64,000 bases of DNA, from assembly GCF_002278035.1 (NCBI RefSeq), contig NZ_CP022603.1, positions 1,617,501 to 1,681,500 on the forward strand, given 5' to 3'. The notes beneath the pieces were generated by a model. It was not told the origin of the DNA and ran no database searches. It was given only the letters and a program-made list of their open reading frames with translations. Position 1 is the first letter of the stretch, and each line of letters begins with the position of its first letter. The position numbers and the translations under genes were made by a program. Positions 1 through 64,000 of this stretch are shown piece by piece. Source of the DNA: Ochrobactrum quorumnocens. GTDB taxonomy: Bacteria; Pseudomonadota; Alphaproteobacteria; Rhizobiales; Rhizobiaceae.

Positions 1-657
1 CACGGCAACGCGCTCACCACGCAGACGCTCAACCACTTCAATCAGGTTGTCCACTTCACGACGGGTCAGCGATGTGGTTGGCTCGTCCATGATGACGAGC
101 TTGGCGCGGGTTGCGATGGCGCGCGAGATGGCAACCAGTTGGCGCATTGCAAGCGGCAACTCGGATACAATTGTGTTGAGAAAAGCCTTGTTTGTCGGGA
201 GGCCAACGGTACTCAGTGCACGTTCTGCGGTCTCACGAAGCTGCGAAAGCTTGACGCTACGAAACAGCCGGCCATTGCCTTCAACAAGCTGCTCATTTAG
301 CGCTACGTTTTCGGCGACGGTCAGATTGGGGATGAGCGACAGATCCTGATAGACAGTCTCAATACCAGCAGCGAGCGACTGGATAGGGTTCAGCGACGCA
401 TAGGTTTTTCCATCAAGAATGATCTCGCCCTCGCTGGGTGCGTGGGCGCCAGACATGATCTTGATGACCGTGCTCTTACCACAGCCATTCTCGCCCAGAA
501 GGTGATAGGCTTGGCCAAGATCAATGGTCAGGTCAATACCGCGCAGCGCGTGGACACCCCCAAACCGCTTATGGATGTTGCGCAATTCGAGAAACCGATC
601 CTGAGACCGGTCATTGCCCGTTGTAGGGCCCATCGCATTGTTCATCGTAGTTGACAC
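1..657 (-). CDS. Sugar ABC transporter ATP-binding protein (C-terminus outside window)
   Basis: This is the first ATPase domain of an RbsA/CUT2-like importer subunit; about 219 residues are visible and the gene runs off the left edge. It shows a Walker A motif GENGCGKST, a degenerate signature (LPLAMRQ) and Walker B LVIMDEPTTSL. I chose the GTG at 657 because an AAGGA lies 7 nt upstream; the first in-frame ATG is at 645. It is the last visible gene of a minus-strand operon behind a permease (1960-2985) and a binding protein (918-1928), so it should energise that importer at the inner face of the membrane. The substrate cannot be read from the sequence. Confidence 0.92.
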   Translation of the reverse strand, partial: MSTTMNNAMGPTTGNDRSQDRFLELRNIHKRFGGVHALRGIDLTIDLGQAYHLLGENGCGKSTVIKIMSGAHAPSEGEIILDGKTYASLNPIQSLAAGIETVYQDLSLIPNLTVAENVALNEQLVEGNGRLFRSVKLSQLRETAERALSTVGLPTNKAFLNTIVSELPLAMRQLVAISRAIATRAKLVIMDEPTTSLTRREVDNLIEVVERLRGERVAV

Positions 658-815
658 GTTAAATTCCTTTATCGCTGCACCGTCGCGCGAGGTTACGATT
701 GGCGCTACAGCTGTAGGATCGGTCGGCTTTGGCTTGCAGCGCTAACTCTTTGAGGTGCGCTCTAAGCAAATGATGTGCCGTGATAAATTAATCGACAATC
801 AGCCGGGTTCAGCCA

Positions 816-848
816 CCCGGATGCGGCTCCAGTCAGAGCGCATCCGGG
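816..848 (-). other. Intercistronic 10-bp hairpin between binding-protein and ATPase genes
   Basis: CCCGGATGCG (816-825) and CGCATCCGGG (839-848) form a perfect 10-bp inverted repeat with a 13-nt loop. In the direction of transcription no T-run follows, so it is more likely an mRNA 3'-end stabiliser or partial attenuator than a full terminator. Such elements commonly raise binding-protein mRNA over ATPase mRNA (inference). Confidence 0.55.
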
Positions 849-917
849 CTTTTGACACTATTGTGCGAGGCTGAACGAATTCCCCGCACGATAGTCAGTC
901 AGCCTGTGCAGAAACGC

Positions 918-1928
918 CTAGAACAGGTGTTCCTTGTAAGTGCTCTTGTCAGCGATAACCATGCCGTTACCGATGACGAGAAGGCCTTCACCGGCACCCT
1001 TTTTAACGCTGACCTTGTTATAGCCCTCAACGCCGAGATCGGTGCCTTCCTTGACTTCCTTCTTTTCGAGCAGAAGCTTGGCAACCGCATTCATCGCCAT
1101 GCCGGCCTTCTGTGGGTCCCAGAAGCCGATTGCGGTGATAGCGCCTGATTCAAGAAGATCAGCAGACGGGTTCGGCAGACCTGTGCCGACGAGGCAAACC
1201 TTGCCGCTCAGACCAGCTTCATCGATCGCACGGCCAACACCGAGAACGTCGTTGCCAGCGGAAGTCTGAAAGCCCTTCAGATCAGGATGCTTGCGCAGGA
1301 TTTCCTTGGCCTTTTCATACGTGCCATTGGCGTCGTCGAAGGATTCATTGTTTGGATCAACGAGCTGCATGTCAGCGTATTTCTTCGCATTTTCTTCAGC
1401 CGAACCAACCCACTGCATGTGGGTGCGGCTGCCGAGCGAGCCGACGAAAGTCGTCCACTTGCCGCTCTTGCCCATGCATTCTGCGAGGCGCTCATTGAGT
1501 GCTGTGCCGTAATCCGCATTGTCGAAGGCTTCAACGTCGGCCATGGTGTTGACCTGGTTGTCGGCCTCATGGGTCACAACAACGATGCCGCGTTCGATGG
1601 CGCGCTTAAAAGTGCCTTCGAGAACAGCAGGGTCCATTGGGACGACTGCAAGTGCATTAACGCCCTTGGCAACGAGATCCTGTACGATCTGAAGCTGCTG
1701 CGCTGCGTCTGCGGTTGCCGGTCCGCTCTGTGTCGCGACCACATCAGGATTGGCCTTCTGATAGGCTTCAACGCCGGTGTTCATGCGGTCGAACCAAGGA
1801 ATACCGCTGATCTTGACGACCGTTGCGATGACCGGCTTTTCCTGCGCGACGAGCGCACTTGCACTGCCTGCTACAATCGCTGCGCCAATGACAGTTCCAG
1901 CGAGCAGTTTTTTCGTTACTGATTTCAT
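918..1928 (-). CDS. Periplasmic sugar-binding protein of ABC importer 1
   Basis: This is a 336-residue periplasmic binding protein of the Peripla_BP_4 (ribose/AI-2 binding) type. Residues 1-28 form a Sec signal peptide ending near SALVAQ, followed by a conserved IATVVKISGIPWFDRM start of the mature fold, typical of rhamnose- and AI-2-like binding proteins. An open reading frame continues upstream to 2147, but the ATG at 1928 has GGAGG 7 nt ahead and begins the signal peptide, so I use it. It should capture the substrate and deliver it to the permease at 1960-2985, which precedes it by 31 nt in the same operon. The ligand is unknown. Confidence 0.93.
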   Translation of the reverse strand: MKSVTKKLLAGTVIGAAIVAGSASALVAQEKPVIATVVKISGIPWFDRMNTGVEAYQKANPDVVATQSGPATADAAQQLQIVQDLVAKGVNALAVVPMDPAVLEGTFKRAIERGIVVVTHEADNQVNTMADVEAFDNADYGTALNERLAECMGKSGKWTTFVGSLGSRTHMQWVGSAEENAKKYADMQLVDPNNESFDDANGTYEKAKEILRKHPDLKGFQTSAGNDVLGVGRAIDEAGLSGKVCLVGTGLPNPSADLLESGAITAIGFWDPQKAGMAMNAVAKLLLEKKEVKEGTDLGVEGYNKVSVKKGAGEGLLVIGNGMVIADKSTYKEHLF

Positions 1929-1959
1929 GATTTCCTCCACGCTAACTTTCCCCCAATGT

Positions 1960-2985
1960 CTATGTTCGGGTGCCTGAGGGTTGAGCACCGATATTTCCCT
2001 TTTGGCGATTGCCGAGGGTAAAGAAGCCCGCGATGTCGTACTTGCCGACTGCGAGGAAAGCGAGCAGCAGCAAGCCCCATGCAAAGTCGCGGACGAAATT
2101 GGAAAGGCCACCGAAGTTGAGCAGGCTCGACATGAGCTGCAACGCAATGGCGCTCAGCACCACGCAGATCACACGGCCATAGCCACCTTCAGGCTTAACG
2201 CCGGCCATCACCGCAATGAGAATGGCGACCAGCAGATATGAGCTGCCATAGTCGAACTTCACGTTAACGTTGCGCGCAGCAATGATGATGCCTGCAATGC
2301 CTGCCAGTAGCCCACTGGTCGCATAGGTCGCAATCAACACGCCATTGCGGGGAAAGCCCGCAAAAATCGCGGCTTTTGGATTGGTGCCCATCAGCATCAG
2401 CCAGTAGCCATAAGGGGTCAAGCGCACCACCGCTGCGATCAGTAAAGCAACCGCTATGAAGATCAGGAAGCTGATCGGCACGGCGAGGAACATGTCATTG
2501 CCGATACGCGACAACAGATCGGGGCTGCCAACCATGACAGCGCGACCGCTTGAAACGACAACAGCCAGGCCCGTGAAAGCCATCTGCGTGCCAAGTGTGC
2601 AGAGGATTGGGGTGATGTTGAAGCGGGCAATCAGGATGCCATTGATAATCCCGCCAGCAAGGCCGATCGCCAACGCCAGCCCCATGAAGGCGAGGCTGAA
2701 GCCAAGCTGGTTCTCGGCACTTGAGATGAACATCGAAACAATGACTGCGGAAAGCACGCCGGAAAGGTTGGCCAGTGCAATGCCTGAAAGATCAATCCCG
2801 CCATTGCCAGCGCACATAGCAAGCATGACGCCGATTGCCAGAAGCCCAATTTCAGGCACCTGACCCGCCATCGATTGCAGGTTGAACAGCGAAAGGAAAG
2901 ATCCCCCCGAAATATACGCGCCAAGCGCGAGCAATCCCAGATTGATGACAACAAGCATAGCAAGCTGATTGCTTGTCTTCTGCAT
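1960..2985 (-). CDS. Sugar ABC transporter permease 1 (RbsC-like)
   Basis: A 341-residue polytopic inner-membrane protein of the BPD_transp_2 (RbsC/AraH) family with about nine or ten hydrophobic segments; the EPG-like family loop is represented around the NRMLAI-equivalent GLLAIGVMLAMCAGNGGIDLS region. The ATG at 2985 has an AGGAGG 4-5 nt upstream. It is the first gene of the minus-strand importer operon (permease, binding protein, ATPase), an order different from the usual ATPase-permease-binding protein. Its promoter region is shared with the divergent LacI-type regulator and contains two repressor-like palindromes. Confidence 0.92.
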   Translation of the reverse strand: MQKTSNQLAMLVVINLGLLALGAYISGGSFLSLFNLQSMAGQVPEIGLLAIGVMLAMCAGNGGIDLSGIALANLSGVLSAVIVSMFISSAENQLGFSLAFMGLALAIGLAGGIINGILIARFNITPILCTLGTQMAFTGLAVVVSSGRAVMVGSPDLLSRIGNDMFLAVPISFLIFIAVALLIAAVVRLTPYGYWLMLMGTNPKAAIFAGFPRNGVLIATYATSGLLAGIAGIIIAARNVNVKFDYGSSYLLVAILIAVMAGVKPEGGYGRVICVVLSAIALQLMSSLLNFGGLSNFVRDFAWGLLLLAFLAVGKYDIAGFFTLGNRQKGNIGAQPSGTRT

Positions 2986-3000
2986 GGTCTCCTCCTACCA

Positions 3001-3013
3001 TGTTTAGTAAACA
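3001..3013. promoter_or_regulatory. Candidate LacI-family operator O1
   Basis: TGTTTAGTAAACA is a perfect 13-bp palindrome around a central G, 16 nt upstream of the permease start codon. A second copy lies at 3131-3143 just upstream of the divergent LacI-type gene. The paired arrangement fits autoregulated repression of both genes (inference). Confidence 0.7.
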
Positions 3014-3130
3014 AAACTGTTATTCACTAAATAAATGAACACAAGCTTGGGGGTTGTCAAGCGTATTATCGGGGAATTATGGTTGCCTAACACAGGGAAT
3101 TACCCTAATCGTTTTAAATCACAGCGTTTC

Positions 3131-3143
3131 TGTTTACTAAACG
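3131..3143. promoter_or_regulatory. Candidate LacI-family operator O2
   Basis: TGTTTACTAAACG matches O1 at 11 of 13 positions with the same centre spacing. It lies 44 nt upstream of the regulator start at 3187, about 130 bp from O1, a distance compatible with cooperative binding or looping (inference). Confidence 0.68.
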
Positions 3144-3186
3144 ACTGTTCAATTCGCCCTTAATATCGAAGTGCCGCTCGGAAAAT

Positions 3187-4260
3187 ATGAAAAAGAAAAA
3201 GTCCTTTACGATCAGAGATATTGCCGAGAACGCGGGTGTTTCACCCGCGACCGTGTCGCTTGTTCTGAATGGCAAAGGCGAGATTTCAGGGGAGACGCGT
3301 GCGCGGGTTCTTGAGTCGGTGTCCCGTCTCAATTACGTGCCGCGCGCAGCCAAAACCGGGTCGGGCGGCGGGGAGACGATCCGTTTTCTTAAAATTGCCA
3401 AGCATGGCGAAACGGTCAACCGCGATCACAGTGTTTTCGTTTCCGATTATATCGATGGCATGTCGTCGGAAGCGACGCGCCGCAATTACACGCTTGAAGT
3501 GGTGAGCTTTGAAGGGCAGCCGATCAGTGCGGTTGCTGAATCGCTGGCCGGTGCGCCGATCCGGGGCGTGATTGCGCTTGGAACCGAGTTGTCAGCGGCA
3601 GATATCCACATGATTCAGGGGCTCGGCCTGCCCACTGTTTTCATTGATACATTTTATGAGGTCATTGAAGCCAACTTTGTCGACATGAACAATGAAGATG
3701 CGGTGTTCAAAGTTCTGTCGCGCTTTAAACAGCTCGGTTTTTCGCGCATTGGATTCGTCGCCAGTCATACCGAAACCACGAATTTCCGTCTTCGCCGCGA
3801 TGCGTTTTTCAAGAATATGCAGCGACTGGACCTAAACGTTCAGGAGCGTGACATTCTCTCGGTTGAATCAACTTATGAGGGTGCGCATCGCGATACTTGT
3901 GCGATGTTGCATTCGGGGCTAGATCTGGCTGAATGCTATTTCTGCACCAACGATATCATAGCCTATGGCCTCATCCGGGCGCTGAAGGGTAAGGGCATTC
4001 GCATTCCAGACGACGTTTCTGTCATTGGCTTCGATAATTTGCCGCAAAGTGCGACTATGGAGCCGGGGCTTACAACGGTTGAAGTCTCTAAACGCAAGAT
4101 CGGCAATCTTGCGGTGACCGTTCTGGATGATCTGATCAACACGGCTGAAGCGCAACCGCCAGTCAAAATCCTGGTCGGTGCGAACCTTGTCATTAGATCA
4201 AGCGATTCCGGTGTTGCTGCAAAGATTGTGGCCCCAAAGACCGGCGCTTTTACAAGCTAA
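3187..4260 (+). CDS. LacI-family transcriptional regulator
   Basis: A 357-residue repressor. Residues 7-55 are a LacI helix-turn-helix (TIRDIAENAGVSPATVSLVL) with a hinge helix up to about residue 60. Residues about 70-340 are a periplasmic-binding-like effector domain (Peripla_BP_3), including the conserved GLIRALKGKGIRIPDDVSVI stretch of the family. It diverges from importer 1, and two matching palindromes sit in the 201-bp intergenic region, so it most likely represses the importer and itself until the imported sugar or its derivative binds. The length is normal for the family. Confidence 0.93.
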   Translation: MKKKKSFTIRDIAENAGVSPATVSLVLNGKGEISGETRARVLESVSRLNYVPRAAKTGSGGGETIRFLKIAKHGETVNRDHSVFVSDYIDGMSSEATRRNYTLEVVSFEGQPISAVAESLAGAPIRGVIALGTELSAADIHMIQGLGLPTVFIDTFYEVIEANFVDMNNEDAVFKVLSRFKQLGFSRIGFVASHTETTNFRLRRDAFFKNMQRLDLNVQERDILSVESTYEGAHRDTCAMLHSGLDLAECYFCTNDIIAYGLIRALKGKGIRIPDDVSVIGFDNLPQSATMEPGLTTVEVSKRKIGNLAVTVLDDLINTAEAQPPVKILVGANLVIRSSDSGVAAKIVAPKTGAFTS

Positions 4261-4289
4261 TCCCATAAGAAATCGATAAAGTTCAATCG

Positions 4290-4311
4290 GCGGCAGGCGC
4301 AAGCCAGCCGC
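4290..4311 (+). terminator. Weak hairpin after the LacI-type gene
   Basis: GCGGC-A-GGC / GCC-A-GCCGC arms with a GCAA loop form a GC-rich hairpin 30 nt after the stop codon, followed by only a short T stretch (GATTTT). It is a plausible but weak intrinsic terminator. Confidence 0.45.
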
Positions 4312-4423
4312 TGATTTTGCACGTCCTTGTGCTTTATGCCTCCTTTCGTGAGTGAACGGATACTCCGGTGCTTTGTCCAAAGTGCTGCGCAGTCCGCTGT
4401 CCACACCTCCCTATTACGTGGAT

Positions 4424-4439
4424 AATTACTCTTGTAATT
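4424..4439. promoter_or_regulatory. Candidate operator dyad upstream of importer 2
   Basis: AATTAC-TCTT-GTAATT is a perfect 6-bp dyad in an AT-rich stretch about 125 nt upstream of the binding-protein start at 4564. It could be a site for the SorC-type regulator encoded at the other end of the operon (inference only). Confidence 0.35.
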
Positions 4440-4563
4440 TTAATTATACATATGTATTTAAGAGTCGAGTTCGCTATGGGCTGGAGGCAGAGGAGCCTTC
4501 CCGGGTGATCTTTCAAGCAGTCAGGCGGGAGGATGTTTCGTCTGATTTCCAAGGGAGGAATTT

Positions 4564-5508
4564 ATGAAAAAGCTTGCTACGCTGGCGGCTCTTGCTGCCT
4601 TTTCGCTGCCTATTTCCGCTATGGCGCAGGATGCGCCAGGTACGGTGAAGAAGGACAGCTATCGCTTCGTGATCGTTCCAAAGGTCGTCCATCCCTGGTT
4701 TGACAAGGTGAATGACGGTGCCCAGCAGGCAGCTGCCGCACTGAAGGCTCAGACCGGCGCGAACGTTGAAATCGTCTACTCCGCACCACAGAGCGCAGAC
4801 GTTGTTCAGCAAAACCAGATCATCGACAGCGCACTTTCTACGCGCCCGGATGGTCTTGCGCTCGATTTGCTCGACCCGTCGGGCAACCGCGCATCGCTTG
4901 AAGAAGCGCAGGGACAGAAAATTCCGCTGGTTCTGTTCGATTCCGTGCCGCCTGAAGGCATGACCATCACCCATATCGGTTCCGATTTCTGCGAGCAGGC
5001 GAAGATTGCAGCTCGTCGTCTGGTGGAAGTTTTGGGCGGTGAAGGCGAAGTCGCAATCATGATGGGTGTGCCAACCGCACCAAACCATTCGATCCGTGCT
5101 GATTGTCATCGTGAAGTGTTCAAAGAACATCCGGGCATCAAGGTCGTTGCAGAAGGCATCGACAATGACAGCATCGAAATTGCTCAGCAGCAGGCTGCAG
5201 CAATCATGCAGGCCAATCCAAACCTCAAGGGCTGGGTTGCATCAGATGCGGCTGGCCCAATCGGCATCGGTCAGGCAATCGTAGAAGCTGGCAAGCAGGG
5301 CAAGGTCACTCTGGTCGGTCTCGATAACCTGCCGGAAATGCTCGACATGATCCGCAATGGCGTGGCTGACAGCTCGTCTGCCTCGCAGCCCGAACTTCAG
5401 GGCTACTGGTCGGTGATGACACTATGGGCACAGGCAACCGGCGCACCGGTTCCAGGCTATATCGATACCGGCAATGCATTCCTCACCAAAGAAAACGTAG
5501 GCAACTGA
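4564..5508 (+). CDS. Periplasmic sugar-binding protein of ABC importer 2
   Basis: A 314-residue binding protein of the ribose-type Peripla_BP_4 family. Residues 1-21 are a signal peptide (cleavage after AMA), followed by a mature start with FVIVPKVVHPWFDKVNDGA, the typical first strand and ligand loop. The start has AAGGGAGG 8 nt upstream. It is the first gene of a plus-strand operon with an ATPase (5632), a permease (7121) and a DhaK-DhaL kinase (8122), so it likely collects the substrate that the kinase phosphorylates. It is distinct in sequence from the binding protein of importer 1. Confidence 0.92.
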   Translation: MKKLATLAALAAFSLPISAMAQDAPGTVKKDSYRFVIVPKVVHPWFDKVNDGAQQAAAALKAQTGANVEIVYSAPQSADVVQQNQIIDSALSTRPDGLALDLLDPSGNRASLEEAQGQKIPLVLFDSVPPEGMTITHIGSDFCEQAKIAARRLVEVLGGEGEVAIMMGVPTAPNHSIRADCHREVFKEHPGIKVVAEGIDNDSIEIAQQQAAAIMQANPNLKGWVASDAAGPIGIGQAIVEAGKQGKVTLVGLDNLPEMLDMIRNGVADSSSASQPELQGYWSVMTLWAQATGAPVPGYIDTGNAFLTKENVGN

Positions 5509-5528
5509 TCCGTTCCGATTATGTTGCA

Positions 5529-5552
5529 GGAGCACGGGTTTTCCCGTGCTCC
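5529..5552 (+). terminator. Strong hairpin between binding-protein and ATPase genes
   Basis: GGAGCACGGG-TTTT-CCCGTGCTCC is a perfect 10-bp stem with a tetraloop, followed by ATTCTTTCTTGTT. It lies 20 nt after the binding-protein stop and may act as a partial terminator or mRNA stabiliser so that the binding protein is made in excess. Confidence 0.65.
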
Positions 5553-5631
5553 ATTCTTTCTTGTTCTGTCGAAACGCGTTCGGGTATCGCTTTAACCGGA
5601 ACTGCTTCGACGGCTGCACAAGGTGTCCATC

Positions 5632-7131
5632 ATGGCTTATCTTGAAACAAGCGGATTAGGCCGGGACTTTCCGGGCGTAACCGCGCTGGACGGCGTTGAC
5701 CTGAAAATTGAGTTGGGTCGCACGCATATTCTTGCTGGCGAAAACGGTGCCGGTAAATCGACACTCGTTAAAATTCTGACCGGAACCGATAGCGCTTCGC
5801 GCGGTCAGGTGTTGATCGATGGTCACGACCCGACGACCGATCCTGCTCTTTATAAAAACGTTGCCTATGTTCCGCAGGAGCTGACTCTTTTCCCGCAGAT
5901 GAGTGTGGCTGAAAACCTGTTCATGCCTTTCAGCCGAACCGGCCATGGCGGCTTTCTCGTCAACCGCAAGGCGTTGATGGAAGAGGCTAAATCCTATCTG
6001 ACCCGCTTTGGCATAGAAGCGCGGGCAGATGATCTGGTCGCCAATATTTCTGTGTCCGATCAGCAGCTTTTGCAGATCGCGCGCGCCTGTACCAATGAGC
6101 AGATGAAGGTGCTTATTCTTGATGAGCCGACTTCATCCTTGACGCGTGTGGAGGTGGAGCGTGTCTTCAAGGTTATCCGTGGTCTGCTTGATCGCGATCA
6201 TGCCATTGTTTTCATCAGCCACAAGATGGAAGAAGTCTTCCAGATTGGTGATGATTATACCGTTCTTCGTAATGGGACCAAGATCGAAAGCGGTCACATC
6301 AAGGACGTGACGGAAGCCGATCTCATCCGTGCCATGTCTGGCCGCGATCTTTCTTTTGATGAGCATTTCCGTCCAGCCGCACCAACAACTGAAACCATCA
6401 TGGAAGTGCGCGGGCTTTCCGGCTCTCGCTTTGAAGATATCAGTTTCGATCTGCGCAAGGGTGAGATTCTTGGCTTTGCCGGTCTGGTTGGGGCAGGGCG
6501 CTCTGAGGTTATGCAGACGATCTTCGGTTTTCTTAAAGCCAAAGCGGGCGAAGTGAAGGTTGAAGGCGAAAGCTGGACACTCAACGATACGTCGCGCTCA
6601 GTTGCGGGCGGTATGCTTTATCTTTCGGAAGAAAGAAAGCATCACGGAATTTTCCCGCTTCTGTCTTTGCGCGAAAATATCGGCATTTCCGTCTTGTCTT
6701 TGACCAGCGGCAAGCTCGGTATCAGCGATAATCGTGAGCGCAGTATCGTTCAGAAGATCATCGACGATTACGGCATTCGCACATCCGGCATGGGCAAGCG
6801 AATCTCGCAGCTCTCGGGTGGCAATCAGCAGAAGGCGATTATAGGGCGTGCCATGGCTACCCGCCCGCGGGTGCTCATTTTTGATGAGCCGACCAAGGGC
6901 ATCGATATCCGAACCAAATCCGAGATCTATCGCATCATGAAAAATCTCGCTGAAGAAGGCGTGGGCGTCATCCTCGTCTCTTCAGAACTCAACGAATTGC
7001 AGAAATGCGCGAGCCGGATCATCACCATGCACAATGGCCATATCACCGGTGAGTTCTCCACCACCGATACCAACAATGAAACACTCGTGGGCGCGATCTT
7101 TGGAACAGAGGTAAAAGCCGATGCAAACTAA
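5632..7131 (+). CDS. Sugar ABC transporter ATPase 2 (RbsA-like, two ATPase domains)
   Basis: A 499-residue duplicated ATPase. Domain 1 (about residues 3-240) has Walker A AGENGAGKST, a degenerate signature (ISVSDQQ) and Walker B LILDEPTSSL. Domain 2 (about 250-490) has a degenerate Walker A (AGLVGAGRSE), a canonical LSGGNQQK signature and LIFDEPTKGID. This asymmetry is normal for RbsA/MglA proteins. I prefer the ATG at 5632 (AAGG 8 nt upstream) over a GTG at 5623. It overlaps the permease gene by 11 nt, indicating translational coupling. Confidence 0.94.
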   Translation: MAYLETSGLGRDFPGVTALDGVDLKIELGRTHILAGENGAGKSTLVKILTGTDSASRGQVLIDGHDPTTDPALYKNVAYVPQELTLFPQMSVAENLFMPFSRTGHGGFLVNRKALMEEAKSYLTRFGIEARADDLVANISVSDQQLLQIARACTNEQMKVLILDEPTSSLTRVEVERVFKVIRGLLDRDHAIVFISHKMEEVFQIGDDYTVLRNGTKIESGHIKDVTEADLIRAMSGRDLSFDEHFRPAAPTTETIMEVRGLSGSRFEDISFDLRKGEILGFAGLVGAGRSEVMQTIFGFLKAKAGEVKVEGESWTLNDTSRSVAGGMLYLSEERKHHGIFPLLSLRENIGISVLSLTSGKLGISDNRERSIVQKIIDDYGIRTSGMGKRISQLSGGNQQKAIIGRAMATRPRVLIFDEPTKGIDIRTKSEIYRIMKNLAEEGVGVILVSSELNELQKCASRIITMHNGHITGEFSTTDTNNETLVGAIFGTEVKADAN

Positions 7132-8086
7132 CCCCCTTTCCAATCTCATTCGCACACCGCTAGCAGGCGTTTTCGTAGCGCTGCTGGTGATATTTTCCCT
7201 TTCAGCGATCCTGTCGCCCTATTTTCTCACGCCGTACAACCTGTCGGTTGTTGCGCGCGGTCTGGCCTTTGTTGGCCTCATCACAATTGCACAGTCCATG
7301 CTGATGGTACTGGGCGAGCTTGATCTGTCGCTTGGTGTGATTGGCGGTCTCAGCGGTGTCGTTTCCGGCATTCTGATGGTGCGGATGGGTTTCGAGCCTT
7401 ATTCTGCGATGTTGCTTGCCATTCTGCTGGGGCTTTGCCTCGGTCTTTTCAATGGTTTCCTTGTTACTTTCCTGCGCCTGCATTCGCTGGTGCTGACCAT
7501 CGGTACGGCGGGGATCTTCGGCGGTGCCAATCTCGTACTCACGCGAGGTGTTGCGATCACCGGTATTCCACGTGATGTGCAGTATCTTGGTCGCGGCGAT
7601 CTCTTCGGTGTGCCGGTGCCTTTCATCATCATGTTTGTTGCACTGCTGGTTGCCACTTTCGTGATGCTGAAAACACCGTTCGGCCGTTACATGTATGCCA
7701 TCGGCAACAATCGTGATGGCGCACGTATGCTGGGCATTCGCGTTGATCGTGTGCGTCTTATGGTGTTCGGTGTAGCCGGTGCAATTGCAGGTCTTGCAGG
7801 TGTGCTGATGGTTGCCCGTCTTGGAACGGCACAGCCTTCCATTGGCGACAGCTGGGTGCTGGCTCCGATTGCTGCTTCCGTCATCGGCGGCGTTGCCACA
7901 ACAGGCGGTATCGGTAGCCCGATTGGTGCGATCCTCGGTGCAGGTATCATCGCTATTATTGAAAACATTATCGTTCTGTTTGGTGTCTCCCCCTATTGGC
8001 AGGGCATTGTTTCAGGTGCAATCGTCGTGCTGGCTATCTCGTTCGATGCCATATCGCGTCGTTATCTGCGCCGGGATGCCCACTGA
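7121..8086 (+). CDS. Sugar ABC transporter permease 2 (RbsC-like)
   Basis: A 321-residue inner-membrane permease of the BPD_transp_2 family. It is rich in hydrophobic segments and includes the family region GELDLSLGVIGGLSGVVSG, matching the GGIDLSVGS-type loop of RbsC. It starts inside the ATPase gene and ends 35 nt before the kinase gene. It should form the homodimeric channel of importer 2 with the binding protein at 4564-5508. Confidence 0.93.
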   Translation: MQTNPLSNLIRTPLAGVFVALLVIFSLSAILSPYFLTPYNLSVVARGLAFVGLITIAQSMLMVLGELDLSLGVIGGLSGVVSGILMVRMGFEPYSAMLLAILLGLCLGLFNGFLVTFLRLHSLVLTIGTAGIFGGANLVLTRGVAITGIPRDVQYLGRGDLFGVPVPFIIMFVALLVATFVMLKTPFGRYMYAIGNNRDGARMLGIRVDRVRLMVFGVAGAIAGLAGVLMVARLGTAQPSIGDSWVLAPIAASVIGGVATTGGIGSPIGAILGAGIIAIIENIIVLFGVSPYWQGIVSGAIVVLAISFDAISRRYLRRDAH

Positions 8087-8121
8087 TCTGACGACCTGAC
8101 ACATTTTGGAAAGCCAGAAAT

Positions 8122-9885
8122 ATGAATGAACAAGTCAAAACCAAGAAGCTGATTAATTCGCCTGAAAACATCATCGCAGAAATGATTGAGGGCATGGTCG
8201 GCGCGCATCCCGATATGCTGCGCGTTGAAGGCGAAACTGGTCGTGCAGTTGTGGCAGTTGATGGTCCACGTGAGGGTAAGGTCGGTATCGTGGTGGGCGG
8301 TGGTTCAGGTCACGAACCTGCTTTTGCAGGCTATGTTGGACGCGGTCTTGCGGATGCTGCAGCTGTGGGCAATGTGTTCGCCTCGCCATCACCGGCGCAT
8401 ATTGCGGAAGCAGCACGGGCTGCGGACGGTGGCGCTGGCGTGCTGATGCTTTATGGCAATTATACTGGCGACGTCCTCAACTTCACCATGGCTGCAGAAG
8501 AACTCGCCCAGGACGGCATGGATGTGCGTCATGTCGCCGTAGCCGACGATGTGGCCTCTGCTCCGCTTGATCGCAAGTCGGAACGTCGCGGTATTGCAGG
8601 TGACTTCTTCGTTTTCAAGGTAGCGGGCGCGGCGGCTGATCTGGGCGAGTCCCTTGCGCGCGTTGAAGCGCTGGCACAGGCGGCCAATGAAGCGACCCGT
8701 TCGATGGGCGTGGCATTGAGCCCATGCTCGCTGCCACAGACCGGCAAGCCGAATTTCACTATCGGTGACGATGAAATGGAAATCGGCATGGGTCTGCATG
8801 GCGAGCCGGGCATCCGTCGCCAGAAGCTTGCGCCCGCCGACGAAGTTACCGATGAGCTGATGGACGCGCTTATTGGCGAATTGTCGCTCAAGGCCGGAGA
8901 TCGCGTAGCAGTTCTCGTCAACGGGCTTGGCGCGACCTCGCAGATTGAGCTTTATCTGGTGTTCCGCCGTGCGAAGCAATTGCTGGATGCGAAGGGCGTT
9001 CTCATTCACGCTTCATGGGTTGGCGAATATGCCACCTCGCTCGAAATGGCCGGCGCTTCCATCACGCTTATGAAGCTTGATGATACGTTGCAGACCTTGC
9101 TCGACCATCCTTGCCGCACACCGGCGCTGACAGTTGGCGCAGTAAAGGCTGGCGACAGGGAGCCAGCGACGCAGCGCAAAGCAGTCAAGGCAACAGAGCA
9201 CAGGGAAGCCGCGCAGGAAGCGCCGCGCAAGCTCATCACCGATGGGGATGTCACGCCTGCACTTTTCAAGGCAATGATGATGAATGTCGGCAATCAGATT
9301 ATCGCCGAAAAAGACTGGCTGTCTGAACTTGATGGCGTGATTGGGGACGGCGACCATGGCGTGACCATGGAAATCGGCTGGAAAGCCGTTCAGCATGCAC
9401 TTGAAGATGAACAGGGCGACGAGACAATCGAGGCCATCTGCAAGCGTATGGCCAAGGCGTTTCTCGATGCAGTTGGTGCGTCTTCTGGTCCGCTTTATGC
9501 GACAGCCTTCTTGCGTGCAGGAACTGCAGTCGGCAATCGCCTTAATCTCGACAGCACTGGCATGGCCGATTGGCTGGCGGCTGCTTCGCAGGGGATTCGC
9601 GATCGTGGCCGAGCGGATCCGGGTGACAAGACCATGATCGACGCATGGGTGCCTGCGGTTGAAGCTGCAACTGCAGCTGCCGAAAACGGCAAGTCGACAC
9701 TGGAAGTGCTGATTGCAGCGCGTGATGGTGCAGAAGCTGGCATGAAGGCGACAGCCGCAATGGAATCTCGTCGCGGACGTTCAGCGAAGCTTGGTGAGCG
9801 CTCCATCGGCCATATCGATCCAGGTGCGGCCTCGACATTCTTGACGCTGCGCGCCATGGCAGAAGCCCTTCAAGCACAGAAATAA
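8122..9885 (+). CDS. Dihydroxyacetone/erythrulose-type kinase, fused DhaK-DhaL
   Basis: A 587-residue ATP-dependent kinase. Residues about 10-335 are a DhaK domain with GGGSGHEP and, near residue 225-235, GLHGEPG, whose His corresponds to the residue that binds the ketone substrate covalently as a hemiaminal. Residues about 370-585 are a DhaL nucleotide-binding domain with GDGDHG and a GASSGPLYATAF loop. Fused DhaK-DhaL enzymes use ATP rather than phosphoprotein donors. The family includes dihydroxyacetone kinases and L-/D-erythrulose kinases (LerK/DerK); with a dedicated importer and a SorC regulator, a tetrulose-type pathway is plausible but not shown. Confidence 0.92.
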   Translation: MNEQVKTKKLINSPENIIAEMIEGMVGAHPDMLRVEGETGRAVVAVDGPREGKVGIVVGGGSGHEPAFAGYVGRGLADAAAVGNVFASPSPAHIAEAARAADGGAGVLMLYGNYTGDVLNFTMAAEELAQDGMDVRHVAVADDVASAPLDRKSERRGIAGDFFVFKVAGAAADLGESLARVEALAQAANEATRSMGVALSPCSLPQTGKPNFTIGDDEMEIGMGLHGEPGIRRQKLAPADEVTDELMDALIGELSLKAGDRVAVLVNGLGATSQIELYLVFRRAKQLLDAKGVLIHASWVGEYATSLEMAGASITLMKLDDTLQTLLDHPCRTPALTVGAVKAGDREPATQRKAVKATEHREAAQEAPRKLITDGDVTPALFKAMMMNVGNQIIAEKDWLSELDGVIGDGDHGVTMEIGWKAVQHALEDEQGDETIEAICKRMAKAFLDAVGASSGPLYATAFLRAGTAVGNRLNLDSTGMADWLAAASQGIRDRGRADPGDKTMIDAWVPAVEAATAAAENGKSTLEVLIAARDGAEAGMKATAAMESRRGRSAKLGERSIGHIDPGAASTFLTLRAMAEALQAQK

Positions 9886-9893
9886 TCTAATCG

Positions 9894-9920
9894 CAGGGGC
9901 CGTGTCTAACGCGGCCCCTG
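9894..9920. terminator. Bidirectional hairpin between convergent kinase and regulator genes
   Basis: CAGGGGCCG (9894-9902) and CGGCCCCTG (9912-9920) form a perfect 9-bp stem with a 9-nt loop that includes the regulator stop codon. It sits 9 nt after the kinase stop. Neither side has a long T-run, so its terminator strength is uncertain. Confidence 0.5.
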
Positions 9921-10862
9921 TAGCAATGCGCGCGCCACACCTTCATTGGTGACAAGGCGATTGACATAGCCACCGCGCAGAATGGCCCGGATAATCGGGA
10001 TTTTGTTCAACCCACCTGAAACCAGAACCGATGCTGGTTTGAGCTTCAGCTTGTCCGGTGGCAGAGCAATGATTGAATCATTGAGAAAATGATCAATCGG
10101 ACGTCCCTGAGCATCGAGAAAATATCCCAGAAACTCTCCAACAGCCCCAAGTTTCAGCACCGCGTCGAGATTGTCTTTGACGACGCGAATATGCGTGAGC
10201 GAGGTTTCTGACGTCAGCGGCCCGCAGGATACGAGGCCGATATCGGCGATTTCTGTTCTTGCCAGTACGTCTGTCAGCTCATCGCTCAACAGGATCGCAT
10301 TGCGGCTTTCGCGATTGGCGCAATAAATCGGTGCGGTTAGATAGTGACACTCGACACCTAGTGCTCGTGCAAAATCCGTCGCGACTTCAAATGTATTGGT
10401 CGATGAACCGCTGGTGACACCGCCAGTCAGTCCGACCACCCAGCTTTCGGGCTTTGGCTTCGCGCGCAAACTGCGCACCGCAAAACTCAGCGTTCGCCCT
10501 GATGCTATGCCCACACCCATGTCGCGCCCGTCAATCAGTTCGCCAGCCATGGTTCCGGCAGCTTCACCGATAACGCGTTTCTGCTCCAGAAAATCGTCAA
10601 GATCAGGAACGACCACTGCATCTGCAAGGCCATAGCGTGTCGCAACTTTTTCTGCCAGCTCGACACAATCCGACAGCGGCAGGCTGACGCTGATCTGGAT
10701 CTGACCAGATTCGCGTACCTGTCCGATAATCTTATTGACCTTGAGCCGGGTAATGTTGAGGCGCTGTGCGATTTCCTGCTGAGTCTGTCCACCGATGAAA
10801 TAAAGCCAGGCCACGCGTGCGCGTTCCTGTTCTTCATCGACAGACACGAAATTCTCGTTCAT
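9906..10862 (-). CDS. SorC/DeoR-type sugar-responsive transcriptional regulator
   Basis: A 318-residue SorC-family regulator. Residues about 12-60 form an N-terminal helix-turn-helix (GGQTQQEIAQRLNITRLKVN). The remainder is the sugar-binding SorC domain with DAVVVPDL, GVGIASGRTL and the closing ILRGGYVNRLVTNEGVARAL motif. It has the size and order of EryD, the erythritol regulator of Brucella, but I cannot assign it to that gene. It converges on the kinase gene and most likely controls the importer 2/kinase operon in response to a phosphorylated sugar. Confidence 0.92.
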   Translation of the reverse strand: MNENFVSVDEEQERARVAWLYFIGGQTQQEIAQRLNITRLKVNKIIGQVRESGQIQISVSLPLSDCVELAEKVATRYGLADAVVVPDLDDFLEQKRVIGEAAGTMAGELIDGRDMGVGIASGRTLSFAVRSLRAKPKPESWVVGLTGGVTSGSSTNTFEVATDFARALGVECHYLTAPIYCANRESRNAILLSDELTDVLARTEIADIGLVSCGPLTSETSLTHIRVVKDNLDAVLKLGAVGEFLGYFLDAQGRPIDHFLNDSIIALPPDKLKLKPASVLVSGGLNKIPIIRAILRGGYVNRLVTNEGVARALLQGPR

Positions 10863-11110
10863 TCACTGGCCCTTAACAGTCGCGACATGCGGCAGGATAT
10901 CCTTGTGAGAGGATGCTGCAAAGCATCAATTCCCACGTCTTTTTTAACACACCTCTTGTCCGAAGCCTGGTTCACCCTTTTCGGGATGCGCTTCTCACTC
11001 ATTTCATAAGTGGGGTGTGGGCCGCAATGAATTTTGACAAAGTAGGCTATTATTTGTGGCCCGTTGAGGCCGAATATTTCAATGCTTTGCTATCTCAAAT
11101 AGCGAAGAAT

Positions 11111-11154
11111 ATTTAACATGATAATTTAACTTGACTAAAATTATCATGTTAAAT
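11111..11154 (+). promoter_or_regulatory. Perfect 17-bp inverted repeat embedding a promoter
   Basis: ATTTAACATGATAATTT (11111-11127) and its exact reverse complement (11138-11154) flank a 10-nt loop that contains TTGACT (11131-11136), a good -35 box. Seventeen nt downstream is TAGAAG (11154-11159), a 4/6 match to a -10 box. The right arm therefore fills the spacer of a promoter pointing at the small gene at 11196. This fits a repressor operator and is not a terminator, since no T-run follows. Confidence 0.6.
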
Positions 11155-11195
11155 AGAAGTTGCGGCGGGGAAAATCCCGGACGGCGAGTAAGGTC

Positions 11196-11315
11196 ATGTA
11201 TAACAAAGATAGTCAGAAGTCGGCGCTCCATCGTTTTGTCGAAGGAGACGGGTTCTGGGTAGCCTATGCTGGATTATTCGCAACGATTGTTATCGTTGCA
11301 AATCTTTACCTTTGA
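11196..11315 (+). CDS. 39-residue single-helix membrane protein, unknown function
   Basis: ATG at 11196 opens a 39-codon frame: a polar N-terminus (MYNKDSQKSALHRFVEGDG) followed by one hydrophobic helix (FWVAYAGLFATIVIVANLYL) that reaches the stop codon. AAGG lies just upstream at 11189-11193, with short spacing. It is preceded by a promoter embedded in a perfect 17-bp dyad. I do not recognise the protein; its shape matches small inner-membrane accessory subunits. Comparative conservation would decide whether it is translated. Confidence 0.5.
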   Translation: MYNKDSQKSALHRFVEGDGFWVAYAGLFATIVIVANLYL

Positions 11316-11400
11316 AAATTGTCAGTCTGCGACTGCAATAGTCGTTGCGGATAAGCTATCGGCATCTCCCCTCCGGATATCAAAATAGCACAGTCTGTTT

Positions 11401-11679
11401 CTACCGCGCACAGGCGAACCAAGGCCCGTGATCGTTTTTTAGTAGATCACGTTCCTGACGCAAAAGTTCGTTTTCTTTACGAAGACGGGCAAGCTCCTGG
11501 CTCATGTCCTCATGCGGACCAGAAAGCAGATATTTCTCAGCAAAATTACGCCGCCAACGGTCAAGCGTTGATTTGCCAATACCAAGGTCTTCCGCAACCG
11601 ATGAAATGCTTCGACCACTCGTTGTTAAAATACGAACAGCTTCCCTTTTGAAATCTTCTGTAAATTCTCGCTGCTTCAA
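11401..11679 (-). pseudogene. IS3-family OrfA, truncated transposase subunit
   Basis: A 92-residue OrfA-like protein with an N-terminal helix-turn-helix (EFTEDFKREAVRILTTSGRS and IGKSTLDRWRRNF) and a C-terminal leucine zipper (LARLRKENELLRQERDLLK). After the A6 run that usually hosts the frameshift, the sequence departs from the family and stops within 14 codons. The partner OrfB is absent, so it cannot support transposition on its own. Confidence 0.75.
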
Positions 11680-11709
11680 CTCTAAGTCTCCTGTCAGTTT
11701 TATCTAACA
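11401..11709 (-). mobile_element. IS3-family insertion sequence remnant (left end and OrfA only)
   Basis: The end read from 11709 inward, TGTTAGATAAAACTGACAGG, resembles an IS3-family terminal repeat and precedes an orfA gene by about 30 nt. No OrfB reading frame (DDE integrase core) follows, so the element is truncated. It marks the left edge of the GC-rich accessory block at 11.8-22 kb. Confidence 0.65.
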
Positions 11710-11816
11710 GAAGCCCCACCTTTGAAGGGGAAGTCCCGTTTGTCGGATCAGCCTGCAGTTGAAAAAGAGGCTGCGGCGAACGCTGTGTCGTGATTGGTTC
11801 ATCCCATTTTCGCTAG

Positions 11817-13340
11817 TCACTCGACGGGTTCAAACTCCCCCGGCTTCCAGGTCTTGTCGAACCATGGCTCCAGCGGGCCGTAGAGGCGAAGAAGGACGTT
11901 CCAGCCCTTGCCTGGAACTGTCTGAACCCAGTTGGCCTCATGATCTTTTGGTGCTGTCGGTCCGAACCAGACATCGACTGAAGAGTCGGCGTTGATGACA
12001 ATGTCTTTCTTGTCGCTGCCGATGCTCGGAAATTGTTGGTCCGTCTGCAGCATCGACCGTGTCTGGTTGTCGTACACAACGAACGACCAGAATTCCTTTG
12101 CCGGAATGTTCGGCGGCAGGTGTATCTTGTAGGTCTTGCCGCCATCGAACGGCTTGCCGTGCTTGTCAGTCGTGGCGCCGGCGTATTGCGAACCGATACC
12201 GACGCGCTTTATCGCCATCGCGGGTGTGACACCCGTCGCGTAGTAGTGGAACAGGACGCGGGCATCCAGATAACGGACGCCGGGCTGGAGAAGAAACTCG
12301 TAGTTGCCGCCGACAAAGCCGGTGAACCAGGCACTGTCGGGATAATAATAGGCGTCCTTCATGCGGGACTTGAAGGTGATTGTGCGCGCCGTAGCATTGC
12401 CGACTGCCACGGCTTCAGTCAGGATATTCTTCATCCGTTCGTCCGGTGCGAAAGGTTTGCCTTTTGCAATGCCGATGGCGGCGAGCTGCCCCAGCACTTC
12501 CGGGTGGTAGGCCCCGTTTGGCTCGTATTGGACGATGTTGTTCACTTCCTCATAGAAGTGAAAATCATTGGCATGGATGGTGTTGAACTCCTTGCCCGAG
12601 ACATTGACGATTTTCATCGGCGGCGGATTGCTGGCCTCCGACAGGGGATAGACCTTGGCGAACTTCCTGGTGTTTCCGACCGCGGTCGCGGTGCTGCCAT
12701 TGTCGAGGAAGCCGCGCCAGAAGAAGAGATTTCCGTAGGTCGACGTCCGCAACACAAAATAGCCTTCGGGAATCTCGCCTTCATAGCCTGGTGGCAAAAG
12801 CAGGTACTTTCCACCCTTGCCCTTGTCCGGACCGGCATTGCCGACATCGCCGACGTATTCGAACCAGTGGTTGTCGATCATGCCCAGGATGTTGGGCGGC
12901 GTCTCGATGACCAGCGGACCAGCCTTCGTGTCCAGCCACATCAGATTGTAGATGCTCTCGGTGTTTCCGGTAAGGAACAGCGAATGTGAGTCCATGAGGC
13001 TTTCAAAGATCAGGATGGTCTGATTGTTGTCGGCTCCCTGGCTTGCCAATCCCACCCGCATGGCTTCGACGGAAGCGCCGGGCATGGCATTAAGAAAGAC
13101 ATCGACGCCGCGCATGAAATCGAGATTGTCGTAAATCTTCTCCGAGGTGGCGTCGTCCGGGAAGCCGTCGAAGAAGTTTAGTTTGCCAATCCTGGTGTCT
13201 ACACGCTCCGGTGTGACGATCGACGCTGGTATAGGCGTCGTCATCTTCGTCCTGGGTGCAGTTTGCCCGTACGCGGCTCCGGCAAGAAGCGCTAACGCCG
13301 GGGCCACTCCAAGCAGGGTTTTCGTAGATAAAATCATCAT
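11817..13340 (-). CDS. DUF1254/DUF1214 secreted protein (paralogue A)
   Basis: A 507-residue exported protein. Residues 1-25 are a signal peptide (cleavage after AYG). The N-terminal half matches the DUF1254 style and the C-terminal region (PAKEFWSFVVYDNQTRSML, then WFGPTAPKDHEANWVQTVPG) is the DUF1214 domain. The biochemical role of this family is not established. A 21-bp dyad shared with four other promoters in this block lies 94 nt upstream of the start. Codon third positions look more GC-rich than in the flanking genes, suggesting acquisition. A second, diverged family member is at 17672-19135. Confidence 0.88.
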   Translation of the reverse strand: MMILSTKTLLGVAPALALLAGAAYGQTAPRTKMTTPIPASIVTPERVDTRIGKLNFFDGFPDDATSEKIYDNLDFMRGVDVFLNAMPGASVEAMRVGLASQGADNNQTILIFESLMDSHSLFLTGNTESIYNLMWLDTKAGPLVIETPPNILGMIDNHWFEYVGDVGNAGPDKGKGGKYLLLPPGYEGEIPEGYFVLRTSTYGNLFFWRGFLDNGSTATAVGNTRKFAKVYPLSEASNPPPMKIVNVSGKEFNTIHANDFHFYEEVNNIVQYEPNGAYHPEVLGQLAAIGIAKGKPFAPDERMKNILTEAVAVGNATARTITFKSRMKDAYYYPDSAWFTGFVGGNYEFLLQPGVRYLDARVLFHYYATGVTPAMAIKRVGIGSQYAGATTDKHGKPFDGGKTYKIHLPPNIPAKEFWSFVVYDNQTRSMLQTDQQFPSIGSDKKDIVINADSSVDVWFGPTAPKDHEANWVQTVPGKGWNVLLRLYGPLEPWFDKTWKPGEFEPVE

Positions 13341-13423
13341 GTGGTTCCTTCACTAAGGTCCGATTTTGCGAGGGCGGTAACGTACGTTGTGAATATTCGT
13401 GGCGCTTCCGGTGCGCGAAGAGA

Positions 13424-13444
13424 AGTATGTTACAGTTGCACGAG
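13424..13444 (-). promoter_or_regulatory. 21-bp dyad, site A (upstream of DUF1254 gene A)
   Basis: AGTATGTTACAGTTGCACGAG is the weakest copy of the shared dyad CGTATGnTACnGTAnCATACG: the left half matches well and the right half partly. Its centre (13434) is 94 nt upstream of the start at 13340, the same placement as in sites B-E. Confidence 0.6.
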
Positions 13445-13484
13445 CTGTAGGATGCGGCGTTAAAGCAGCGCTGCCGAGTTTCGG

Positions 13485-14261
13485 CTAGAACTTCACCGCC
13501 AGTCGCGTGAAGGTGCCGTGTTGGGTGGCTTCATAGCGGAAGCCGCCGTCCGTGTAGTCGGTGTAGAGCGCCTTGTAGCCGAAAGACGAAGCGATCGTGT
13601 CCGTCCAGTTGTAGCCGACCGTCGTGGTACCCTGAAGCGTGATATCCGAGGAGACGCCGAAGCCGCCGACATCTGCCATGACGTCCATGAACCATTTGTT
13701 GTTGATGTCATAGTGCATAGTAAAACCGACAATCGGATCGACCCAGCTTTGCGAACCACTGCGGTCGACCGCCGGGAAGAACGCGGGATCGATGCTGAGT
13801 TTCACCTCATTGTGCTGGTACCGAAGGCCGCCGGTCGCGTAGAGCTGCATATTCTCGACGGTAAGAGGCAGCTCGTAACCAACAAGGGCCGTCGCGACGA
13901 TCTGTTTCTGCTCGAAGTGAGCGGTTCCACCCAATGGACCGACATCGGCTTCGGTTGAAATCTTGGCCCACATGGCATCCGTGTAGAGAAGCCAGCTGTC
14001 ACCGACCGCTTGAAACGATCCGGCGAACACGCCGTCGAGGTCCTCAAACACGTCCAGAGGCGAGACGTCGACAGCTGCGGCGGGAAGGTCACGCAAACCG
14101 ATGTTGCCATTCAACCCCGCCAGCCAGCCGTCGAGCGTGATCTGGTATTTCCAGCCGGTATTGACGACAGCCGATACCGGCTCCGAAACGTCGGCTGCGC
14201 CCGCACGTGCCACAGCGAGAGCCAATGCCAGCCCGCAATAGGCAATTTTCATTTCAATCAT
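13485..14261 (-). CDS. Outer-membrane beta-barrel-like protein
   Basis: A 258-residue protein with a signal peptide (about residues 1-22, ending AGA) and alternating hydrophobic/polar strands, closing with a C-terminal aromatic residue (TFTRLAVKF), the mark of BamA-dependent outer-membrane proteins. Segments such as YATGGLRYQHNEVKL and FGYKALYTDYTDGGF resemble barrel strands of OmpA/Omp25-type small barrels. The start at 14261 is used; an ATG at 14252 is possible. Site B of the 21-bp dyad family lies 95 nt upstream. Function is unknown. Confidence 0.82.
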   Translation of the reverse strand: MIEMKIAYCGLALALAVARAGAADVSEPVSAVVNTGWKYQITLDGWLAGLNGNIGLRDLPAAAVDVSPLDVFEDLDGVFAGSFQAVGDSWLLYTDAMWAKISTEADVGPLGGTAHFEQKQIVATALVGYELPLTVENMQLYATGGLRYQHNEVKLSIDPAFFPAVDRSGSQSWVDPIVGFTMHYDINNKWFMDVMADVGGFGVSSDITLQGTTTVGYNWTDTIASSFGYKALYTDYTDGGFRYEATQHGTFTRLAVKF

Positions 14262-14345
14262 CCGAGCCGTCTCCCCGTCTCACAGGCTCCGACAATTGCC
14301 AGAGTTATTCCCGCCATCACCCTATCCGATAAAACCGAAAACTTC

Positions 14346-14366
14346 CGTATGTTACCGTATCATCGG
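14346..14366 (-). promoter_or_regulatory. 21-bp dyad, site B (upstream of outer-membrane protein)
   Basis: CGTATGTTACCGTATCATCGG matches CGTATGnTACnGTAnCATACG perfectly in the left half and through GTAnCAT on the right. Its centre is 95 nt upstream of the start codon at 14261. Confidence 0.72.
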
Positions 14367-14376
14367 TCCCCTCGGA

Positions 14377-14715
14377 CTATTGGCGCGACCACTTCTGCGA
14401 CTCGCAGACCACCTTCATCACGCAGCCCTTGAGGGTGACCGTGTCGCCGGAGACACTGATGGTTCCGTTGTAGGTCTTCTTCGCATGGGGATCAGTAATC
14501 TTGCCGGAATAGCTGCCACCGCCTCCTTCGAACGCGCCGATCTTCTCGCCCGCATGCTTGCCGCTCTTGAGCGTTATACAAAATCCGCTGCCGCACGGCT
14601 GGATCGCGGCGGTGTCACCAAGCGTCGTCTTCCAGTTTCCGACAATCGGCTCGGCTGCGCTCGCAAGTCCGGTCGACATCAAAAGCGCGGTGATAGAGAT
14701 CAGTATGGATTTCAT
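14377..14715 (-). CDS. DUF2147-type small secreted protein
   Basis: A 112-residue protein with an 18-20-residue signal peptide (ending ASAAE) and a body that starts EPIVGNWKT, a lipocalin-like/DUF2147 opening, with paired cysteines (PCGSGFC and C-terminal KGCVMKVVC) suited to disulfides in the periplasm. I chose the ATG at 14715 because GAGGA lies 8 nt upstream; the frame extends to 14769 without a good ribosome site. Site C of the shared dyad is centred 94 nt upstream. The stop codon lies 11 nt from site B of the next gene. Confidence 0.8.
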   Translation of the reverse strand: MKSILISITALLMSTGLASAAEPIVGNWKTTLGDTAAIQPCGSGFCITLKSGKHAGEKIGAFEGGGGSYSGKITDPHAKKTYNGTISVSGDTVTLKGCVMKVVCESQKWSRQ

Positions 14716-14798
14716 AGCTACGTCCTCGCATGGCTGGCCCGCCAAAGGACCGATAGCCGAATGGATCACACGTACGCTGCCGACCGCAAGAAACCCGT

Positions 14799-14819
14799 CG
14801 TATGTTACTGTATCCTACA
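14799..14819. promoter_or_regulatory. 21-bp dyad, site C (upstream of DUF2147 gene)
   Basis: CGTATGTTACTGTATCCTACA matches the consensus CGTATGnTACnGTAnCATACG at all left-half positions and most of the right half. Its centre (14809) is 94 nt upstream of the start at 14715 and about 97 nt upstream of the divergent gene at 14906, so it could serve both. Confidence 0.72.
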
Positions 14820-14905
14820 TGGTGTCGGCCGGATTTTGTGTCATCTTCATGATGACTACGCGGATGTGCGAGAGCCCTCACGTCGCCGGGCCGGGAGCCG
14901 ATGGA

Positions 14906-15172
14906 ATGGAAAACTACACGGAGTTCGCCAAGCGCAAGTTTCCCGAGCAGGCCCTTGAAATCGAAGCGCTTGCCTCGAGAAATGAAAGCTTCCGAGAACT
15001 GTGCAACGACTTTTCCATCGCCGACCAGCTCGTACGGGAATGGGAGTCGTCGACGGCTCCGGAGCGAGACGAACGCCATGCCGAGGCGCTCGAACTCATG
15101 GATGGCCTCGGCAAGGAGATCCACATCATGCTTGACCTCGCCAGGGTCGTGCCATTCCCTCCCGCGAGATGA
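14906..15172 (+). CDS. Hypothetical acidic helical protein
   Basis: An 88-residue, charged, all-helical-looking protein (YTEFAKRKFPEQALEIEAL, then RNESFRELCNDFSIADQLV) without signal peptide or membrane segment. I chose the ATG at 14906, with GGAG 9 nt upstream; the frame is open further 5' but those residues overlap the DUF2147 gene. It diverges from that gene with site C between them. I do not recognise the family; the pattern recalls small cytoplasmic proteins encoded near two-component or stress genes in rhizobia. Confidence 0.65.
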   Translation: MENYTEFAKRKFPEQALEIEALASRNESFRELCNDFSIADQLVREWESSTAPERDERHAEALELMDGLGKEIHIMLDLARVVPFPPAR

Positions 15173-15307
15173 ACGCGCGATCTCCGCATCATCGCGGCAC
15201 TGCGGCGGCCTCTAGAAAGAAATTACATGGCTCGACTGATGGCGACCATTCTCATCTCCACGTTCGACTGATCGTGGGAAGCCATCGACACGTCGATGCC
15301 GCTATGC

Positions 15308-15328
15308 CGTAACCTACAGTAACATACG
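15308..15328 (+). promoter_or_regulatory. 21-bp dyad, site D (upstream of small secreted protein)
   Basis: CGTAACCTACAGTAACATACG has a perfect right half and a partial left half of CGTATGnTACnGTAnCATACG. Its centre (15318) is 100 nt upstream of the ATG at 15418. It is the one site that points to a plus-strand gene. Confidence 0.72.
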
Positions 15329-15334
15329 GAGGAA

Positions 15335-15421
15335 ATGGCGTTGGTCGAGGTAAAGTGCGCCTTGTCAGAAATCCGCGAGGAGCAGTTTCACCACGCCCTC
15401 AGCCAGGGACGGAACTCATGA
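15335..15421 (+). CDS. Possible 28-codon leader ORF coupled to the next gene
   Basis: ATG at 15335, directly after GGAGG at 15328-15332, opens a 28-codon frame (starting MALVEVKCALSEIREEQ) whose TGA overlaps the ATG of the following gene as ATGA. The overlap suggests translational coupling, but the Shine-Dalgarno spacing is short and no homologue is recognised, so it may be fortuitous. Confidence 0.3.
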   Translation: MALVEVKCALSEIREEQFHHALSQGRNS

Positions 15422-15801
15422 ACCTCTACAAGCTCATTCAGCATTTTCAGAAACTCGCGACGGCCACGGTCCTACTGACGATGGTGGCCGCACCAATGCT
15501 CGCTCCGGCCCAGGCCGAAACCCGTCGTGGGGTGGCTGGCTGCGGAGCCAGAGGATGTGCGGCCGTTGGCAGTCGCGGCGCTGCCGTAGTCCGTCGCCCG
15601 CCCGTCATGAGCGGCGTCGTCATCGTCAACCCTCGCCGTTATTGGCCTGCGGGTGGTGCGATTGCGGCGGGAGCTGCCATCGGCTTCATAGCAGGCGCGG
15701 CGGCGGCATCGGTTGCTGGGACACCGCCTCAGTCTGGCATGTGTTGGTATTATACCGACAGCACCAAAAAGACGGGTTTCTGGGACGTCTGTCCGCGATA
15801 A
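15418..15801 (+). CDS. Small secreted Ala/Gly-rich protein
   Basis: A 127-residue protein with a signal peptide (residues 1-33, ending PAQA), a basic Ala/Gly-rich segment with a C-G-A-R-G-C pair, a hydrophobic Gly/Ala stretch (AAGAAIGFIAGAAAASVAG) that could insert in a membrane, and a C-terminal GMCWYYTDSTKKTGFWDVCP motif seen in small rhizobial exported proteins. A longer frame opens at 15355, but the ATG at 15418 fits the signal peptide and the fixed distance from site D. Function is unknown. Confidence 0.72.
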   Translation: MNLYKLIQHFQKLATATVLLTMVAAPMLAPAQAETRRGVAGCGARGCAAVGSRGAAVVRRPPVMSGVVIVNPRRYWPAGGAIAAGAAIGFIAGAAAASVAGTPPQSGMCWYYTDSTKKTGFWDVCPR

Positions 15802-15880
15802 CACGCGAACAGCATAACTGTCTGTCGCATTGATAGCTACGGTCTTCATTCGGAACGCTTGATTGCGCATCGATGTGAGA

Positions 15881-17191
15881 ATGCTAATGGGGATGACTTG
15901 CTTGTGTAACGCGTCGACTGCCGGACATATCCGGCGACTTCTTCCATGCCTTGTGCTTGTCGTACTCGCTGCTTGCGGCGGACACCCGAAAGACGTACTG
16001 AGCCCCGTTGCGGACACCGTGCCAGAGTCCAGCCGCGTCGACATGCTGATCGCGACGACGCGCGCCCGATCGACCGTCCCCGGCGAGATGTTCACGGGTG
16101 AACGCGCCCGAACGCCCTCCTTCGCACAGATGAGAGTCTCACTGCCCAAAGTCCGCAAGGAAGGCGACGTCGCCTGGCCAAAGAAGCTGCCTTCAAATCC
16201 GGAAACCGACTTCGCCACCCTGAAGGCCGACGAACTCAGCCTTGATGGCGCGAAAGGCTGGCTGAACGCCTCGGTTAGAAGAAACCCCGACCAAAGCGTC
16301 CTGGTCTTCATCCACGGCTTCAACAACCGCTTCGAAGACAGCGTCTACCGGTTCGCCCAGATCGTCTACGATTCCAATGTCCGCAGCACGCCGATCCTTG
16401 TGACATGGCCATCGCGCGGCAGCCTGCTCGCCTACGGTTATGACCGCGAGAGCACCAACTACACCCGCAACGCCCTTGAAACGCTCTTCCAGTATCTCGC
16501 TAAAGACAAAGAGGTAAAGGAAGTCAACGTGCTGGCCCACTCAATGGGCAACTGGCTGGCACTAGAGGCGCTCCGCCAGATGGCAATTCGCAATGACGGT
16601 CTTCCGGCGAAGTTCAAGAACGTCATGCTCGCCGCTCCCGATGTCGACATCGATGTCTTCCGCTCGCAGATCGACGATATGGGCGACCCGCATCCGAAGT
16701 TCACCCTGTTCGTCTCGAGTGACGATAAGGCGCTCGCATTCTCACGGCGGGTTTGGGGCGATATCCCGCGATTGGGGTCTATCGATCCCGAAAGCGCGCC
16801 CTACAAGGCTGAACTTGCCGACTACAAGATTTCTGTCATCGATCTGACGAGGATCAAGGTCAGCGACAATCTCAATCACAGCAAGTTCGCCGAATCCCCG
16901 GAAGTCGTCCAGCTCATCGGCGCACGGCTATCCCAAGGGCAGACGCTCACCGACAGCCGGGTTGGTCTTGGCGACACCATCCTGGCCGGAACAACTGGTG
17001 TGGCGGCCGCCGCCGGCAGTGCAGCGGGGCTGGTTCTTACGGCTCCAGTCGCCGTGCTTGACGCAGATACGCGGGGGAATTACGCCGATCATGTTGGCGG
17101 CCTGACCGGACAAGGCAGCGGAAGACAAAAGATTGCGGTCAAGAACTGCGCAGCAACGCCGACCGACCCGGCATGCAGGAAGCAGCGATAG
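15881..17191 (+). CDS. Lipoprotein alpha/beta hydrolase (DUF900 type)
   Basis: A protein of about 436 residues with a lipobox-type signal peptide (LVVLAACGG, Cys as lipidation site) and a DUF900 alpha/beta-hydrolase domain: VFIHGFNNRFEDSVYRFAQ (oxyanion region), nucleophile elbow LAHSMGNW with catalytic Ser, then AAPDVDIDVF and a late His (LNHSKF). DUF900 proteins are esterase-like, often envelope associated; the substrate is unknown. The start is uncertain: ATG 15881 is used, a TTG at 15863 and an ATG at 15887 are alternatives. The C-terminal 70 residues are Ala/Gly-rich and low in complexity. Confidence 0.82.
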   Translation: MLMGMTCLCNASTAGHIRRLLPCLVLVVLAACGGHPKDVLSPVADTVPESSRVDMLIATTRARSTVPGEMFTGERARTPSFAQMRVSLPKVRKEGDVAWPKKLPSNPETDFATLKADELSLDGAKGWLNASVRRNPDQSVLVFIHGFNNRFEDSVYRFAQIVYDSNVRSTPILVTWPSRGSLLAYGYDRESTNYTRNALETLFQYLAKDKEVKEVNVLAHSMGNWLALEALRQMAIRNDGLPAKFKNVMLAAPDVDIDVFRSQIDDMGDPHPKFTLFVSSDDKALAFSRRVWGDIPRLGSIDPESAPYKAELADYKISVIDLTRIKVSDNLNHSKFAESPEVVQLIGARLSQGQTLTDSRVGLGDTILAGTTGVAAAAGSAAGLVLTAPVAVLDADTRGNYADHVGGLTGQGSGRQKIAVKNCAATPTDPACRKQR

Positions 17192-17205
17192 CAGGAGGCG
17201 CCAGC

Positions 17206-17286
17206 ATGAGTTCTATCATCCTTGGCCCGCTCGTCTGCATCTGCATGTTCCGAATGATCGCTGATCATCGGCAGTCTTGTCCGTAA
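17206..17286 (+). CDS. Possible 26-residue peptide after the hydrolase
   Basis: ATG at 17206 follows AGGAGG by 7 nt, an ideal ribosome site, and opens a 26-codon frame starting MSSIILGPLVCICMF, hydrophobic at the N-terminus. It lies 14 nt after the hydrolase stop. No family is recognised; the ribosome site is the only support. Confidence 0.3.
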   Translation: MSSIILGPLVCICMFRMIADHRQSCP

Positions 17287-17671
17287 CCGCCTCCCAGACC
17301 ATCACCTGGACGCCGAATCAAAGGACGTGATGCGCCTGTCGACGACAGTCGTCTGCACGTTGTTTGCCCTTGCCCTCGAGCAGCGGATTGATCGGCAAAC
17401 AGTGTTCACAACAACGTCGAAGCCTAGTTGCGGACCTCCGCTGCCCGCTTGGGGGCTACCCTGCACTGCATGCAGCTCCTTTCGCGGACTGGCTGGCGGC
17501 TGGTGGCAGAGGGTCGACTTATCAGGCTTTCCGCGGCAGCCGGTTTAAGACCGAGCACGCAGCACGACGAGCGAACTTCGCTTTCCTTCACTAAGTTGTA
17601 GAGATCACGTCGACCGTCGTACCGTGATATCCATGTCCTTGAGACGGAGGGAGGGGCCTAATCCGCGTCTT
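17287..17671. other. Intergenic stretch, nothing supported
   Basis: I see no gene, clear terminator or repeat here. Short frames (for example 17327-17548) have atypical composition and no ribosome site. Confidence 0.5.
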
Positions 17672-19135
17672 CTATGAAACCCGCTTTACACCGGGCGGCT
17701 GCCATGTCCCTCCACCCGCCGGCAAGATGGACGGTGGCGTAGTCTTCGGCCAATACAGCCGCATCACGAGATAGATTTTACCATCCGGGGCAGGAAGCCA
17801 ATTTGCCTCCTTGTCTGCACCGGGGCTGTCTTTCTGGACGTACAGCGTCAGCGAGCCGTCCACGTCCTTCTTCATCGCCGAAACCATCGGAGAGTTGATG
17901 AGGTAGCGGTTGATCGGATTCTTGACGAGGAGCTGGCTTTTACCGTCGTACATGGTCACGGACCAAAACGAATGCACCGGCGGCAACTGGCCGGGTGCGA
18001 AGGTGATGGTATACTTGTGCTTGCTACCATCCAGCGGTTCCCCGCTTACATCCGTTCTGGTGAAGGGATACATTGCTTCCGCGGCATCGTTGCCATAGAG
18101 GCCGGCCTTGGCAGCCCCCGCCCGCATCAGCCAATCGCCATTGTAGAAGGCCTCGTCACCAAGAAGCGCGCTGACGTTCCAGCCGTTGATCGGCTTGTTG
18201 CCACTGGCCAGCCATTTATTAATTTTATCGTCACCCTGCTTCATGCCTATCAGCAATTCGGCTTTGTGTTCGAGCGACAGATCCTTGAACGCGAGTGTCT
18301 TGCCAGGACCGATGCCGATCTTTGCAAGCTTGGTACGGATTGCTTCGTCCCTTGGTGTCTCCGGGACGAACTGCAGTGCCACGTCGAGATATTTGAAGAA
18401 GTTCTCCTTGATACCGGCAGTTGTGGCGGGTGCGAAGTCGATTGTCGGAGCGGCAGACGGAGCCTTTTGTTCAAGGAAGGCCGAAAGCGGTTGCGCCTTG
18501 TAGCCGGACTGCACCTTCTTCACATTCGGCATATCTTCAGCGTTGATAAGCTGTGTCCGAAAGTTGGCGAATACGAACGGGGTGGACGATCGGAAGACCT
18601 GTTTGATGCGCTCCGGCTTCTCTCCCTTCCAGTCAGGGGCGACCACGAGATAGGACCCCGGTTCGTTACCCGTGGCACGCGAGCCGATATAGCCAAAGTT
18701 ATAGGTGTTGCCGTCAACCAATTGAACCGAGTAGTAGCGGTCCTTTTCGACTGCGGGGACCGAGATGACCATTGGTTCAGTGCGCAAATCCAGCCAGAGG
18801 AACGAGTATGGCGTGTCGCTGTTCGGCGTGATGATCGCCGTATCATCGGGACTGGCGACCGTATGCATGTTATAAATCTCGTTAAAGGGCGCCTTGAACT
18901 GCCCGGAATTCCTGTCCACGGCGAACTCATGCATGACCGCATAGTTCATCACGAGCGGCAGGCCGTAGATGAAGCCTTCTTCGGCGATATTCCTGGCCTC
19001 CAGTAGTCTGGGCCATTCGGCATTGTCCTGTGCGACAGCCGTGGTGGACTTCGCCATCGTCGCGAAGAGTGCGGCCATCGCGGCTGAGCGAAGCAGATCG
19101 CGTTTTGTAAGCAATTGAATGTCCTTTCGGTTCAC
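17672..19135 (-). CDS. DUF1254/DUF1214 exported protein (paralogue B)
   Basis: A 487-residue DUF1254 (about residues 75-205, e.g. NSDTPYSFLWLDLRTEPMVI) plus DUF1214 (about 360-475, PPVHSFWSVTMYDGKSQLLV) protein. The N-terminus (TKRDLLRSAAMAALFATMA) is a signal peptide with a Tat-like KR rather than RR, so Sec or Tat export is undecided. It is a diverged relative of the gene at 11817-13340. Unlike the other envelope genes here, it has no recognisable copy of the 21-bp dyad at the expected place. Confidence 0.88.
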   Translation of the reverse strand: MNRKDIQLLTKRDLLRSAAMAALFATMAKSTTAVAQDNAEWPRLLEARNIAEEGFIYGLPLVMNYAVMHEFAVDRNSGQFKAPFNEIYNMHTVASPDDTAIITPNSDTPYSFLWLDLRTEPMVISVPAVEKDRYYSVQLVDGNTYNFGYIGSRATGNEPGSYLVVAPDWKGEKPERIKQVFRSSTPFVFANFRTQLINAEDMPNVKKVQSGYKAQPLSAFLEQKAPSAAPTIDFAPATTAGIKENFFKYLDVALQFVPETPRDEAIRTKLAKIGIGPGKTLAFKDLSLEHKAELLIGMKQGDDKINKWLASGNKPINGWNVSALLGDEAFYNGDWLMRAGAAKAGLYGNDAAEAMYPFTRTDVSGEPLDGSKHKYTITFAPGQLPPVHSFWSVTMYDGKSQLLVKNPINRYLINSPMVSAMKKDVDGSLTLYVQKDSPGADKEANWLPAPDGKIYLVMRLYWPKTTPPSILPAGGGTWQPPGVKRVS

Positions 19136-19249
19136 AGTGCGCTAGCATGCGCAGTTAGCAGGATAAGTCAGGCGGCGGTCCACAATGATTGTACTGGACC
19201 CAAGTGCCGGATATGATCGCTCTCGATGTAGATGCGCGGTCGTTAGCGC

Positions 19250-20086
19250 CTATTTTGGAAACAGGAACGTCAACCCGAGACGGAAGCCGAGCCCTTCGGG
19301 ACCGTTGTCTGGAGCGGCTGCCCAGTATCGAAGCCCCGCGGTTACACTGATTGGCTGCTTGTTCACCCTCACCAGCTTGGAAACTGTCAGATTGATGGGT
19401 ACCGACCATTCCTTCGCCTTCCAGTCGAATGTGGATTCGGTGTTCAGCGCGAACGTCCATGCGGTTGGCGTTGTGTAAGAAAGAAAGGGCTGCACGAACG
19501 TGTTACTTATATCGTTGCGATCCTCGTTGCCCGCGAACGACCAGATATGGTTTGCCAGTGCGCCATAGGTCCAAGGGCCGTCCTGCTTTAGCGCGACAAC
19601 TGTCGGCCCAGCGCCCCATTTCTCGCCACCAAGCAGATCGTCGGTTGCGGTCGGGATCAGGAAGACGGGACCTGCGCCCCAGATGAGACCGCCCTCGGTT
19701 GGTTTGGACGGCGACAGAAACAAACTTTGCACAACGTCGCCGAGACCGAACTGCGATCCGGATGGCCCGGCGATATCGTTCTGGTAGGTCAAGGGCAGGA
19801 CGGTGCGGGAGATCAGGTTCCAGTCGGCGTTCAGTGAGATCGGAATCACGGGTTGGATGTTCAGCGTTGTCTTGTTACCATCAAGCGGGCCATAGCCGTG
19901 ATCATGGTTCAACTGGAACGGAACGCTGATCAGCGACGCGATCGGGTTCGAAAGCTTCTTGGCGAGATCAGCGCTGGAATCCTGACCGTAGGCTGTCGAT
20001 CCCATGCCAAGCGTCGCTGCGACGGCGAGCGTCAGAGCTGCCTTTCGGTGCCGGATGCGGGAAGATGCGGTTGTGGCCAATTCCAC
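19250..20086 (-). CDS. Outer-membrane transporter-like beta-barrel protein
   Basis: A 278-residue exported protein with a long signal peptide (residues 1-36, ending AYGQ) and repeated barrel-like strands (LNADWNLISRTVLPLTYQND; LIWGAGPVFLIPTATDD; GLRYWAAAPDNGPEGLGFRL) ending in FLFPK. It resembles the MetA/phenol-degradation type outer-membrane proteins often found near DUF1254 genes. Site E of the 21-bp dyad family is centred 100 nt upstream. It follows the regulator gene at 20201-22003 on the same strand. Confidence 0.82.
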   Translation of the reverse strand: MELATTASSRIRHRKAALTLAVAATLGMGSTAYGQDSSADLAKKLSNPIASLISVPFQLNHDHGYGPLDGNKTTLNIQPVIPISLNADWNLISRTVLPLTYQNDIAGPSGSQFGLGDVVQSLFLSPSKPTEGGLIWGAGPVFLIPTATDDLLGGEKWGAGPTVVALKQDGPWTYGALANHIWSFAGNEDRNDISNTFVQPFLSYTTPTAWTFALNTESTFDWKAKEWSVPINLTVSKLVRVNKQPISVTAGLRYWAAAPDNGPEGLGFRLGLTFLFPK

Positions 20087-20175
20087 TATGCTCCGTCTGA
20101 TGTCGAGGTTGACGGTGAACCAGTCTGGGCATCACCTCATGCGCCGGAGAATGACGGAAACCGCCGGGAAATAAA

Positions 20176-20196
20176 CGTATGTTACTGTAGCATACG
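20176..20196 (-). promoter_or_regulatory. 21-bp dyad, site E (best copy)
   Basis: CGTATGTTACTGTAGCATACG is the clearest copy: CGTATG and CATACG arms are exact reverse complements, and the inner TAC-T-GTA is also symmetric. It lies between the regulator stop (20201) and the porin-like gene start (20086), centred 100 nt upstream of the latter. Confidence 0.78.
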
Positions 20197-20200
20197 GCCT

Positions 20201-22003
20201 TCAAAGGCCGTCTGAGGCGTTGGAAGTCCTGAACTCAGCTTCGACGTCCGTCACGCTTGGTACTGGCAGTCCGGCGCGTCGAAGCGCTTCAATTATACGG
20301 ATACTGTCCTTCGGTGGCAGGTTTCTCTTCCGGTTTTCGGCCACGATGTTGGGCAGATAGTCAGGGCGCATTTTCATGAATACCTCGCCCTCGCGCTTCG
20401 CCTCTGCCAACAGCCCCGCCTCAGAGTAGATGACCGCCGCCACGCCGTGGAAGAGTGGAAACTTCTTTAGGTCGGCTTTGCGGATCAGCCGCACCGCTTT
20501 GTCATGATCCTCAAGCATGCAGGCGATCAGGGCACGCGTGCCGAAGTAATATCCCGCTCCGCCGGGGTTGAGTTTGATCGCACGATCCAGCAGTTCCGCG
20601 CCACGCTCCCATTGCCCCGAGAACGCGACGCGCGTTCCGAGCTCGCCGAGAAACTCCGTGTCGTTTGGATTGGTGGCGAGCGCCTCCTCGCCAACCTCGA
20701 ATGCCTCCTTCGTCTCGTTGTTGAAGAACAGGGCCGCCATGAGCGCCTGAAGGGCGCGCGTGTTACCCGGCTCAAGCGAGACTGCCCGGCGTGCCGAACC
20801 GAGCGCGCGCTCCATCGCGGACCCCTTGTCACCCTGGGGATTGAACTCGAACCGGCCTTCATCGAGTTGGATGATCGAGAGCATTGACCACGCCGTCGCG
20901 TAGGCAGGGAAACGGGTGACCGCGCGTTCCAAGCAGTCGCGGGCCGCCAGATGCGCTTCCGGGTTCAGCTCCTCGCGGTATGCGTAGAAGCGCAGCGTGC
21001 AGTCATGGACGCCAACATCGTCTGGTGGCGGGTTGGCCGCCAATGATTTCGCGATGATGCCGTATGGTTGGGCGATCGCGGTCGCTACTTTGCTGGCAAC
21101 GTCGGACTGGATGGCGAAGGATTCATGTGTGTCCAGATCGTCGTCGTAGTTCTGCGACCACAGGATGGATCCGTTGGAGGTATCGACGAGGCGCACCGTC
21201 ACGCGGACCTTGTTCCCTGCAATGCGGACCCCTCCTGCGAGAAGGTAATGCGCGCCCAGTCCGTCGCGCACCTGCGATGCTGCGACGCCGGGAGACAATG
21301 CCTTCGACGTCTCGCGACCGAAGACCGTGATCTCTTTGAAGCGGGGAAGGGCGGTGAGAAGCTCCTCAGTCAGCCCGGCCGCATAGCGTGCAGCCGGCAG
21401 GCTATCTCCCATATTCGCGAATGGGGCGATCACCAGCATCGGCTCGTGCGGAAACTGCCCCACGGACCGACCGGTGTCGGGCCCCCTCAGAACGCCCGCG
21501 TAATATCCAAGCCCCGCGCAGAGGAACGCCACGAAAAAGGCCAGCACGGACCAGCCGAGCCGCCGCCATGCGAAAGTTCGGCCTGCATTCCGGGCTTCGT
21601 TCGGCTCGTTTTCGGCCACTTCCGTCGGCGCATCATTCCAGGTGAAGCTCGGCACGTAGCCGCCTTTGGGGATATCAATGCGGATCGGATCGTTCTGCCC
21701 GGCAACGAGATAGTAACGTTCGATGTGCCGGCGCAACCGTCCGGCTTCGATCCGCACGACTGGATCGTCCTGAGAAAACCCCGCGTTTCTGCCGAACACT
21801 TCGATGGCGACAGAATAGGCTTTGAGACGGTGCGCCCGGCCAGCGAGTGCTTCCTCGGTGATATATTTTAGGAAGGCTGCGCCGCGTCCTCCGCTGGGAA
21901 ACTCCCGGCTGGAAAGAATTCGCTCAAGCTGTGCCCTGACCTCATCTTGGGTCGGACAGGGGCGCTCCGCCCGCTCAACCGGCGGCGACACTGAGGTCTG
22001 CAT
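20201..22003 (-). CDS. Membrane-anchored TPR regulator with N-terminal DNA-binding-like domain
   Basis: A 600-residue protein. Residues about 15-120 form a conserved N-terminal module (FLKYITEEALAG, then DPVVRIEAGRLRRHIERYY and IPKGGYVP) found in proteins loosely annotated as adenylate-cyclase-like or ToxR-like regulators. Residues about 150-172 are one transmembrane helix. Residues about 190-330 resemble a TolB/FlgO-like domain (VIAPFANMGD; ILWSQNYDDDLDTHESFAIQ). Residues about 400-550 carry TPR-like helices. The layout suggests a one-component membrane regulator, a good candidate to bind the five 21-bp dyads nearby; this is inference from position only. Confidence 0.75.
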   Translation of the reverse strand: MQTSVSPPVERAERPCPTQDEVRAQLERILSSREFPSGGRGAAFLKYITEEALAGRAHRLKAYSVAIEVFGRNAGFSQDDPVVRIEAGRLRRHIERYYLVAGQNDPIRIDIPKGGYVPSFTWNDAPTEVAENEPNEARNAGRTFAWRRLGWSVLAFFVAFLCAGLGYYAGVLRGPDTGRSVGQFPHEPMLVIAPFANMGDSLPAARYAAGLTEELLTALPRFKEITVFGRETSKALSPGVAASQVRDGLGAHYLLAGGVRIAGNKVRVTVRLVDTSNGSILWSQNYDDDLDTHESFAIQSDVASKVATAIAQPYGIIAKSLAANPPPDDVGVHDCTLRFYAYREELNPEAHLAARDCLERAVTRFPAYATAWSMLSIIQLDEGRFEFNPQGDKGSAMERALGSARRAVSLEPGNTRALQALMAALFFNNETKEAFEVGEEALATNPNDTEFLGELGTRVAFSGQWERGAELLDRAIKLNPGGAGYYFGTRALIACMLEDHDKAVRLIRKADLKKFPLFHGVAAVIYSEAGLLAEAKREGEVFMKMRPDYLPNIVAENRKRNLPPKDSIRIIEALRRAGLPVPSVTDVEAEFRTSNASDGL

Positions 22004-22415
22004 TTTGCATTTCCCCCACCCGTCACAGAATAGGCCGACGGTTATTGCTTTTATTGAAAAAGTCCAGGATGCAATCTACCTCCCGAAGAGGATTTCGTCC
22101 ACACTTGAAGTAGGCTTTTCAGTAAGCGGTGTCCATCTTACACGGGCCATCGTACATCATCAGAAAGTCGGCTGTAGCTTCCAACCCCGAGATTTCGCAC
22201 ACTCTTCAAGCTTATTGGCAAATTGTCATTTCCAGCGCTGGGATTGTTCGTATTGCTTATCTGTTTCTCAGGTGTGGGCGTGTTTGAAAAAACGTATTAC
22301 TTTTGGCGACAGGGAAATGGCTCGAGCTCAGCAAAGCATCTAACAATGCAAATAATCGGGAGTTGGAAACGACCGTGAGACTCGCGATCATACGACGAAT
22401 GACGTGGCCATCAAT
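22004..22415. other. Non-coding or decayed stretch, nothing supported
   Basis: No convincing gene on either strand; frames here lack ribosome sites and family resemblance. It separates the accessory block from a run of gene remnants. Confidence 0.45.
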
Positions 22416-22760
22416 CTAGTCGTGACGGGTCGAATAGCGCCATGCAATAGGCGTAGCATCATAAGCGTGGCTGGTAGGGCTGGTAACGGGACCTAGATTG
22501 ATGGCTCCGAGAGCTTTCAGTTTAATGCGAATAGTAGGATCTACAAAATCTTCAGCACCAAACACCAGTATCCGGGCGCCATCGATAAGCGCCGCCATTT
22601 CCCCAAACGCAGTCATTATTGATAGATCAGCATTTCCAGTTTTCTGCACCATCCCACCAGTCGTGAAAGCTATGTTATAGGAATCTCGAACATCGCCCCC
22701 AAAAGATGCAGACCCCTTCGCGAGTAACGTTTGAGATGTGGCTGTAAAAGTGCCTTCCCG
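22416..22760 (-). pseudogene. Unidentified open-frame fragment
   Basis: An open frame of about 115 codons ends at 22416 and reads coherently (e.g. LLAKGSASFGGDVRDSYNIA; FGEMAALIDGARILVFGAED). It has no good start: the first ATG gives 78 residues. It begins immediately after the stop codon of the decayed isochorismatase gene. I do not recognise the family; it may be the tail of a deleted gene. Confidence 0.35.
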
Positions 22761-23235
22761 TTAGACACGCGCGGGATTCAACGGTTCCTGTGTCTCTGCC
22801 ACATCCTTTGCCTTCTGATAGCTTTCGACGAGGAGTTGATAGGGCGGGAATATCAACGTGTAGATATTAGCCCATTCCAGAGCATCCTCCCGATGCCAAG
22901 TTTTTGGATTTCAGACGCAACCGCCCCCGTGTACATCGGGATGACACCCGCCTTAACAACTCGCGCAAACGTGATTTCCTGGGCCATCTATGAATAGGTA
23001 TCCGAGGCATCCACGACTGCGAAAACCTTGTACTTTCATGGACTGCACTGATGGCGGGAAATGCCATGCTAACACTGGTGATCGTCCCGACAATAATAAG
23101 TGTTTGACGCCCTTTGCTTTTACTGCGGCAACAAAATCGGGATTATCCCATGCGTTGATCTCACCTTTGCGAGCGACGTTTCGCATGAGGCGCACTCTCA
23201 TGAATTTCTGGGATGAGAGGCCCATTGGGTCCCCG
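22761..23235 (-). pseudogene. Decayed isochorismatase-family hydrolase
   Basis: Pieces of one cysteine-hydrolase (isochorismatase-like) protein are recognisable in different frames: GPNGPLIPEIHE, then ARKGEINAWDNPDFVAAVKA, then MAFPAISAVHE, then AVVDASDTYS, an in-frame stop, QEITFARVVKAGVIPMYTGA, and finally YQLLVESYQKAKDVAETQEP to a natural stop at 22761. At least three frameshifts and one stop codon separate them. The intact family hydrolyses amides or isochorismate with an Asp-Lys-Cys triad; this copy cannot be functional. Confidence 0.78.
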
Positions 23236-23281
23236 CGGCAATCAACACATAAAATGGCTGGATCATTCCAGCAATTTGAAT

Positions 23282-25414
23282 CTAAAGCTCGATAGGTACT
23301 GTCACCACGATCTTCAGGCCCGGATTGTTGTCGCGTTCTTCCATCTCTCCACCAAGCCCCAGCACAATGGCATTGAGCATTTTGCTGCCAAAGCCAGTCC
23401 TGTTGCGTGTTTTGCCCGAACCATTATCTGCCACCACCAGACGGACTTGATTGAAATGCTGATCGAGCGTTACACTTGTTGGTCCGGGAGCGCCATCATA
23501 AGCATATTTATTGGCATTGGTGACGAGCTCCGAATAGACCAGTCCGATATTGATCGCTCGGTCGGCATTGATCAGGACATGTGAAAGCTTGCTGGTATGG
23601 TGGCTGCGCCATTCCTCGCCCATCGACAGAAAGAGTTCGTGGGATAGTTCATCGAGATAACGGGCAAGATCGACCGATCCGACATAGCTGTCGGAATAAA
23701 GACGGCGGTGCACGAGCGCCACGGCAGCGATACGGCTGCGTGCATCGGTGAGATACTGCACGATCAACGGGTCGTCGGTTTCGCGCATCTGCATGCCGAG
23801 AAATGTCGAGACAAGCTGAAGGCTGTTCTGCACCCGATGATTGATTTCCTTCATCAGAAAATCTTTCTGTTCCAGAAGTTTGTCCTGTCGCTCCAGAGTT
23901 CTCTGCAATTCGCGGTTCAGTCTGTCGATCCGGCGGCGTTGATAGGCTTCATGAATGACGCGGCCGATCCGCTGCATCGCGTCAACCTTGTTGAAGTTCC
24001 AGTAGCGCGACCGACCGCGCACCTCTTCTGACCATGCTTCAAATGATGCGCGTGGCGTCAATGGTGCAGAGGCGGAACTGGATATATCCTTATGCGGGTT
24101 TCCGGCCCATTCAACGATCTGCACTTTTTCAGCGCGCGACCAGACGAGAAACACATCCTCATCCAGATGCAGCTTGAGCACTGCAATGCCGCTGGCAAGC
24201 GGTATGATATGCGCGGGAAGTTCTTTCTGACGACCAAATTCATGAGAATGGAAAAGCCCATCCTTGAACTTGTTCTGCATTATGCCGAGGATGGTACGAA
24301 GATCGGAAATGTTCGGCGACGTTCCAGATTTTGCGATCAGCTTGTCGTTTGAAACAACAGCAAAGCCATCTGCGAGCATCGTCTGGCGCAGGATCTCAGC
24401 GGTTTCGGTGAAGCGTTCCTCCAATGGTGCTTTTATTAGCAGCGCTTCGACCAGCCGGTCTTCATGCGAGCGAAGTCTGAGACGCTCACGAGCGTTCTCA
24501 GCCTCGTCTTTCGACTTGATCTGTCGGGCAAGGCTTGCAGCCAGTGCACGTGCAGCAGCGCGGGTCGCAAAGGGCATGGCGAGTGGCGTTGCGTTGTGGC
24601 AGGCAATCAGCCCCCAAAGAACCCCATCCTTGATGATCGAAACCGATGCACTCGCAGCCACTCCCATATTCTGAAGATATTGCAGGTGAATGGGAGAGAC
24701 GCTGCGCAATGCGACATCGCTCAGATCAAGCGGCTGTTGTGGCTCGTCCTCATACCATCTTAGCGGGGCAGATATGTATGAGGAATCCGGTATGACACGC
24801 ACACGATTGCGCAAATAAAGCGCGCGTGCCTGTTTGGGTATATCGCTTGCTGGAAAATGATGATTGAGAAATGTCGGATAGTTGTCATTGCCGTCTTCAG
24901 CCAAGACCACGCCCGAGCCATCTTCAAGAAATTGATAGATCATAACACGGTCAAAGCCTGTCAGTTTGCTGAAAGCCACGACAGATTTCTGAAGGAGGGT
25001 CCGGACATCCGGTGCCGCCTCAAACTGATGGGCGACCGTTTCAAGGCCTGAAAGCGATTGCTCGGGTGTCACGAACGACCGCAATGCCGGTTCGATTTCA
25101 ACGAGCAGATATTCATTCAGAATATGGCCGAGCAGATCAAAGGCTTCATCACCAATGATGAGTTTGCCAAGAATGATTTCATCAGCTCTTGGAGCTTCTG
25201 CAGCCATAGCCAGCACGTCAAACTGCAACAGATAATCGATGTGCTGACCGGGCCAAGCCTCGCCGAAATAGTTTTCGAGATGTCCGGCACCGCCGACGAT
25301 CTGGCCACTGGTCAGTTTCGCAACCAGTAGCATGCCATGAGGTTGAATAGATCCGGGTATGTGTATTGGTTCGCGGTCGCAGGCAGTCTGATCAAGCGGG
25401 CTGTCTAGCGACAT
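23282..25414 (-). CDS. Bacteriophytochrome sensor histidine kinase
   Basis: A 710-residue red/far-red photoreceptor kinase. The N-terminal Cys12 precedes REPIHIPGSIQPHG, the position where biliverdin is attached. The GAF domain has FPASDIPKQARALYLRN and the chromophore-pocket HLQYLQNMGVAAS. The PHY domain carries the tongue motif PRASF. The C-terminus is an HWE/HisKA_2-type kinase with EINHRVQNSLQLVSTFL (His phosphorylation site), an N box (ELVTNANKYAYDG) and DNGSG. Start at 25414 is chosen because AGAAGG lies upstream and the Cys falls at the usual place. It overlaps the heme oxygenase gene by 23 nt. No response regulator is adjacent. Confidence 0.93.
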   Translation of the reverse strand: MSLDSPLDQTACDREPIHIPGSIQPHGMLLVAKLTSGQIVGGAGHLENYFGEAWPGQHIDYLLQFDVLAMAAEAPRADEIILGKLIIGDEAFDLLGHILNEYLLVEIEPALRSFVTPEQSLSGLETVAHQFEAAPDVRTLLQKSVVAFSKLTGFDRVMIYQFLEDGSGVVLAEDGNDNYPTFLNHHFPASDIPKQARALYLRNRVRVIPDSSYISAPLRWYEDEPQQPLDLSDVALRSVSPIHLQYLQNMGVAASASVSIIKDGVLWGLIACHNATPLAMPFATRAAARALAASLARQIKSKDEAENARERLRLRSHEDRLVEALLIKAPLEERFTETAEILRQTMLADGFAVVSNDKLIAKSGTSPNISDLRTILGIMQNKFKDGLFHSHEFGRQKELPAHIIPLASGIAVLKLHLDEDVFLVWSRAEKVQIVEWAGNPHKDISSSASAPLTPRASFEAWSEEVRGRSRYWNFNKVDAMQRIGRVIHEAYQRRRIDRLNRELQRTLERQDKLLEQKDFLMKEINHRVQNSLQLVSTFLGMQMRETDDPLIVQYLTDARSRIAAVALVHRRLYSDSYVGSVDLARYLDELSHELFLSMGEEWRSHHTSKLSHVLINADRAINIGLVYSELVTNANKYAYDGAPGPTSVTLDQHFNQVRLVVADNGSGKTRNRTGFGSKMLNAIVLGLGGEMEERDNNPGLKIVVTVPIEL

Positions 25415-25997
25415 GGTTGAAAACCTTCTGATAATTGTACTCAAAGGCACCGAATGCGGCGATGGCTGCAAAAGTGCAACGCTCTTCATCGTCGTCATCG
25501 AAAGGCGTGATGTCGATTAGCTTAAGTGTCTGATGCCATGATCGTAAATTGTTGATTTGTCTGGCAAGATGCCGTGCACCGAACTCTCCGTTAAAGCCGA
25601 GTTTTATCACTTGATCCGCACGTTCCTGAGCGCGGATGGCGGAAGCCTCCAGCGCATAAAACGTTCCGATAATAGACGGCAAATCGACGGGCTCGGTTGT
25701 CCGCTTGAAGCGCAGTACATCTGAAATGAGGTCGCCGCCGAGATCGTCAATGTCACAGGCTAAGGTTGGTTCGAGCTTGCGTTCATTCCAATCTGGTACC
25801 AGCGCTTCGATATGGCTTGTTTCCAGCATCGATTCCAGAAGCAAACAGCTTGCGAGAGTGGCTTGCAAATAGCTTTTGTATGAAGCTTCCGATCCGAGCA
25901 TGGCCAGATCGCTGCACAATAAATCAATCCGATTATGGTGAGGAGCGGTTGCCGACTTCAATCGCCAATACCGTCCTGACATCGTTTTTTGGAACAT
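25392..25997 (-). CDS. Biliverdin-producing heme oxygenase
   Basis: A 201-residue all-helical protein of the bacterial heme oxygenase (BphO/HemO) family: it opens LKSATAPHHNRID with the proximal His region, and later has IIGTFYALEASAIRAQ. It should open heme to biliverdin, the chromophore of the phytochrome whose gene overlaps its 3' end, an arrangement known from other bphO-bphP operons. The distal GxxxG helix reads LGFNGEFGA here, a little diverged. The start at 25997 has no strong ribosome site; MSG at codon 6 is an alternative. Confidence 0.85.
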   Translation of the reverse strand: MFQKTMSGRYWRLKSATAPHHNRIDLLCSDLAMLGSEASYKSYLQATLASCLLLESMLETSHIEALVPDWNERKLEPTLACDIDDLGGDLISDVLRFKRTTEPVDLPSIIGTFYALEASAIRAQERADQVIKLGFNGEFGARHLARQINNLRSWHQTLKLIDITPFDDDDEERCTFAAIAAFGAFEYNYQKVFNHVARQPA

Positions 25998-26227
25998 TAA
26001 GGAAATTCACTCCGCCTCAGAAAGGATCATATGCTTGAGCAATATTCAGGCGCATGTCTCCGCGCGCAATAACGCAGTGGGCGGCTCTTTGTTCCAATTA
26101 ATTTAAGAGATAGCTGAAAATAAAGCCGCTTTACGCAGTACGCAAATTGCAAAAGCGACTGCTCAATGAAGGAAGCCAAGATAAGAGGTTGGGCGGCATG
26201 AAAGTCCCTACCGGAGCGGGGCAGTCC

Positions 26228-26527
26228 TCAAGCAGCTTCAAGCTCATGTATTTCTGCAAGTTCATCCTTAATCGCGGCAGCTTCCGTCTTAAGGTCATAG
26301 CTTGCTTGCATGTTCATCCAAAACTCCGGCGTAGTACGAAAGAATTTGGCAAGGCGCAATGCAGTATCAGGCGTCAAAGAGGTGTATTCTTTAGCCAAAC
26401 GCTCGATACGAGTGCGCGGAACATTCAGTTCTTTGGCGAGTGCTCCGGCACTCATATTAAGCGGCACGAGATATTCTTCACGAAGGATTTCACCAGGATG
26501 AACCGGGGGTAAAATACTGAGTGTCAT
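26228..26527 (-). CDS. higA: HigA-family antitoxin (orphan copy)
   Basis: A 99-residue HigA-type antitoxin: PPVHPGEILREEYLVPLNMS, then an XRE helix-turn-helix (SAGALAKELNVPRTRIERL) and the family-typical FFRTTPEFWMNMQASYDL. It normally binds HigB toxin and the operon promoter. In this copy the upstream higB is truncated and the operator palindromes are lost, so it is an orphan antitoxin that could still neutralise the HigB encoded at 42556-42837, whose own HigA is identical in sequence. Confidence 0.9.
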   Translation of the reverse strand: MTLSILPPVHPGEILREEYLVPLNMSAGALAKELNVPRTRIERLAKEYTSLTPDTALRLAKFFRTTPEFWMNMQASYDLKTEAAAIKDELAEIHELEAA

Positions 26528-26557
26528 AGGAACCTCCTATAGGTGTCCAACCGAGGA

Positions 26558-26704
26558 TCAGTGATAATCAACAATCTCGACCTGTTCAGCGCCTGCGTCT
26601 GTCCAAACGAAGCAAACGCGCCACTGGTCGTTAATTCTGATTGAATGCTGTCCCTGACGATCCCCTTTGAGTGCCTCAAGCCGATTGCCGGGAGGAGACC
26701 GAAG
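26558..26704 (-). pseudogene. 3' fragment of higB toxin
   Basis: The final 49 codons of a HigB/RelE-like toxin (RSPPGNRLEALKGDRQGQHS, RINDQWRVCFVW) are present and identical to the intact gene at 42556-42837. The first 44 codons and the promoter are missing; homology breaks at 26704. Confidence 0.85.
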
Positions 26705-27163
26705 GTTGCCGGTGTTTGAATGCCGTCAGAACTTGTAAGCAATTCCTAGCGTTGCGGGCCGCTGAGTTGCTGGCTCTCTAAGAAACCTCGACTGACCTCT
26801 CAGAAAGTCTGGGCTACGCTGGCCTCCAGTCGCGTTAGATTGTTGGCTTTACGCCCATTTGCCCTACACCTTTAACCAGGCAAACAAAAGCCCCGACAGG
26901 TTGTTAGACCGAACCGGGTGGCGCACCGGTGGAGATCAGAAGACGGACGATGCGCAAAGTGATCATCTCACAATCATAATGCAAGACAATTTAAAAACCC
27001 CGGCAAGCGAGGGCCGACCGGGGTATGCGCACCAGGGTTTGCAAGCTGAGGGGCTCGGGATGATGCGCAGGTAAATCATCTCACAATCTCAGGAAAACAC
27101 ACTGTCACTGCCCATCATTCGGTGGCGCTTAGTCGTATCTAATTTCAGGAAAACACACTGAAT
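26705..27163. other. Degenerate mobile-DNA stretch with small repeats
   Basis: No gene is supported. Visible structure: ACCCCGG (26997-27003) with CCGGGGT (27018-27024), a hairpin followed on the minus strand by a T-run; and the 16-bp direct repeat TCAGGAAAACACACTG at 27089-27104 and 27145-27160, the second just before a phage lysis-gene fragment. Confidence 0.5.
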
Positions 27164-27313
27164 ATGCACCTTGGCGATACCCGCCTCTTGATTGAGGCAG
27201 GTCGAGAGCATGGACTATTACGAAACCAGATGGCGTATGTGTTGGCCACGGCGTACCACGAGATTGCGCGCACGATGAAGCCGATCAATGAGATGGGCAT
27301 GCACCGGAGATGA
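27164..27313 (+). pseudogene. Fragment of phage endolysin-type glycoside hydrolase
   Basis: A 49-codon frame from ATG 27164 reads LGDTRLLIEAGREHGLLRNQ and MAYVLATAYHEIARTMKPI, the N-terminal helices of phage lysozyme/GH19-like endolysins, including the conserved ATAYHE motif with a catalytic-type Glu. It then stops; most of the enzyme is missing. It marks prophage debris left of the main element. Confidence 0.6.
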
Positions 27314-27745
27314 AAAGCGTCAGTTTGGCGAGGTAGCAAAGAGGCGATTGCCTGAATTGCTTTCATCGTCCGGCTTTGAGATGGAGCGGGGGTAATCCTA
27401 GGGCAGTATGGTCACGGATAGGTACGGGCGAACGCTTGAGGCATTTTAGTCGAAGTGGTTGATGTCGGCTTGATTTTGATGGACGAACAGCTTGCCCGCC
27501 TTTGGTGGGGCAAGCCCGAACGATGGTGCATGAACTGAAATCCGAAGCCAAAACGCATTCCAACGCCAGCCGCCGCGTTAGTACCTTTTAAGCTTGCAAC
27601 AACGGGAATGTTTAGTTTTGTGGAGCTTGCGGAGGCAGGGAAAAGCGCAGTGAAAGACCTAAACTGCGCGCCAGCCGAATTAGCGCAAAGCAGTGAAGGC
27701 TTTCGGTTTTAAGCCGCCGTCGACAAAGCGCGACAGTTAGGTCAT
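27314..27745. other. Intergenic stretch, nothing supported
   Basis: No gene is convincing. A CTTGCCC/GGGGCAAG hairpin is visible near 27500-27525. The stretch joins two gene fragments and is probably debris. Confidence 0.45.
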
Positions 27746-28084
27746 TCAGTCGTCAATCGCCTTCATGGTGTCTTCACCATAAAATCGGCTCGAATTCACG
27801 TCGGACGACACACGCCACGCCTGCAAAACGTCATCGTTCGCGGGCTTCAATAGGTCGACGCGCGGCTCAATAAGCCAAGGCTTCCAATCCTTTTCGTCGA
27901 AAATGACAGGCATGCGCTTGTGAATGCGCTCCATAAAGCCATTAGCGCCGCAGGTGATGATTGTGCAACTTTGAATTTCGTCGCCTGTCGCTCTGTCTTT
28001 CCAGGTGTTGAACCACCCGGCAAAGGTTAAAGGCCTGCCGTCTTTGGCCGAAATAGACCACGGCTTGCCCCTCCCGGTGAGGCT
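27746..28084 (-). pseudogene. C-terminal part of an SRAP (SOS-response-associated) peptidase
   Basis: About 112 codons read WSISAKDGRPLTFAGWFNTW, then SCTIITCGANGFMERIHKRM PVIFD, matching the C-terminal half of SRAP/YedK/HMCES proteins, including the conserved His region HKRMPVI. A stop codon at 28085-28087 and loss of the N-terminal MC- catalytic cysteine mean it cannot form the DNA-protein crosslink that defines the family. A short internal start at 27934 would give only 62 residues. Confidence 0.72.
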
Positions 28085-28229
28085 TCATCTGTTCTTCGAG
28101 TACGTTGCGAGCCATATCATAAATGAAGATGCAATCCGGATCGTCGACTTGACTGGTTTCTTTATGGAACGGGTCATTGTCGGACGAACAAAAAGACGAC
28201 TTCTGGCGCGCTGCATCCAAGCTATAAAG

Positions 28230-28247
28230 AGGCCCCCATGGGGGCCT
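28230..28247 (-). terminator. Intrinsic terminator of the deacetylase gene
   Basis: AGGCCCCCATGGGGGCCT is a perfect palindrome 4 nt after the deacetylase stop; on the minus strand it is followed by CTTTATAG. On the plus strand it is followed by TTCTTATTTC, so it may act in both directions. Confidence 0.65.
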
Positions 28248-28250
28248 TTC

Positions 28251-28952
28251 TTATTTCAGAATTATTCGCAACAACGCCTCAGCAATTGAATGCCTATATC
28301 TGATATACAGCCTTGGGATTCCGTATAGGTCATCATCGGGCTTGGAGCTCCTGCTTACTGTTGTCACCGCACTTTTATAACCAGCATCCCGCACCATTTC
28401 ACGATGGATGGAGTTGTTGCCACCATATGGATAACAAAAATTCGTTACGGGCTCTCCAAGTATGTCCTCTAATTTGAGCTTGGATTCCGTGATCTGTCGC
28501 CGCGCTTCGTGATTATCCGTTTCAGGCAAAAGAACATGGTCGAGCGTATGAGCCCCGACTTCATGGCCTAACGCGTTCCAGTCCCGCAGTTGCGATACGT
28601 TCATGCAAGGCGTGTCCGGTATCCTTTCCTTGCGATCCCAAATATTGCTACCACCTATCTGATTGGCCACAAAATAGTTTGTCGCAGTGAATCCGCAATC
28701 CGCGAGAACCGGAGCGGCGTTATCGAGTGTGTTCACGAAGCCGTCATCAAATGTGATAACCACAACTTTGCCTTGCTCCTCGCCGCGCAAGTACGGCCAA
28801 GCATCACGAACGGATAGCCCCTTATAACCAAGATATTTGAGGCATAACATTTGCCGCCGAAAGCTATCTGGGTGGACGAATAGACCCTGATAAGGGGCCT
28901 TTCTCTGAGGCAATGCTGCTATCTGATGATAAAGAAGAACAGGGACGGACAT
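28251..28952 (-). CDS. Polysaccharide deacetylase family protein
   Basis: A 233-residue NodB-homology carbohydrate esterase 4 protein. It begins VPVLLYHQIA, has the metal and catalytic motif VITFDDGFVNTLDNA (catalytic and metal Asp), the second motif HTLDHVLLPETD (metal His residues), and CYPYGGNNS. Such enzymes remove N- or O-acetyl groups from cell-wall or surface sugars. No signal peptide is seen, so a cytoplasmic or unusual export route is possible. It diverges from a glycosyltransferase family 25 gene at 29021, suggesting a small surface-glycan cassette. Confidence 0.88.
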   Translation of the reverse strand: MSVPVLLYHQIAALPQRKAPYQGLFVHPDSFRRQMLCLKYLGYKGLSVRDAWPYLRGEEQGKVVVITFDDGFVNTLDNAAPVLADCGFTATNYFVANQIGGSNIWDRKERIPDTPCMNVSQLRDWNALGHEVGAHTLDHVLLPETDNHEARRQITESKLKLEDILGEPVTNFCYPYGGNNSIHREMVRDAGYKSAVTTVSRSSKPDDDLYGIPRLYIRYRHSIAEALLRIILK

Positions 28953-29020
28953 GAAACCTCAATTGCACTAAAACTTGATACGTGACAATGAACGGAGAAG
29001 GTATAAAAGGTCAAAGCATT

Positions 29021-29842
29021 ATGAAATGCTATATTGTCAATCTTGATCGCGCGCCAGAACGTATGGAGCGCATGGCGAGAATTTTAAAACTGCAATCCAT
29101 TGATTTTGAACGTCTTGGCGCTATTGACGGCCGCTTATTTACTGATGATCAGATTGAAAAGTATCGAGCTCAACGCGAGCAGGGCAAGCCCATGACCGTG
29201 GGTGAGATTGCTTGCGCGGAGTCGCACATAGCAATTTTTAGGAGAATTGTTGAAAGCGCGGACGAATACGCAGTCGTGATGGAGGATGACTTACATTTAT
29301 CCAGCGATGCTGGCATTTTCATAAATTCAACAGCGTGGATTCCCACAGGGGCTGATATTATCAAGTTGGAAACAGTGAATGAGCCTACTATCGTTGCGAC
29401 AAAGGCGTTTAATCTAGACAACGATCGGAAGCTGGCCCGACTCGCCTTCAAGCATTGGGGCTCAGGTGCTTATGTGATCAGCAAAGCTGCCGCACGTAAA
29501 GCGCTACAAAACTACGTGGCCGGTTTGACACCTATTGATGATTATCTGTTTGACCCTACAGTCAATGATTTCTCGCTTTGGCAGATACAGCCAGCAATCG
29601 CTATACAAGACATAATTCTGATTAATGGAGCTACTCCACAAGCTGGGTATTTAGCGAGTGGCATGGAAAATGGACGGAAAGTAGCTTCGATTGCGAAAAG
29701 CAAGAAAGTGGGAGCTATGGCGCGCATTAAACGAGAATCATTGCGCTTTGTACGGAAAACCCGGCGTAGGCTCACTACCTTATGGGGCATCAGGGTGTCT
29801 CGGAACATTGAGCGGACAGTTATCAGCTACAGGGCCGATTAA
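29021..29842 (+). CDS. Glycosyltransferase family 25 (LPS/LOS sugar transfer)
   Basis: A 273-residue GT25 protein: KCYIVNLDRAPERMERM start, CAESHIAIFRRIVE, and the DxD-like metal motif MEDDLHL. GT25 enzymes transfer galactose or glucose to lipooligosaccharide. I chose the ATG at 29021 because the domain starts there and AAAGG lies upstream; the frame is open to 28982. The C-terminal 50 residues are basic (KRESLRFVRKTRRRL), perhaps membrane associated. AT-rich codon use differs from the chromosomal genes, consistent with acquisition. Confidence 0.88.
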   Translation: MKCYIVNLDRAPERMERMARILKLQSIDFERLGAIDGRLFTDDQIEKYRAQREQGKPMTVGEIACAESHIAIFRRIVESADEYAVVMEDDLHLSSDAGIFINSTAWIPTGADIIKLETVNEPTIVATKAFNLDNDRKLARLAFKHWGSGAYVISKAAARKALQNYVAGLTPIDDYLFDPTVNDFSLWQIQPAIAIQDIILINGATPQAGYLASGMENGRKVASIAKSKKVGAMARIKRESLRFVRKTRRRLTTLWGIRVSRNIERTVISYRAD

Positions 29843-29957
29843 AGCAGCCTTCATCGACCCGCCTAGGCTGTCTAAGACGATGCGTTCTTGTGGCGCTGGA
29901 ACTAGCGTCCTCCCCCGATTTTACGATAACCGAAAATCCGATCAATATTCAGTACAG

Positions 29958-29984
29958 CCGCCTACGGGCGGTTTTTTCTTTTTG
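29958..29984 (+). terminator. Strong intrinsic terminator
   Basis: CCGCC-TACG-GGCGG followed by TTTTTTCTTTTT, about 115 nt after the glycosyltransferase stop. It is a classic rho-independent terminator on the plus strand. Confidence 0.8.
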
Positions 29985-29995
29985 AAACGTACATC

Positions 29996-30127
29996 ATGGA
30001 CGAACTGCGGGCATATAACTCGTCGTTGCGAGACTGGCTTGCCCAAAAGCTTATGGATGACGCTCGTGGCGGCAGTACGTGGGGCAAGGTTGTGGAAGGC
30101 GCAACTGCTCGCATCCGATCTTCGTAG
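29996..30127 (+). pseudogene. N-terminal fragment of a phage protein
   Basis: A 43-codon frame begins MDELRAYNSSLRDWLAQKLM and ends at 30127. The opening resembles N-termini of large Rhizobiales prophage virion-associated proteins, but the frame stops early. It has no clear ribosome site. It may be the detached start of the gene whose C-terminus is at 45286-46095 (inference). Confidence 0.35.
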
Positions 30128-30231
30128 GCATACATGAACGACCTCCTTGATAGTCCAAGTTTTCGTCCGCACCCCCTCCATCAGTTCTCAGCGGCAATCA
30201 ACATCCGGAAGGCTATTTCAAGAGCTCCAGC

Positions 30232-30612
30232 CTATGTCTGGTTCAATTGCAGCATTGTCGCCAGCAGCTGAGTGCCCATTTCCTGCACAGATGTGCGGAT
30301 CGGTGCGCCCTGATTGCCGTAGATATCCCAGAATTGAACCGGGCAGGCGTCGGGGTTAAATGTCCCAGCCATTTCGGCATAGCGATCAGCAATAGCGCCT
30401 GGCTGGCCTTCAGCCGCGATTCCAGAAAGATCGCCTTTGATATCGGCTGCAAACACTGGCACGCCAGCACGCGAGAATTGTTCATTCATCGCCTGCATCG
30501 TCACGGTCTGACCGGTGCCGGTGGCCCCAGCAATTAGGCCATGACGGTTGGCAAGTTTAAGCGGCAAGGAAATCATGTTGCCAGATGTGGTATGTCCTAT
30601 ATCAATGTTCAT
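30232..30612 (-). pseudogene. N-terminal fragment of a HerA-like (DUF853) ATPase
   Basis: A 126-residue fragment: NMISLPLKLANRHGLIAGAT, then a P-loop GATGTGQT in which the catalytic Lys of GxxGxGKT is Gln, then FSRAGVPVFAADIKGDLSGI and ALIDGYAEMAG-like residues. Intact DUF853 HerA-like proteins are about 500 residues. The truncation and the P-loop change make ATP hydrolysis unlikely. A good ribosome site (TAGGGGG) precedes the ATG at 30612, so the fragment may still be translated. Its upstream neighbour is brnA. Confidence 0.75.
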
Positions 30613-30640
30613 GCTTCCCCCTACCCGATAAGTGTCCTGC

Positions 30641-31075
30641 CTAGAGCCCGACTGCCTTCCGCAGAGCATCATTCATACGCCCCTGCCAGCCTTTACCAGT
30701 GGCCTTGAAACGCTCGACAACATCTGGATCAAGACGGATCGTAACTGGCGTCTTGGTTCGTTCCAAGCGAGGCCTACCGCGAGCGGCAATCTCACGCTCG
30801 ATTTTTTCAGCCATTTCTGGAAAAACTTCTTTGAATGGCTTTGCCTGAGAAAGCTCCTCCGTTGTAAGCGGACGCTCCATTTCAGGATCAGGCCCAATCA
30901 GTTTTCCAGTGGCATCATCTACCCACCAGCCATCAACATCCTGATGCACGCCACCGGCTGTGATAAGGGCTTTCATTTCCTGATCGTACGTCTCCCAGCG
31001 GCGATGCAGTTCTGCTTCGTCTTCAAGCGTGTCACCTAGATCTTTGGTTATGAAACTCGGCCAACGTTTAGCCAT
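30641..31075 (-). CDS. brnA: BrnA-type antitoxin, without its toxin gene
   Basis: A 144-residue BrnA-family antitoxin with the conserved C-terminal ribbon-helix-helix (TKTPVTIRLDPDVVERFKAT, then GWQGRMNDALRKAV). BrnA normally follows brnT, neutralises the BrnT ribonuclease and represses the operon. Upstream, where brnT should be, only a short C-terminal-like tail overlaps the start codon, then an IS481 remnant begins. The module therefore looks disrupted, leaving an orphan antitoxin. The ATG at 31075 is chosen over one at 31093. Confidence 0.85.
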   Translation of the reverse strand: MAKRWPSFITKDLGDTLEDEAELHRRWETYDQEMKALITAGGVHQDVDGWWVDDATGKLIGPDPEMERPLTTEELSQAKPFKEVFPEMAEKIEREIAARGRPRLERTKTPVTIRLDPDVVERFKATGKGWQGRMNDALRKAVGL

Positions 31076-31148
31076 TGAGCAAGCTCCTTTCATCCTTACG
31101 TGCTGCTCGCATCGTTTCCTCGGTGGCTCCAGTTCTTCCTTCCGTAGG

Positions 31149-31451
31149 TGCTACGGCTCCTGCTACAAAGCCAAGGATTTTGCAAAAGCGTGCAAGGCAC
31201 TCAACCTCAAGCACATCCGCACAAAACTCTATACCCCAAAAACCAACGGTAAGGCCGAGCGTTTCATTCAGACCGCATTACGGGAGTGGGCATATGCTCG
31301 CGCATATTCATCCTCAGATATCCGCAAAGCATCTCTGCCAAACTGGACCCATATGTACAATTGGCATCGACCTCATGGTGGGCTAAAGTCAAAAACACCA
31401 ATCAGTCGCCTCGGGCTTAATCCAGACAACCTGTTGACGCTCCACAGCTAG
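31149..31451 (+). pseudogene. IS481-family transposase, 3' remnant
   Basis: The last 100 codons of an IS481/IS3-type DDE integrase: GSCYKAKDFAKACKALNLKH, then TPKTNGKAERFIQTALREWA with the final catalytic Glu, and WHRPHGGLKSKTPISRLGL to the stop. The 5' two-thirds are missing. The insertion or deletion joined it to the start of brnA and probably removed brnT. Confidence 0.82.
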
Positions 31452-31777
31452 GGCAAATGCGATGCATCGAGAAACGTTAAGGGACCGTATATGTCTTGCG
31501 TAGCCTGCGGGGCGCAGCACCCCAGATAATCGGCGAAGTTATTTGTTTAAAGGGGTTCCTCCCAGTAAAGGGGAACTACCTAACCTAAACTATTGAAAAG
31601 AAGCACTTCCAGTAGCACGAGCACACTTCTGAGACCTCTATTGGCTCGCAAAATCAGGGAACGTTTGGCGCTGTAGCCGCTGGCTTTCAATCGTCCGGTC
31701 AAAATGACTTGTCTTGACCAGTTAGCTTCTGGCAAAAGTGGATCGGATCACATTCATTTTCAGCTGGAAGTATTGTC
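31452..31777. other. Intergenic stretch after the IS481 remnant
   Basis: Contains the former right flank of the IS481 remnant and the promoter region of the gene at 31778. An AAAGGGGTTCCTCCC/AGTAAAGGGGAAC partial repeat is visible near 31547-31576. No gene is supported. Confidence 0.4.
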
Positions 31778-33232
31778 ATGGCACGCAAACCCGCACTTTC
31801 GGTGGAGACATTAGCCGAACTTGGGACTGAGAAGCTTGCGCGACTGGTGTTGGACGAAGCCCTGGGTAACAGCGCATTTCGCAAATTGGTGTCTGCCGCG
31901 CTTGCAGGGCAGAAAGGCCCGGAGGCCGTCGCCAAAATCGTTGACAGGCGGCTTGGTGCGCTAGAAAAGGCGCGCAGTTTCATTGAATGGGAAAAGGTAC
32001 GGCCATTTCGTGATGACCTGACAGCGACAGTAGCAACAATTTCAGGCGAACTGGGCGAAGCCGCTCCTCACATGGCTATTGACCGCCTGTTACGTTTCAT
32101 CGCCACACATGAACAGGTATTCGAGCGGGTGGACGACTCTTCCGGACATATTCAGAATGTCTATTATCTGTCCATTGCGGCGCTTGGTGAACTTACGAAA
32201 AAGCTAAATGAGGACGAAGCATCTCTTTTGCCGGGCAGAATCATGTTGGCGCTGGGCAAAAGCAGCCATGGCTATCTGGTCAACGTGGCGCAACAGGTGG
32301 TTGAACACCTGCCGGAAGTAACGTTACGAAAATGGGATGCCGATTTGGCGGTGATGCAGCGGGAGCAGGAAGCGAAAGATGCCAAATCAACAGACCGGTA
32401 CATCTTTTCCAATGCTTCTCAATATCGCGATGTCAGGCAACTTGTGGCCGACGGACTTGGCGATCTCGACGGATTGATTGCTCTTGAGGAAAAGAAGCAT
32501 CCGAATTCGCAGGATACGGTCGGCATCGCTGGACGCCTTCTCGAAGCTGGCAGGGCAAAGGAGGCGCTCAACTGGATCAGGCGTCCGAATAATCCGGGCG
32601 TAAGGTATATGGATGCTGCCGATTTGGCCGACGGCTGGCTGCCACGAGATCCAACAGCCTCTCAGAGAACGAGCCTTGAGGCGAAAATATTGGAAGCTCT
32701 CGACGACAAGGAAGCCGCGCAGTCTTTGCGGTGGTCTGCGTTCAAGACGTCGCTCGATACAGCAATATTGAAGGAATATGTGGCTGTGTTGCCTGATTTC
32801 GAGGAATTTTCCGTCCTCGACCGCGCCTTTTCACATGCGGTGTCATCAAAGCACATCTACAATGCGCTGTCGTTTTTAATGGAATGGCCAAGGCTTGACC
32901 TTGCTGCACAGTTGATCATCGAGCATCAGGATGAATGGGACGGCCACCAATATTATATGCTGCCGCCGGTAGCGGATTCTTTACAGCACGATTATCCATT
33001 AGCGGCTGCGATCCTTTACCGCGCACTTCTTGACGATATTCTCGCACGGGCCCGTTCGAAAGCTTATCCACATGCGGCACGTTACCTCAAGAAGCTTGAT
33101 GGTTTGGCACCAAAGTCGGATACAGAAGCCACGGCTATCAACGGCGTTATTTCACATTCTGATTACCGTGCTGACTTGCAAAAGCTTCATGGCCGTAAGT
33201 CCGGCTTTTGGACGATTGTGAAACAGGGTTGA
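31778..33232 (+). CDS. DUF6880-type hypothetical protein
   Basis: A 484-residue, mostly helical, cytoplasmic protein that resembles the DUF6880 family of Rhizobiales: LSVETLAELGTEKLARLVLD at the N-terminus, IVDRRLGALEKARSFIEWEK, and a C-terminal YPHAARYLKKLDGLA. Helical repeats in the middle (GRLLEAGRAKEALNWI) look TPR-like. Its function is not known. It appears intact with a normal length and stands alone among fragments, so it may be cargo of the mobile region. Confidence 0.75.
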   Translation: MARKPALSVETLAELGTEKLARLVLDEALGNSAFRKLVSAALAGQKGPEAVAKIVDRRLGALEKARSFIEWEKVRPFRDDLTATVATISGELGEAAPHMAIDRLLRFIATHEQVFERVDDSSGHIQNVYYLSIAALGELTKKLNEDEASLLPGRIMLALGKSSHGYLVNVAQQVVEHLPEVTLRKWDADLAVMQREQEAKDAKSTDRYIFSNASQYRDVRQLVADGLGDLDGLIALEEKKHPNSQDTVGIAGRLLEAGRAKEALNWIRRPNNPGVRYMDAADLADGWLPRDPTASQRTSLEAKILEALDDKEAAQSLRWSAFKTSLDTAILKEYVAVLPDFEEFSVLDRAFSHAVSSKHIYNALSFLMEWPRLDLAAQLIIEHQDEWDGHQYYMLPPVADSLQHDYPLAAAILYRALLDDILARARSKAYPHAARYLKKLDGLAPKSDTEATAINGVISHSDYRADLQKLHGRKSGFWTIVKQG

Positions 33233-33302
33233 AAAAGCAGTACCCTGTTGGTGACGGACTAATGACGAAAGTCAACGTAAGGCAGTCGTCTAACCAGACC
33301 GC

Positions 33303-34034
33303 TCACGTGAGCCATTCTCTCAGCTTTGACCAACGCCGCCTTCCGGCTGTATTCCTCACAGCCATGGCAATGGCCTTTTTCTGTCCGAGCAGGATAACGA
33401 GACGTTTTCCACGCGTGACACCAGTATAAATCAGGTTTCGTTGGAGCATGGCGTAGTGTTGGGTGAGAACCGGGATCACGACGACTGGATATTCCGATCC
33501 CTGTGATTTGTGGATCGTCGTCGCGTAGGCCAAAACAATCTGATCAAGCTCACCGAACAGGTAGGAGATAGAGCGCTCGTCGAACCCTATGATCATTTCG
33601 CCTGCGTCAATGTCGATGCCTTCGACATAGCCGATGTCGCCGTTATAGACCTCCTTGTCATAATCGTTTTCAATTTGCATCACCTTGTCACCTACGGCGA
33701 AGGTCATACCGAATTTTTCCACACGTGGCTCGCCATGCGGGTTTAAGGTCTTTTGAAGTTCGATGTTGAGCGAACGAGCACCGACGCCACCCCGGTTCAT
33801 TGGGCAGAGCACCTGAATATCGCGCATTGGATCGACGCCGAACCGGCGGGGGATACGTTCTTTTACGATTTCCACCAATCGCGCTATGGCTGCATCCGGC
33901 GTGTCGGCAGGAATGAAGTAAAAATCTGTTTCATGATCGGATTTGGTGAGATCAGGAAGCTTTCCGGCATTGATGCGATGTTCACTCTGGATGATCTGAC
34001 CTCCAGTCCGTCGTCGTTTGGCGAGGGCAGAGCG
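33303..34034 (-). pseudogene. C-terminal fragment of a RecD-like helicase
   Basis: About 240 codons of a RecD2/ExoV-type helicase: QIIQSEHRINAGKLPDLTKS, DIQVLCPMNRGGVGARSLN, SH3-like GDKVMQIENDYDKEVYNGD and the UvrD_C_2 motif AYATTIHKSQGSEYPVVVIP with RNLIYTGVTRGK. The N-terminal part with Walker motifs is missing, so no helicase activity is expected. Exact 5' boundary is uncertain. It ends 76 nt from a toxin-antitoxin pair. Confidence 0.8.
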
Positions 34035-34109
34035 TAAAGCTCTGCCCTTCTATAATTTGAAGTTGCTATTCTGAACCGACAAGAGCTCTCAATCTGGTGA
34101 TTACCCCAG

Positions 34110-34481
34110 TCAGACTAGCTCGTCTATTGTGACCCTGAGCGCTTCTGCAAGCTTTTTCAAAGCATCGAGCGAGCCTTCGCGAGCGCCGCTTTCAATTTGC
34201 GAGAGGTAGGGCGCGCTCATACCGGCAGCGTCGGCGAGTGCTTTAGCGCTCATTCCGCGAAAGTCACGCCAAACCTTAATTTTGTTCTCGCCGTCGATCA
34301 TGCGGTTGACGTACTCGGACGGGATCAATTCTTCGTCGCCAGCGGACAGTTTTGCGCGGAACTTGCGACCAGCTTCAATGTCTTCGCGATCTTCAAAAGC
34401 TTCGAGCAGCTTGTCATAGTCGGCCTTGGGAAGGACTGCCATTTCCTCCCCCTGTGGTGTATTGATGATTTGAACGTTCAT
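34110..34481 (-). CDS. HTH-domain antitoxin paired with RelE/ParE toxin
   Basis: A 123-residue antitoxin. The N-terminal half (EEMAVLPKADYDKLLEAFED) resembles the toxin-binding part of such antitoxins; residues about 70-118 are an XRE helix-turn-helix (SAKALADAAGMSAPYLSQIE). It starts 12 nt after the toxin gene at 34494-34748 and should bind that toxin and the operon promoter. Toxin-first order is like higBA. Confidence 0.87.
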   Translation of the reverse strand: MNVQIINTPQGEEMAVLPKADYDKLLEAFEDREDIEAGRKFRAKLSAGDEELIPSEYVNRMIDGENKIKVWRDFRGMSAKALADAAGMSAPYLSQIESGAREGSLDALKKLAEALRVTIDELV

Positions 34482-34493
34482 TTCCGTTCTCCC

Positions 34494-34748
34494 TTATTCG
34501 TAAGCGCCGCCACGCGGCGCTATCTTTATAATCTCTAGAATGTAGCCATCTTCCGTGAAGATGATGCGCCAGTCACCGACCCGCAGGCGCATCAAGCCTT
34601 CCCCGCCCTTAAGCGTTTTAAGGTTATTAGTCAGGCTAGTAGGATCGTTGGAGTACTGTTCGATTTTCGACCGGATCAGCTTCGCCGTGTTGGGTGGCAT
34701 CTTTATCAAGGTCGTAGTTGCTTCGCGGGAATAGCTGATCTGTTTCAT
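34494..34748 (-). CDS. RelE/ParE-family toxin
   Basis: An 84-residue toxin of the RelE/ParE superfamily: ISYSREATTTLIKMPPNTAK at the N-terminus and LKTLKGGEGLMRLRVGDWRI with a C-terminal IFTEDGYILEIIKIAPRGGAY, the RelE-like catalytic strand and tail. Likely a ribosome-dependent mRNA interferase. Upstream, GCTAATTTTGT and TTAGCTTATTGCTAA-like repeats (34757-34800) may be operator sites. Confidence 0.87.
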   Translation of the reverse strand: MKQISYSREATTTLIKMPPNTAKLIRSKIEQYSNDPTSLTNNLKTLKGGEGLMRLRVGDWRIIFTEDGYILEIIKIAPRGGAYE

Positions 34749-34859
34749 GAATAGATATTAGCAATAAGCTAAATAAATTACAAGAACAAAATTAGCTATC
34801 AGCAAAGCAAAAACATCGATTGCGCCGTATCCCGACTGGCTTGTCTGGGTACATTTCCG

Positions 34860-35096
34860 TTACGGTAAGTTTATAACCGATGGCTCTTTGTGATCCATAA
34901 TAATCACTTCCGATACGGATTTTCCTTCTCCACCAGCAATCGTGTAGGTCAGCGGCACTTCACAAATCCGGAAACTTGAGAATACTTCGCGAACTTCCGG
35001 ACGATCATTCAACGATACGATGAATCTACCTTTGATTGAACCGAGCTTATCGAACTCGTCGGAACACTCCAGGCAGAAACTGGACGTTCGCCCGAA
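34860..35096 (-). pseudogene. C-terminal fragment of a D12-class adenine DNA methylase
   Basis: About 79 codons match the end of Dam-like D12 N6-adenine methyltransferases: SSFCLECSDEFDKLGSIKGR, FIVSLNDRPEVREVFSSFRI and YTIAGGEGKSVSEVIIMDHK. The SAM and DPPY parts are absent. It abuts the 5' end of the integrase fragment on the opposite strand, so a recombination junction lies near 35097. Confidence 0.7.
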
Positions 35097-35102
35097 CGCG
35101 TG

Positions 35103-36131
35103 ATGATACTCGCTGCTCTTGATCATTATTACGAGAACAGCGCTAAGGCCAAGCCATCAGGGGAACAGGTTTTTCATGCCATCTCGCTCTTGAGAGAGTT
35201 TTTGTCTGAAAAAATGCTTCCGACTGCCAATGTTGCGTCTTTTGGTCCAATAAGGCAGCGAGAGTTTATGCAGTGGAGCCGTGAAAAGTTCGGACACAGC
35301 CCAGCATATATTGCTCGGAATTTGTCGGTGGCATCGGCTGCATTTCAGATTGGCAAAAAACTTCTGGTGGTAAAAGATAAGTTCGGCAACGAGCATGAAG
35401 TGCAGCTGCTTGATAACGCGCCTGACGTTGTGACACAAGCGAAGATGGTGGCCGAGTTTCTCAATCTACCCGAACCTCGCCCTCTTGACTGGATTCCAAC
35501 CTTTGAAGAGTTTGGCCGCTTCATCAATAAGATTGGAAAGCCGCAAGAGAACCTCTTCCGATTCGTGATCTTATCGCTCAACACATGGGCTCGCCCTGAA
35601 ACCAATATTGATTTCCGGGATACGCCAGAGGGGGTCAATAGGCGGTTTGGGGTTGTTGAACTTAATCCGCTTGTGCGCCGACAAACCAATAAATATCGGC
35701 CGAAGATACGGCTAACAGAGAACCTGCATGGGTGGCTTGATAAATGGAAAGCCGAAGAGGATACGGAGCCGGAGAAAAGATCACCTGACGCTATCGGCGC
35801 ACCAATGATGTGGAATGGTCGGCCTGTCACGACGATGAAACGGACGTTCAAACGTCACGCTGAATATTGCGAGCTACAACAGTTTACTCAAGCCACAATT
35901 CGTCATTTCATGGCTACAATGGTTCGCCGCGAAAAGCCACGCGTGGATAAGGAACAACGCGATGTTTGGCTTGGTCATGACGAAGCCAGAACCGCAGATG
36001 CCTATGAAGCGTTTGATCCTGAGTATCTCGCTGACGCAATGCGGGCGACTGATTCAGTCATTGAAAAACTTCAAAAACACACACTGAAACCGCTATTTGC
36101 ACCCAAGGCGCACCCAAGCGAGGAAATTTAG
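35103..36131 (+). CDS. Tyrosine recombinase-like protein, probably N-terminally truncated
   Basis: A 342-residue protein with an SAM-like N-terminal helical domain (EQVFHAISLLREFL) and a tyrosine recombinase C-terminal domain: first Arg in LNTWARPETNIDF, second box TQATIRHFMATMV, LGHDEARTADAYEAF with His and the Tyr nucleophile candidate. Coding sense continues upstream of the ATG (LIELVGTLQAETGRSPERV) until a stop, which suggests a lost N-terminus. The gene ends 50 bp before the duplicated tRNA-Val 3' end at 36182, so it may be the integrase of a neighbouring element that used the same target. Confidence 0.7.
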   Translation: MILAALDHYYENSAKAKPSGEQVFHAISLLREFLSEKMLPTANVASFGPIRQREFMQWSREKFGHSPAYIARNLSVASAAFQIGKKLLVVKDKFGNEHEVQLLDNAPDVVTQAKMVAEFLNLPEPRPLDWIPTFEEFGRFINKIGKPQENLFRFVILSLNTWARPETNIDFRDTPEGVNRRFGVVELNPLVRRQTNKYRPKIRLTENLHGWLDKWKAEEDTEPEKRSPDAIGAPMMWNGRPVTTMKRTFKRHAEYCELQQFTQATIRHFMATMVRREKPRVDKEQRDVWLGHDEARTADAYEAFDPEYLADAMRATDSVIEKLQKHTLKPLFAPKAHPSEEI

Positions 36132-36181
36132 CAGAATTGTCCCGATGCCGACCATGTAAAAAAGTCTTATGTATCAGGTGA

Positions 36182-36232
36182 TCGAATGGTGGGCGTAACA
36201 GGGATTGAACCTGTGACCCCTACAATGTCAAT
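36182..36232 (-). repeat. attL: duplicated 3' end of tRNA-Val
   Basis: 51 bp, from TCGAATGGTGGGCG to ACAATGTCAAT, are identical to 46922-46972 inside the intact tRNA-Val gene. It contains the T arm, the acceptor end with CCA and the 3' side of the anticodon arm. This is the hallmark of an integrase-mediated insertion into the 3' end of a tRNA gene. Confidence 0.9.
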
Positions 36233-36305
36233 ATATATCCCCTACCGGAAAAGCAGGGAATACGGGTAAGGGAGAGCTAAATATTAGCCCTCTCCGCACC
36301 CATGT

Positions 36306-37118
36306 TCATTTTGTGTTCTCCTTGGCAGGTTCACTTGAACCGGAGGGAACTACGTATATTCCCATATCCAAAGCCTCGGCAGCTTTACGCAAATGGGTAG
36401 GCGAATATCGGGCGTACACTCGACTGGTTATAGCAGAGTTTTTGTGGCCCAGGTACTGAGACACTTCTTCCATCGGGACGCCTGCTTCAATCATCCAGAC
36501 AGCGGCGGTGTGTCGGAAAACATGCGCTGATATTCCATCTAACCCGGCCTTGTCTGCGGCTGTGGCAATTCCTTTCTTTAGGCTCTTTACCGGCTGTCCG
36601 GCCCAGTCGACCACATAGTCAGTCATCGCGCCCGTTCTGGCTTCTTTTAGAACGGCCAGCAACGTTGTGTTTATTGGCACAATTGCTCGACCTTTGCGAC
36701 GGGCCGCGTCGCTTGGATCGCGCAGATAGATCAGCTTCCGTTCCAAATCCACACGATCCCACGTCAATTCGAGAATCGCTGTGACGCGCGCAGCAGTCGC
36801 AAGCATGAGGTGAAACGCTAAGCGCAGGTGAGGGGTTCTTGCCTCCGCCAGCATCTTCCGTGCTTCTTCCCGCGTCATATACCTGTTTTTTGGCTCTGGC
36901 TTCTTCGGGCGCTCAACAGGCGGGGCTTTGGCGATCAGCCCATTCTTTTCTCCCCAGACAAGCACCATTCGCAGATGGCCCGGCTCAGTGTGAATTGTGC
37001 CGTCTGCGATTCCTTTTTTGTGACGCTCGGCAGTGTGCGCTCTGCAATCTTCCTTTGTGATGCTTTCGCCATCACGATCCCCGAAGCGGTCCTTCAAAGC
37101 CTTCCAAGTATGTTTCAT
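36306..37118 (-). CDS. Tyrosine-type phage integrase
   Basis: A 270-residue tyrosine recombinase. Residues about 80-255 form the catalytic domain: first Arg in ATAARVTAILELTWDRV, HxxR box HVFRHTAAVWM, LGHKNSAITSRVYARYSP with His and the Tyr nucleophile. The N-terminal core-binding domain is short (about 75 residues; EDCRAHTAERHKKGIADGTI), and coding sense continues upstream of the ATG (RYLDKLIVYVTDKAGHAI), so the original start was probably further 5'. It lies 74 bp from attL and should catalyse recombination at tRNA-Val. Confidence 0.85.
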   Translation of the reverse strand: MKHTWKALKDRFGDRDGESITKEDCRAHTAERHKKGIADGTIHTEPGHLRMVLVWGEKNGLIAKAPPVERPKKPEPKNRYMTREEARKMLAEARTPHLRLAFHLMLATAARVTAILELTWDRVDLERKLIYLRDPSDAARRKGRAIVPINTTLLAVLKEARTGAMTDYVVDWAGQPVKSLKKGIATAADKAGLDGISAHVFRHTAAVWMIEAGVPMEEVSQYLGHKNSAITSRVYARYSPTHLRKAAEALDMGIYVVPSGSSEPAKENTK

Positions 37119-37208
37119 CGTGACGATGATTGCATGTCCTGCTTTATCAGTGACGTAAACGATAAGCTTGTCGAGATAGCGTCTCAGAAGGATGAGAAGT
37201 CAACCCCG

Positions 37209-37349
37209 ATGACCATTGCATCAATCTCCCTGTGCTGCGCTCTGCATTCAAACCTGCAAGTGGGAGATCGCGCCGAAATCGAACTTCACGGCGTGACTAC
37301 CTGTGGCGACGAGGTTGGCAACTTCGTTGTGAACGTAAAGCGCATCTAA
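37209..37349 (+). CDS. Small phage-type protein
   Basis: A 46-residue frame starting MTIASISLCCALHSNLQVGD and ending FVVNVKRI, divergent from the integrase. The pattern (LQVGDRAEIELHGV) suggests a small beta-barrel fold. An AGGATGAG stretch upstream offers a weak ribosome site. I do not recognise the family. Confidence 0.4.
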   Translation: MTIASISLCCALHSNLQVGDRAEIELHGVTTCGDEVGNFVVNVKRI

Positions 37350-37378
37350 GCATAACCCCAGGCGATGAGGAAACAGGC

Positions 37379-37501
37379 ATGGCGGCGAAGACCAAAACAG
37401 AGCGTCGGAAGTTGAAGTTGCTGGAACAAGCTCAGGCAAAAGCCAAACAGTGGCAACCGAAAGAGGAAATCGTATTCATCAATGCCGACAATCCGTTCTA
37501 A
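37379..37501 (+). CDS. Small basic phage-type protein
   Basis: A 40-residue frame from ATG 37379, with GAGGA 7 nt upstream. It begins MAAKTKTERRKLKLLEQAQA, basic and helical, and ends FINADNPF. It lies between two other small genes transcribed in the same direction, typical of phage early clusters. No function can be assigned. Confidence 0.5.
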   Translation: MAAKTKTERRKLKLLEQAQAKAKQWQPKEEIVFINADNPF

Positions 37502-37552
37502 AGTCGTGCGCACAAGGTAAGTACGGATAACCCGAAAAAGATCACTGCAGCT

Positions 37553-37710
37553 ATGAATGCGAAGGAAAGTGCAATTTCCAGCATGGCGGCGCGTGGTCAT
37601 CTGAGCGTTGCCCAGATCCGAGCAGCGAAGACATTCTGTTCACTATGGGAGGCCATTGGTGACGCAGGAGCCAAGGCTATCGATTATTCGCGAGCCAAGG
37701 TAGACGGAGG
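37553..37710 (+). pseudogene. 5' part of a phage gene split by the IS66-family element
   Basis: The first 52 codons (MNAKESAISSMAARGHLSVA, then FCSLWEAIGDAGAKAIDYSR) run into the 8-bp target site GACGGAGG at 37703-37710. Reading on into the insert adds only AVFPYHIN-type residues to a stop at 37741. Joining 37710 to 41947 restores one 136-residue frame with the 3' part at 41947-42199. Similar proteins occur in Rhizobiales prophages; function unknown. Confidence 0.8.
37703..37710. repeat. 8-bp target site duplication, left copy
   Basis: GACGGAGG here and at 41939-41946 flank the IS66-family element. Eight bp is the duplication length typical of IS66. Confidence 0.85.
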
Positions 37711-37938
37711 GAAAGCGGTGTTTCCCTATCACATTAACTAAGCGCGACAGGCTGTTCCGATAACTGCCACCGTGAGTTTGATCGCTTAAAAGCGCCAACA
37801 GCGGACATCACATCCGCCGAGCCGTTTCGTCCTTACCCGCCCTCAGTTTTGCTGCAGTATCATCCGTGTGCCTTCTTTTCTTCGTGCTCGCACCTTGCCA
37901 AGTAGTGGCGACATTGAATTTTTGAAGGATTGAAAACT

Positions 37939-38883
37939 ATGAATCAAACAGCTTCCAACGTGAAGTCCCGGAATATCCTCGTGCTGGGCGCTGGAGAACT
38001 CGGCATGCCGGTCCTGCGCAATCTGGCCCGTCGCGCAAAGGACATTGACGGCGCAACGATAAGCGTCTTGTTGCGCGCCAGCGCCGTAGAGTCTGACTCA
38101 CCAGCCAAGCAGCGCGACATCGCTGAAATTCGCGATTTGGGGATTGAGATAGTCGTGGGCGATTTGGTGAAGAGCTCGGTTGACGAGTTGGCATCTCTGT
38201 TCTCGCAGTATGACACCGTAATTGGCTGCACGGGTTATGCGGCTGGGATCAACACCCCGATGAAGCTGGCAAGGGCCGCTTTGCAGTCAGGAATTCCGCG
38301 TTATTTTCCGTGGCAGTTCGGTGTTGATTTCGAAGCAATCGGTCGAGGTGGCCCACAAGACATTTTCGACGCGCAACTTGATGTCCGTGAACTCTTACGC
38401 TCGCAGGACAATACCGAATGGGTCATTATCTCCACCGGCATGTTCATGAGCTATCTGTTCGAGCCGGAGTTCGGTGTCGTTGATCTGGAAAAGAGCGCGG
38501 TCAAAGCCCTCGGCAGCTTTGACACCGCCGTTACATTGACGACACCTGACGACATCGGCGTGCTCACTGCTGAAGTCGTGTTCTACGAGCCAACTATCAG
38601 CAACGAGATCGTCTTCCTGGCGGGCGATACCGTCACCTATGGCGAGCTTGCTGACAAGCTGGAGGCGGGATTAAACCGGCCCTTCAACCGGTCCGAATGG
38701 ACTGTTCCGGTCCTTATGGAAGAACTGGCAAACGATCCCCAAAACATGATGCGCAAGTATCGTGCAGCCTTTGGCATCGGGCGTGGCATGGCATGGGACA
38801 AGGCCGACACTTTCAACGTGCGTGAAGGCATCAAAGTTACTGATGTTTCCGATTGGATCAACGCGAACCTGACGGCCAAGTAA
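37939..38883 (+). CDS. NmrA-family NAD(P)-binding oxidoreductase (passenger gene)
   Basis: A 314-residue atypical short-chain dehydrogenase of the NmrA/isoflavone reductase-like group (aromatic alcohol reductase type). Residues about 10-40 form a Rossmann fold with LVLGAGELGMPVLRNLARRA, then GDLVKSSVDELASLFSQYDT and YFPWQFGVDFEAIGRG with a possible catalytic region, and ISTGMFMSYLF. It lacks a signal peptide. AAGGA lies 10 nt before the ATG at 37939. It converges on an HxlR-type regulator that likely senses an electrophile or quinone; together they form a passenger module inside the IS66 element. Confidence 0.88.
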   Translation: MNQTASNVKSRNILVLGAGELGMPVLRNLARRAKDIDGATISVLLRASAVESDSPAKQRDIAEIRDLGIEIVVGDLVKSSVDELASLFSQYDTVIGCTGYAAGINTPMKLARAALQSGIPRYFPWQFGVDFEAIGRGGPQDIFDAQLDVRELLRSQDNTEWVIISTGMFMSYLFEPEFGVVDLEKSAVKALGSFDTAVTLTTPDDIGVLTAEVVFYEPTISNEIVFLAGDTVTYGELADKLEAGLNRPFNRSEWTVPVLMEELANDPQNMMRKYRAAFGIGRGMAWDKADTFNVREGIKVTDVSDWINANLTAK

Positions 38884-39008
38884 CGGGACTTAAAGGTGCG
38901 ATGGGGGAGCGCTATAATCTCGCTTTCCCCCGTCAAGCGTTGTCAGAGACTCCATCTTCAGCAGGGCGTACCAATTTCTATGGCAATCACGGAGCGGCGG
39001 CGTCTGTG

Positions 39009-39443
39009 TCAGGATTTCCAAGGCGTCTGCCAGGACGGCTTTTCTGGCAGACGGGAATCAAAGCCCTCGCGGGACTTTCGAAACTCCTCCGAGTTTTCGA
39101 CGACCCATGTCCACAGCGGAATCATACGAACGAGAAGACCCATTCCCAATTCTGTTAGTTCGTATTCTACCCGCGGCGGCATCTCTACGAGATCGTAGCG
39201 CGTGACGAGGCCGTCTCTTTCGAGTTGGCGCAGAGTGCGAGTTAGCATCCGTTGGGTGACGCCATGCATTCGTCTTCCAATATCTGCGTGCCGAAGCCTG
39301 CCGTAAACGCCCAGGGTGTGAATGACGCCAAGCGACCACCTATTTCCTGCGTGGGTCAGAACCTCACGTCTCACCCCGTCTTCATCCTCGCGAAGCCCAT
39401 CGCAAACTGCTTGAGAGTAGCTAAGGATTTCTTCTCTGGTCAT
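39009..39443 (-). CDS. HxlR-family transcriptional regulator (passenger gene)
   Basis: A 144-residue winged-helix regulator of the HxlR/MarR-like group: VLTHAGNRWSLGVIHTLGVY, then MHGVTQRMLTRTLRQLERDG (recognition helix) and PPRVEYELTELGMGLLVRMI (wing). A Cys in SQAVCDGLRED near the N-terminus matches the redox-sensing Cys of family members such as HypR/QorR. It is convergent to the NmrA-type gene and probably controls it through a promoter that is not adjacent, or controls itself. Confidence 0.9.
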   Translation of the reverse strand: MTREEILSYSQAVCDGLREDEDGVRREVLTHAGNRWSLGVIHTLGVYGRLRHADIGRRMHGVTQRMLTRTLRQLERDGLVTRYDLVEMPPRVEYELTELGMGLLVRMIPLWTWVVENSEEFRKSREGFDSRLPEKPSWQTPWKS

Positions 39444-39512
39444 TACTTTTGCCTCTGGTATGTCCTTCGTTTCGTTTTACCAGCCATCCCGGTATATTGT
39501 GCGGTATTGCAA

Positions 39513-41051
39513 TCACACCTTGTCGAGATAATTCCATGGCAACAGTTGTTCAATTTCGCTCTGTTTATGTCCATTGACGATTGCTGTGAGTGTGCTGGTC
39601 AACCACTTTTGCGGATCGACTGAATTGATTTTGCACGTTTCGATCAGTGAGGCGATCGTAGCCCAGTTATGAGCGCCTGCTTCATGACCTGCAAATAATG
39701 CATTTTTTCTGCTCAATGCAATTGGCCGGATCGTTCTTTCGACACTGTTGTTATCTAACTCGACACGGCCGTCAGACAGGAACAGGCAGAGGCCATTCCA
39801 GTATTTGGCGATGTATTTCAACGCTTCGCCTAATGGCGCCTTTGCCGACACGTGTGCGCGGTGATGAGCAAGCCATGTTTCCATATCGAGGATCAGTGGT
39901 CTTGACTGGGCCTCGCGTACTGCGAGCCGATCTTCTGGGGTGAGACCGCGAAGCTCAGTTTCGATCTTATAGAGTTCACCAATCCGTTTTACCCCTTCTT
40001 CGGCAACTGGGGACGAGACCGTGCGGGTAATCTCAATAAGCTTGCGACGCGCATGAGCCCAGCAGTAAGCCAGTCGTATATCTGGACCGATGCGATCTGG
40101 CGCGATAAGCCGATTGTAGCCTGCATAGCCATCCACTTGCAGGATGCCGGTGAAGCCTTGCAATATTTGTTCCGCATATTGGCCAGACCGCCCCGGCGTA
40201 TAAGTGAAAGCAACGCCAGGCGGGGCATTGCCGCCCCATGGTCGGTCATCACGCGCCAAAGCCCAGAAGTAACCTGTTTTGGTCTTTCCTGATCCCGGAT
40301 CAAGCACAGGGGCACGTGTCTCATCCATGAAGAGTTTGTGAGAACGTTTGAGGTTAGCAATCAGCGCATCAAAGACAGGGCGCAATTCGAAGGCCGTCCG
40401 TCCCACCCAGTCTGCGAGCGTGGAGCGATCTATGTCGATGCCCTGACGGCCCATAATCTGGGCCTGGCGATAAAGCGGCAGATGGTCGGCATATTTGGAA
40501 ACCAGCACATGCGCGACTGTGGCTTCTGTCGGCAAACCTGCTGGTATCAATCGGGCTGGAGCTGGCGCTTGCACAACACCATCAGTGCAGGCGCGACATG
40601 CATATTTAGGACGATGGGTAACAATGACACGGAACTGCGCAGGGATCATATCCAGTCGTTCAGAAACATCTTCGCCAATACAATGCAGGCAACCACCGCA
40701 GGCGCAGATCAGGCTTTCCGGCTCAATCACTTCGTCAATACGCGGCAGGTGTTTTGGAAGAGAACCTCGATTAACGACACGTGGCTTGGATGCTCGTTTA
40801 TCTGAAGATGTATCAGCTTCATCTTCTGCATGGATCGCCGCTATAGCTGTTTCCAGATCTTCCAGTGCCAGATCAAACTGCTCAGGATTAATCTTCTCTG
40901 ACTTGCGCCCAAAAGCGGCCTGTTTGAAGGCTGCAACCAGTTTCTCTAGCCGCGCAATCCGATCATCTTTACGAAGACCGAGCGCTGTTGCTGCGATCAG
41001 CATCGCTTTAAGTTCAGCAATATCGTCAGGCAGATCGGCAGCATCCAACAT
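39513..41051 (-). CDS. tnpC: IS66 transposase TnpC
   Basis: A 512-residue IS66 DDE transposase with N-terminal coiled coil (KDDRIARLEKLVAAFKQAAF), zinc-finger-like CACGGCLHCIGEDVSERLDM, CRACTDG region, and catalytic DDE core including FMDETRAPVLDPGSG, LQVDGYAGYN, YCWAHARRKLIEI and ELDNNSVERTIRPIALSRKN. Full length for the family. The ATG at 41051 is used; an upstream TTG gives two more residues. It requires TnpA and TnpB for efficient transposition in characterised IS66 members. Confidence 0.95.
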   Translation of the reverse strand: MLDAADLPDDIAELKAMLIAATALGLRKDDRIARLEKLVAAFKQAAFGRKSEKINPEQFDLALEDLETAIAAIHAEDEADTSSDKRASKPRVVNRGSLPKHLPRIDEVIEPESLICACGGCLHCIGEDVSERLDMIPAQFRVIVTHRPKYACRACTDGVVQAPAPARLIPAGLPTEATVAHVLVSKYADHLPLYRQAQIMGRQGIDIDRSTLADWVGRTAFELRPVFDALIANLKRSHKLFMDETRAPVLDPGSGKTKTGYFWALARDDRPWGGNAPPGVAFTYTPGRSGQYAEQILQGFTGILQVDGYAGYNRLIAPDRIGPDIRLAYCWAHARRKLIEITRTVSSPVAEEGVKRIGELYKIETELRGLTPEDRLAVREAQSRPLILDMETWLAHHRAHVSAKAPLGEALKYIAKYWNGLCLFLSDGRVELDNNSVERTIRPIALSRKNALFAGHEAGAHNWATIASLIETCKINSVDPQKWLTSTLTAIVNGHKQSEIEQLLPWNYLDKV

Positions 41052-41122
41052 GGGCAAAACTTACCAAACCCCGCCTTGACTTGTCTGATGAATATGGCGG
41101 CAGAGTCACCGTGTCGCAGCAT

Positions 41123-41473
41123 TTAAACAGTCATAGGCGCTCGTGCTTCCACTGCACGGACACGTCGCCAGTCGAGCCCTGCAAACAACGCCTCAAACTG
41201 CGCATGGTTCAATGACATCAGCCCATCCCGGATCTCCGGCCAACTGAATGTATGGGCTTCCAAACGCTTATAAGCCAGCACCATACCTGTCCCATCCCAA
41301 TAGATCAGTTTTAACCGATCCGCTTTTCGCGAGCGGAACACGAATACAGTTCCAGTGAACGGGTCCTTTCGTAGTTCATTCTTAACGATGGCGGCAAGGC
41401 CGTCATGGCCTTTACGGAAATCGACAGGCTTTGTTGCCACCATGATTCGCACCCGATTGGAAGGAAAGATCAT
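41123..41473 (-). CDS. tnpB: IS66 accessory protein TnpB
   Basis: A 116-residue IS66 Orf2/TnpB protein with the diagnostic MVATKPVDFRKGHDGLAAIV and FVFRSRKADRLKLIYWDGTG motifs, followed by YKRLEAHTFSWP. It overlaps tnpA by 4 nt (ATGA), indicating translational coupling. It is intact. Confidence 0.95.
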   Translation of the reverse strand: MIFPSNRVRIMVATKPVDFRKGHDGLAAIVKNELRKDPFTGTVFVFRSRKADRLKLIYWDGTGMVLAYKRLEAHTFSWPEIRDGLMSLNHAQFEALFAGLDWRRVRAVEARAPMTV

Positions 41474-41856
41474 GATGGAGCCGCCAACCCACGCGCCACT
41501 GCAACAATACGGGCAACCGATGCACCCGCTTCAAGACGAACCGTCACTGGCCCGACGCATATCTCGGTGCGCCCCTGATCAGAGCAAGGTTGTTCCGTCA
41601 CTGGCTCGCTGATCACCAATCCTGCGAATTCTATTCCATCTTCAGGCGCGGGCAAAACCAGTCGGCCGCGCTTGGCCAAGGTTCGCCACATAGATAAACG
41701 GTTTGCCCGAACACCATAACGCTGCGCAACATCAACAACTCGAGCACCGGGTCGCAGAGTTTCCGAAACAAGCCGGGCCTTGAATTCCGGCGTCCATTTA
41801 TTGCTGCCCCCGCTGTTACTCTTCTCGGGGGTGAGAAACTCCACCGTAGGCCCCAT
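41470..41856 (-). CDS. tnpA: IS66 accessory protein TnpA
   Basis: A 128-residue IS66 TnpA with a helix-turn-helix of the transposase_8 type (WTPEFKARLVSETLRPGARV, then VAQRYGVRANRLSMWRTLAK). Its start lies 82 bp inside the right end of the element at 41938, leaving room for the promoter and terminal repeat. It is intact. Confidence 0.94.
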   Translation of the reverse strand: MGPTVEFLTPEKSNSGGSNKWTPEFKARLVSETLRPGARVVDVAQRYGVRANRLSMWRTLAKRGRLVLPAPEDGIEFAGLVISEPVTEQPCSDQGRTEICVGPVTVRLEAGASVARIVAVARGLAAPS

Positions 41857-41938
41857 GGGGAAACTCCTTCATCCATCCATGGAAAGCCCTTCGCAGTTCA
41901 AACCGCGGAGTACAACGTGGTGCTAAAACACCGGTTAC

Positions 41939-41946
41939 GACGGAGG
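41939..41946. repeat. 8-bp target site duplication, right copy
   Basis: GACGGAGG repeats 37703-37710 exactly and directly adjoins the right end of the IS66-family element. Confidence 0.85.
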
Positions 41947-42199
41947 TAAGAACGCGCAAGATATTTCAGACAAGCAGTTGCAGGCAGGCGTGGAATTGAA
42001 AAAATGCTCCGATCTTCTGGGCATTCTCGGTTACGAGTTGGTAGTTCGCACCGCAGGTATGGGAATGACTATTGAAGACATAGCGGGCAAAGAGCGCCGA
42101 CGCCGAGATCATGCCACTGACAGCCTTCGAGGATGTTTAGAGGTGCTGGCTGTCCGGTGGGGGTATTCAAACGCTAAGATTAGAGGGTGGGCGGCATGA
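41947..42199 (+). pseudogene. 3' part of the phage gene split by the IS66-family element
   Basis: The frame continues from the target duplication as KNAQDISDKQLQAGVELKKC, LGILGYELVVRTAGMGMTIE and CLEVLAVRWGYSNAKIRGWA to the stop at 42199. It completes the 136-residue protein begun at 37553. The C-terminus resembles helix-turn-helix-like tails of small Rhizobiales prophage proteins. Translation could restart only from internal codons. Confidence 0.8.
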
Positions 42200-42702
42200 A
42201 AGGCCCCGCCGGAGCGGGGCAGTCATCAAGCAGCTTCAAGCTCATGTATTTCTGCAAGTTCATCCTTAATCGCGGCAGCTTCCGTCTTAAGGTCATAGCT
42301 TGCTTGCATGTTCATCCAAAACTCCGGCGTAGTACGAAAGAATTTGGCAAGGCGCAATGCAGTATCAGGCGTCAAAGAGGTGTATTCTTTAGCCAAACGC
42401 TCGATACGAGTGCGCGGAACATTCAGTTCTTTGGCGAGTGCTCCGGCACTCATATTAAGCGGCACGAGATATTCTTCACGAAGGATTTCACCAGGATGAA
42501 CCGGGGGTAAAATACTGAGTGTCATAGGAACCTCCTATAGGTGTCCAACCGAGGATCAGTGATAATCAACAATCTCGACCTGTTCAGCGCCTGCGTCTGT
42601 CCAAACGAAGCAAACGCGCCACTGGTCGTTAATTCTGATTGAATGCTGTCCCTGACGATCCCCTTTGAGTGCCTCAAGCCGATTGCCGGGAGGAGACCGA
42701 AG
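42188..42702. repeat. higBA direct repeat, copy 2
   Basis: Near-identical to 26190-26704, offset exactly 15,998 bp. This copy belongs to a complete higBA operon; homology ends inside higB at the GAAG before 42703. Confidence 0.9.
42226..42525 (-). CDS. higA: HigA-family antitoxin
   Basis: A 99-residue HigA antitoxin with XRE helix-turn-helix (SAGALAKELNVPRTRIERL) and FFRTTPEFWMNMQASYDL. It is identical in sequence to the copy at 26228-26527. It follows higB by 30 nt with AGGAGG-like AGGTTCC context, neutralises HigB and represses the operon through palindromes at 42855-42908. Confidence 0.93.
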   Translation of the reverse strand: MTLSILPPVHPGEILREEYLVPLNMSAGALAKELNVPRTRIERLAKEYTSLTPDTALRLAKFFRTTPEFWMNMQASYDLKTEAAAIKDELAEIHELEAA

Positions 42703-42837
42703 ATCATCTAAAATAACAGCGCTTTCAATCATTGTGAGCTTGCGAATTGTCGACTTTAACAAATCAGCCGGAAACCCTTTAGGTGCCTTACCGCTGGCAA
42801 CGGTCTCTGTCATGGCATCTTTGTAAGACCGTATCAT
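42556..42837 (-). CDS. higB: HigB-family toxin
   Basis: A 93-residue RelE-superfamily toxin: IRSYKDAMTETVASGKAPKG at the N-terminus and the HigB-typical SPPGNRLEALKGDRQGQHSI and RINDQWRVCFVWTDAGAEQV with the catalytic RINDQWR region, ending EIVDYH. Likely a ribosome-dependent endoribonuclease. The ATG at 42837 has AGGAG 5 nt upstream; the frame extends to 42873 but runs through the operator. It is the only full higB in the window. Confidence 0.93.
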   Translation of the reverse strand: MIRSYKDAMTETVASGKAPKGFPADLLKSTIRKLTMIESAVILDDLRSPPGNRLEALKGDRQGQHSIRINDQWRVCFVWTDAGAEQVEIVDYH

Positions 42838-42854
42838 CGCAACTCCTATTGCCC

Positions 42855-42908
42855 GTATCATACGGTGATACAAATGGAAGTCAAGGGGATTGTATCACGA
42901 CGTGATAC
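42855..42908 (-). promoter_or_regulatory. Twin operator palindromes of higBA
   Basis: GTATCATACGGTGATAC (42855-42871) and GTATCACGACGTGATAC (42892-42908) are two 17-bp dyads sharing the arms GTATCA-n5-TGATAC, centred 37 bp apart upstream of higB. This is the expected layout for HigA or HigBA autorepression. The orphan copy at 26 kb lacks them. Confidence 0.78.
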
Positions 42909-43367
42909 TTATATTACGGATGCCGATTGAAGATCGAGGGGGCGAAGCCACTTTTTGAAGCGGGCAACCGTGGATAACCTGTGGAAATCACACTGGAAAC
43001 GCTGTGCAAAAATCGACGTGGCCAAATCAGTAACCAACTGATTTTGCTGCCTTTACCCATGATTTTAAATCAGCGGCGCAGAATTCTATCTTGCTGAAAT
43101 GGTGAAATAATCCCGTCCGATCTTGCGGTGATCAAGGTCGGATGAAGTCGTACTGCACCACTCTTGCAAAAGCTAAAATGCCCGGACAATTAGGGCAGGA
43201 GGTTATTTGTCGGTGGTGAGCGTAGCCGGGAGTCGAGGGCTACTCGTCACCGGGTTTATCGTGGGCTGCACCACGCTTTTTACTTAACAGCAAAAGGTCC
43301 CTTTTTAGTTCTGGGTGTCAATCGGAACGGAATATTGGGTCTGACGCATTTTTGATGACGATTTCTT
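42909..43367. other. Intergenic stretch in the prophage remnant
   Basis: No gene is supported. GTGGATAACCTGTGG near 42969 and GGTGAGCG...TACTCGTCACC (43217-43252) are visible secondary-structure elements without assigned role. Confidence 0.45.
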
Positions 43368-43610
43368 TCACATTGCGCCGATCAACCGTGCCTGAAGAAG
43401 ATCCAGCTTGGCACGCCCATACATTTGCCTTTTAACGAGCTTCAGCTTGTTGATCTGCCCTTCGACCTGGCCGTTCGACCAAGGTTCGGTGATGGCGGCG
43501 GACACCGCTGCCTTGTCTTTCAGTATCCCGTTGGCGAAGGGGGCAAACAGACTGTCGCGTGCATCAGCGATCCACGGGTCGAGTTCTGTCTTGGCCTTCA
43601 TTCGGATCAT
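43368..43610 (-). pseudogene. ISL3-family transposase, C-terminal remnant
   Basis: An 80-codon fragment with the ISL3 (DDE_Tnp_ISL3) C-terminal signature EPWSNGQVEGQINKLKLVKR QMYGRAKLDLLQARL. The catalytic N-terminal two-thirds are absent. It ends 13 bp from a phage gene. Confidence 0.85.
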
Positions 43611-43623
43611 TGTTTGGAAACGA

Positions 43624-44418
43624 TCAATTAGATTGCGAGCTTGGATCTGCGAGAAAGAATGCAGTCACTTCGCCGGAAGCTTGTTTTGGCCTGTTACTCA
43701 TCAGTGACTTGTGAATTTGATCGAAGCCGTAAGCGGCACGAGCCAACGCCTTTCTTGCCGCCGCGAGTTGGGTTTCGAGGGTTTTGAGATGTCGATATTC
43801 TTTTAACGCCTCTTGCGCATTCGTATGCTCTGGCAGGTTACACTCAGCTTGGTAAAAGCCAGCGGCGTAGGCGATGTTGTCCATCTCGTTACGACTAACC
43901 TCCAGCTCCTTAACCCGCGCAGTCAGCGCCGCGTTGTCGGCTCGCAGCTTAACAAGCTCCTGACACGCCAAATCCATCAGGGCATATGCTTCCGGCTGAT
44001 ACCCAGTGATACCCGCTCCGATTATCTTCATCCACTTATCAAGTTCGCCTTCAAACCGAAGACGCTCTTGCTCGACCTTCGCCGCAATGATGTCCTCGGC
44101 CTGCGGTCGGGTGACGACTTCGGTAAAATCAGGCACGTCCTTCTCTGAGAACTCAGCCGCAGTTCTGCCTTTCACACCGCGCAAAATCCCGGCGCGGCCA
44201 ACCGTCTCCAACCCTTCGACCGGCGCGACGGGGCGGGTGAAGGGGCTTTGAATGAAGCCTCGCGACATACCGTATTCTAGTGCCTTCAAGGTGTGTTCAA
44301 TGACTGCCCTTTTCGGTGCTGGCTCGCATGGCGTACCATCACGAGGACAAATGCCATCCTCGTCAGCGCAGTCACGGCAGTGACCGCCATAACGCATGAC
44401 GTAATCAATCGTCTGCAT
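43624..44418 (-). CDS. Phage-type hypothetical protein with coiled coil
   Basis: A 264-residue protein. The N-terminus has a cysteine cluster (GGHCRDCADEDGICPRDG, then PCEP) that could bind zinc; residues about 160-190 form a coiled coil (LRADNAALTARVKELEVSRN), and residues about 200-250 another helical stretch. It starts at ATG 44418 (GGAGG 6 nt upstream), 12 nt inside the preceding gene. It is the last of three coupled phage genes. Function is unknown. Confidence 0.7.
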   Translation of the reverse strand: MQTIDYVMRYGGHCRDCADEDGICPRDGTPCEPAPKRAVIEHTLKALEYGMSRGFIQSPFTRPVAPVEGLETVGRAGILRGVKGRTAAEFSEKDVPDFTEVVTRPQAEDIIAAKVEQERLRFEGELDKWMKIIGAGITGYQPEAYALMDLACQELVKLRADNAALTARVKELEVSRNEMDNIAYAAGFYQAECNLPEHTNAQEALKEYRHLKTLETQLAAARKALARAAYGFDQIHKSLMSNRPKQASGEVTAFFLADPSSQSN

Positions 44419-44614
44419 CGCTGCCTCCATTCGGGCGGGGGGCTTTCATTTGTGCGTGTAGCGATCTGATTGTCGTGCACTGTTCGCCGGGTACGCAATG
44501 GCCACCTGTGACCCCGCATCCGAGGCCAGCCATTGACCAATCTGTGGGTCTGGGGTTGACGGAATATTGAACTTCACAAACCGTCTCAAAACTTGGGTGA
44601 TTTGGGTTTCTCAT
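44405..44614 (-). CDS. Small cysteine-containing phage-type protein
   Basis: A 69-residue protein with a CGVTGGHCVPGEQC cluster. Its ATG overlaps the TGA of the upstream gene (ATGA at 44611-44614), and its end overlaps the start of the next gene, which strongly supports that it is translated. Family not recognised. Confidence 0.6.
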   Translation of the reverse strand: MRNPNHPSFETVCEVQYSVNPRPTDWSMAGLGCGVTGGHCVPGEQCTTIRSLHAQMKAPRPNGGSDADD

Positions 44615-45246
44615 TTTGAGGCTCCTGGAGCTTCCCGATATTCCAGAATGTCCGGCTTCTCACCGCCGTTAAAAAGCCAGTTGTATTCCGCCGCTTCGTA
44701 ATCGGCGTGGTGCTTCCACTGGTGTTTACGGATAGACAATTCCCGGCCGCCAGACTTGATCATGACAAAATAGTCAGTGCCGGAAGAAGTTTTCATTTCA
44801 CCAACATAAGCCTTGCACCCATCCGCAACCATTTTACCGGCGTCGGCAATATGGTCCGCTATAGGCTGAGACGACAGGGCGCGGAGAGCCTCGTAAACCT
44901 CAAATGCGCCCTGCTGATAGATTGAGCTTGTGCTGTCTACAGATGCTTCGCCGTAGTAGTGACCATTCTCGGAAACATCGAAGGCAATCTTCGCCGCTTC
45001 CTCCAAAGCCTGCGCACGCGGGGATGGTTCCGAAACCGGAGCGGCATAGACAGGGCTGATTTTTTGCCAGCGAGGGTTGTTCTTTTCAAATCCCCACTCG
45101 ACTTGCTGCACCTCAACAACCTGTGTCAGCCCGGTTTCTTCATGCTGAAACAAATAGCCGATAGGTTCTTCAGCGAGGGATGGTTTATTGCGCAGCCTGT
45201 CTAATTCTTCACGATCTTCAGCCCATGCTTTCCATCCGCTGAGCAT
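44611..45246 (-). CDS. Phage-type hypothetical protein
   Basis: A 211-residue protein with a helical N-terminus (MLSGWKAWAEDREELDRLRN), a beta-rich domain (EEPIGYLFQHEETGLTQVVE) of the kind found in small rhizobial prophage proteins, and a helical middle (SIYQQGAFEVYEALRAL). Coding sense continues upstream of the ATG (RPATAENLRAE) into sequence shared with the divergent truncated phage gene, so a deletion junction may lie at 45247-45290. First of a coupled three-gene set. Confidence 0.65.
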   Translation of the reverse strand: MLSGWKAWAEDREELDRLRNKPSLAEEPIGYLFQHEETGLTQVVEVQQVEWGFEKNNPRWQKISPVYAAPVSEPSPRAQALEEAAKIAFDVSENGHYYGEASVDSTSSIYQQGAFEVYEALRALSSQPIADHIADAGKMVADGCKAYVGEMKTSSGTDYFVMIKSGGRELSIRKHQWKHHADYEAAEYNWLFNGGEKPDILEYREAPGASK

Positions 45247-45285
45247 TTCAGCACGAAGGTTCTCGGCTGTTGCCGGTCTAATATC

Positions 45286-46095
45286 TTGGATGAAGCGGTA
45301 CGCGACGAACAGCAGCTTCGGAAGATGCTGACGCAGCAGAACCAGTCAAGCGTTGCGAACTATCTGACATACGGCGACGAAAAAGCCGAGCAGGCCATGA
45401 AGGGTGTTCTGGCCTCCCGCGATCCGGCAGCATCGATCGATGAGCTGATTACGTTTGTCGGCGATGCGCCCAAAGCGGTAGAAGGCGCGCGAAAGGTCTT
45501 TTGGGATATCATGCAGGGTAAGAGCCGTGCAGGAGGCCGAACGACCGCGGACATCAATGGCGCGCAGCCCTGGTCGCCTCAAGCGCTGTCTGACTTCCTC
45601 GATAATCCGACCAATGCTGCTGTGGCAGAACGCCTGTACCGCGAAAATCCAGAGCATCTGACACGCATTCGGGAAATTTCCGACGCGTTGAAAGGCGTTG
45701 ATACCCGCAACGCAGCCAAAGCGCCAAATTCGTCCGGTACGGCGCAGGGCATGTCCAGTCAGTTGCTCACGCCAGAAGCGCTCCAGAGCCGCGCCTACGC
45801 GTACATGAGCGGTCGTATCAGCGGTACGTTCCTTGTGACTTCTATCGCGTCGGTGCTTGTTCGTCGGGGCGTCCGTAAGGCGCAGGAGCAAGGCTATCAA
45901 CGTATGATGGACGACATTCTGACGAACGCTGACACTGCGGCCTTGATGATGAAAGCCAATAACCCGGCAAATCGTCAGGCGCTGGCGAAAAAGGCTAAGG
46001 GTTGGTACGGCGCAGAGGCCAGCTCGATCCTGAACGCCTTGAGCGCTGATGACAGCGACGAGGATAACGACGCGGTTATGCGGGAGGATAAATAA
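45286..46095 (+). pseudogene. C-terminal fragment of a large phage virion-associated protein
   Basis: The frame is open upstream of the TTG at 45286 (SNILDEAVRDEQQ) without a proper start, then runs 269 codons: QAMKGVLASRDPAASIDELI, LDNPTNAAVAERLYRENPEH, and a hydrophobic/basic YMSGRISGTFLVTSIASVLV. This resembles the C-terminal end of long internal virion or transglycosylase-type proteins of Rhizobiales prophages. Its stop overlaps the start of the peptidase gene (TAATG), as in an operon. Confidence 0.6.
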
Positions 46096-46817
46096 TGGCC
46101 GATTTCAGCCGCTACACTAGTTCGCTCCACCCGAACATTCGTGACGTTGCGTCGGCCTTCCTTGCGGAAGCATACGCTGCCGGACTAGACCCGCGCGTCC
46201 AGGAAGGCTACCGCTCAATTGATCGCCAGAACCAGCTTTATGCACAAGGCCGAACAGCACCGGGCGCTATCGTCACGAAAGCCCGTGGCGGCCAGTCCAA
46301 CCATAACTACGGTGTGGCCTTTGACGTTGTGCCTGGCGCATTGCTCGGCACTAAGAACTGGTCACCGGAAGACGCGCGGTGGTCGCAGCTCGGCCAGCTT
46401 GGGGCGAAGCACGGTTTGGAGTGGGGCGGTAACTGGAAGTTTGTCGATAAGCCGCACTTCCAGATGCAAGGGGCTAACTGGCGCAAGCTGCAGAACGATC
46501 CAGCGTTTGCAAAGTACAATCCTAGCGGATCGGCCCCGACCGCACCGGCCACGCCGGCAGGCGCACCGGGCGGTTTGGCCGATATGATGGTCGCGCAGCA
46601 AATGCCCGCAGCGTCTGCCGTCATGCCAGGTGGCGCGGCAGGATCGCTTACTCCAGGCGCTCCGGCTGCCGATCCTTCATCGATGTTACTAGGGGATATC
46701 GCTTCGATGTTTGTGCAAAACCAGCAGCAACGTCAGGAGCAACGCAAGGAAGAACAGGCCGCCGAACAGATCCGGCGTCAGGCCCTGTTCGGCAGTATCG
46801 GGAGTATGTTCGGCTAA
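46095..46817 (+). CDS. M15-family peptidase (phage endolysin-like)
   Basis: A 240-residue protein. Residues 1-140 are an M15 (VanY/L-alanyl-D-glutamate) peptidase domain with zinc-binding SNHNYGVAFDVV (His and Asp) and KPHFQM (second His), preceded by GLDPRVQEGYRSIDRQNQLY. Residues about 145-240 are Ala/Pro/Gly-rich with a Gln/Glu/Arg tail (QQQRQEQRKEEQAAEQIRRQ). No signal peptide. It should cut peptidoglycan stem peptides during phage entry or lysis. Appears intact, the last gene before attR. Confidence 0.85.
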   Translation: MADFSRYTSSLHPNIRDVASAFLAEAYAAGLDPRVQEGYRSIDRQNQLYAQGRTAPGAIVTKARGGQSNHNYGVAFDVVPGALLGTKNWSPEDARWSQLGQLGAKHGLEWGGNWKFVDKPHFQMQGANWRKLQNDPAFAKYNPSGSAPTAPATPAGAPGGLADMMVAQQMPAASAVMPGGAAGSLTPGAPAADPSSMLLGDIASMFVQNQQQRQEQRKEEQAAEQIRRQALFGSIGSMFG

Positions 46818-46921
46818 AATGGGTGCGCGCGATGTGCGCCCCATATGACGCCCCATAGGGTGTATGTTGGGCAGTAGGCCATCTGTAGGTCAGGCCGAAT
46901 TATACAATGATTACCGTGGGT

Positions 46922-46972
46922 TCGAATGGTGGGCGTAACAGGGATTGAACCTGTGACCCCTACAATGTCAAT
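46922..46972 (-). repeat. attR: 51-bp repeat inside tRNA-Val
   Basis: Identical to 36182-36232. It covers the 3' part of the intact tRNA-Val gene, so integration kept the tRNA functional. Confidence 0.9.
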
Positions 46973-47001
46973 GTAGTGCTCTCCCGCTGAGCTATACGCC
47001 C
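46927..47001 (-). tRNA. tRNA-Val (anticodon GAC)
   Basis: A 75-nt cloverleaf starting GGGCGTATAGCTCAGC and ending in the T arm GGTTCAATCC, acceptor ACGCCCA and an encoded CCA. The anticodon loop TTGACAT sits in the stem CTACA/TGTAG, giving GAC. It is the attachment site of the element to its left. Confidence 0.95.
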
Positions 47002-47115
47002 ATTCGATGTGGCGCATACACCATATCGCGTTGCGCCCGTCAATGCCCTTTTTTAAAGTTTATTCGTCTTTGCTGTTGAATAGCTTATCGAGTACCGGGA
47101 AAGCTGCTGGTCGCC

Positions 47116-47478
47116 TTACGCGGCGATCAGCATTTTTTCGATTTCATTCACCAAATCACGCAGGTGGAATGGCTTCGAAAGCACTTTTGCATCGCGCGGC
47201 GCGTCCGAATCGGGGTTCAGCGCGACAGCTGCAAAGCCGGTAATGAACATGATCTTGAGGTCTGGATCGATCTCGGTCGCACGACGCGCCAGCTCGATGC
47301 CATCCATCTCCGGCATGACAATATCGGTCAGCAGCAGCGAAAAAGGTTCTTCGCGCAGCCTTTCATAGGCGCTGGCGCCATTGTCGAAATGGGTGACGTG
47401 ATAGCCCGCTTTTTCCAGTGCTTTCACGAGGAAGCGACGCATATCGTTGTCGTCTTCAGCTAGCAGAATTCTTTTCAT
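47116..47478 (-). CDS. cpdR: CpdR-type single-domain response regulator
   Basis: A 120-residue receiver-only protein: acidic pocket LAEDDNDM, phospho-acceptor Asp52 in LLTDIVMPEMDG, Thr in FITGFAA and Lys in LSKPFHL. It closely matches alphaproteobacterial CpdR, which in its dephosphorylated state directs the ClpXP protease to cell-cycle proteins and is phosphorylated through the CckA-ChpT relay. Length and C-terminus (EIEKMLIAA) are family typical. Confidence 0.92.
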   Translation of the reverse strand: MKRILLAEDDNDMRRFLVKALEKAGYHVTHFDNGASAYERLREEPFSLLLTDIVMPEMDGIELARRATEIDPDLKIMFITGFAAVALNPDSDAPRDAKVLSKPFHLRDLVNEIEKMLIAA

Positions 47479-47790
47479 TGGTCCGTCCGAATTTCATGTC
47501 GTTCGTTCGCGCATTTCGGCACAGGTAACGACTCAGCTCTCGCACTAGAAAACGCGTTTTTGGTAAATATGAAATGAATGCTCTCGCAAATGTTAATTGT
47601 TATGGCCACTGTTTGGCAACAAGCTGTTATGTGTTACAGCTTTTCACAGTTTTGCGGGCTGGTCCATAGAGGGAGTGGCGGGCTCTGCAATTTCGGATAT
47701 TGTGTCTGGCCGGACTGACATAAGACCCTGCTTTTAAAGCAGAACTACCATATGGCCGGTTAAAAAAAGACAGTCGAGACGGGTTGAAGT
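47479..47790. other. Divergent promoter region of cpdR and the amidohydrolase gene
   Basis: About 310 bp without a gene. It is AT-rich near 47560-47600. I see no perfect terminator or repeat; promoters for both flanking genes must lie here. Confidence 0.45.
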
Positions 47791-48681
47791 ATGAGTCTGG
47801 AACGTGATTTTCATCTGATGCCCCCTTACGAGGTCTGCGCGCCTGCGCAGCAGCGAATTCCCTTCGTTTTTAATTCACCTCATAGCGGACGCGCCTATCC
47901 AAAATCGTTTCTTGAAGAATCACGGCTCGACTCACTGGCTATCCGATACTCGGAAGATTGCTATGTTGACGAGCTTTTTGCAGACGCGCCGCGTCTAGGC
48001 GCACCTTTGCTCAAAGCGCATTTTCCACGCGCTTTTCTCGATGTGAATCGCGAGCCTTTTGAACTTGATCCACGTATGTTCGTGGAGCCGCTGCCACCTT
48101 TCGTAAATAGCCAGTCTGCACGCGTGGCGGGCGGTCTGGGGACCATTCCGAGGCTGGTTGGCGAAGGTCAGCTTATTTATTCGGGGCGCATATCGCTGCA
48201 GGAAGCATTCTATCGGATCGAAGACCTTTATAAGCCATATCACAATACGCTCGACGCTCTGTTGCAGACGACCCATGATCGTTTTGGCTATTCCGTTCTT
48301 ATCGATTGCCATTCCATGCCGGGTGGCACACGATCGGGCGATATTGGTGGTCGGCCTGATTTCATCATTGGCGATCGTTTTGGCCGCTCTTGCAGTGAAC
48401 AGTTGACGCAAGCGGCTATCGAGCTGCTTCAGGGGCTCGGCTATACGGTTGCGCACAATAAGCCATATGCAGGCGGCTTCATCACCGAGCACTATGGCAG
48501 GCCTGCAACAGCTTGCTATGCCTTGCAGATCGAGATCAATCGCAGTCTCTATATGAATGAACAGAGCTTGCAGAAGCTGGCTGGCTTCAATGCGCTTTGT
48601 GCGGACCTTTATCAGTTCCTGAGCGATCTGACGTCGCTGCCAGACGAGCTTCTGGTCGTGCCGCCGCTTGCGGCTGAATAG
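47791..48681 (+). CDS. N-formylglutamate amidohydrolase family protein
   Basis: A 296-residue FGase-family protein: PFVFNSPHSGRAYPKSFLEE (metal ligands), LLKAHFPRAFLDVNREPFEL, LIDCHSMPGGTRSGD and YALQIEINRSLYMNE. The family hydrolyses N-formyl-L-glutamate at the end of histidine degradation; members outside hut operons, like this one, may act on other N-acylated amino acids. No hut gene is adjacent. Confidence 0.9.
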   Translation: MSLERDFHLMPPYEVCAPAQQRIPFVFNSPHSGRAYPKSFLEESRLDSLAIRYSEDCYVDELFADAPRLGAPLLKAHFPRAFLDVNREPFELDPRMFVEPLPPFVNSQSARVAGGLGTIPRLVGEGQLIYSGRISLQEAFYRIEDLYKPYHNTLDALLQTTHDRFGYSVLIDCHSMPGGTRSGDIGGRPDFIIGDRFGRSCSEQLTQAAIELLQGLGYTVAHNKPYAGGFITEHYGRPATACYALQIEINRSLYMNEQSLQKLAGFNALCADLYQFLSDLTSLPDELLVVPPLAAE

Positions 48682-48735
48682 CCGCCTCGCACTTTTCATC
48701 TTCAGCTAAATGCGAAAATCTATAATCAACTAAAG

Positions 48736-48823
48736 ATAAAAAGAGCCGCGCTCCAATGAAGAAAGCGCGGCCAAAGACTAGGGAGGAAATGCCCCGAAAG
48801 GCATCGACAGGATAGCCTGTCTG
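48736..48823 (-). ncRNA. Candidate trans-acting small RNA with CCUCCC loop
   Basis: On the minus strand, downstream of a good sigma-70-type promoter, the expected transcript begins near 48823. It can fold a first hairpin GACAGG-CTAT-CCTGTC, a second ATGCC-TTTCG-GGCAT, then exposes TTCCTCCCTAG (anti-Shine-Dalgarno), and ends in a terminator GCCGCGCT/AGCGCGGC followed by CTCTTTTT. This is the layout of alphaproteobacterial Hfq-dependent sRNAs (alpha-r families such as MmgR/AbcR). No ORF is needed to explain the strand. Confidence 0.75.
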
Positions 48824-48829
48824 ACCTTT

Positions 48830-48872
48830 AAGCTACGCTGCAAAGCCTTATGCGTCAAGGAATTACGCATAA
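48830..48872 (-). promoter_or_regulatory. sRNA promoter with overlapping operator dyad
   Basis: On the minus strand TTGACG (48858-48853) is followed after exactly 17 nt by TAGCTT (48835-48830). The -35 box is overlapped by the dyad TTATGCGT (48848-48855) / ACGCATAA (48865-48872), 8-bp perfect arms with a 9-nt spacer. This suggests a repressed or activator-dependent sRNA promoter. Confidence 0.68.
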
Positions 48873-48928
48873 TTTTTGAGCTAAAAAAAGGCAGCTCAAA
48901 TTATGGGCAATATTAGTACAGGTTGCAT

Positions 48929-49741
48929 ATGAATGCATCATCTTATGGAAACGGGAGATTGGGATTGCTGATCGATAGGGCATTTTTTTCCGAAGTCGCT
49001 TCGGTGGCTGCAGCTGAAACCTTGCCGCGATTCCGCCAGTTCACGGCGATCGACAATAAATACACCTCTGGCTTTGATCCGGTGACGGAAGCTGATCGCG
49101 CAGCGGAGCGGGCGATTCGTGCTGTGATTGGACGCGAGTTTCCCGACCACGGCATTCTTGGCGAAGAATATGGCCCGGAAAACATCGATCGCAGTCATGT
49201 ATGGGTCATCGACCCGGTTGACGGCACGCGTGCCTTCATATCCGGCCTGCCGGTGTGGGGAACACTTGTTGGCCTCACAGTCGATGGTGATGCCAAGGCA
49301 GGGATGATGTCGCAACCTTTCACGGGGGAGCTGTTCTACAGCGACGGTGACGGTTCCTATCTGGTGCGCGATGGTGGAGAGCAACGTCGACTGACAGCGC
49401 GTTCTCAGGCCAAGCTTGAAGACGCAACGATGTTCACGACAACACCGGCACTCTTCAAGGGTGATCTGCGCAAAGGTTTTGATCGGCTGGAAAGCTCGGT
49501 GCGTCTGTCGCGTTATGGTGTCGATTGCTACGCTTTCGCGATGCTTGCAGGTGGCTTTGCCGATATTGTGGTAGAAGCAGGCCTCCAGCCCTATGACATC
49601 GTGGCACTGATCCCGATCATCGAGCAGGCAGGTGGTATTGTTACGCAGCGCGATGGTGGTCCGGCGGAAAAGGGTGGCGATATTGTCGCTGCCGCATCTC
49701 CCGCCTTGCATCAGGCAGCGCTTGAACTCATTAACGGGTAA
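48929..49741 (+). CDS. hisN: Inositol monophosphatase-family phosphatase, HisN-type
   Basis: A 270-residue IMPase-family enzyme: GFDPVTEADRAAERAIR, EEYGPENIDRSHVWVIDPVD GTRAFI (metal-binding DPxDGT) and the C-terminal DCYAFAMLAGGFADIVVEAG. It closely resembles the IMPase-type histidinol-phosphate phosphatase HisN of Rhizobiales, which provides the penultimate step of histidine synthesis. The ATG at 48929 is used; a TTG at 48923 is less likely. The next gene is convergent and its stop touches this one. Confidence 0.85.
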   Translation: MNASSYGNGRLGLLIDRAFFSEVASVAAAETLPRFRQFTAIDNKYTSGFDPVTEADRAAERAIRAVIGREFPDHGILGEEYGPENIDRSHVWVIDPVDGTRAFISGLPVWGTLVGLTVDGDAKAGMMSQPFTGELFYSDGDGSYLVRDGGEQRRLTARSQAKLEDATMFTTTPALFKGDLRKGFDRLESSVRLSRYGVDCYAFAMLAGGFADIVVEAGLQPYDIVALIPIIEQAGGIVTQRDGGPAEKGGDIVAAASPALHQAALELING

Positions 49742-50737
49742 TTACATCTGATCGGGACTTGCAGGTTCTGTGGTTTCTGGTGGTCTTTCAATTTCCGAGG
49801 TTCCGGGAATGAAAGCATCAAAGGCCGCCAGAACTTGCTCCCGATAGAAATCGGCTTCCTGCAACAATTCATGGCGTGCGCCATCAACGACGACGAGCGA
49901 GATATTGCGTGTGCTTGCAGCAAAGCGCTCGATTGCCGGTGTGGAAACGACCTGATCGGCACCCGCTGCGATTATCAATACTGGGATGGCCGGTCCTTGA
50001 TAAAAATCCGGTCGGCTGATGAACGACGCGGTTTCGAGTGCACCGGCAAGCCAACGCACCGTGGGACCACCAAGCGCCAGATCAGGATTGTTACGAACAA
50101 CTTCCATGTTGCGCGTGAAGCGCGCGGGATCGCTGGTCAATGGATTGTTTGCAAATGGCCGGTCAATCATCTTGCGCCCAGCCGCAGCATAGAGCCTGCC
50201 GAAGCCGAACCAGCGCAGGCCAGTCGTGATGCGGCGCATCTTGTCATCGCTGGACTTTGATCCCCCAAGCCCCATCAATGGTGCACAAAGCACCATACGA
50301 GTAATTCGCGAAGCAAGCTTCTGTATTGACGAATAGGCAATCAATGCCCCCGCAGAATGCGCAAATACATAAAATGGCGGGGGGCAATCGGGCAAGACGA
50401 CATCTGTCAGAAACTGGTCGAGATCATTGGTATAATCGCTAAAACGACCCACATAGCCGCGCAAACGATCCTTAAGCAGTCTGTGCGACCCACCTTGTCC
50501 GCGCCAATCAAGTGTGGCGACGGTGAAGCCACGATTTGAAAGGTCTGACATGGTCTCGAAATATTTCTCGATGAACTCGTTGCGACCTTGCAGCAGTATG
50601 ATCGTGCCGCGTGATGGCTTGGTTTGTGACTTGACGAGCGCATAGCGCAAGCTCTTGCCGTCCCGGGTTTCAAGCATGCCAGATTGCGTTCCGGGCGGTA
50701 TGGGATTCGCATTGGTCTCAAAAAGAAAATCTGGCAT
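49742..50737 (-). CDS. Lysophospholipase-like alpha/beta hydrolase
   Basis: A 331-residue monoacylglycerol-lipase/PldB-type hydrolase: IILLQGRNEFIEKYFETMSD, LDWRGQGGSHRLL, nucleophile elbow FAHSAGALIAY (catalytic Ser), and a late PVLIIAAGADQVVSTPAIER (Asp) with GARHELLQEAD (His). No signal peptide. Likely hydrolyses lysophospholipids or acyl esters. It ends within the last codons' flank of the hisN-type gene, convergent. Confidence 0.88.
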   Translation of the reverse strand: MPDFLFETNANPIPPGTQSGMLETRDGKSLRYALVKSQTKPSRGTIILLQGRNEFIEKYFETMSDLSNRGFTVATLDWRGQGGSHRLLKDRLRGYVGRFSDYTNDLDQFLTDVVLPDCPPPFYVFAHSAGALIAYSSIQKLASRITRMVLCAPLMGLGGSKSSDDKMRRITTGLRWFGFGRLYAAAGRKMIDRPFANNPLTSDPARFTRNMEVVRNNPDLALGGPTVRWLAGALETASFISRPDFYQGPAIPVLIIAAGADQVVSTPAIERFAASTRNISLVVVDGARHELLQEADFYREQVLAAFDAFIPGTSEIERPPETTEPASPDQM

Positions 50738-50802
50738 TCAGGCGGTTGTCCCAGGTTAAATTTCGCACAGCAATATAATGGGGCAAAGGATGATAAAAAG
50801 TA

Positions 50803-50830
50803 ACCGGAAGTTTGCGAGCAAACTTCCGGT
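50803..50830 (-). terminator. Strong terminator hairpin after the gene at 50890
   Basis: ACCGGAAGTTTGC and its exact reverse complement flank GA, a perfect 13-bp stem. On the minus strand it is followed by TACTTTTTATC. It is the second of two tandem hairpins in this 3' region. Confidence 0.8.
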
Positions 50831-50839
50831 TCAGGAAAC

Positions 50840-50867
50840 AACCTGTGCAAGGGACGTTGCACAGGTT
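50840..50867 (-). other. First tandem hairpin in the same 3' region
   Basis: AACCTGTGCAA (50840-50850) and TTGCACAGGTT (50857-50867) form a perfect 11-bp stem with a 6-nt loop, 22 nt after the stop of the gene at 50890. No T-run follows, so it may protect mRNA or regulate rather than terminate. Confidence 0.6.
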
Positions 50868-50889
50868 GATCTGTCCGTTCTGGCTGGAA

Positions 50890-51315
50890 TTACCAGCCGC
50901 GACCAGCACGGCGTTCATCAATGATACGACCGCTGAAAGCATCAACCACCACGACCACACGACGACCATTCGGACGCGTAGCCTTGACGAAATAGGCGCC
51001 GCGGTCACGGCGAATATCGCCAACATCATAGCCACGTCGCTGCAGCGAACGGGCAACCTGGCGGGGACCGAGCGTGTCGCGGCGTCCATAATCGCCACCC
51101 CAGCCGGGTCCGCGACCTGGTCCACGATCATATCCACGATCTGGACCGTCCCAATCCGGACGTGGTCCACCACGTGGGGGCATAGGCGGACGATAGCCAT
51201 CATCGTCGTAATATTGAACCTGAACGCGCAACCCGTTATCGGCTGCGTGGGATGTCGTCGCGATCCCTGTCGCGACGGTGGCAAGTGCGGCAAAAGCAAG
51301 AAAAGCTTTTTTCAT
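50890..51315 (-). CDS. Secreted Gly/Pro/Arg-rich protein with PepSY-like C-terminus
   Basis: A 141-residue exported protein. Residues 1-24 are a signal peptide (cleavage after SHA). Residues about 35-75 are a Gly/Pro/Asp/Arg-rich linker (PRGGPRPDWDGPDRGYDRGP). Residues about 80-141 form a small PepSY-like domain: VARSLQRRGYDVGDIRRDRG and RPNGRRVVVVVDAFSGRIID. The ATG at 51315 has AAGGA 8 nt upstream; the open frame extends further. Similar short proteins are common in Brucella-group genomes; role unknown, perhaps protease inhibition or envelope binding. Confidence 0.82.
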   Translation of the reverse strand: MKKAFLAFAALATVATGIATTSHAADNGLRVQVQYYDDDGYRPPMPPRGGPRPDWDGPDRGYDRGPGRGPGWGGDYGRRDTLGPRQVARSLQRRGYDVGDIRRDRGAYFVKATRPNGRRVVVVVDAFSGRIIDERRAGRGW

Positions 51316-51652
51316 AACCGTAATCCTTTGATGAACCCGCCTCTCAGCAGGCATAGTGGTACATCAGAGCGGCGTGCGTCCTTCCAGGCGCACAAAGGAC
51401 CCTCTGACGTTTGAAACTACACATCGAACTTTCCAGAATACGCTTTCGATTTCTGGTCCGATGTGTAGCCCCAAGCACCTGAACGCTCGCCGAAGATGAT
51501 GTTCATTTTGGGTTCATTGCGTGGCGAATCCCCCAGTTTGCGGCCCCCAAACGATCAGGAGTTGTTACGGTAGGTGATAAGCCGTGTAAGTATATTCTCC
51601 GGTCATATGAGCAAGGCCGACGGCGTTTTCTGCAAAGGACATCCAAATCAGT

Positions 51653-51681
51653 CTTGAAATGAAAAAGCAGCATTCCCAAAT
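51653..51681 (+). promoter_or_regulatory. RpoH (sigma-32) type heat-shock promoter
   Basis: CTTGAAA (51653-51659), a 15-nt spacer and CCCAAAT (51675-51681) match the RpoH consensus CTTGAAA-n11-16-CCCCATNT well. It lies 110 nt upstream of the small heat-shock gene. Confidence 0.75.
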
Positions 51682-51714
51682 GAGTTTTGCGGTTGCCGAT
51701 AACGGGGCCGCCGG

Positions 51715-51790
51715 CACCTGAGAATTCGCCAAAACGGGAATTCTGCCGCCAATATAATGCATTCTTGTCGCTCTTAAGGAGGGCTTACAT
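51715..51790 (+). promoter_or_regulatory. ROSE-like RNA thermometer in the heat-shock leader
   Basis: The leader ends TCGCT-CTTA-AGGAGGG just before the ATG. TCGCT is the UYGCU motif that, in ROSE elements, pairs with the Shine-Dalgarno AGGAG through a labile stem containing a G-G pair. Upstream, AGAATTC/GAATTCT (51721-51744) forms a further hairpin. ROSE elements upstream of rhizobial hsp20 genes melt at heat-shock temperature. Confidence 0.7.
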
Positions 51791-52267
51791 ATGCGTCACG
51801 TTGATTTTTCGCCGCTCTATCGTTCCACCGTTGGTTTCGACCGTCTCTTCTCCTCGATGCTTGATACGCTCGCATCTCCTGAAGGTTCGCAGTCTTCCTA
51901 TCCGCCATATAATATCGAGCGGACCGGTGAGAACACCTATCGCATCACCATGGCCGTTGCAGGCTTCTCGGAAAGTGAACTCGAGATAGAAGCACACCGC
52001 AATCAGTTGACCGTCAAGGGCCAGAAGGCCGAAGACGATGCTTCGGAAGCCGGTGAAGTGCTCTATCGCGGCATTGCTTCGCGTGCTTTTGAGCGTCGCT
52101 TCCAGCTTGCAGACTTTGTTGAAGTTGCCGGTGCCAGCCTTAAAAATGGCTTGCTCCATATCGATCTCAAGCGCGAAATCCCTGAACAGATGAAGCCGCG
52201 CAAGATCGAAGTAAGTCAGGCATCGACGGCTGATGCCCAGCAGATTGAAGCGAAGACCGCCCACTAA
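51791..52267 (+). CDS. Small heat-shock protein, Hsp20/IbpA type
   Basis: A 158-residue class A rhizobial-type small heat-shock protein: N-terminal FSPLYRSTVGFDRLFSSMLD, alpha-crystallin domain with ENTYRITMAVAGFSESELEI and GIASRAFERRFQLADFV, and C-terminal ASLKNGLLHIDLKREIPE followed by the IEV-type tail (KPRKIEV). It holds unfolding proteins for refolding by other chaperones. Regulation by heat at both transcription (RpoH-like promoter) and translation (ROSE-like leader) is indicated. Confidence 0.94.
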   Translation: MRHVDFSPLYRSTVGFDRLFSSMLDTLASPEGSQSSYPPYNIERTGENTYRITMAVAGFSESELEIEAHRNQLTVKGQKAEDDASEAGEVLYRGIASRAFERRFQLADFVEVAGASLKNGLLHIDLKREIPEQMKPRKIEVSQASTADAQQIEAKTAH

Positions 52268-52290
52268 CTGCTTAGAGGCCTATAAAAAGA

Positions 52291-52317
52291 AAGCGGCGCA
52301 TTTTGCGCCGCTTTTTT
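52291..52317 (+). terminator. Intrinsic terminator of the hsp20 gene
   Basis: AAGCGGCGCA-TTT-TGCGCCGCTT with a following T-run (CTTTTTTGTT), 23 nt after the stop codon. Confidence 0.88.
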
Positions 52318-52322
52318 GTTAA

Positions 52323-52370
52323 GTGCATTCCAAAAAAGTGTGATGCGGTTTTTGGAACGGATGCTACGCG
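52323..52370. repeat. Short interspersed palindromic repeat
   Basis: GTGCATTCCAAAAAAGTGTG and TTTTTGGAACGGATGC form an imperfect dyad of the type scattered between Brucella/Ochrobactrum genes. It overlaps the last codons of the threonine aldolase gene. A related copy is at 53988-54030. Confidence 0.6.
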
Positions 52371-53413
52371 ATCAGCTTGCCGAATTGGTCGACTTCTTCT
52401 TCCGTGTTGGCAAAGCTTGTCACGAAACGTGCGAAAATCTCGCCTTCGCTGATGCGATTGACTTCGGAATGTGGTGGGTTCCAGTCGTAAAAGATTGCGC
52501 CTGCATCACGCAGGCGATCATAAACGGATTGCTTCATGATCGCGAAAACCTCGTTGGCTTCCGGCTTCCATGCCAGTCGCATCTGGCTCGATGCATCAAT
52601 ATGTCGGGCAAGGCGCGCAGAAAGCGCATTGGAATGCTTCGCCAGTTCAATCCACAGACCATCTGTGAGATAGGCATCGAACTGGGCCGCAATAAAACGT
52701 GTTTTCGAGAAAAGCTGTGCGGCACGCTTGCGAATGAAAGGCAAATCCTTAGCGCGGGCAGGGTCCATAAATACGAGCGCTTCTGCACACCAACAGCCGT
52801 TCTTGGTGCCGCCAAAGGAAACGATATCGACGCCCTGCTTCCAGGTCATTTCTGCAGGTGTCATGTCCAGTGATACAAGTGCGTTTGCAAAGCGCGCACC
52901 GTCCATATGCAGCGGCAGACCCGCACCACGACAGATTTCGGAAATCGTGGAAATATGCTCCGGCTGATAAAGCGTGCCAACTTCCGTTGCCTGTGTGATG
53001 CTGACAGCCATCGGCTGACCGGCATGAACGAAAGCAGGATTGAAGCGCTTGAGTTCGCGCTTGAGCAATTCAGGATCGATACGACCCATTGCGCCGTCAA
53101 TCGGGTGCAAACGGGCGCCGCCGGTGAAATATTCTGGCGCGCCGCATTCGTCTTCGATCACATGCGCTTCGCGATGCACGAGTGAAACGCCGCCCGGACG
53201 ATTGACGCTGGCAAGCGCCAGCGAGTTGGCTGCTGTGCCTGTGCCAACGAAGAAGACCGCGACTTCTCGCTCGAACAGCTCGTTGAAACGCTGCTCTACA
53301 CGCTTGTCGATTTCGCTGGCACCATAGGCGGCTGCAAAGCCGTTGGCGTGAAGTGCAAGACTTTCAGCGATTTTCGGGTGGGCGCCTGCCCAGTTGTCTG
53401 AAGCAAAATGCAC
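52364..53413 (-). CDS. ltaE: Low-specificity L-threonine aldolase
   Basis: A 349-residue PLP-dependent fold-type I enzyme: FASDNWAGAHPKIAESL start, VFFVGTGTAANSLALASVNR, PLHMDGARFANALVSL (PLP-binding Asp/Arg) and DIVSFGGTKNGCWCAEALVF, whose Lys forms the Schiff base. It cleaves L-threonine and L-allo-threonine to glycine and acetaldehyde. Length and motifs are complete. Confidence 0.93.
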   Translation of the reverse strand: MHFASDNWAGAHPKIAESLALHANGFAAAYGASEIDKRVEQRFNELFEREVAVFFVGTGTAANSLALASVNRPGGVSLVHREAHVIEDECGAPEYFTGGARLHPIDGAMGRIDPELLKRELKRFNPAFVHAGQPMAVSITQATEVGTLYQPEHISTISEICRGAGLPLHMDGARFANALVSLDMTPAEMTWKQGVDIVSFGGTKNGCWCAEALVFMDPARAKDLPFIRKRAAQLFSKTRFIAAQFDAYLTDGLWIELAKHSNALSARLARHIDASSQMRLAWKPEANEVFAIMKQSVYDRLRDAGAIFYDWNPPHSEVNRISEGEIFARFVTSFANTEEEVDQFGKLIA

Positions 53414-54112
53414 GTTGTTCTCCGCTGGCAGTGGGACCTTATAGGAGAGGTCTATAACCGGACTCGGTTACAGGTGTAAGGCCTGCGGATGGTAAAAAGA
53501 GCGAAGCCAATGTCACTTTTTGGAGCATTCGACGCCCGTGTTTGGCCGCGCCAAACTGACGCAACAAGCTGCTAACGCAATTAAATAACGGTAATATGAA
53601 TATCTGCGACACTTTGTTTCGCAATAGGCTCGAAAAAATCATGTTTCCATCTTGTGAGCGAATTTGAATTCTGTCATACGTTATTAGGACAGCATTGCTG
53701 ACTAATTCATCATTGCTGTCCAATTCATCACTGCGATTGATTGGGTTTCTGGTCAGAACTTCCACCAGTTGCAGAAAGAGAGTGTCGTGCGGATCGGGAC
53801 AACCCGGCAATAGGCGGCATTCAATTGAGGCAGGGGAGTTTGGTGCGCCATATGGCGGGCTGAGGTCGCTTGTCCGAGCCTGAAAGACTAAGGCGCCAAA
53901 GCAATATTCCTCTCGATGGTTCAGCCATCGGCCCCGGAACGTCGTCCAACGCCTTTTCGAGAAGGCTTTCCATACACAGAACTCAAAGCGCATCCCGAAA
54001 AGTGCGAAGCGGTTTTCGGATGAGATGCGCGACTAAAACAGTTCGGAACGAATAGCCGTTCCGGTTCATTATCGTATCGCGCATGGTTGCGCGCTCACAG
54101 GAGGGAATGACG
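53414..54112. other. Intergenic region upstream of gltB
   Basis: About 700 bp without a supported gene. It holds the palindromic repeat GCGCATCCCGAAAA...TTTTCGGATGAGATGCGC (53988-54030) typical of the Brucella group, and must contain the promoters of gltB and of the divergent aldolase gene. A 184-codon minus-strand frame at 53439-53993 lacks a ribosome site and protein-like composition. Confidence 0.6.
53988..54030. repeat. Short interspersed palindromic repeat (second copy)
   Basis: GCGCATCCCGAAAA and TTTTCGGATGAGATGCGC form an imperfect hairpin of 43 bp. It resembles the repeat at 52323-52370 in design, with GTGCGAAGCGG versus GTGTGATGCGG in the centre. Confidence 0.7.
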
Positions 54113-57100
54113 ATGCCGCATTTGACGCCATCTGTATCGCATGTGGATTTACACAACGGTCAGAACGGAACGGTCAAAGCTGCGACCAATTCCACCAACG
54201 CAACCCGAAAAACGGCGCGAACTTCGGCGGGCACGCCGCCCGCCCAAGGCCTTTATAACCCGCGTAATGAACATGACGCCTGTGGCGTCGGCTTCATCGC
54301 GCATATGAAAGGCCAGAAGTCTCATCAGATTGTTGAAAACGGTCTCAAGATGCTTGAAAACCTCACCCATCGTGGTGCGGTTGGCGCCGACCCTTTGATG
54401 GGCGACGGTGCGGGTATGCTTGTCCAGATTCCGGATCGTTTCTTCCGCGAAGAAATGGCGCGTCAGGGCATCGACCTGCCGCAGCCGGGCCATTATGCCG
54501 TCGGTTATATCTTCATGCCGCGCGATGCTGAACTTCGCTCGCATATCGAAGAGATCGTCAAGGAAGTCATCACCGCTGAAGGCCAGACCTTTATCGGTTT
54601 CCGTCAGGTGCCGGTCGATAACTCTTCGCTGTCAAAGGCACCCGATATTGCCGCGACCGAGCCATTCCACGTTCAGGTTTTCATCGGACGCAGCCCAACG
54701 ATTGAATCCGATGATGATTTTGAGCGTCGCCTGTTCGTGCTGCGCAAGGTCATTTCCAACCGCATCTATCAGGAAAACGATGGCGACGATAAAGGTTTCT
54801 ATATCGTTTCCATGTCGGCGCGCACGGTTGTCTATAAGGGCATGTTCTTGGCCTATCAGGTCGGCAGCTATTATAACGATCTGAAGGATCCGCGCTTTGA
54901 AAGCGCTGTGGCGCTGGTTCACCAGCGCTTCTCGACCAACACCTTCCCCTCGTGGCGTCTGGCGCATCCATATCGCATGGTTGCGCATAACGGTGAAATC
55001 AACACGCTGCGCGGTAACGTCAACTGGATGGCTGCACGGCAGGCATCGGTAGACTCGGAATTGTTCGGCAACGACATTTCCAAGCTCTGGCCTATTTCTT
55101 ACGAAGGCCAGTCGGATACGGCTTGCTTCGACAATGCGCTCGAATTCCTGCATCAGGGTGGCTATAGCCTTGCGCATGCTATGATGATGCTGATCCCGGA
55201 AGCATGGTCGGGCAACAAGCTCATGTCAGATGAACGCCGTGCGTTCTACGAATATCATGCAGCGCTCATGGAGCCGTGGGATGGTCCTGCCGCTGTCGCC
55301 TTTACCGATGGCCGCCAGATTGGCGCTACGCTTGATCGCAATGGTCTGCGTCCCGCCCGTTATCTTGTGACGGATGATGATTTTGTCATTCTGGCTTCCG
55401 AAGCAGGTGTTCTGCCAGTCGACGAAAAGAAGGTCGTCAAGAAGTGGCGTCTGCAGCCGGGCCGCATGCTGCTTATCGATATGGAAGAAGGCCGCATTGT
55501 CTCGGACGAGGAAATCAAGTCCCAGATCGCGCAGAAGCATCCTTACAAGCAGTGGCTGGCTAACACACAGCTCATTCTGGAAGATCTGAACCCGGTCGAG
55601 CCGCGCGCTCTGCGCAAGGATGTGAGCCTGCTTGATCGTCAGCAGTCATTCGGTTACAGCCAGGAAGACACCAAGCTTCTGATGTCCCCCATGGCTACTA
55701 CCGGTCAGGAAGCCATCGGTTCGATGGGCACGGATACGCCGATTTCGGCGATGTCCGATAAGTCAAAGCTGCTTTACACCTATTTCAAGCAGAACTTTGC
55801 ACAGGTCACGAACCCACCGATTGATCCGATCCGCGAAGAGCTTGTGATGAGCCTTGTCTCGTTCATCGGTCCGCGCCCGAACATCTTCGATCTGGTTGGC
55901 ACCTCGCGCCGCAAGCGTCTGGAAGTGCGTCAGCCAATCCTGACCAATGGCGATCTCGAGAAAATCCGCTCCATCGGTCATACGGAAGATCGCTTCGATA
56001 CCAAGACGCTCGACATCACCTATAACACAGGTGAAGGTGCTGCCGGTATGCATGGTGCGATTGAGCGCCTTTGCGACCGCGCAGAAGCTGCCGTGCATGG
56101 CGGCTATAACATTGTTATCCTGTCGGATCGTCAGGTTGGTCCAGATCGCATTCCGATCCCGGCTCTGCTGGCAACGGCTGCCGTCCACCATCACCTCATC
56201 CGCAAGGGGCTGCGTACATCGGTTGGTCTGGTTGTTGAATCAGGTGAACCACGCGAAGTGCATCACTTTGCTTGTCTCGCAGGCTATGGTGCGGAAGCGA
56301 TCAACCCTTATCTCGCTTTCGACACCCTGCTCGACATGCATCGCCGCCGCGAGTTCCCGCCGGAAGTCGATGAATATGAAGTGGTCAAACGCTACATCAA
56401 GTCGATCGGCAAGGGCATTCTCAAGGTCATGTCCAAGATGGGCATTTCGACCTACCAGTCCTATTGCGGCGCGCAGATTTTTGATGCTGTCGGCTTGCAG
56501 ACACGCTTTGTCGATCAGTTCTTCTTCGGCACGGCAACGAGTATCGAAGGCGTTGGTCTGGAAGAAATCGCGGAAGAAACCGTTCGTCGTCATACCGACG
56601 CGTTTGGCAATGATCCCGTTCTGCTGACAGCACTCGAAGTGGGTGGCGAATATGCCTACCGTATGCGCGGTGAAGCGCATCTGTGGTCGCCCGATGCGGT
56701 TGCAAAGCTACAGCATGCCGTTCGCACGTCAAACCCGGAAACGTTCACCGAATATACTTCCATGCTCGACTCCAAGTCGGCACAGGCAAAGACCATTCGT
56801 GGCCTGTTCGATATTCGCTTTGCAAAGGGTCGTGGCAAAGAGCCAGTGTCCATTGACGAGGTTGAATCGGCGGTCGATATCGTCAAGCGGTTCTCGACCG
56901 GTGCCATGTCTTTCGGTTCCATCTCGCGCGAAGCACACACTACGCTTGCGCGTGCCATGAACAGCATTGGCGGCAAGTCGAACACGGGTGAAGGCGGCGA
57001 GGAGCCGGATCGGTTCTATCCGTTGCCGGATGGTACGCCAAACCCTGAACGCTCTGCGATCAAGCAGGTAGCATCGGGCCGTTTCGGTGTGACGGCAGAA

Positions 57101-58867
57101 TATCTCGTTAATTCCGACATGATCCAGATCAAGGTTGCGCAGGGTGCAAAGCCCGGTGAAGGTGGTCAGCTGCCGGGCCATAAGGTCGATGCGACGATTG
57201 CAAAGACGCGTCACTCGACACCTGGCGTTGGTCTTATTTCACCTCCTCCACACCACGACATCTATTCGATCGAAGATCTGGCGCAGCTCATCTACGATCT
57301 GAAGAACGTCAATCCGGTTGCCGATATTTCGGTCAAGTTGGTGTCGGAAGTGGGCGTTGGTACCGTTGCCGCCGGTGTTGCTAAGGCGCGCGCCGACCAC
57401 ATCACCGTTTCGGGTTATGATGGCGGTACGGGTGCGTCTCCGCTGACCTCGCTCAAGCATGCCGGTTCGCCATGGGAAATCGGCCTTGCCGAAACCCACC
57501 AGACACTGGTGCTCAACGGCCTTCGTTCGCGCATCGCGCTTCAGGTCGATGGCGGTCTTCGTACGGGTCGCGACGTGATCATCGGTGCGCTGCTTGGTGC
57601 CGACGAGTTCGGTTTCTCGACTGCTCCGCTGATTGCAGCCGGCTGCATCATGATGCGCAAGTGCCATCTCAACACTTGCCCTGTCGGCGTTGCCACACAA
57701 GACCCTGTTCTGCGCAAGCGCTTCAAGGGTACACCAGAGCATGTGATCAACTTCTTCTTCTATCTGGCGGAAGAAGTGCGCGCATTGCTGGCTGAAATGG
57801 GCTTTACCAAGCTTGAACAGATTATCGGTGAAACCGATCTTCTGGAAAAGCAGGACATGATCGATCATTGGAAGGCCAAGGGTCTCGACTTCAGCCGAAT
57901 CTTCTACAAGCCGGAAGCCGAGAAGCACGAAATCTACTGGACCGAACGTCAGCATCATCCGATTGACGACGTTCTCGATCGCACGCTGATTGCTCAGGCC
58001 ATGCCTGCGCTGGAAGACAAGACACCGGTCAAGATCGACGTCGACATTAAGAACGTCGATCGTTCGGCAGGTGCAATGCTTTCGGGCGAGGTGGCCAAGC
58101 GTTTCCGTCACAAGGGTTTGCCGGAAGATACGATTGCCGTTACCCTGCGCGGCACGGCTGGTCAGTCCTTCGGTGCATTCCTTGCCCGCGGTATTTCGTT
58201 CGAGCTGATCGGTGATGGTAACGACTATGTCGGTAAGGGCCTTTCGGGTGGCCGCATTGTCATACGTCCGCCAGAAGATACGCGTATTGTAGCCGAAGAC
58301 TCGATCATTGCAGGCAATACCGTGCTTTACGGCGCGCTGGAAGGCGAGTGCTATTTCCGCGGTGTGGCAGGCGAGCGTTTCGCAGTGCGTAACTCCGGTG
58401 CCGTTACGGTTGTCGAAGGCGTGGGCGACCACGGATGCGAATATATGACCGGTGGTGTCGTCGTGGTTATCGGCCAGACAGGTCGCAACTTCGCAGCAGG
58501 CATGTCGGGCGGCGTTGCCTATGTGCTTGATGAAGTTGGTGACTTTGCGCAGCGCTGCAATATGGCGATGGTCGAGCTGGAGCCGGTGCCGGAAGAGGAT
58601 GATATCCTCGAAAAGCTGCACCATCACGGCGGCGACCTGATGCACAAGGGCCGTGTGGATGTCTCGGCAAACATGACGCGCCATGACGAAGAACGTCTGG
58701 TGCAGTTGATTGCCAATCATCTGCATTACACGGGCTCCACGCGTGCCAAGGACATTCTCGATAATTGGGAGAGCTATCGCCCGAAATTCGTGAAAGTCAT
58801 GCCGGTCGAATATCGCCGCGCTCTGGAAGAGATGGAGCGCATGCAGATCGGCGTTGCAGCTGAGTAA
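54113..58867 (+). CDS. gltB: Glutamate synthase (NADPH) large subunit
   Basis: A 1584-residue GltB. The class II glutaminase Cys (Cys57 from this start, in [12 protein letters not shown]) lies after a roughly 56-residue propeptide that is normally removed. The synthase domain follows with [16 protein letters not shown] [20 protein letters not shown], the FMN-binding region and the 3Fe-4S motif [20 protein letters not shown]. The C-terminal GXGXG beta-helix has [20 protein letters not shown]. The ATG at 54113 has AGGAGG 8 nt upstream. With GltD it makes two glutamates from glutamine and 2-oxoglutarate. Confidence 0.97.
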
Positions 58868-58944
58868 TTATTATTAAAAGCGGTGCTCGTGCGCCTGAAA
58901 TGGCGAATAGCCCCCTGAATCTCACGCTGTGAGAGGAGCATAAA

Positions 58945-60399
58945 ATGGGTAAGGTAACTGGTTTTCTTGAGATCGATCGGCAGGTAGCAAAGTACCAGCC
59001 AGCATCGGATCGTATTCGTCACTTCCGCGAATTCACTCTGCCGATGACGGATGGTGAAGTGCAGAAGCAGGCGGCGCGTTGCATGGATTGCGGCATTCCG
59101 TTTTGTCATGGTCCAACGGGCTGCCCTGTGCACAATCAGATCCCGGACTGGAACGATCTCGTCTACAACAACAATTGGGATCAGGCGATCCGCAACCTGC
59201 ATCTGACCAACAACTTCCCGGAATTCACCGGCCGCGTTTGCCCGGCTCCTTGCGAGGAAGCCTGCACGCTGAACCTCGAAGATACGCCGGTTGCGATCAA
59301 GACTGTTGAACAGGCACTGGGCGATAAGGCCTATGAGCTTGGCCATATCGTGCCGCAGCCAGCAGCACAGAAGACAGGCAAGTCGGTCGCGATCATTGGT
59401 TCAGGCCCTGCAGGTCTTGCTGCCGCACAGCAACTTGCACGCGCTGGTCACATGGTCGATGTCTATGAACGTGAAAGCCGCCCCGGCGGTCTGCTGCGTT
59501 ATGGTATTCCTGACTTCAAGATGGAAAAACATCTGATCGACCGCCGCGTCACGCAAATGGAAGGTGAAGGCGTTCGCTTCCTTTGCGGCGTGAATATCGG
59601 CCTGGACAAGCCGTTGCGCGGCCTGCTCGATACGTATGATGCCGTGCTTTATTCGGGTGGTTCGGAAAAGCCGCGTCCTGCAGGCATTCCGGGTGCAGAC
59701 CTTGAAGGCGTGCATGATGCTATGCCATATTTGGTTCAGCAGAACCGTCGCGTTGGCCGCGAGAATATTGAATCGGTCGCTTGGCACGAAGCGCCAATTC
59801 TCGCCGGTGGTAAGCATATCGTGGTTGTTGGCGGTGGTGATACGGCATCTGACTGCGTTGGCACGGCTTTCCGTCAGGGCGCTGTAAACGTTACGCAGCT
59901 GGACATTCGTCCGCAGCCGCCTGAAAGAGAAGACAAGCTCAGCGTCTGGCCTTATTGGGCCACCAAAATGCGGACTTCTTCCAGTCAGGCAGAAGGTGCA
60001 AACCGCGAATTTCAGGTCGCGACACTTGAATTCATCGGTGAAGACGGCAAGCTTACCCATGTGAAGTGCTGTCAGGTCGATGACAAGCGCAAGCCGATTG
60101 CAGGCTCTGAATTCTTCATCAAAGCTGATCTCGCATTCATCGCTATCGGCTTCTTCGGTCCGACAGAAAACAGCGTGCTCAAGGAATTGGGCGAGAAACT
60201 GGAAATCGCAACGGATCGTCGTGGCGGAACTTCAGTGAAGGCCAATGAGCGTGATTACCGCACCAATGTCGACAAGCTCTATGCAGCAGGCGACGTCCGT
60301 CGCGGCCAGTCGCTGGTTGTCTGGGCGATCCGTGAAGGCCGTCAGGCCGCGCATGCGATCGACGCAGATCTGATGGGATCGTCTGTATTGCCACGCTGA
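58945..60399 (+). CDS. gltD: Glutamate synthase (NADPH) small subunit
   Basis: A 484-residue GltD. N-terminal Fe-S cysteines CMDCGIPFCHGPTGCPVHNQ and CPAPCEEACTLNLED, the FAD-binding IIGSGPAGLAAAQQLARAGH, the NADPH-binding VVVGGGDTASDCVGTAFRQG, and YAAGDVRRGQSLVVWAIREG. It passes electrons from NADPH to GltB. It follows gltB by 77 nt with GAGAGGAG before the ATG, consistent with an operon. Confidence 0.97.
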   Translation: MGKVTGFLEIDRQVAKYQPASDRIRHFREFTLPMTDGEVQKQAARCMDCGIPFCHGPTGCPVHNQIPDWNDLVYNNNWDQAIRNLHLTNNFPEFTGRVCPAPCEEACTLNLEDTPVAIKTVEQALGDKAYELGHIVPQPAAQKTGKSVAIIGSGPAGLAAAQQLARAGHMVDVYERESRPGGLLRYGIPDFKMEKHLIDRRVTQMEGEGVRFLCGVNIGLDKPLRGLLDTYDAVLYSGGSEKPRPAGIPGADLEGVHDAMPYLVQQNRRVGRENIESVAWHEAPILAGGKHIVVVGGGDTASDCVGTAFRQGAVNVTQLDIRPQPPEREDKLSVWPYWATKMRTSSSQAEGANREFQVATLEFIGEDGKLTHVKCCQVDDKRKPIAGSEFFIKADLAFIAIGFFGPTENSVLKELGEKLEIATDRRGGTSVKANERDYRTNVDKLYAAGDVRRGQSLVVWAIREGRQAAHAIDADLMGSSVLPR

Positions 60400-60417
60400 T
60401 TGCAATGATTACGTGAT

Positions 60418-60448
60418 AAAAAAGCCCGGCTCGAAGCCGGGCTTTTTT
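60418..60448. terminator. Bidirectional terminator between gltD and cycA
   Basis: AAAAAAGCCCGGCT-CGA-AGCCGGGCTTTTTT, a 14-bp arm perfect dyad with A and T runs on both sides, serving two convergent genes. Confidence 0.92.
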
Positions 60449-60453
60449 GCGTC

Positions 60454-61857
60454 TTAGTTTTGTTGGCGTTTCTTGCGAATTATCAGATAGACGACGCCAA
60501 GGAATACGAACCAAACAGGCGTTACTTTCAGAGCAACAGCGGTATCAGGTTCTTGTGCCAGTGCCCAAAGGATGAAGGCGAAGAAGGCAAAGACCATCAC
60601 AACGGAAGCTCGACCGCCAGGTAGCTTGAAGGTCGACTTTTCATGCAGGTCAGGACGCTTGCGGCGATATTGTATGTAAGATGCCAGAATGATCGACCAG
60701 ATGAAGATGAAGAGAAGCGCTGAAATCGTCGTAACGATCGTGAAAGCTTCAATGATGCTCTTGCCTGCATAAAGCAGATCAACGCCCGCAAGCAGAAAGA
60801 TGCACGAGAAGAACAGCGCATTCACTGGTACTTTGCGGCTGTTAAGCTTGCCGAGCAGGCTCGGAGCCAGACGCGACGTCGCCAAACCGTAGATCATACG
60901 CGAAGTCGAATAAATGCCGGAATTGGCGCTCGAGGTTGCCGAGGTCAGCACCACGAAATTCACGACATGCGCCGCGATGCCGAGACCCGCAAGTGAGAAC
61001 ATTGCTACGAACGGGCTGGAGTTCGGATCAACCTGATTCCATGGAATGACCGTGATGATGACGAACAATGCGCCAACATAGAAAAGCACAACACGGATCG
61101 GGATCGAGTTGATCGCCTTTGGCAGATTGCGCATCGGATTTTCGGTTTCAGCGGCAGCTGTGCCGACCAGCTCAATACCGACGAATGCGAAAACAGCTAT
61201 CTGGAAACCTGCCACAAAACCGAAGAAGCCGTTGGGGAAGAACCCGCCATGTGCCCATAGATGTTCAACTGATGACTTGGTACCATTTGGCAGCATGAAG
61301 CTGGTCGAAAGCATGTAAACGCCTGCGATGATCAGGGCGACGATGGCGATGATCTTGATGAGCGCGAACCAGAATTCAATTTCACCGAAATTGCGCACAT
61401 TTGGCAGGTTCAGCAGCAGTAGCACTCCAATCAGGCCGAGTGCGGGAACCCAAAGTGCCAATTCCGGATACCAGAAGGAAACATAGCCTGAAACGGCCAC
61501 CACATCGGCGATGCCGGTCACAATCCAGCAGAGCCAGTATGTCCAGCCGGTGAAGAATTGCGCCCAAGGGCCGAGATAATCGCCTGCGAAATCGGCAAAG
61601 GAGCGATATTCGAGATTGGACAGAAGGATTTCACCCAACGCGCGCATCACGAAAAACAGCATGAAGCCGATGATCGCATAGACCAGCAGAATGGATGGTC
61701 CGGCGAGCGAGATGGTCTTGCCTGAGCCCATGAAAAGGCCGGTACCGATAGCGCCGCCAATGGCGATCAGCTGGAGGTGTCGATTGGACAGATTGCGTGC
61801 AAGATGGGGTTCCTCCTCCCGGTTGTTCTCAACGGGAGGCTTCGATGCAATATTCAT
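60454..61857 (-). CDS. cycA: D-serine/D-alanine/glycine permease
   Basis: A 467-residue amino acid permease of the APC superfamily with about 12 membrane helices. The N-terminus HLARNLSNRHLQLIAIGGAI, GTGLFMGSGKTISLAGPSI and ALGEILLSNLEYRSFADFAG closely match enterobacterial CycA. It imports D-serine, D-alanine and glycine (and D-cycloserine) by proton symport. The inner-membrane GFQIAVFAFVGIELVGTAAA and C-terminal YRRKRPDL loop are intact. Confidence 0.94.
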   Translation of the reverse strand: MNIASKPPVENNREEEPHLARNLSNRHLQLIAIGGAIGTGLFMGSGKTISLAGPSILLVYAIIGFMLFFVMRALGEILLSNLEYRSFADFAGDYLGPWAQFFTGWTYWLCWIVTGIADVVAVSGYVSFWYPELALWVPALGLIGVLLLLNLPNVRNFGEIEFWFALIKIIAIVALIIAGVYMLSTSFMLPNGTKSSVEHLWAHGGFFPNGFFGFVAGFQIAVFAFVGIELVGTAAAETENPMRNLPKAINSIPIRVVLFYVGALFVIITVIPWNQVDPNSSPFVAMFSLAGLGIAAHVVNFVVLTSATSSANSGIYSTSRMIYGLATSRLAPSLLGKLNSRKVPVNALFFSCIFLLAGVDLLYAGKSIIEAFTIVTTISALLFIFIWSIILASYIQYRRKRPDLHEKSTFKLPGGRASVVMVFAFFAFILWALAQEPDTAVALKVTPVWFVFLGVVYLIIRKKRQQN

Positions 61858-62145
61858 TCAGATGCCTCTTATGCAATGCAGCGACGCGCTTGGAGCAATT
61901 CCAGTTAAGACTGAATCTTTGGAACCGCGTCTCATTATTTATTTTTACGCATTATCCAACGCACAACCGCTTCGCACTTTTGCTGGAAACGCTTTACGGC
62001 CAGATTGGACTGCGCGACCTTCTGATAGACGAGGAGATTTGAAATGTGAACCTCGAGAAATATAGCATTTAGGCTGAGAAATACCGCATATTTCACGGAA
62101 TTTTCTGTCAAGGCCTGAGAACTTGGTCGCGAATAATCTAATTAT

Positions 62146-63306
62146 TCAGGGGTTTACGCTTTTTTGTGGCCAGGAAAAATCATCAGCGCGACCAGGGGCA
62201 GTTTTGTGCTCGCTGAACGGCTTTTTATCGTTCTTCTTGCGAGAACCCAGCGCCCCACCCAACAAAACACCGCTATTGTCTCGATCAATGTCACGCAGAC
62301 TCACCGGCGCAATGCGGTCTACAGGCTTTGAAGGATCCTGTGTTCCTGCTGCCGGAAGCAATTGTTCGCTATCCTTACTGCCGCCGAACAAAGCTTTCAA
62401 AGGCTTCTCTGCGTAGAAGGCAAGCTTGCGTTTGCCAGCAGATGTGGTGTTGATACCGTCATTGCCGCGCAAACGCGCGGTCTGGCCGTTGATATCAAAC
62501 CCGGTTTGGCTGAAATTACCTTCCTCATCGACAAAGCCATCCCAAACATCGATAAATTTGGCGCCAGCCTTTTCGGATGTGGTGCGGTAGATTTCATTAA
62601 GCGCCAGCATATCCTGCGACATGCCGCGAGGACGGAATGGTGGCTGTCCAACCCAGATCAACGGATAGTTCTTATCCGTGATTTCCATCATGAATTTGGA
62701 GACGCGACTTTGATATTCTGCAGCCCATTCTGGCGAACGAGCGGCCAAACTCCGCCCTTTGACGGTAATCGCTTGGCGGTCGTTTGACCCAATCATCACG
62801 ACCACGGCTGCAGGCTTTTCCTCTTCGAGAATTTTACCGATACTTGCAGGCCAGTCAAAATGGTCATCGCGCACAAAGCCAGATGAACCATTGATGCGGC
62901 TCACGATCCGTATGTCGGCGCTGGACGCAAAGGCGATGTCCAGCCCTTCCGCGAGGCCATTGCCAATGAAGTCGCCGACAATCAGAACCTTTTTGGCATC
63001 GGGATTCTTCTCAACGAAATTCACTTCTGGCGTCGGAGCGGGAGCATTCGCAGATCGCGCAGCCGGAGTGGCAGGCTTGGGCGCACGTTTGGGCTTTGCG
63101 GGGCGCACGCGTTGTGGACGTGGCTGTTTATATTGGCGTTGAGGCTGGACTTGCTTTGGTCCGAACAGAAGATCAAAAATGGTGCGGGGCCGTTCTTGTG
63201 CCCATGCGGAAGACAAGGCGGTCAGTATCATTGCGAAGGCAACGAGCGCCGTCATTACAACGCTGCCTGCTGAGATTTTGAACTGCCTTGCCTGCATTGG
63301 TTTCAC
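62146..63306 (-). CDS. SGNH/GDSL hydrolase-like envelope protein (DUF459)
   Basis: A 386-residue protein. Residues 1-38 are a signal sequence or anchor (cleavage near SAWAQ), residues about 55-90 a basic Pro/Lys/Arg-rich linker (RPAKPKRAPKPATPAARSAN). The DUF459/SGNH domain follows: KVLIVGDFIGNGLAEGLD, where the usual GDSL Ser is replaced by Phe, PAAVVVMIGSNDRQAI (block III Asn) and a late INTTSAGKRKLAFY where Asp/His would be. Loss of the Ser suggests a non-catalytic or altered role. Common in Rhizobiales. Confidence 0.85.
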   Translation of the reverse strand: MKPMQARQFKISAGSVVMTALVAFAMILTALSSAWAQERPRTIFDLLFGPKQVQPQRQYKQPRPQRVRPAKPKRAPKPATPAARSANAPAPTPEVNFVEKNPDAKKVLIVGDFIGNGLAEGLDIAFASSADIRIVSRINGSSGFVRDDHFDWPASIGKILEEEKPAAVVVMIGSNDRQAITVKGRSLAARSPEWAAEYQSRVSKFMMEITDKNYPLIWVGQPPFRPRGMSQDMLALNEIYRTTSEKAGAKFIDVWDGFVDEEGNFSQTGFDINGQTARLRGNDGINTTSAGKRKLAFYAEKPLKALFGGSKDSEQLLPAAGTQDPSKPVDRIAPVSLRDIDRDNSGVLLGGALGSRKKNDKKPFSEHKTAPGRADDFSWPQKSVNP

Positions 63307-63347
63307 CTTCCTGCGTTGAGGATTGTAACGCCCTTCGCCAAAAACAA

Positions 63348-63378
63348 AAAGGAGCGTACATCCAATGTACGCTCCTTT
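63348..63378 (-). terminator. Intrinsic terminator of the transglycosylase gene
   Basis: AAAGGAGCGTACAT-CCA-ATGTACGCTCCTTT, a perfect 14-bp stem. On the minus strand it is followed by TTGTTTTTGGC. Confidence 0.85.
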
Positions 63379-63393
63379 GCTTTAAAGCGGCTT

Positions 63394-64000
63394 TTAACGG
63401 CGGCGGAGAACCGAAAGCACTTCCGCGCTCGGATGTCCGTCTGGCTGCAGGCCATTTCGCTGCTGGAAAGCTTCAATGGCTTTGCGTGATGTCGAGCCAA
63501 TCTTGCCGTCGATCTTGCCATCGTAATAGCCGAGCGCTTTGAGATGCGTCTGCAGTTCTTCGCGCTCATTCATCGTGATAGGCGTGAAAGGACGGTTCCA
63601 GTCCTGACGCAGACCCTGATAACCACCGATACGATCTGCAAGCAGTCCAACAGCAAGAGCATATTTATCGGCATTGTTATAGCGCTTGATGACCGAGAAG
63701 TTCTTGGCCATCAGGAAAGCTGGTCCCTGACGTCCGTCGAGGACTTTCAGTGTAACTTTCTCATTGGCATCCGGGAAAGGACGGCCATTGGCACGAACGA
63801 CACCCAGTCTCTGCCATTCGGCGGCTGAAAGCGAGCCGGATGGGAACTTGCGACCGGCAGGAAGCACAACTTCATAGCCCCAGGTGCGGCCCGGCTGCCA
63901 ACCATTGCGATGCAGAAGATTTGCGGCAGTACCAAGCGCATCGGGGACCGAATTCCAGATATCGCGCTTGCCGTTACCGTCCATGTCGACTGCATAGGCC
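63394..64000 (-). CDS. Lytic murein transglycosylase, MltB-type (N-terminus outside window)
   Basis: About 200 C-terminal residues of an SLT_2 (MltB) transglycosylase: NSVPDALGTAANLLHRNGWQ, GRTWGYEVVLP, LDGRQGPAFLMAKNFSVIKR, NADKYALAVGLLADRIGGY, followed by a PG_binding_1 domain (LQTHLKALGYYDGKIDGKIG, then AIEAFQQRNGLQPDGHP). The catalytic Glu lies in the part beyond the right edge. It cleaves peptidoglycan glycan strands to anhydro-muropeptides. Confidence 0.92.
   Translation of the reverse strand, partial: AYAVDMDGNGKRDIWNSVPDALGTAANLLHRNGWQPGRTWGYEVVLPAGRKFPSGSLSAAEWQRLGVVRANGRPFPDANEKVTLKVLDGRQGPAFLMAKNFSVIKRYNNADKYALAVGLLADRIGGYQGLRQDWNRPFTPITMNEREELQTHLKALGYYDGKIDGKIGSTSRKAIEAFQQRNGLQPDGHPSAEVLSVLRRR

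Follow-up and report, generated by a model that had tools for sequence, protein, structure and literature searches.

Conserved half-site boxes and a candidate membrane-anchored regulator in an envelope gene block of Ochrobactrum quorumnocens

Genes and boxes of the envelope block

The window (the whole 64,000-nucleotide stretch of O. quorumnocens DNA that was analysed) contains a block of envelope genes preceded by five boxes, one of them weak. The genes, boxes and candidate promoter elements are given below, with predicted targets and with distances taken from the box centre to the start codon.

11817..13340, minus strand: DUF1254/DUF1214 protein gene, target of box 1
13424..13444, minus strand: box 1, a weak copy with the proximal half alone, 94 nt before the DUF1254/DUF1214 gene
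13485..14261, minus strand: outer-membrane protein gene (as read in the first-pass annotation), target of box 2
14346..14366, minus strand: box 2, 95 nt before the outer-membrane protein gene
14377..14715, minus strand: DUF2147 protein gene, target of box 3
14799..14819, facing both ways: box 3, 94 nt before the DUF2147 gene (minus) and 97 nt before the 88-aa protein gene (plus)
14906..15172, plus strand: 88-aa protein gene, second target of box 3
15308..15328, plus strand: box 4, closer to a direct repeat, its centre 100 nt from the start of the small secreted protein gene
15351..15356, plus strand: candidate -10 element TAAAGT, +33 to +38 relative to the box 4 centre
15418..15801, plus strand: small secreted protein gene, target of box 4
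15863..17191, plus strand: DUF900 alpha/beta hydrolase gene, downstream of the small secreted protein gene
17672..19135, minus strand: second DUF1254/DUF1214 gene, without a box of its own
19250..20086, minus strand: porin-like protein gene (as read in the first-pass annotation), target of box 5
20148..20153, minus strand: candidate -10 element CATTCT, +33 to +38 relative to the box 5 centre
20176..20196, minus strand: box 5, no mismatch to the consensus, 100 nt before the porin-like gene
20201..22003, minus strand: candidate regulator gene, 600 aa, adjoining box 5, missed in the first-pass annotation

The protein encoded at 13485..14261 had no Pfam family over its cut-off, and the porin-like protein had no Pfam match. 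Box 3 faces two divergent genes, of which the plus-strand one had also been missed; homologues of its 88-aa product follow a box in 57 of 92 loci, which makes this the commonest target family, and the longest homologue among those loci had no Pfam match. The DUF900 hydrolase gene is, to judge from its spacing, probably cotranscribed with the gene preceding it, and the second DUF1254/DUF1214 gene probably shares an operon with the porin-like gene.

The boxes had first been described as five copies of a 21-bp dyad (consensus CGTATGNTACNGTANCATACG) centred 94, 95, 94, 100 and 100 nt upstream of start codons, and these distances were confirmed against the gene starts. Mismatches to the consensus numbered 5, 2, 2, 2 and 0 for boxes 1 to 5, so that four of the five copies stood, while box 1 keeps the proximal half and little of the other; it was kept in one same-genus genome (G010; L036:2160). 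The gene-proximal half, GTAACATAC, is present at all five sites when read in the direction of the gene and forms the invariant part. A search of the window with up to three mismatches recovered boxes 2-5 and not box 1, compared with a mean of 0.02 matches in 100 shuffles of the window. Extended to the full 5.65-Mb genome, this search returned only these four places, all within the block, and the reversed consensus returned 0 matches.

Although the sites are real, a strict 21-bp dyad was rejected as their full description, since it holds at one site and a pair of GTAACAT half-sites fits better. These pairs are inverted, direct or everted, the dyad being one of the three arrangements, and are nearly always one helical turn apart. 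Box 4, for example, is nearer to a direct repeat (GTAACCTAC-A-GTAACATAC), with 8 of 9 positions agreeing in the direct reading versus 6 of 9 in the inverted one.

Conservation was measured in 11 orthologous loci. Where the alignment reached the site, 711 of 779 site bases were identical versus 3411 of 5315 other intergenic bases, a count that left out 14 of the 55 locus-promoter pairs, 3 of them on alignment score and 11 because the site was unaligned. With the 11 unaligned pairs kept and unaligned bases scored as different, the values were 723/988 (73%) for the sites and 4161/7498 (55%) for intergenic sequence. Per promoter, this recount placed the boxes above their surroundings at four promoters and below at box 4 (27% vs 37%), where 8 of the 11 alignments end before reaching the box.

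The candidate regulator and its association with the box

The 600-aa protein encoded beside box 5 has a predicted layout of a winged-helix-like domain (residues ~19-122), a membrane helix (~148-170) and an alpha/beta plus TPR part (~190-597). No Pfam family recognises the N-terminal domain, which has an OmpR/PhoB-type winged-helix fold in the structure model. A single membrane-spanning helix follows it: only those 19-residue stretches that start at 148-154 exceed a hydropathy of 1.6, peaking at 2.0, and the model places the helix at 152-169. Trans_reg_C (PF00486) matched neither the protein (to E 0.1) nor any of the 42 DNA-binding domains scanned (to E 1), and the candidate is therefore not filed as a ToxR-like/CadC member, only as one that may work alike. 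A profile comparison with the Trans_reg_C domains of the same genome, a weak test in that the DNA-binding domain came from only 3 of 12 fetched loci, also gave no match. For the alpha/beta plus helical part, presumably the sensor, Foldseek placed CadC (3lya) at rank 12 (E 4.2e-6, 319 columns) with unrelated TPR proteins scoring higher, and CadC was absent among the 50 VIA matches listed.

The nearest homologue (Ochrobactrum vermis) is 91% identical, and of the 7999 best candidates scored, at least 1784 are homologues with E 1e-10 or better. Many relatives are named 'adenylate cyclase' in databases, a name that we rejected: there is no cyclase domain, and Pfam (to E 0.1) and NCBIfam (to E 0.01) gave only TPR-type and weak FlgO/HilA-like matches.

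The box core was observed in 75 of 80 named loci fetched by the regulator protein, with 317 matches compared to 15 in the reversed control; these are the best 80 of 178 loci that the genome scan confirmed, and many are related, so that the counts are not independent. A motif-first search of 394 genomes placed 11 of 12 exact matches no more than 10 kb from a close relative of the candidate regulator. The first-pass annotation had named two outcomes that would count against a regulon, a motif scattered at random through genomes and homologous loci that keep the genes and lose the dyad. Neither was found, as the motif is confined to the block in its own genome and elsewhere concentrates near one regulator family, and the 75 loci keep the box. 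A search of the open-licence literature found no described regulon with this site, in agreement with the earlier statement.

A regulator type 39-42% identical to the candidate has nearly the same predicted recognition helix. A related box with another arrangement was counted in 11 of its 16 loci, against 0 for the reversed pattern. This box was spotted by reading upstream sequences and was thus fitted on 15 of the 16 loci counted; k-mer discovery in 15 loci of the type was drowned by GC-rich words. Its distance to the regulator start is 52-63 nt in 9 of 15 loci, a value that on recheck replaced one of ~95 nt. The direct-form pattern is not private to this type, since with up to two mismatches it matches 64 sites spread over 51 of the 78 loci that represent the window's subfamily, versus 1 for the reversed pattern. 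That count drew on 78 of the 80 named loci, L221 having been grouped with the 39-42% type and L220 omitted; of the 27 others, 19 served as its 'more distant' loci, with L035, L039, L041, L049, L050, L054, L061 and L062 omitted. At one mismatch or fewer, 31 direct-form sites were observed in the window's subfamily, 18 overlapping ordinary boxes and 13 not.

An unlinked soluble dimeric regulator (e.g. of TetR type) might bind the box, with the 600-aa protein being only another member of the regulon. Palindromes of 19 bp are typical of TetR- or GntR-type operators, and the 600-aa gene itself often has a box. However, the box and the 600-aa protein family coincide in motif-first searches, the 39-42% type combines a related box with a closely similar predicted recognition helix, and no other regulator family was observed in more than 10 of the 80 loci. 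The half-sites also occur as direct repeats, unlike those of a rigid symmetric dimer, and we regard such a regulator as quite improbable.

Promoter geometry and predicted mode of regulation

With gene starts taken from a custom gene caller, except in annotated records, 220 of 253 boxes lie upstream of a gene start. Relatives show a -10-like element at a fixed distance from the box, which abuts the -35 position; the -35 itself is poorly conserved there, and the stronger half-site has a polarity of 78 vs 17. Some other conserved DNA or RNA feature, such as a terminator, a mobile-element end or an RNA structure, would share the inverted-repeat character of the boxes, but their position upstream of starts, the occurrence of the direct form and the fixed -10-like element make it hardly credible.

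The 94-100 nt spacing from box to start, together with the fixed -10-like element, suggests the geometry of an activator. We consider it likely that the boxes are operators of the 20201-22003 protein, predicted to be a CadC-like, membrane-anchored, one-component activator of a mobile envelope regulon. Its cytoplasmic winged-helix domains would be tied through a flexible linker to a single membrane helix. Binding in pairs, they would occupy two 9-bp half-sites of the GTAACATAC type that lie immediately upstream of the -35 position and are separated by one helical turn. The alpha/beta-TPR part, presumably periplasmic, would sense a signal, leading to activation of envelope and periplasmic genes, and regulator and targets would move together as a block.

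The same protein might bind the box and repress, blocking polymerase beside the -35 until a signal frees it. A box abutting the -35 position would suit repression, and in 47 of 92 loci a box stands before the gene of the regulator itself, as in autorepression. However, a -10-like element at constant distance and the polarity of the stronger half-site fit polymerase contact better, the -35 next to the box is poorly conserved, and CadC is an activator according to PMC5430869. Repression thus seems unlikely, and activation is the reading that we prefer.

Mobility and comparison with known systems

A near-full-length regulator of at least 57% identity was observed in 3 of 35 same-genus genomes (its own, G010 and G017). 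On rhizobial plasmids it adjoins differing combinations of DUF1254, DUF2147, alpha/beta hydrolase, OmpA and similar genes, a reading from seven annotated records (3 of the 10 fetched had no annotation). Two members of the subfamily (L168 and L193) occur in Rhizobium johnstonii 3841. This patchy presence and the plasmid occurrence look like a regulator moving with its regulon, and the regulator appears to travel with envelope genes among rhizobial-group soil and plant bacteria. The earlier proposal of a single DNA-binding regulator that acts on a co-acquired envelope block gains support here, with patchy presence speaking for co-acquisition and a candidate now named.

More broadly, we give an even chance to the existence of a large unrecognised class of membrane-tethered activators ('adenylate cyclase'/'TolB-like') with a DNA-binding domain outside Pfam. 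Its members would read GTAACAT pairs in any orientation one turn apart, with half-site dialects and mobile envelope regulons in each subfamily, and some would carry two DNA-binding domains per chain. In the preferred reading, a misnamed protein family gains a testable job, a predicted operator and a target list that includes many DUF families without known function, and the operator allows the targets of each subfamily to be read from genomes. Three orientations at one pitch also pose a sharp question on how tethered winged-helix domains recognise DNA.

CadC, the ToxR-like regulator of cadBA in E. coli, is alike in the layout predicted here (DNA-binding domain, membrane helix, probably also the alpha/beta plus TPR-like part) and, by the model here, in its winged-helix fold. 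PMC5430869 describes GTAAACAT within Cad1 together with an imperfect inverted copy, the two being bound head-to-head in a model, and this half-site resembles the GTAACAT of the present boxes. The same paper gives Cad1 as a 41-mer at -153 to -113 and CadC as preferring AT-rich DNA, whereas the present box is 19 bp, with a one-turn pitch, near -45. The candidate also differs from CadC in having no detectable sequence similarity in the DNA-binding domain, no PF00486 match, and envelope genes of unassigned role as its targets.

HilA also joins an OmpR-type domain to TPRs. Residues 245-521 of the candidate match HilA/EilA (NF009037) weakly, at 18.3 bits, far under the cut-off of 589 and with the DNA-binding domain outside the match, and the candidate differs from HilA in having a membrane helix. 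OmpR/PhoB response regulators differ as well: no receiver domain was seen in the candidate and Trans_reg_C did not match it, and the present half-sites are inverted, everted or direct.

The box and its linkage to the regulator

The first-pass annotation described five copies of a 21-bp box, and while all five places exist in the window (13424, 14346, 14799, 15308 and 20176), the copies differ, with 5, 2, 2, 2 and 0 mismatches to the consensus, respectively. Read in gene direction, GTAACATAC was common to all five sites, with a variable upstream half. The claimed distances of 94, 95, 94, 100 and 100 nt from box centre to start codon were correct, and box 3 also lies 97 nt ahead of a gene for an 88-aa protein on the opposite strand. 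The DUF900 hydrolase and second DUF1254 genes are probably downstream operon members, so that the block comprises about six transcription units. Allowing up to three mismatches, the window holds four matches to the consensus (mean of 0.02 after shuffling), and the rest of the 5.65-Mb genome has none (reversed control 0); the motif is not scattered over this genome.

The candidate regulator is listed here with its modelled domain layout.
20201-22003, minus strand: 600-aa protein with a predicted winged-helix-like domain, a membrane helix and an alpha/beta plus TPR part

The link between box and regulator was examined from either starting point. Exact TACNGTAACATACG occurred 12 times in 394 family genomes, no excess over the reversed control (13). 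Eleven of the 12 matches had a regulator of at least 57% identity no more than 10 kb away, and two exact matches stood 74 and 87 nt ahead of the regulator's aligned start; the twelfth (genome G068) had no such regulator within 10 kb. A subfamily regulator (at least 53% identity) was present in 9 of the 394 genomes, and TACNGTAACATACG was matched in five of these nine versus one of the 385 others (Fisher p 1e-8). A second search, of 297 order-level genomes partly overlapping the first set, used the full palindrome with one mismatch and gave 11 distinct sites versus seven for the reversed control. Six adjoined a subfamily regulator (G000, G249, G184), two had a distant relative from the family less than 300 nt away (27% identity in G560, 24-39% in G515), and three (G184:C65, G649, G651) had no regulator family member on the same contig. 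Genome G560 holds 17 matches to distant family members.

Starting from the regulator, TACNGTAACNTAC with at most one mismatch was found within 10 kb in 22 of 23 loci whose regulator was at least 50% identical over most of its length (window included; matches of at least 548 bits). The same core was present in 2 of 15 loci of the 39-42% identity type and in 5 of 27 other loci with weaker or shorter regulator matches, four of these five having a related box. Among the best 80 of 178 regulator loci in named genomes, 75 contained core sites (317 matches); the reversed pattern matched 15 times, and 20 permuted versions gave 1-54 matches each. The full inverted box (two or fewer mismatches) was observed in 61 of 78 of these best-80 loci (L221 moved to the 39-42% type, L220 omitted), in 0 of 16 loci of the 39-42% type and in 0 of 19 others, drawn from the 27 more distant loci.

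Targets, half-sites and promoter geometry

Target families behind boxes, by number of loci (of 92); each family was assigned from one representative
88-aa protein (assignment verified by comparing directly to the protein in the window): 57
Regulator itself: 47
DUF1254: 21
DUF900: 20
DUF2147: 19
Protein with borderline DUF481 match: 16
Small secreted protein: 14
HlyD: 14
Cys-rich repeat: 12
Porin-like: 11
DUF3300: 11
Sulfatase: 7
FGE: 5
Glycoside hydrolase: 5
DUF3604: 4
DUF2092: 4
HdeA: 2
A few other families: also present

Many target proteins look exported or membrane-bound; the N-terminus of the 88-aa protein, the commonest target, did not have this look when read by eye.

Half-site pairs were counted in the same 92 loci with at most one mismatch and spacers of 0 to 11. 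The inverted ATGTTAC-N1-GTAACAT occurred 92 times, the direct GTAACAT-N3-GTAACAT 23 times, and the everted GTAACAT-N5-ATGTTAC at 22 sites in 20 loci, with all remaining spacers at two or fewer occurrences each. All three arrangements place two 9-mers one base apart, which amounts to one helical turn. Everted sites (L155:8372, L177:5049, L188:18518 and others) often stood ahead of DUF900- or DUF2092-like genes, judged by N-terminus; where a called start followed on the right, the nearest was 113-351 nt away.

The 92 loci contained 253 distinct box centres, 11 of them within called genes and 220 with a called start 20-250 nt downstream. Distances to the start peaked at 90-110 nt (68), with a smaller peak at 40-60 nt (37), and in single-strand matches the stronger half faced the gene 78 times and away from it 17 times. 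From 168 site-gene pairs with a start 60-130 nt away we derived 94 non-redundant promoters, in which the box was GTATGTTACNGTAACATAC. Past its downstream edge the most informative positions were +38 (T, 0.45 bits), +34 (A, 0.40) and +28 (T, 0.33). An NANNNT hexamer at +33 was present in 41 of the 94 promoters (other offsets: mean 3.9, sd 2.5, maximum 15), its first base rarely being T (TANNNT in 5 of 94). We read this hexamer as a putative -10 element at the expected position, so that the box would span about -54 to -36. That position, with the stronger half promoter-proximal, corresponds to activator placement, with repression the less likely alternative.

Surroundings and other regulator types

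A near full-length regulator of at least 57% identity was found in only 3 of 35 same-genus genomes, and on rhizobial plasmids the regulator stood beside varying sets of the same target families. Next to the edge of the envelope block, a transposase-like ORF (11401-11679, PHROG transposase matches) is in line with a mobile origin of the block. A 300-nt stretch is directly repeated at 26175-26474 and 42173-42472 with 98% identity; its two copies, offset by 15,998 bases, might flank a duplicated or mobile segment. The region 23282-25997 holds what we take to be a bacteriophytochrome-type kinase gene adjoining a haem-oxygenase-like gene; a kinase match for the first was the only match seen for the pair.

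Loci of the 39-42% type (L128-L141, L042, L221) carried direct-form GTAANATACNNGANNATAC in 11 of 16 cases (reversed, 0), and in 9 of 15 a copy with three or fewer mismatches preceded an in-frame start of the regulator by 52-63 nt. Because 51 of 78 loci from the window's subfamily showed this pattern as well, the arrangement is shared by more than one type. The predicted recognition helix of the 39-42% type is nearly identical to that of the window protein. A third, more distant type (L039, L049, L050, L054) had GTAACGTAC half-sites, with TTACNGTAACGTAC-like boxes beside the regulator, and three of its four loci had nearby genes with N-termini we take to be sulfatase-, FGE- or porin-like; it is perhaps a second regulon with a different half-site dialect. 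Some regulators, about 735 aa long, contain two tandem DNA-binding domains (proteins P0041, P0045, P0076; loci L162, L181, L191, L211), and three of the five core-less loci (L162, L181, L191) are of this type, L181 and L191 having half-site pairs immediately behind the regulator. In other families of the order, palindromic boxes adjoined distant regulator relatives at G560:C369:3058 and G515:C2:229558.

Comparison with CadC

Box occurrence, linkage to the regulator and geometry are shown, and the domain layout is predicted; from these we infer direct binding of the box by the regulator, pairing, activation and periplasmic sensing. No description of this regulon was among the papers listed in searches of an open-licence library. 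The nearest described system is CadC; PF00486 had no match in the regulator, which is therefore not filed as a family member and is said only to work like CadC. According to PMC5430869, CadC's Cad1 site includes GTAAACAT plus an imperfect inverted copy, with head-to-head binding modelled.
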